Of a DNA stretch of 13,369 nt, positions 1 to 13,369 are shown piece after piece. Every line of letters begins with the position of its first letter. Position 1 is the stretch's first letter. This DNA comes from an uncultured Eubacteriales bacterium (lineage in GTDB: Bacteria; Bacillota; Clostridia; Peptostreptococcales; Anaerovoracaceae). The position numbers and the translations under genes were made by a program. The notes beneath the pieces were generated by a model. It worked only from the letters and a program-made list of their open reading frames with translations, did not search any database and was not told the origin of the DNA. The stretch covers positions 1 through 13,369 of the forward strand of contig CACXCQ010000009.1 in the NCBI GenBank assembly GCA_902766185.1, written 5' to 3'.

Positions 1-841
1 AGAACCGGGTCTTCTCGAGCCCTTCCATATTCAGCTGATTGCCGATGAGAAAATGCAGGTTGACGAACAGCAGGTCATCTTCTCCCAGGCCTGCTTCGAT
101 CTCCTCGATGATCTCTCTGGTCCTGCGGATCTGCTCGTCTTTGTCCGCCGACCTTCCGGTACCTCTCCAGGTGGGCATATACGCGTAGATCCGCTTCCCC
201 TCGAGGCCGTACTCCCTGCGGATGCTGGCCTGCCACGTGACATCGTGGAGAGCATCGTTTCTGGGGTAATCCGTGACCACCGTCTTCCCCCGGTACAGGC
301 GGGTGATCATGTAGTCCTGCATCATCACGTCCCGGGTGTAGGTGTTGGGGAACAGCAGGTAATCCGCCATCAGGAAGTTCTTCTGGACGTTGCCGATGGA
401 TGTGGAATTGTAGATGTCTGCCCGGCCCAGCCGCTTCAGCGGAGTCCCGTGCCAGGTGTTCAGATAGACCTGCTCCTGCCTTTTGATAAAGTATGGCGGG
501 AAGGAATTGTCGGTGATGAGTATCCCTGCCGTGGCCAGGATCTCCTTGTAGCGGGCGCTGTTTCGCACCACCGGCTCGATCCGGTCCCAGCCCAGTTTTG
601 CGAATCTCTTCCGGGCTTCTTCTTTCGTGTCCTTCGTTACGGACACGGCCATCCGGTAGTTCTTCCATTTGGGCTCCTCCTCGAGGCACCGCAAAAAGGC
701 AAACACGTTTCCGTCCACGTGCTTGCCCTGCCCCGCCTCCAGCAGGATCAGATGCTGATCCACCGGCTTCTCGAGGAATTTCGGGTAGATCTGATTGTTT
801 CTCGCCCTCCGAATGGCGTTCTTATACCGTTTGATTCCCAT
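1..841 (-). CDS. CDP-glycerol:glycerophosphotransferase, TagB/TagF-like (3' end cut by window edge)
   Basis: Reading the minus strand from the ATG at 841 gives 280 open codons to the window edge, so the C-terminus is missing. The protein matches the TagB/TagF (Glyphos_transf) family, which transfers glycerol phosphate or related units from CDP-glycerol onto teichoic-acid-type polymers at the cytoplasmic face of the membrane. Visible family motifs are NTWHGTPLKRLG (residues 128-139, with the presumed catalytic His131), YPRND (192-196) and YMPTWR (221-226). His263 in NLHFLIG sits about where the second catalytic histidine is expected, although the family usually has HP rather than HF there. The start is supported by AAGGA at 847-851, five bases upstream. 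The gene overlaps the end of the YfhO gene by 20 bp, implying translational coupling. The family is secure; the exact polymer (wall teichoic acid, capsule or other) cannot be told. Confidence 0.88.
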   Translation of the reverse strand, partial: MGIKRYKNAIRRARNNQIYPKFLEKPVDQHLILLEAGQGKHVDGNVFAFLRCLEEEPKWKNYRMAVSVTKDTKEEARKRFAKLGWDRIEPVVRNSARYKEILATAGILITDNSFPPYFIKRQEQVYLNTWHGTPLKRLGRADIYNSTSIGNVQKNFLMADYLLFPNTYTRDVMMQDYMITRLYRGKTVVTDYPRNDALHDVTWQASIRREYGLEGKRIYAYMPTWRGTGRSADKDEQIRRTREIIEEIEAGLGEDDLLFVNLHFLIGNQLNMEGLEKTRF

Positions 842-3800
842 GGCCGTCCTTTTTCTTCTTCCTGTTCCTGCGCCAGCAGACGATGCCGGCGATGATGGTC
901 AGCACCAGGCCGATGACGGAGACGATGCCGCCGAGGATCAGCGGCTTATTCCGGTACTTCAGCTGGATCTCATGCTGACCGGCAGGTACCTTCGCTCCCA
1001 GGAAGGTGATGTTCACGTCGTCCAGCTTCTCCGCCTTGTTTCCGTCCACATACACTTCCCAGTTGTCGTTCACCGGCATGGAAAGGTAGAGGATCCCGGC
1101 GTCTTCGGTATAGACCGTGCCCTTGGCGTGCCACTCGTCAAAGGAGGTCAGCTCCAGACGGTTGGCTTCGCAGGATCTGGCCCAGCGGTCGAAGTTCTCG
1201 CAGGACATGGCCGACACGTACATCCTGTCGAAGGTGTAGGTCCCCTTCTTCGACAGGCTGATGGTGAGCAGCCCGCTGAAATCCTTGCAGTATCCCATGT
1301 TCAGGTCGTAATCCCGGATCCCCGCGATGGCCTGATTGCTGATCTCGTTGATGGCCATCTTCTTCAGCGCCGCCCGGTTGCATTTGATGGTAAAGGACTC
1401 GCTCTGCTCCCCGTCCTCGCAGTTTCGCATGAGGTTGTCGAAGGAAACCACCAGCTGGCTGTCCTTCACGCTCTCCACCGCGATGGTGATCTCCGCGTCT
1501 TTCTTCTTGGCGATGATCTTCCCGTCCTCCAGCTTGCAGCGGTGGGTATCCACCACCTGGAAAGGCACGTCCATGATGTCCAGATCCACCTCCGAGGCAT
1601 TCACCGCCCGCACCGGCTCCATCTCCTTCACTTCATCGTCCGGGAGCACCGCAGCCTGCAGCAGAGCCTGTTCTCTCTCCAGTCTGGACAGCTTCGTGAA
1701 TTCGCTGAGGGGCATCACCTGCTGGTAGACGAATCCCAGTCCCGCATTGTGATCGCTGCGGAACACATTCACTCCATCGATCTCCGTGAACGGCTTGAAT
1801 CCGTAGGGCGCGTAGATGTCGGAGCCCGTCCAGCCGTTCTTATTGTCATCACCCAGGAAGTACCGCACGCCCAGCAGGAAGTCCAGCCCCATGCGGTTGC
1901 CGTTGGACAGGACGTATACCCGCTTGCAGTATCCGTAGTTGTTCCCCACCAGCCGGTTGTATTCCAGCAAAGTCTGGGGGATCCTGGTGTTGTAAACGTA
2001 GATGTTTCTGGTCTGCCACCACAGGTTCTCGTTGGCGGGATACTTCATCTGATGATGCAGGGTGATCCCATCCACCTGATCGATGCGGTAGAAATCCTTA
2101 TCTTTGATCTGGTTGCCCACCCGCTGGGTGGAAGCCTCCAGCTGTTTGTTGATGGCGTTGTTCCGCAAAAAGTCGCCGCTGTTGTTATAGAAGCCGAAGC
2201 TCCATCCGGCCGACAGGCTGAGGAACATCAGGGCGAAAACAGCGAAGCGCACCGCCCGGGAGAAGCCGGGCAAAGGTTTCGCTGACAGTGATACTGACGG
2301 TGCTTCCTGCGGCGCGGCAGGCTCTGCGGCAGGCGCGCTGACCGGAGGCTCGGCCGGAGTTTCGGTCGGCGCTTTTTCCAGCGCTTCCTCCGGCGCTCTT
2401 TCCGGAGCTTCCTCCGCGATTTCTTCCGGCGCATCTTCCTTGGCGTCCGGCTTTTCCGGTGCGCCGCCCAGGATCTCCGCGAATTCCGCCACCGGCTCTT
2501 TGACCGTTTTCACCGGGGCATCCGCCGCCATTGCAGAAGAAGCCGCAGGCTCTTCGGCCGTCTTTGTAACAGCCACCGCCGCTTCCTCCGGCGCCGCTTC
2601 CTCCACCTGCTTCAGGACCTCCTGGTCCGCTTCTTTGGCGTCCCGTCCCCGCAGCACCCGGCCGGCGCCGATGGACAGCACCGGGATCATGGCAAGACCC
2701 GCCAGCAGCTGCAAAGGCAGGAACAGCCTTTCCGTCTGGCCGAAGTCGATTATCCCCGCCACCTTCAGACCGGCGGTCCAGGCCGCGATGAACAGCCACC
2801 CAAGGCACATGAGGATCAGTCCGGATTTGCCGGAAAGAGCCTTCGGCTCCAGCTGCTCCGCGCCGCACCATACGGCGAAGAAGATCAGGGTGAAGCTCCA
2901 TCTCAGGGTGGGATAGCCGAAGCCGTTGAACATGCTGCAGCAGAACGGAAGCATCATCATGAGCAGCAGGATCACCGACATCACGAAATGGGTGGATCTC
3001 CGGGAGAAGGTCTTCAGGGCTACCGGGAGCAGCAGGAAGATCAGGATCGGAAGTCCGATATCCAGATAGTCGTAGGTCATGCCCCGGCCGATGAGCCTCT
3101 CTCCGAAGGAAATGTAGTAGTCCGGATCAAAAAGTGTCTGGGCAACATCCGCGGAGCTCTCCTTGGAGGCGCCGGACAGAGCCGCTACTGCGGTCAGGGC
3201 CTCGAAAGCGGAGAGCATGACACCGATGATGCCGTACAGAATGAACGATCCGATCCGTCCGGCGAATTCCTTCAGCGAAAAATGCCGGTTGTAGGCGAAG
3301 TACCGGAGCAGAATATACAGGATGACGACAATGGCCGCCATGTAAGCGAAGTAGATATTGCGGACGAGGTAGTAGGCCACCACCAGAATGAACAGAACGG
3401 GCGACCTGCCTTTGTATACCCGCTCCACCGAAAGGATGAGCAGCGGGAACAGGATGGCGTTGATCAGGAAGGAGCTCTGGGTCAGGGATACGCTGACGAA
3501 CCAGCCGGCGAACACGTAGCACAGGCTGCCGGCCAGGGTCTGGAATTCCCTCATCCTCACCTCTCGGGCGAAGGCAATGAAAGAGAGGCCTCCCACGTAC
3601 ATCTTGAGCACGGAGGCAAGCGAATAACCCAGCTCGACGTATCCGGCCGGGAACAGAGCCGCGATCAGATTGAATGGATCCAGATAGAAATCCAACTCCA
3701 GATCCATTCCCGTGCCCATGCTCCAGGACCACAGGGGGAATCCCTCCCCGCTGGCCAGGCCCTCGATCTTGTGCTGGTAATCCACGGTCCAGAAATACCC

Positions 3801-3968
3801 CTGCTTGTATCCGTCACCGTATTGGATGAACGATTTGTGCAGGAGCAGCATGATGGCATAGATCCCGATGATCATGATGCCAAAAAGAACGGTATATTTC
3901 CCCAGCAGGATCCAGATGTCCCGCTTCCGATGATTCAGGGTTATCGCTGATGTGTTATCTGTTACCAT
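822..3968 (-). CDS. YfhO-family membrane glycosyltransferase-like protein with Ala/Glu/Pro-rich insert
   Basis: This is a 1048-residue polytopic membrane protein. The N-terminus has one helix (about 20-44) followed by QYGDGYKQ (49-56), then a loop with PLWSWSMGTGMD (78-89) and YLDPFN (95-100), which is the signature of the YfhO family (GT-C fold). YfhO of Bacillus and Listeria is required for glycosylating lipoteichoic acid from an undecaprenyl-phosphate sugar on the outer face. After roughly a dozen helices comes a strongly biased Ala/Glu/Pro-rich segment (about residues 440-565), then a helix, a large soluble domain (about 595-1000), and a final helix with a lysine-rich tail. The insert explains why it is longer than the roughly 850-900 residues usual in the family. 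Its start overlaps the end of rfbB by 14 bp and its stop overlaps the TagF-like gene by 20 bp. The ribosome binding site is modest (GAGAAG, four bases upstream). The sugar and acceptor are unknown. Confidence 0.87.
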   Translation of the reverse strand: MVTDNTSAITLNHRKRDIWILLGKYTVLFGIMIIGIYAIMLLLHKSFIQYGDGYKQGYFWTVDYQHKIEGLASGEGFPLWSWSMGTGMDLELDFYLDPFNLIAALFPAGYVELGYSLASVLKMYVGGLSFIAFAREVRMREFQTLAGSLCYVFAGWFVSVSLTQSSFLINAILFPLLILSVERVYKGRSPVLFILVVAYYLVRNIYFAYMAAIVVILYILLRYFAYNRHFSLKEFAGRIGSFILYGIIGVMLSAFEALTAVAALSGASKESSADVAQTLFDPDYYISFGERLIGRGMTYDYLDIGLPILIFLLLPVALKTFSRRSTHFVMSVILLLMMMLPFCCSMFNGFGYPTLRWSFTLIFFAVWCGAEQLEPKALSGKSGLILMCLGWLFIAAWTAGLKVAGIIDFGQTERLFLPLQLLAGLAMIPVLSIGAGRVLRGRDAKEADQEVLKQVEEAAPEEAAVAVTKTAEEPAASSAMAADAPVKTVKEPVAEFAEILGGAPEKPDAKEDAPEEIAEEAPERAPEEALEKAPTETPAEPPVSAPAAEPAAPQEAPSVSLSAKPLPGFSRAVRFAVFALMFLSLSAGWSFGFYNNSGDFLRNNAINKQLEASTQRVGNQIKDKDFYRIDQVDGITLHHQMKYPANENLWWQTRNIYVYNTRIPQTLLEYNRLVGNNYGYCKRVYVLSNGNRMGLDFLLGVRYFLGDDNKNGWTGSDIYAPYGFKPFTEIDGVNVFRSDHNAGLGFVYQQVMPLSEFTKLSRLEREQALLQAAVLPDDEVKEMEPVRAVNASEVDLDIMDVPFQVVDTHRCKLEDGKIIAKKKDAEITIAVESVKDSQLVVSFDNLMRNCEDGEQSESFTIKCNRAALKKMAINEISNQAIAGIRDYDLNMGYCKDFSGLLTISLSKKGTYTFDRMYVSAMSCENFDRWARSCEANRLELTSFDEWHAKGTVYTEDAGILYLSMPVNDNWEVYVDGNKAEKLDDVNITFLGAKVPAGQHEIQLKYRNKPLILGGIVSVIGLVLTIIAGIVCWRRNRKKKKDGHGNQTV

Positions 3969-4974
3969 ACATCTTCTCGTAATACTGTTGATACTCGCCG
4001 CTGATGATGGTCTCCCACCATTCCTTGTTTTCCAGATACCAATCGATGGTCTGGCGGATCCCGGTGTCGAAATCCGTCTGGGGCAGCCATCCCAGATCTG
4101 CGTGGATCTTCGCCGGGTCGATGGCGTAGCGCAGATCGTGTCCCTTGCGGTCGCCCACGAAGGTGATGAGGCTCTCAGGCTTGCCCAGCTGCTTCAGGAT
4201 GGTCTTGACCACATCCAGATTGGTCTTTTCATTGTGTCCGCCGATGTTGTAGACCCGCCCCACGGCATCGCCCCGCAGGATCAGATCGATGGCACGGCAG
4301 TGGTCCTCCACGTAGAGCCAGTCCCGTACGTTCTCCCCTGTCCCGTAGACCGGCAGGGGCTTGTCCGCCAGAGCGTTGGCGATCATCAGCGGGATCAGCT
4401 TTTCCGGGAACTGATAAGGTCCGTAGTTGTTGGAGCACCGGGAAATGCTCACCGGAAGCCCATAGGTCCGGTGGTAGGCCATGGCCAGAAGGTCCGCCGA
4501 AGCCTTGGAGGCGGAGTACGGGCTCGAGGCTGTCAGAGGCATGTCCTCGGTGAAGAACAGGTCCGGCCTGTCCAAAGGCAGGTCTCCGTAGACTTCATCC
4601 GTTCCCACCTGATGGAACCGGCTGACGCCGAAGGCTCTGGCCGCGTCCATCAGCACCTGTGTCCCCAGGATATTGGTCCGCAGGAAGACCCCCGGATCCT
4701 CGATGGATCTGTCCACGTGGGACTCCGCGGCGAAGTTTACCACGATGTCGAACTTCTTCTCTTCGAACAGGGCGAAGACCGTCTCCCGGTCAGCTACATC
4801 CCCCTTCACGAAATGGAAGTTCTCCTGCTCCATGACAGGCTGCAGAGTCTGCAGATTCCCCGCGTAGGTGAGGGCGTCCAGCACAGTCAGCTGATCCTCG
4901 GGATGCTCTCTGAGATAGTAAAAGACGAAATTGCTGCCGATAAATCCGGCTCCTCCGGTCACCAGTATGTTCAT
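3955..4974 (-). CDS. rfbB: dTDP-glucose 4,6-dehydratase (RmlB/RfbB)
   Basis: This cytoplasmic NAD-dependent short-chain dehydrogenase/reductase converts dTDP-glucose to dTDP-4-keto-6-deoxyglucose, the second step toward dTDP-rhamnose and other 6-deoxy sugars. The 339-residue protein has the nucleotide-binding GGAGFIGSNF (residues 7-16), the RmlB-specific TDE triad (Thr125-Asp126-Glu127), the catalytic YSASK (Tyr153, Lys157) and the downstream SNNYGPYQFPEKLIPLMI block. The length is typical. I chose the ATG at 4974 because AAGGAG (4982-4987) lies seven bases upstream and the Rossmann strand begins at once (MNILVTGG); an upstream in-frame ATG at 5004 would add ten unconserved residues and lies inside a hairpin. 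It overlaps the YfhO gene by 14 bp. The partner genes rmlA, rmlC and rmlD are not in this window, so the final sugar cannot be deduced. Confidence 0.96.
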   Translation of the reverse strand: MNILVTGGAGFIGSNFVFYYLREHPEDQLTVLDALTYAGNLQTLQPVMEQENFHFVKGDVADRETVFALFEEKKFDIVVNFAAESHVDRSIEDPGVFLRTNILGTQVLMDAARAFGVSRFHQVGTDEVYGDLPLDRPDLFFTEDMPLTASSPYSASKASADLLAMAYHRTYGLPVSISRCSNNYGPYQFPEKLIPLMIANALADKPLPVYGTGENVRDWLYVEDHCRAIDLILRGDAVGRVYNIGGHNEKTNLDVVKTILKQLGKPESLITFVGDRKGHDLRYAIDPAKIHADLGWLPQTDFDTGIRQTIDWYLENKEWWETIISGEYQQYYEKMYGNR

Positions 4975-4981
4975 TCCAGTT

Positions 4982-4987
4982 CTCCTT
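4982..4987 (-). promoter_or_regulatory. Ribosome binding site that fixes the rfbB start
   Basis: AAGGAG on the minus strand, seven bases before the ATG at 4974. It supports this start over the in-frame ATG at 5004, which has no such site and falls inside the inverted repeat. Confidence 0.8.
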
Positions 4988-4996
4988 ATTTCAGCG

Positions 4997-5041
4997 AAAA
5001 GCACTATGAGTATATCCGAGACATATGATCATAGTGCTTTT
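4997..5041 (-). terminator. Perfect 13-bp inverted repeat between L,D-transpeptidase and rfbB; probable terminator
   Basis: Arms AAAAGCACTATGA (4997-5009) and TCATAGTGCTTTT (5029-5041) are exact reverse complements around a 19-nt loop. On the minus strand the stem ends in TTTT, and on the plus strand in TTTTT. It lies 45 bp after the L,D-transpeptidase stop and only 22 bp before the rfbB ATG, so it most likely terminates the upstream gene. I see no good promoter between it and rfbB. It may therefore act as an attenuator with read-through, or a promoter may overlap the hairpin (TATGAT lies in the loop-proximal arm). The T-runs are short, so termination strength is uncertain. Confidence 0.6.
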
Positions 5042-5086
5042 TCGTTATCCTTTCAGTTCATCCTTCTGTCTCATGCCTTTCGGGCA

Positions 5087-6580
5087 TTAGTAGACAAATA
5101 CTGCGGAACCTTTCAGTTTGGTGTTGTAAAGCGTTCTTGCCGCTTCCAGTTCAAGTCTCACGCATCCGCCGCTGGCCGGTCTTCCGATGGTGTTTGCCGG
5201 CTTCTTGTGGAATCCGGTGTATGCATAGAATACCGTCCAGTAAGGAATGCCGTGGCGGCTGCGCAGCTTGTTCCAGACTTTGTGTCTGCCCGTGGGGGTA
5301 GGTGTGCTGGCCTTGCCGGTGGAGCAGTTGTATACCGCAACCAGCTTCCACTTGCCGCCGGACTTCTTGAACCAGTTGGCCTGCTGGGTGTAGGTGTTGA
5401 CCCAGAACAGGGAGCTGGTCTTGCTCGTCAGCTTGCGGTCGTTGACATAGGCTTCCTTCTCAGCCTTGGTGTAGGGCTCGCTGGAATCGTACTGCGCTCT
5501 GGCGTTCTTGCACTTATCCGTGGAGAAGTAGATGGTCTTGCTTCCCTTCTTGATCATGTAGCGTCCGCCCATGGCGCCGTAGGCCTTGATGGTCTGTCCT
5601 GCCTTGTAGTACTTGGCCTTGCTGTGGCCTTTATACGTCGTGTAAGCCCATCCGGAAGACTTTACTTTGGCGATAAAGTACGCCGGACGGATCGGGCCGT
5701 CCTTGACACTCTTTGTCTTGGAGCCGATGTTCAGTTCATAAGTTCCCCCGGTGGAGGGATCGGTGTGATACGGCGTATCCTTGCGGTATACCGGTCTGAC
5801 GTAGAACTTGTAGGTCTTGCCTTCCTGCAGCGCCTTTTTGTTGATCTTGTCCACTACATAGGTGTAGCTCTTCTTGGCGCTCTTGACCTTGATCTTCTTG
5901 ACCAGCTTGTCGTTGACGAATATGCGGTAGAAGACTGCGTCCAGACCTTCGGGAGCTTCACCGATGGCATCCCACTTGAGGGTGACCTTCTTGTATCCGG
6001 CCATGGTCTCCACGCCGTCCACTTCCGGAGGCTCCGGGATCTTGAACTTCACGGTGCAGGTGCCCGTAGCGTCCGGAATCGCCTGATGGTCTTCGCCGTA
6101 AGCCGTGACCGTGAACGTGTAGCTGTTGCAGTACACCTTGTTCAGGTCTGTCACGGTGAAGGTCTCATCCGTGAATTCCGCGGATTCGTCCACTACCGTC
6201 ACCGCAGGCTGCGGATCTGCAGCTGTCTGATAGTCGTAATACTGGCTGGTGATCGCGTAGTGATATGTGGGATCGAGTTCGTTCCAGTTCAGCACCGCCT
6301 GCGTATCTTCCAGGGTGGCTGTCAGCGTGATGAGTCCCTCCTGCGCCTCGAGCGTAGCTTCCTCAGCCGGCGCTTCCGGCTCTGCCGCCGGCTCCTGCAC
6401 GTCCTGGTCAGGGGCCGCGATCTCTTCGCCGGCCTGCTGCTCAGCCGTCACTGCCGGTTCTGCCGCCGCTTCCGGATCATCCTTGGAAACAGCGCTGACT
6501 GTACCGGCGGTACCAGCAATGGTCAGCATCATCACGAGTGAGGTGAACAGACTGATCCATTTTTTTGTCGATCTCTTCAT
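5087..6580 (-). CDS. Exported L,D-transpeptidase (YkuD) with fibronectin-like domains
   Basis: The 497-residue protein starts with a signal peptide (KRSTKK, hydrophobic 9-27, likely cleavage near residue 30), followed by an acidic Ala/Glu/Pro-rich linker (35-80). Two beta-rich stretches (about 82-178 and 181-287) look like fibronectin type III modules, and residues 300-355 could be an SH3-like wall-binding region, which is less certain. The C-terminal part (about 390-497) is a YkuD catalytic domain: PTPTGRHKVW (427-436), GFH (His458) and ASGGCVRL (469-476, presumed nucleophile Cys473). YkuD enzymes make 3-3 peptidoglycan cross-links or attach proteins to the wall. The motif reads SGGC where SHGC is common; this variant is seen in some Firmicute enzymes. 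GGGAG lies nine bases before the ATG. It is followed by the hairpin at 4997-5041, so it may be the last gene of its transcript. Confidence 0.9.
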   Translation of the reverse strand: MKRSTKKWISLFTSLVMMLTIAGTAGTVSAVSKDDPEAAAEPAVTAEQQAGEEIAAPDQDVQEPAAEPEAPAEEATLEAQEGLITLTATLEDTQAVLNWNELDPTYHYAITSQYYDYQTAADPQPAVTVVDESAEFTDETFTVTDLNKVYCNSYTFTVTAYGEDHQAIPDATGTCTVKFKIPEPPEVDGVETMAGYKKVTLKWDAIGEAPEGLDAVFYRIFVNDKLVKKIKVKSAKKSYTYVVDKINKKALQEGKTYKFYVRPVYRKDTPYHTDPSTGGTYELNIGSKTKSVKDGPIRPAYFIAKVKSSGWAYTTYKGHSKAKYYKAGQTIKAYGAMGGRYMIKKGSKTIYFSTDKCKNARAQYDSSEPYTKAEKEAYVNDRKLTSKTSSLFWVNTYTQQANWFKKSGGKWKLVAVYNCSTGKASTPTPTGRHKVWNKLRSRHGIPYWTVFYAYTGFHKKPANTIGRPASGGCVRLELEAARTLYNTKLKGSAVFVY

Positions 6581-6626
6581 GTTCTCTTACTCCCTTCTCC
6601 TTTGTACATCTGTTTCAATATCAACG

Positions 6627-6660
6627 CTTATATTAATCTCTATCTTTAATATACTATCAA
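6627..6660 (-). promoter_or_regulatory. Possible promoter for the L,D-transpeptidase
   Basis: The 109-bp gap between 6580 and 6690 turns very AT-rich, unlike its neighbours. On the minus strand it has TTGATA (6655-6660) and, 17 bases on, ATTAAT (6632-6637), overlapping TATAAG (6627-6632). No single -35/-10 pair is convincing, and I see no terminator after the upstream membrane-protein gene, so co-transcription from 8413-8441 is also possible. Confidence 0.35.
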
Positions 6661-6689
6661 ATAATCGCCTTTCCGACAACCCCATAATC

Positions 6690-8387
6690 TTACCGGGTCA
6701 CCACCTGCCAGATCTTCTGGCCGGCGATCTCGTCCTCCAGAACGAAGGTGATCTCCTTGCCGTCCTGCCCGTACCATTTGTTGAAGTATTTCTCCAGCTT
6801 TTGCATATTCTTCTGCTCCACCACGTACACCCGGTCGTTGTCGATGATGTCTCCGAACATGTTGTTCAGACCGTAGGCCTTCAGGTGATCCATGGTGTAC
6901 TCGGACTTGGTCCCCCATCCGCCGAAGCAGAGCATGTTCTTCTCAAACCCCGGCTGCGGCGCCATCTCCGGATGGAGATAGACGATGGCCGAATCCTTTT
7001 CCCTGGTGGAGAATACGAAGAACCGGTTCTCCCTGGCCTTCATATAGTCTGTAAGGTCTGAATTCATCACGCCGTTCTCCAGCTTTTCCGCCTTATCGTT
7101 GCTGTAGGTAGCCAGCGGATACACCGCCGTCAGGATGACGAATGCCGCGATCACGCAGAGAACCCTTCTCTCCCAGACGGCGAAGGCGCTGACCTCTCCG
7201 GCCTTGTTCCTCCACTGCATGTCGCTGTAATAGTAGTACAGCAGCCAGAGGGCCGCCCCGAGGTCCGCGATGTAGGACGCCCGGTAGACCGTTCTCCCCA
7301 GGTGATAGAGGTAGAGATAGAGCAGGATCGTGAAGCCTCCGAGCAGAATGATGTAGATCCAGTATTTGGGCCGCAGGCACAGTATGCCTCCCGCCGCTAG
7401 CAGGACCAGTATGGCGATGTGTATCCCGCCGGGCTCAAGCTTGCGGACATTCTTCATCATATCCTTGACGAACGTCTCCGCTGTTTCCTTCGGGCTGGGG
7501 GTGACCGCCGCAGACTTCATGTATATCTCGTCGATCTTCTCCAGGTTCTCCTGGCTGGCTGCTCCGTCGTAATCCAGATACCAGGCGTCGATCAGGTAGA
7601 GGTCGTTTTTGGAGATCCCCATGGCTTTCAGATCATCTTTGATGGTGTCGTAGCTCTGGTACACCGGATAGTCGATGACGTCCGCCCTCACCCGGTTGTA
7701 CTGGCTGTATTCGGTGATGTCGCTGTTATGGCTGGAGTAGTAGTTCATCCCGTAGGTCCCGCAGAGCAGGATCACCAGCACGATGTAAAGCGCGATCCGC
7801 CCGCCGCTGAAATACCCGTCGCTGACCAGATCGTGCCGATAGCGGATCGCCCAGAGAAGCAGATACAGCGCCGCAAAGGCGATCGCCACATACAGGTTGA
7901 CGAACCGCAGGCAGGCTCCGGTGTAGACCAGGAGCAACCCCAGGAAATGATACAGCGGGTTGCGCATTTCGATCACCGCGTCCGTCATGATCATGATACC
8001 CGCCACCACCAGCAGCGCGGAGGTCTTCGTAAACTGGATCACCGCGTAGTGATCAAAGGCAAACACCGCGATCACCAGCACGCAGATCATCGTGAACCAA
8101 AAGGATTTCCGCTGGTCCATGAGAATCTTCAGCACGGCGGTGAAAGCGACGAAGGACATGATGATCTGCATCCAGACGAACACGTTGACCCCCGGCACCA
8201 GAGCCTGGATGGGGATCAGCGCCCGGCACAGGAACATGTTGACCAGAAGCACGTTGTCGTATCCCTCAACGATCCTGAGCACGATGCCGAAATCATCATT
8301 GGACTCATAGGAAAGATCCGTGACCGCCATAATGGCGCCCAGTATGGCAGCGTTGATCAGAAATGATATGAGCCAGTTTCTTTTCAT
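6690..8387 (-). CDS. Polytopic membrane protein, possibly GT-C-like, unrecognised family
   Basis: The 565-residue protein has a membrane-embedded first half: helices near residues 7-23, 46-64, 68-88, 97-112, 122-137, 146-180 and 198-213. A soluble stretch (about 215-318) follows, with YNRVRADVIDYPVY (230-243) and GISKNDLYLIDAW (257-269). More helices lie at about 321-336, 341-360, 372-388 and 408-426, with a soluble C-terminal domain (430-565). The acidic motif ESNDDF (28-33) right after the first helix is where GT-C transferases carry their acidic residues, so a lipid-sugar-dependent transferase is possible; this is inference and I cannot name the family. The start at 8387 is supported by GGAGG five bases upstream and by a promoter at 8413-8441, which excludes the in-frame ATG at 8480. 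It lies 109 bp upstream of the L,D-transpeptidase. Confidence 0.85.
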   Translation of the reverse strand: MKRNWLISFLINAAILGAIMAVTDLSYESNDDFGIVLRIVEGYDNVLLVNMFLCRALIPIQALVPGVNVFVWMQIIMSFVAFTAVLKILMDQRKSFWFTMICVLVIAVFAFDHYAVIQFTKTSALLVVAGIMIMTDAVIEMRNPLYHFLGLLLVYTGACLRFVNLYVAIAFAALYLLLWAIRYRHDLVSDGYFSGGRIALYIVLVILLCGTYGMNYYSSHNSDITEYSQYNRVRADVIDYPVYQSYDTIKDDLKAMGISKNDLYLIDAWYLDYDGAASQENLEKIDEIYMKSAAVTPSPKETAETFVKDMMKNVRKLEPGGIHIAILVLLAAGGILCLRPKYWIYIILLGGFTILLYLYLYHLGRTVYRASYIADLGAALWLLYYYYSDMQWRNKAGEVSAFAVWERRVLCVIAAFVILTAVYPLATYSNDKAEKLENGVMNSDLTDYMKARENRFFVFSTREKDSAIVYLHPEMAPQPGFEKNMLCFGGWGTKSEYTMDHLKAYGLNNMFGDIIDNDRVYVVEQKNMQKLEKYFNKWYGQDGKEITFVLEDEIAGQKIWQVVTR

Positions 8388-8392
8388 AGATT

Positions 8393-8397
8393 CCTCC
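8393..8397 (-). promoter_or_regulatory. Ribosome binding site of the membrane-protein gene
   Basis: GGAGG five bases before the ATG at 8387. Together with the promoter just upstream it rules out the longer reading from 8480. Confidence 0.8.
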
Positions 8398-8412
8398 CTC
8401 CCGACATGTTGT

Positions 8413-8441
8413 ATTCTATCATATGCAAAGGCAGGTTTCAA
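8413..8441 (-). promoter_or_regulatory. Sigma-A-type promoter for the leftward genes
   Basis: On the minus strand TTGAAA (8436-8441) is followed after exactly 17 bases by TAGAAT (8413-8418), each one mismatch from consensus. The predicted transcript starts near 8405 and carries the ribosome binding site at 8393-8397, giving a leader of about 20 nt. It would drive the membrane protein and perhaps the L,D-transpeptidase. Confidence 0.75.
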
Positions 8442-8544
8442 ACCCATATACAGGGAACCTGCAGGGAGCCTGCGGGGCATCCGCGCACCCGCCTGTTCTC
8501 CTCTCTGCCTATCCCGATCAGTCCCACGAACTTCTGAACGAGAT

Positions 8545-8589
8545 GTCGAGATTTCAGCGGTTTAGCATCCGGCAGATCTCGACTTTTTT
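8545..8589 (+). terminator. Terminator-like hairpin formed by array unit 1
   Basis: GTCGAGAT (8545-8552) pairs with ATCTCGAC (8576-8583), followed directly by six T (8584-8589). The shape is that of an intrinsic plus-strand terminator, with a long 23-nt loop that can fold a little further (CGG/CCG). No plus-strand gene upstream needs it in this window, so it may instead be part of the repeat element or end an unrecognised small RNA. Confidence 0.35.
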
Positions 8590-8813
8590 GCCTGCAAAGG
8601 CTGGTCAGCCAGGTGAGGTCGAGATTCTCCCTGGTCGAGCGTTCCATTATCTCGACCTGGCCTGTGCACGGAGAGTGTTTTTTGTCAGATCCGGAAGAAA
8701 AGTCGTTATTCCAATGCGTCAGAACAGCTACGATCTCGACATCTCCTTCGTTTTTCGTCAGGTCCGGAAGAGCGGTCGTTATTTCAATGCTCCTGAACAG
8801 CTACGATCTCGAC
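8545..8813 (+). repeat. Array of four 39-nt units ending in ATCTCGAC
   Basis: Each unit has an 8-nt left arm, 23 nt, then ATCTCGAC. Units lie at 8545-8583, 8618-8656, 8702-8740 and 8775-8813, so unit starts are 73, 84 and 73 bp apart. The left arm is GTCGAGAT in units 1 and 2, a perfect inverted repeat of the right arm, and GTCGTTAT in units 3 and 4, with two changed bases. The 23-nt interior differs between units 1, 2 and the closely similar pair 3/4. T-runs follow unit 1 (8584-8589), unit 2 (8678-8683) and unit 3 (8751-8755) on the plus strand. In unit 2 the stem is 10 bp (8616-8625 with 8649-8658). Function unknown. Confidence 0.8.
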
Positions 8814-8822
8814 ATGTCCTTC
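8684..8822 (+). repeat. Two-copy tandem repeat, 73-bp period
   Basis: The copy at 8684-8749 matches the copy at 8757-8822 at 57 of 66 positions by hand alignment with no gaps. The last seven bases of the period (8750-8756 against 8823-8829) diverge. Both copies contain units 3 and 4 of the ATCTCGAC array. Differences fall on all codon positions of any common frame, which gives no sign of coding constraint. Confidence 0.85.
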
Positions 8823-8865
8823 ACGGATCGTTCCGGGCAGTTAAGCGGTTGCAGTTCCCTCCTTG

Positions 8866-8919
8866 ATATTTTTGATTCTGTACGGACGATGGGGTAAACC
8901 GTATAGAATCCGAAAATAT
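8866..8919. other. Long imperfect hairpin (19 paired bases)
   Basis: The inner arms GATTCTGTACGG (8874-8885) and CCGTATAGAATC (8899-8910) pair over 12 bp with one G-U. Beyond a 1x2 internal loop, ATATTTT (8866-8872) pairs with AAAATAT (8913-8919). The loop is 13 nt. Neither strand has a T-run after the stem, so it is not an ordinary terminator. It could be a structured RNA leader, a cruciform or protein-binding site, or a relic of a small palindromic element. Confidence 0.65.
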
Positions 8920-8968
8920 GAAAGAACAACTATAATGAACACTGATCTGTTCCTTGTGATAAGCGACT

Positions 8969-8994
8969 CCGTTCGCTCTTACGGGAGCGAACGG
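8969..8994. other. Perfect 10-bp hairpin with 6-nt loop
   Basis: CCGTTCGCTC (8969-8978) and GAGCGAACGG (8985-8994) are exact reverse complements around TTACGG. The hairpin sits about 70 bp upstream of the -35 of the deacetylase promoter. There is no T-run, so it may be an operator palindrome or part of an RNA. Confidence 0.65.
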
Positions 8995-9062
8995 GATTTA
9001 CACCATTGTTTAGACTTGACCGGACCGCACCGAACTGACCGACTTGTCAATCCCCTCTGCAC

Positions 9063-9091
9063 TTCACATTCCCCGGGATTTGGTATATAAT
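9063..9091 (+). promoter_or_regulatory. Strong sigma-A-type promoter for the deacetylase operon
   Basis: TTCACA (9063-9068, one mismatch to TTGACA), a 17-bp spacer and a perfect TATAAT (9086-9091). Transcription should start near 9098, leaving about 70 nt of leader before the first gene of the rightward operon. Confidence 0.8.
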
Positions 9092-9166
9092 ATGAAAAGG
9101 TATAGCCTTGCGGGCGGACCGGCCCGATGAATCAGTTAAGACAACAGGAAGGACAGGCAGATAATC

Positions 9167-10759
9167 TTGAATATGAAGTCAGCAACCATCAATATTCGAA
9201 AAACGATCATAACCGCAATTCTTTTTGCCGCGCTGGCCATGCTCGCCGGCACAGCTCCCGCGTGGGCATCCACCCAGACCGATGCGGCCGGGAACACACT
9301 GGCCATCGGAGGCACTGCTGCGGCGGGAGTAAACCTTCATGTGACCATGACCGGGGTGAATCAGGAGCTTTATACCACGGATTCTGCCCAGATCCCCGAC
9401 CAGCAGTCGCTGGCGGACGGAACGGTGCTCTATATGCCGGAGCAGTTCATCTGGAGCGGCGCCTACGACAGCGGTGAGACCATTTCCCTGACGAACGACG
9501 CTCTGGTAGTGCGGCAGGCCGACGCCAATTCCGAGTCCGAGCCCGCGCCCGCGGTGGACCAGTCCGAGCCTGCGCCCGAGGCGGACCAGACCGAGGTCGC
9601 CCTGCCCTTTGGCGAGTTCGATGTCGTCCTGCCTTACGTGGGCACCGGGAATTTCACTGGGCTCTTCCGGCAGTACCAGCTGCAGACGGACGCAGAGGGA
9701 GTCCGGTCCTGGGTGGCCGGGGACACCTCTCTCGTTCGGGACAAGCTGACCATCAAGGGCCGCGTCCTCTATGACGCTGGCAAGGGCACTTTCAAAAACG
9801 GCAAAAGCGTGAAGACGAAGTACTACACGAATGGAGCGAAACTCACCGGCCGGCCGACACCGCAGGCGAAGAAGAAATTCTTCCTGGGATGGTACACGAA
9901 GAAGAACGGCGGCAAGCAGATCACCGGTAAGATGAAGATCCACTTCGGCAAAAAACAGACCGTCAGATACTACGCCCACTGGGAGACTAAGGGAGAGAAA
10001 TCCCCGGTCATCTCCTACAAAGGCAAGAACGCCAAGCGGATCCCTGTCCTCTGTTACCACCGGCTGTGCAGCCCCTCGGAAAAGCGCAAGCATCGGGGCA
10101 GCTTCAGCAGCCTGTTCATGTCCGAGACCAAATTCCGTCAGGAGATGAAGTGGCTCCACGATCACCACTACACCACGCTGAGCATGAAGGAGTTCTACCT
10201 CTGGCACCAGGGAAAGATCAAGGTTCCCCGCAAGTCCGTGGTGATCACCTTTGATGACGGCATGTATTCCATCATCAAGTACGGCCTGCCCATTCTGGAA
10301 AAGTACGACATGAAAGCGACCATGTTCATGATCGGCAAGGCTGTACCCAACAAGACCAACAAGAGACCTACCCGCTACGGCACCTACCACACCACAGGCC
10401 GGGATGTGATCGATTACGTCAGCAAGAAATATCCTGACTTTGAATTCCAGAGCCACACCTGGGGCCTGCACGTGAGGACCGGCAGCGGAGCCGGATACGC
10501 CAGGACAAAATCCTACAACTATCAGAAGAAGGATTTTGAGAAGATGTACAAGAAGTTCGGATACGAGTATCTGGCCTACCCCTTCGGGCACTACACCAGC
10601 AGAACCATCAGGGCCGCGAAGAAGGGCCACATCAAGATGGCCTTCACCTATGGTTCCAACACCTGGGCCACCCGGAGCCAGGGCCGTTACACCATCCGGC
10701 GGATCAAGGCCGACGGGGACGAATCCCTGTCCCGTTTCACCCGCTGGTTCTATAAGTAA
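9167..10759 (+). CDS. Secreted polysaccharide deacetylase (NodB) with InlB B-repeat-like domain
   Basis: The 530-residue protein has a signal peptide (basic start, hydrophobic 13-30, cleavage near APAWA-S at 34-35) and an N-terminal region of unknown fold (36-115). A short acidic linker follows, with the near-repeat SEPAPAVDQ/SEPAPEADQ (123-140). Next is a Listeria-Bacteroides/InlB B-repeat-like domain (about 198-272, with FFLGWYTKKNGG and a YYAHWE ending). The C-terminal NodB domain (about 290-530) has TFDDG (361-365), the metal-binding HTWGLH (His430, His435) and AYPFG (470-474). Such enzymes remove acetyl groups from GlcNAc-containing polymers or peptidoglycan outside the cell. The start is either TTG at 9167 (AGGAAGGA at 9146-9153, 13 bases upstream) or ATG at 9173; both keep the signal peptide. 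It is first in an operon with the glycosyltransferase, 14 bp apart. The substrate is unknown. Confidence 0.9.
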   Translation: MNMKSATINIRKTIITAILFAALAMLAGTAPAWASTQTDAAGNTLAIGGTAAAGVNLHVTMTGVNQELYTTDSAQIPDQQSLADGTVLYMPEQFIWSGAYDSGETISLTNDALVVRQADANSESEPAPAVDQSEPAPEADQTEVALPFGEFDVVLPYVGTGNFTGLFRQYQLQTDAEGVRSWVAGDTSLVRDKLTIKGRVLYDAGKGTFKNGKSVKTKYYTNGAKLTGRPTPQAKKKFFLGWYTKKNGGKQITGKMKIHFGKKQTVRYYAHWETKGEKSPVISYKGKNAKRIPVLCYHRLCSPSEKRKHRGSFSSLFMSETKFRQEMKWLHDHHYTTLSMKEFYLWHQGKIKVPRKSVVITFDDGMYSIIKYGLPILEKYDMKATMFMIGKAVPNKTNKRPTRYGTYHTTGRDVIDYVSKKYPDFEFQSHTWGLHVRTGSGAGYARTKSYNYQKKDFEKMYKKFGYEYLAYPFGHYTSRTIRAAKKGHIKMAFTYGSNTWATRSQGRYTIRRIKADGDESLSRFTRWFYK

Positions 10760-10773
10760 GAAAAGGAGTTTAC

Positions 10774-11745
10774 ATGCTGTATTCCGTTATCGTCCCCTGC
10801 TATAAATCCTCGCGATCCATCCGTCAGGTGGTGGAGATGACTGCCGAGCAGATGCAAAAGCTGGGCAAGACGCCGCTGGAATTCGTCCTGGTGGATGACG
10901 CCTCTCCGGACGACGGAGAGACTTTGTGCGCGCTGCACGCTCTGGCGGAGGACTATCAGAATGTCCGCATCGTGGAGCTGGCCCAGAACGCCGGCCAGCA
11001 CAACGCCGTCATGGCCGGGCTGAACGAATGCCAGGGAGACATCATCCTGTGCATGGATGACGATCTGCAGACCCACCCGTCTCAGCTGCCGGCGCTGTTT
11101 TCCGCCTTCGATGAGGGATACGATATCGCCTACGGATATTACCCCGAGAAAAAGCACTCGGCCTTCCGCAATTTCGGAAGCTGGGTGAACTATACCTCCG
11201 TACGGATCCTGATCCACAAGCCCAAAGACCTGAAGACCTCCAGCTTTTGGATCATCCGGCGCTTCGTCCGGGACTACGTAATCCAGTACAAGAGCCCCTT
11301 CACGCATCTGCAGGGGCTGTTCCTGCGGACCACCCGCAACATCGTCAGCGTTCCGGTGGAGCATTTCGACCGGGCCTACGGACAGTCCGGATATACCTTT
11401 AAGAAACTGATCGGCCTCTGGTCGAATATCATGGGGTACTCCATCGTTCCCCTGCGGATGGCCAGAAACGTCGGGTTCTTCTTCTCCTTACTGGGGATAC
11501 TCGGCGCCATCGCCATCGTCCTGAAGAAGCTCATCGCGCCCACCAGCGCCGTTGGATGGTTCTCCATGATGGCGGCCATCTGCTTCTTCTCCGGCATGAT
11601 CATGATGTTCCTGGGGATCCTCGGTGAATATCTGGGTCGGATGTATCTGGTGCAGGGGAAGAATCCGCAATACGTCGTGCGCTGTGTCTACAAGGGACAG
11701 GGCCTGGGACATGATACTTCTGAGAAAGGCGGTGGACCGCAGTGA
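10774..11745 (+). CDS. Family 2 glycosyltransferase, CsbB/GtrB/DPM1-like (undecaprenyl-phosphate sugar transferase)
   Basis: The 323-residue protein has an N-terminal GT-A domain with SVIVPCYK (4-11), VDDASPDD (40-47) and the metal/nucleotide-sugar motif MDDDLQTHP (94-102), followed by GQSGYTFKKL (203-212). Two C-terminal membrane helices come next (about 233-251 and 262-285), then GEYLGRMYL. This layout is that of polyprenyl-phosphate glycosyltransferases (GtrB, ArnC, CsbB), which load a sugar from a nucleotide donor onto undecaprenyl phosphate at the inner face of the membrane. In Bacillus and Listeria, CsbB-type enzymes feed YfhO-type transferases; a YfhO homologue lies at 822-3968. AAGGAG (10763-10768) is five bases before the ATG. 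The stop overlaps the next gene's GTG by four bases. The sugar cannot be deduced. Confidence 0.92.
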   Translation: MLYSVIVPCYKSSRSIRQVVEMTAEQMQKLGKTPLEFVLVDDASPDDGETLCALHALAEDYQNVRIVELAQNAGQHNAVMAGLNECQGDIILCMDDDLQTHPSQLPALFSAFDEGYDIAYGYYPEKKHSAFRNFGSWVNYTSVRILIHKPKDLKTSSFWIIRRFVRDYVIQYKSPFTHLQGLFLRTTRNIVSVPVEHFDRAYGQSGYTFKKLIGLWSNIMGYSIVPLRMARNVGFFFSLLGILGAIAIVLKKLIAPTSAVGWFSMMAAICFFSGMIMMFLGILGEYLGRMYLVQGKNPQYVVRCVYKGQGLGHDTSEKGGGPQ

Positions 11746-12959
11746 AAAAGATACTCATTCTCGGCGCCGGGATCTACCAGGTCCCGCTGATCGAAACAGC
11801 AAAGCGCCTTGGGCTATATACCATCGTCGCCAGCATTCCCGGCAACTATCCCGGATTTGAGCTGGCGGACAAAGTCTATTACGAAAACACCACCGATTAC
11901 CGCAAGATCCTGGCCATCGCGCGCCGGGAGAAGATCGACGGGATCATCACCACCGGCACGGATGTGGCGGTCATCACCATCGGCAGAGTCTGCGACACTC
12001 TGGGGCTTCCCGGACTCAGCGCCCACTCCGCTGAGATCGCCACGGACAAGCTGAAGATGAAGACCTGCTACGAGAAGTACGGCGTCAGAACCGCCCGCTT
12101 CCGCAGGATCTCCTTTGATGACGCGGACTACGCCCTGAAGGTTGCCGAACTGCAGCTTCCGGTCATGTTCAAGTCCGTGGACTCCTCCGGCAGCCGGGGC
12201 ATCGTCAAGGTGAACGAGCCTTCGGAATTCGAGGCTGCCCGCAACACGGTCCTGGAAAACACCCGCTCGGAATACTTCGTGGTGGAGGAATATCTGGAGG
12301 GCGAGGAGTTCGGCGCCCAGGCCTTCGTCAAAGATGGAGATATCCAGTTCATCCTTCCCCACGGCGACTACGTGTTCAAAGGCGACACCGGCGTACCCGT
12401 AGGACACTTCGCGCCCTACCATCTGGCGCCTGATGTCCTGGAGGACACCAAGGAACAGCTTCGGCTGGCCATCCGCGCCATGGAGCTGGACAACTGCGCC
12501 ATCAACGCCGACTTCATCATGTGCGATGGGAAGACCTATGTGCTGGAGATCGGCGGCCGCTCAGGCGCCACCTGCCTTGCCGAGCTGGTCAGCATCTACT
12601 ACGGATACAACTACTACGAGAAGATCCTGCATACAGCGCTGGGCGACGAGGTCGACTTCCGCGCATCCGACGGCTCCATGCCGGAGGACTGCAAGGGCGT
12701 TCCCAACGCCAGCATGCTGCTGATGAGCGACCGGGACGGTGTCATCGTCTCCCAGACCAGCAGCAACCCGGTGGACGATCCGGATATCGTGGACATCCAG
12801 TTCGACCACGTCCCCGGTGACGCGGTCCACAAGTTCCACGTGGGGCCCCACCGGATCGGCCACGTGATCACCAAGGGCGAGACGCTTGACGCCGCGGTGG
12901 ACAAGCTCCACGACGCGCTGGATCACATCCACATCGAGGTCCGGGATTCCGAAGAATAA
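11742..12959 (+). CDS. ATP-grasp carboxylate-amine ligase-like protein (carbamoyl-phosphate synthase L-chain fold)
   Basis: The 405-residue cytoplasmic protein has an N-terminal pre-ATP-grasp Rossmann-like domain (MKKILILGAG, 1-10; TTGTDVAV, 70-77). The ATP-grasp core has Lys144 in PVMFKS, the glycine-rich SSGSRG (148-153), the adenine-hinge region VVEEYLEGEEF (180-190) and the metal-binding LEIGGRSG (268-275). A C-terminal domain (about 320-405) is less familiar. Family members join a carboxylate (through an acyl phosphate) to an amine or similar nucleophile. The substrate is unknown; the context suggests modification of a sugar nucleotide or surface-polymer precursor, for example by an amino acid, which is inference. 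The start is GTG at 11742 inside GTGA, overlapping the glycosyltransferase stop, so it is probably translated by coupling; its own ribosome binding site is weak. A strong terminator follows. Confidence 0.88.
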   Translation: MKKILILGAGIYQVPLIETAKRLGLYTIVASIPGNYPGFELADKVYYENTTDYRKILAIARREKIDGIITTGTDVAVITIGRVCDTLGLPGLSAHSAEIATDKLKMKTCYEKYGVRTARFRRISFDDADYALKVAELQLPVMFKSVDSSGSRGIVKVNEPSEFEAARNTVLENTRSEYFVVEEYLEGEEFGAQAFVKDGDIQFILPHGDYVFKGDTGVPVGHFAPYHLAPDVLEDTKEQLRLAIRAMELDNCAINADFIMCDGKTYVLEIGGRSGATCLAELVSIYYGYNYYEKILHTALGDEVDFRASDGSMPEDCKGVPNASMLLMSDRDGVIVSQTSSNPVDDPDIVDIQFDHVPGDAVHKFHVGPHRIGHVITKGETLDAAVDKLHDALDHIHIEVRDSEE

Positions 12960-13007
12960 TTCCCTCACCCTGAGATCCCCGCAGGACCGAACGAACAGCA
13001 ACAAAAG

Positions 13008-13048
13008 AACCCGGTGAATGCGCAGGTGACGCATCCGCCGGGTTTTTT
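13008..13048 (+). terminator. Strong intrinsic terminator, probably bidirectional
   Basis: AACCCGG (13008-13014) pairs with CCGGGTT (13038-13044). After a small internal loop ATGCG (13018-13022) pairs with CGCAT (13030-13034), and six T (13043-13048) follow. It ends the deacetylase/glycosyltransferase/ATP-grasp operon 49 bp after the last stop. On the opposite strand the stem is followed by TTCTTTTGTT, so it can also serve the convergent gene at 13076-13369. Confidence 0.92.
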
Positions 13049-13077
13049 CACGCATCGAATCTATTGTTTCACGCATC
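13046..13077. repeat. Short direct repeat TTTCACGCATC, two copies
   Basis: The 11-mer occurs at 13046-13056 and 13067-13077, 21 bp apart (about two helical turns), between the terminator and the end of the convergent gene. A shorter ACGCATC also occurs inside the terminator (13029-13035). It is possibly a duplication without function. Confidence 0.5.
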
Positions 13078-13369
13078 AGATCTGATCGTTCCGCCCCGTG
13101 ATCTCCGTGATCTCCTTTGACTTGCGGCGCACCTTCCAGAGGAGCACGCTCCCGAGAAGAGCGGCAAGCACGCACATCAGCACCGTGTACAGCCATGCCG
13201 CGCCGGTAATGCCCCAGCGGGTGACGAAGATGCCGGACAAAAGCAGGGCCGCCGCAGATACGATCGCGTAGCTGATCAGCAGGAACTTCTGCTCCCGGAT
13301 GATGGTGATCACGTAGTTGAAGAACACGCTGTAGGCCATGGCGCCTCCGCCGATCATCAGGATCGCCAG
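13076..13369 (-). CDS. Flippase-like membrane protein (Wzx/MATE type), C-terminal fragment
   Basis: Ninety-seven codons are open from the window edge to the TGA at 13076-13078; the true start lies beyond the right edge, so the ATG at 13357 is internal. Three hydrophobic segments are visible: the first around GGGAMAYSVFFNYVITI, then LISYAIVSAAALLLSGIFV, then, after RWGITGAAW, LYTVLMCVLAALLGSVLLW. A basic tail follows. The late GITGAAW before a helix is typical of polysaccharide-exporter flippases (MviN/Wzx/oligosaccharide flippase), which move lipid-linked sugars across the membrane. The context of sugar-lipid enzymes fits. Only the C-terminus is seen, so the family call is moderate. Confidence 0.65.
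   Translation of the reverse strand: MAILMIGGGAMAYSVFFNYVITIIREQKFLLISYAIVSAAALLLSGIFVTRWGITGAAWLYTVLMCVLAALLGSVLLWKVRRKSKEITEITGRNDQI

Follow-up and report, generated by a model that had tools for sequence, protein, structure and literature searches.

An array of four short inverted-repeat units lies between two divergent operons in the genome of an uncultured Eubacteriales bacterium, and it raises the question what kind of element this is and whether it acts as DNA or as RNA. The window, i.e. the whole stretch of 13,369 nucleotides that was analysed, had been described before from its letters alone. This initial annotation named a repeated regulatory site, a small structured RNA and a family of short palindromic genomic repeats as possible explanations.

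Structure of the array

The region 8545-8813 consists of four 39-nt units, each of 8+23+8 nt, with start-to-start distances of 73, 84 and 73 bp. Re-measurement confirmed the equal length and the spacing given initially, as well as the division into two perfect units and two with a degenerate left arm. The GTCGAGAT/ATCTCGAC arms are perfect in units 1 and 2; in units 3 and 4 the left arm is GTCGTTAT, two bases off. The features are listed below, with strand given where one applies.

8413..8441, minus strand: predicted promoter of the left minus-strand gene, TTGAAA-17-TAGAAT, 10/12 (consensus match only)
8536..8822, no strand: whole element in this copy, four units inside terminal inverted repeats; 18 matches in the own genome
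8545..8583, no strand: unit 1; half-site GTCGAGAT, 23 nt, half-site ATCTCGAC
8584..8617, no strand: linker 1; 34 nt, opens with TTTTTT and holds GCAAAGGCTGG at 8594-8604
8594..8604, plus strand: GCAAAGGCTGG 11-mer; found genome-wide, DNA uptake sequence-like, with 234 exact occurrences in the own genome and one for the reversed control
8618..8656, no strand: unit 2; both half-sites perfect
8657..8701, no strand: linker 2; 45 nt, exceeds linker 1 by one helical turn
8702..8740, no strand: unit 3; degenerate left half-site GTCGTTAT, perfect right half-site
8775..8813, no strand: unit 4; tandem duplicate of unit 3 (73 bp, 86% identical)
9063..9091, plus strand: predicted promoter of the right gene, TTCACA-17-TATAAT, 11/12 (consensus match only)

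The element ends, GAAGGAAA[AT]GTCGAGAT and ATCTCGACATTTCCTTC, are common to other copies. Within the window ATCTCGAC occurs six times, whereas 200 shuffles had 0.72 on average and never reached six. The 73-bp duplication of units 3 and 4 includes their linkers. Three units had been reported to be followed by T-runs. This holds directly for unit 1 only (8584-8589); the other two runs are set off, starting 21 nt past unit 2 (8678) and 10 nt past unit 3 (8751).

The own-genome copies on contigs C113 and C6 have a fourth unit as well. The 73-bp segments were compared for a possible single ancestral origin of the fourth unit: third units are identical to each other at 62-65 of 73 positions, fourth units at 57-61, and the third and fourth unit of the same copy at 59-63. 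A coding origin was rejected. A 147-aa frame spans the array, but other copies have single-base indels and, by eye, no conserved start.

Copies and arm subfamilies in the own genome

The element was searched in 41 genomes (the own genome, 24 of the same genus and 16 of the same order) with a cut-off of E<=0.001. The own genome gave 18 matches, placed beside unrelated genes, and two other genomes gave one short match each, covering the linker motif only. The full four-unit query was matched by three own copies, on contigs C9 (the window), C113 and C6. The search of the unit in the own genome and in relatives, suggested as a check in the initial annotation, thus revealed further copies. Together with sister families with other arms, the 18 matches support the proposed family of short palindromic genomic repeats. 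An exact-pattern scan of a genome-contig collection, which may omit the own genome, yielded no matches.

A second subfamily has the arms GTCAATGT/ACATTGAC in place of GTCGAGAT with the architecture kept, and adjoins the first on some contigs. Its search resulted in 16 matches: 14 to elements or parts of them and two to flank pieces. For comparison, 12 copies of subfamily 1 (fourth units trimmed, partial copies excluded) were aligned with nine copies of subfamily 2. All 21 share common ends, a common linker 1 motif and the same three-unit plan; the terminal inverted repeats GAAGGAAA[AT]GTC... are present with some substitutions. Arms are more conserved than loops and linkers, with identities of 95.9, 68.7 and 73.8% within subfamily 1 and 97.6, 82.3 and 86.0% within subfamily 2. 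Between the subfamilies the values are 60.6% for arms, 44.5% for loops and 51.0% for linkers.

The change from GTCGAGAT to GTCAATGT is made en bloc across the half-sites of all units, save one degenerate half-site per subfamily. In subfamily 1 this is the left one of unit 3 (exact in 0/12, the right arm in 8/12), in subfamily 2 the right one of unit 1 (exact in 0/9). Unit 2 of subfamily 1 has both arms exact in 12/12 copies, and unit 1 has an exact left arm in 11/12 and an exact right arm in 10/12. The step across linker 2 is 73 nt in the second subfamily instead of 84 nt in the first. A third arm family of the own genome, CGTGTTGA, has 37-nt units in 9 of 10 cases. At one hybrid locus (L022 1207-1376, own contig C136), a subfamily 1 unit is followed by 37-nt CGTGTTGA/TCAACACG units with steps of 81 and 52 bp.

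Related arrays with other arms

Units of relatives in the same genus were located by whole-genome pattern searches at <=1 mismatch, with reversed patterns as controls. G010 contains 35 TTCGCGAT units in 13 loci, G011 six TTCATCGA units in two arrays, and G012 21 CTTCCAA units of 37 nt; the reversed control was 0 in each. G011 has two more TTCATCGA-type units with half-sites 30 or 32 bp apart. Across the families the unit length is 39 or 37 nt.

Furthermore, perfect 8-nt arms were counted per spacing in stretches chosen regardless of arrays. Spacing 23 was found 10 times in G010 and six times in G011, each against a mean of 2.9 per spacing. In 328 kb of the own genome it was mildly raised (17, mean 11.3), with spacings 19 and 6 reaching 20. 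No increase (0-3 against 2.1-3.8) and no repeated arm was observed in 500 kb in total of G001, G004, G008, G018 and G023; the samples of G003, G013, G022 and G024 are small (79 kb) and little informative on this spacing.

Two four-unit arrays in G011 (L220 15372-15691 and 19196-19516) flank a single operon, which by eye encodes an ABC transporter ATPase and permease; no others were found at <=1 mismatch. G010 holds a second family, TGGG[CT]GTG/CAC[AG]CCCA, with 39-nt units in 6 of 7 pairs (L211 1019-1146, L209 4639-4765, L252 19017-19121). G012 has AT-rich CTTCCAA(AA) arms at L282 261-545 with 41-bp steps, the palindromes standing nearly back-to-back.

Helical phasing

The steps between successive G010 units are 73, 94-95, 104-105 and 115-116 bp. 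Within 8-16 bp the best period for the 23 steps is 10.48-10.5 bp (R=0.963; 0/20,000 uniform draws as high), where, as in all phasing statistics given here, copies of one array are related; the four distinct spacing classes alone give P=0.0008. For 15 steps of G012 the best period is 10.36 (R=0.957, against 0.823 at 10.5), so that 10.4 fits better; its long steps look like sums of short ones (207=41+63+103) and thus are not independent. Six steps of G011 result in a best period of 10.54 (P=0.009), and the own genome has just two step classes, 73-74 and 84. The 15 distinct classes over the four genomes reach R=0.818 at 10.5 (0/50,000 draws as high). A poor fit was obtained for TGGGYGTG (steps of 89 and 66 bp) and CGTGTTGA (81, 81 and 52). 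In general, the phasing holds in five of seven arm families, and since the periods are near the turn of B-DNA, the units of these five are placed on one helical face.

Half-sites of one unit lie 31 bp from each other, roughly three turns. The central 13 nt contain TCTGA/TCAGA in 16/35 units of G010, 5/21 of G012, and 8/43 and 10/33 of the own subfamilies, whereas four other frames gave 0 or 1; in G011 units the motif was found in 0/6. Spacing mostly in whole helix turns suggests a protein bound along one face of the DNA. No phased repeats of this kind were described among the entries listed by the literature searches.

Proposed nature of the element

On balance, the array is probably one copy of a dispersed, non-autonomous intergenic repeat, whose dyad sites on one helix face would be bound by a putative lineage-specific protein in a nucleoprotein complex that drives its spread. 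A site comprises two half-sites of 8 bp at a distance of 31 bp, and its dyad centre frequently carries a TCTGA/TCAGA-type motif. Such sites occur in strings of two to six, and the linkers would set all of them on the same face, at distances of about 7, 8, 9, 10, 11 or 13 turns from site to site. The putative protein may bind the half-sites cooperatively along this face and so build an extended complex. This complex would spread the element by driving its copying or recombination, in the way of MITE-like elements mobilised in trans. If the protein drifted separately in every lineage, this might account for the lineage-specific half-site sequences. Dispersal, fixed geometry, conservation of arms over loops, the en-bloc arm change and the phasing in five families are observed at the DNA level; the protein-bound DNA is the likelier part of this reading, the mobility the less likely one.

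An explanation as operator arrays of a chromosomal regulator or a chromosome-organising protein, kept for function and not by self-interested spread, is unlikely. Conservation of the arms above the loops and the helical phasing speak for it, and the array in the window stands between two divergent predicted promoters. In 8300-9250 four promoter-like matches were found against 0.9 expected, among them one per divergent gene, flanking the array on either side. To the left, Pfam domains of CDP-glycerol phosphotransferase, YfhO, sugar dehydratase and YkuD were detected (the 596-aa protein nearest to the array had no Pfam match), to the right polysaccharide deacetylase, glycosyltransferase 2 and ATP-grasp. 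These domains are in agreement with the surface-polymer operons assumed initially. However, gene calls around 37 arrays gave both neighbours for 22, which are 17 tandem, four convergent and one divergent, the latter being the window. Twenty neighbour proteins had no common theme, few neighbours are shared between species, and several arm families coexist in one genome. Hence, of the repeated regulatory site considered in the initial annotation, the protein-bound DNA is suggested by geometry and phasing, but locations and neighbours lack a regulatory theme. A weak or contig-edge frame overlaps the array in four cases; in two, the frame of a neighbour extends 32-36 nt into the array edge.

Quite improbable is a structured RNA or tandem terminator, whose hairpins would serve as attenuators, terminators or processed RNA once transcribed. 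For 8536-8823, the plus strand has a better fold than shuffled sequences (z=-2.75, 0/200; minus strand z=-1.91, 8/200), which is expected of any palindrome set. Arms pair in 91.9% of alignment cells compared with at most 47.4% when slid, and TTTTTT directly follows unit 1. But in each subfamily one hairpin of the three is broken in all copies, and 61 of the 67 double-changed pair cells are a single subfamily swap repeated alike in three helices. Pairing within a hairpin does not require that one common arm sequence changes jointly in three of them. The six separate double changes fit hairpin pairing and equally a dyad protein site. Unit spacing by helix turns is not expected of an RNA, and both predicted promoters have the array on their upstream side. 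No terminator-like site was detected by a simple scan of 8300-9250, and Rfam had no match in the window at gathering score. The small structured RNA that had been suggested is thus little supported.

A REPIN-type element mobilised by a RAYT (Y1) transposase is highly improbable. The conserved inverted ends, variable loops, intergenic and clustered position and several families per genome would agree with it, and doublets and ordered clusters are described for REPINs (PMC3116915). However, Y1_Tnp (PF01797) was detected in 0/5 array- or motif-bearing genomes at E<=0.001, where a miss is possible in each since they are 71-83% complete; the control of named genomes was positive in 5/14. That no partner protein was found also counts against the non-autonomous, protein-bound repeat preferred here. 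PF01797 and PF01548 were the transposase families searched, and the latter (IS110) gave no credible match in nine genomes: two sub-threshold matches rose to 31.0 and 29.4 bits on re-scoring, against a cut-off of 29, but both proteins score higher as BadF/BadG ATPases (194 and 189 bits). Among 475 frames near the 37 arrays no recurrent neighbour gene suggested a partner. A phage or plasmid origin was rejected as well, since blastn against phages and plasmids gave no match and exact two-unit patterns of two arm families were found 0 times in viral contigs.

A local chance duplication, to which the tandem duplicates 3 and 4 might point, has a negligible probability and was rejected in view of the 18 own-genome matches and the arrays of the same geometry in three relatives.

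Comparison with known repeats

The nearest kinds, as far as their descriptions go, are the Neisserial mosaic elements, REPINs and BOX. The Neisserial intergenic mosaics (dRS3 and RS elements) likewise form arrays of short repeats whose inverted ends are conserved, between the genes of a genome with an abundant uptake sequence (PMC3898611). dRS3 is defined there as ATTCCC(N8)GGGAAT with 646-725 copies, next to 1831-1910 copies of the DUS (PMC3898611). The present units of 8+23+8 with other arms do not have this form. Compared with dRS3 by its description, half-sites are 31 bp apart instead of a 20-bp unit, the arm sequence depends on lineage and subfamily, and the steps correspond to helical turns.

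REPINs and BIMEs with RAYT share inverted conserved ends, variable loops, clusters and several families (PMC3116915), but the present element has 8-bp half-sites instead of the 16-mers of that paper, phased linkers, and no Y1 detected in the five genomes. BOX elements of Streptococcus pneumoniae are composite intergenic repeats with a variable count of internal tandem modules, too (PMC3049150); according to the description of BOX, the fixed-length, helically phased dyads found here set the element apart. MITEs are also short, non-coding, dispersed and intergenic with terminal inverted repeats. In contrast to them, the element has multiple internal sites, and neither a target duplication nor a parent transposon (PF01797, PF01548) was recognised; flanks inspected by eye for target-site duplications are themselves repetitive mosaics of other repeats. 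It is not a CRISPR array either, because only the 8-nt arms are shared between units and the loops differ. Lineage-specific arms on a constant, helically phased frame are not reported for Neisserial mosaic elements, REPINs or BOX in the literature covered.

The uptake-like 11-mer

Exact copies of GCAAAGGCTGG number 234 in the own genome, 311 in G001, 308 in G010 and 337 in G011, with 0-4 in the reversed controls. G012 has 29, and the other 20 of the 25 genomes searched have <=14. Both strands are used about equally, with little conservation past the 11 bases, and 79 of 95 occurrences are in coding sequence, at a coding fraction of 0.882. In the own genome GCAAAGGCAGG is as frequent as GCAAAGGCTGG. 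The general form is GCAAAGGC[AT]GG, with window sites at 8594-8604 and 8425-8435. Within the arrays the 11-mer occurs in 10/21 aligned own-genome copies and 4/13 G010 loci; the 2.9 kb of G010 arrays hold five copies, while sampled stretches have 0.33 per kb.

Judged by its sequence and distribution, the 11-mer looks like a candidate DNA uptake sequence: it is very abundant, short, on both strands, and coding as well as non-coding. It resembles the Neisserial uptake sequences as described in PMC3630211. ComEC was found in 8/9 genomes and is not discriminating. For Firmicutes or Clostridia, the listings of the literature search held no description of uptake sequences.

Since copies carry the 11-mer, the element may travel between cells via natural transformation. 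We tentatively consider a new class of self-spreading intergenic element, possible but doubtful at present, in which a phased dyad string is the recognition unit, read by a putative protein that would have diverged in half-site preference between lineages and even inside a single genome. If true, there would be half-site 'dialects' comparable to those of uptake sequences. Studies of small interspersed palindromic repeats usually treat them as hairpins. In the present arrays, linker length varies but mostly keeps the helical period, and arms change by lineage on a constant geometry. This makes the protein-binding reading directly testable and supplies a bait for the protein. It also yields a comparative set, with a DNA-binding specificity that seems to have changed several times inside one genus.

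Further dispersed intergenic modules were observed at 8966-9070 of the window and in the flanks of many arrays (e.g. L018 1250-1450, L014 2300-2400). They include GTTCGCTC...GAGCGAAC hairpins and a segment with ATTTACACCATTGT. The intergenic regions of the own genome look like repeat mosaics.
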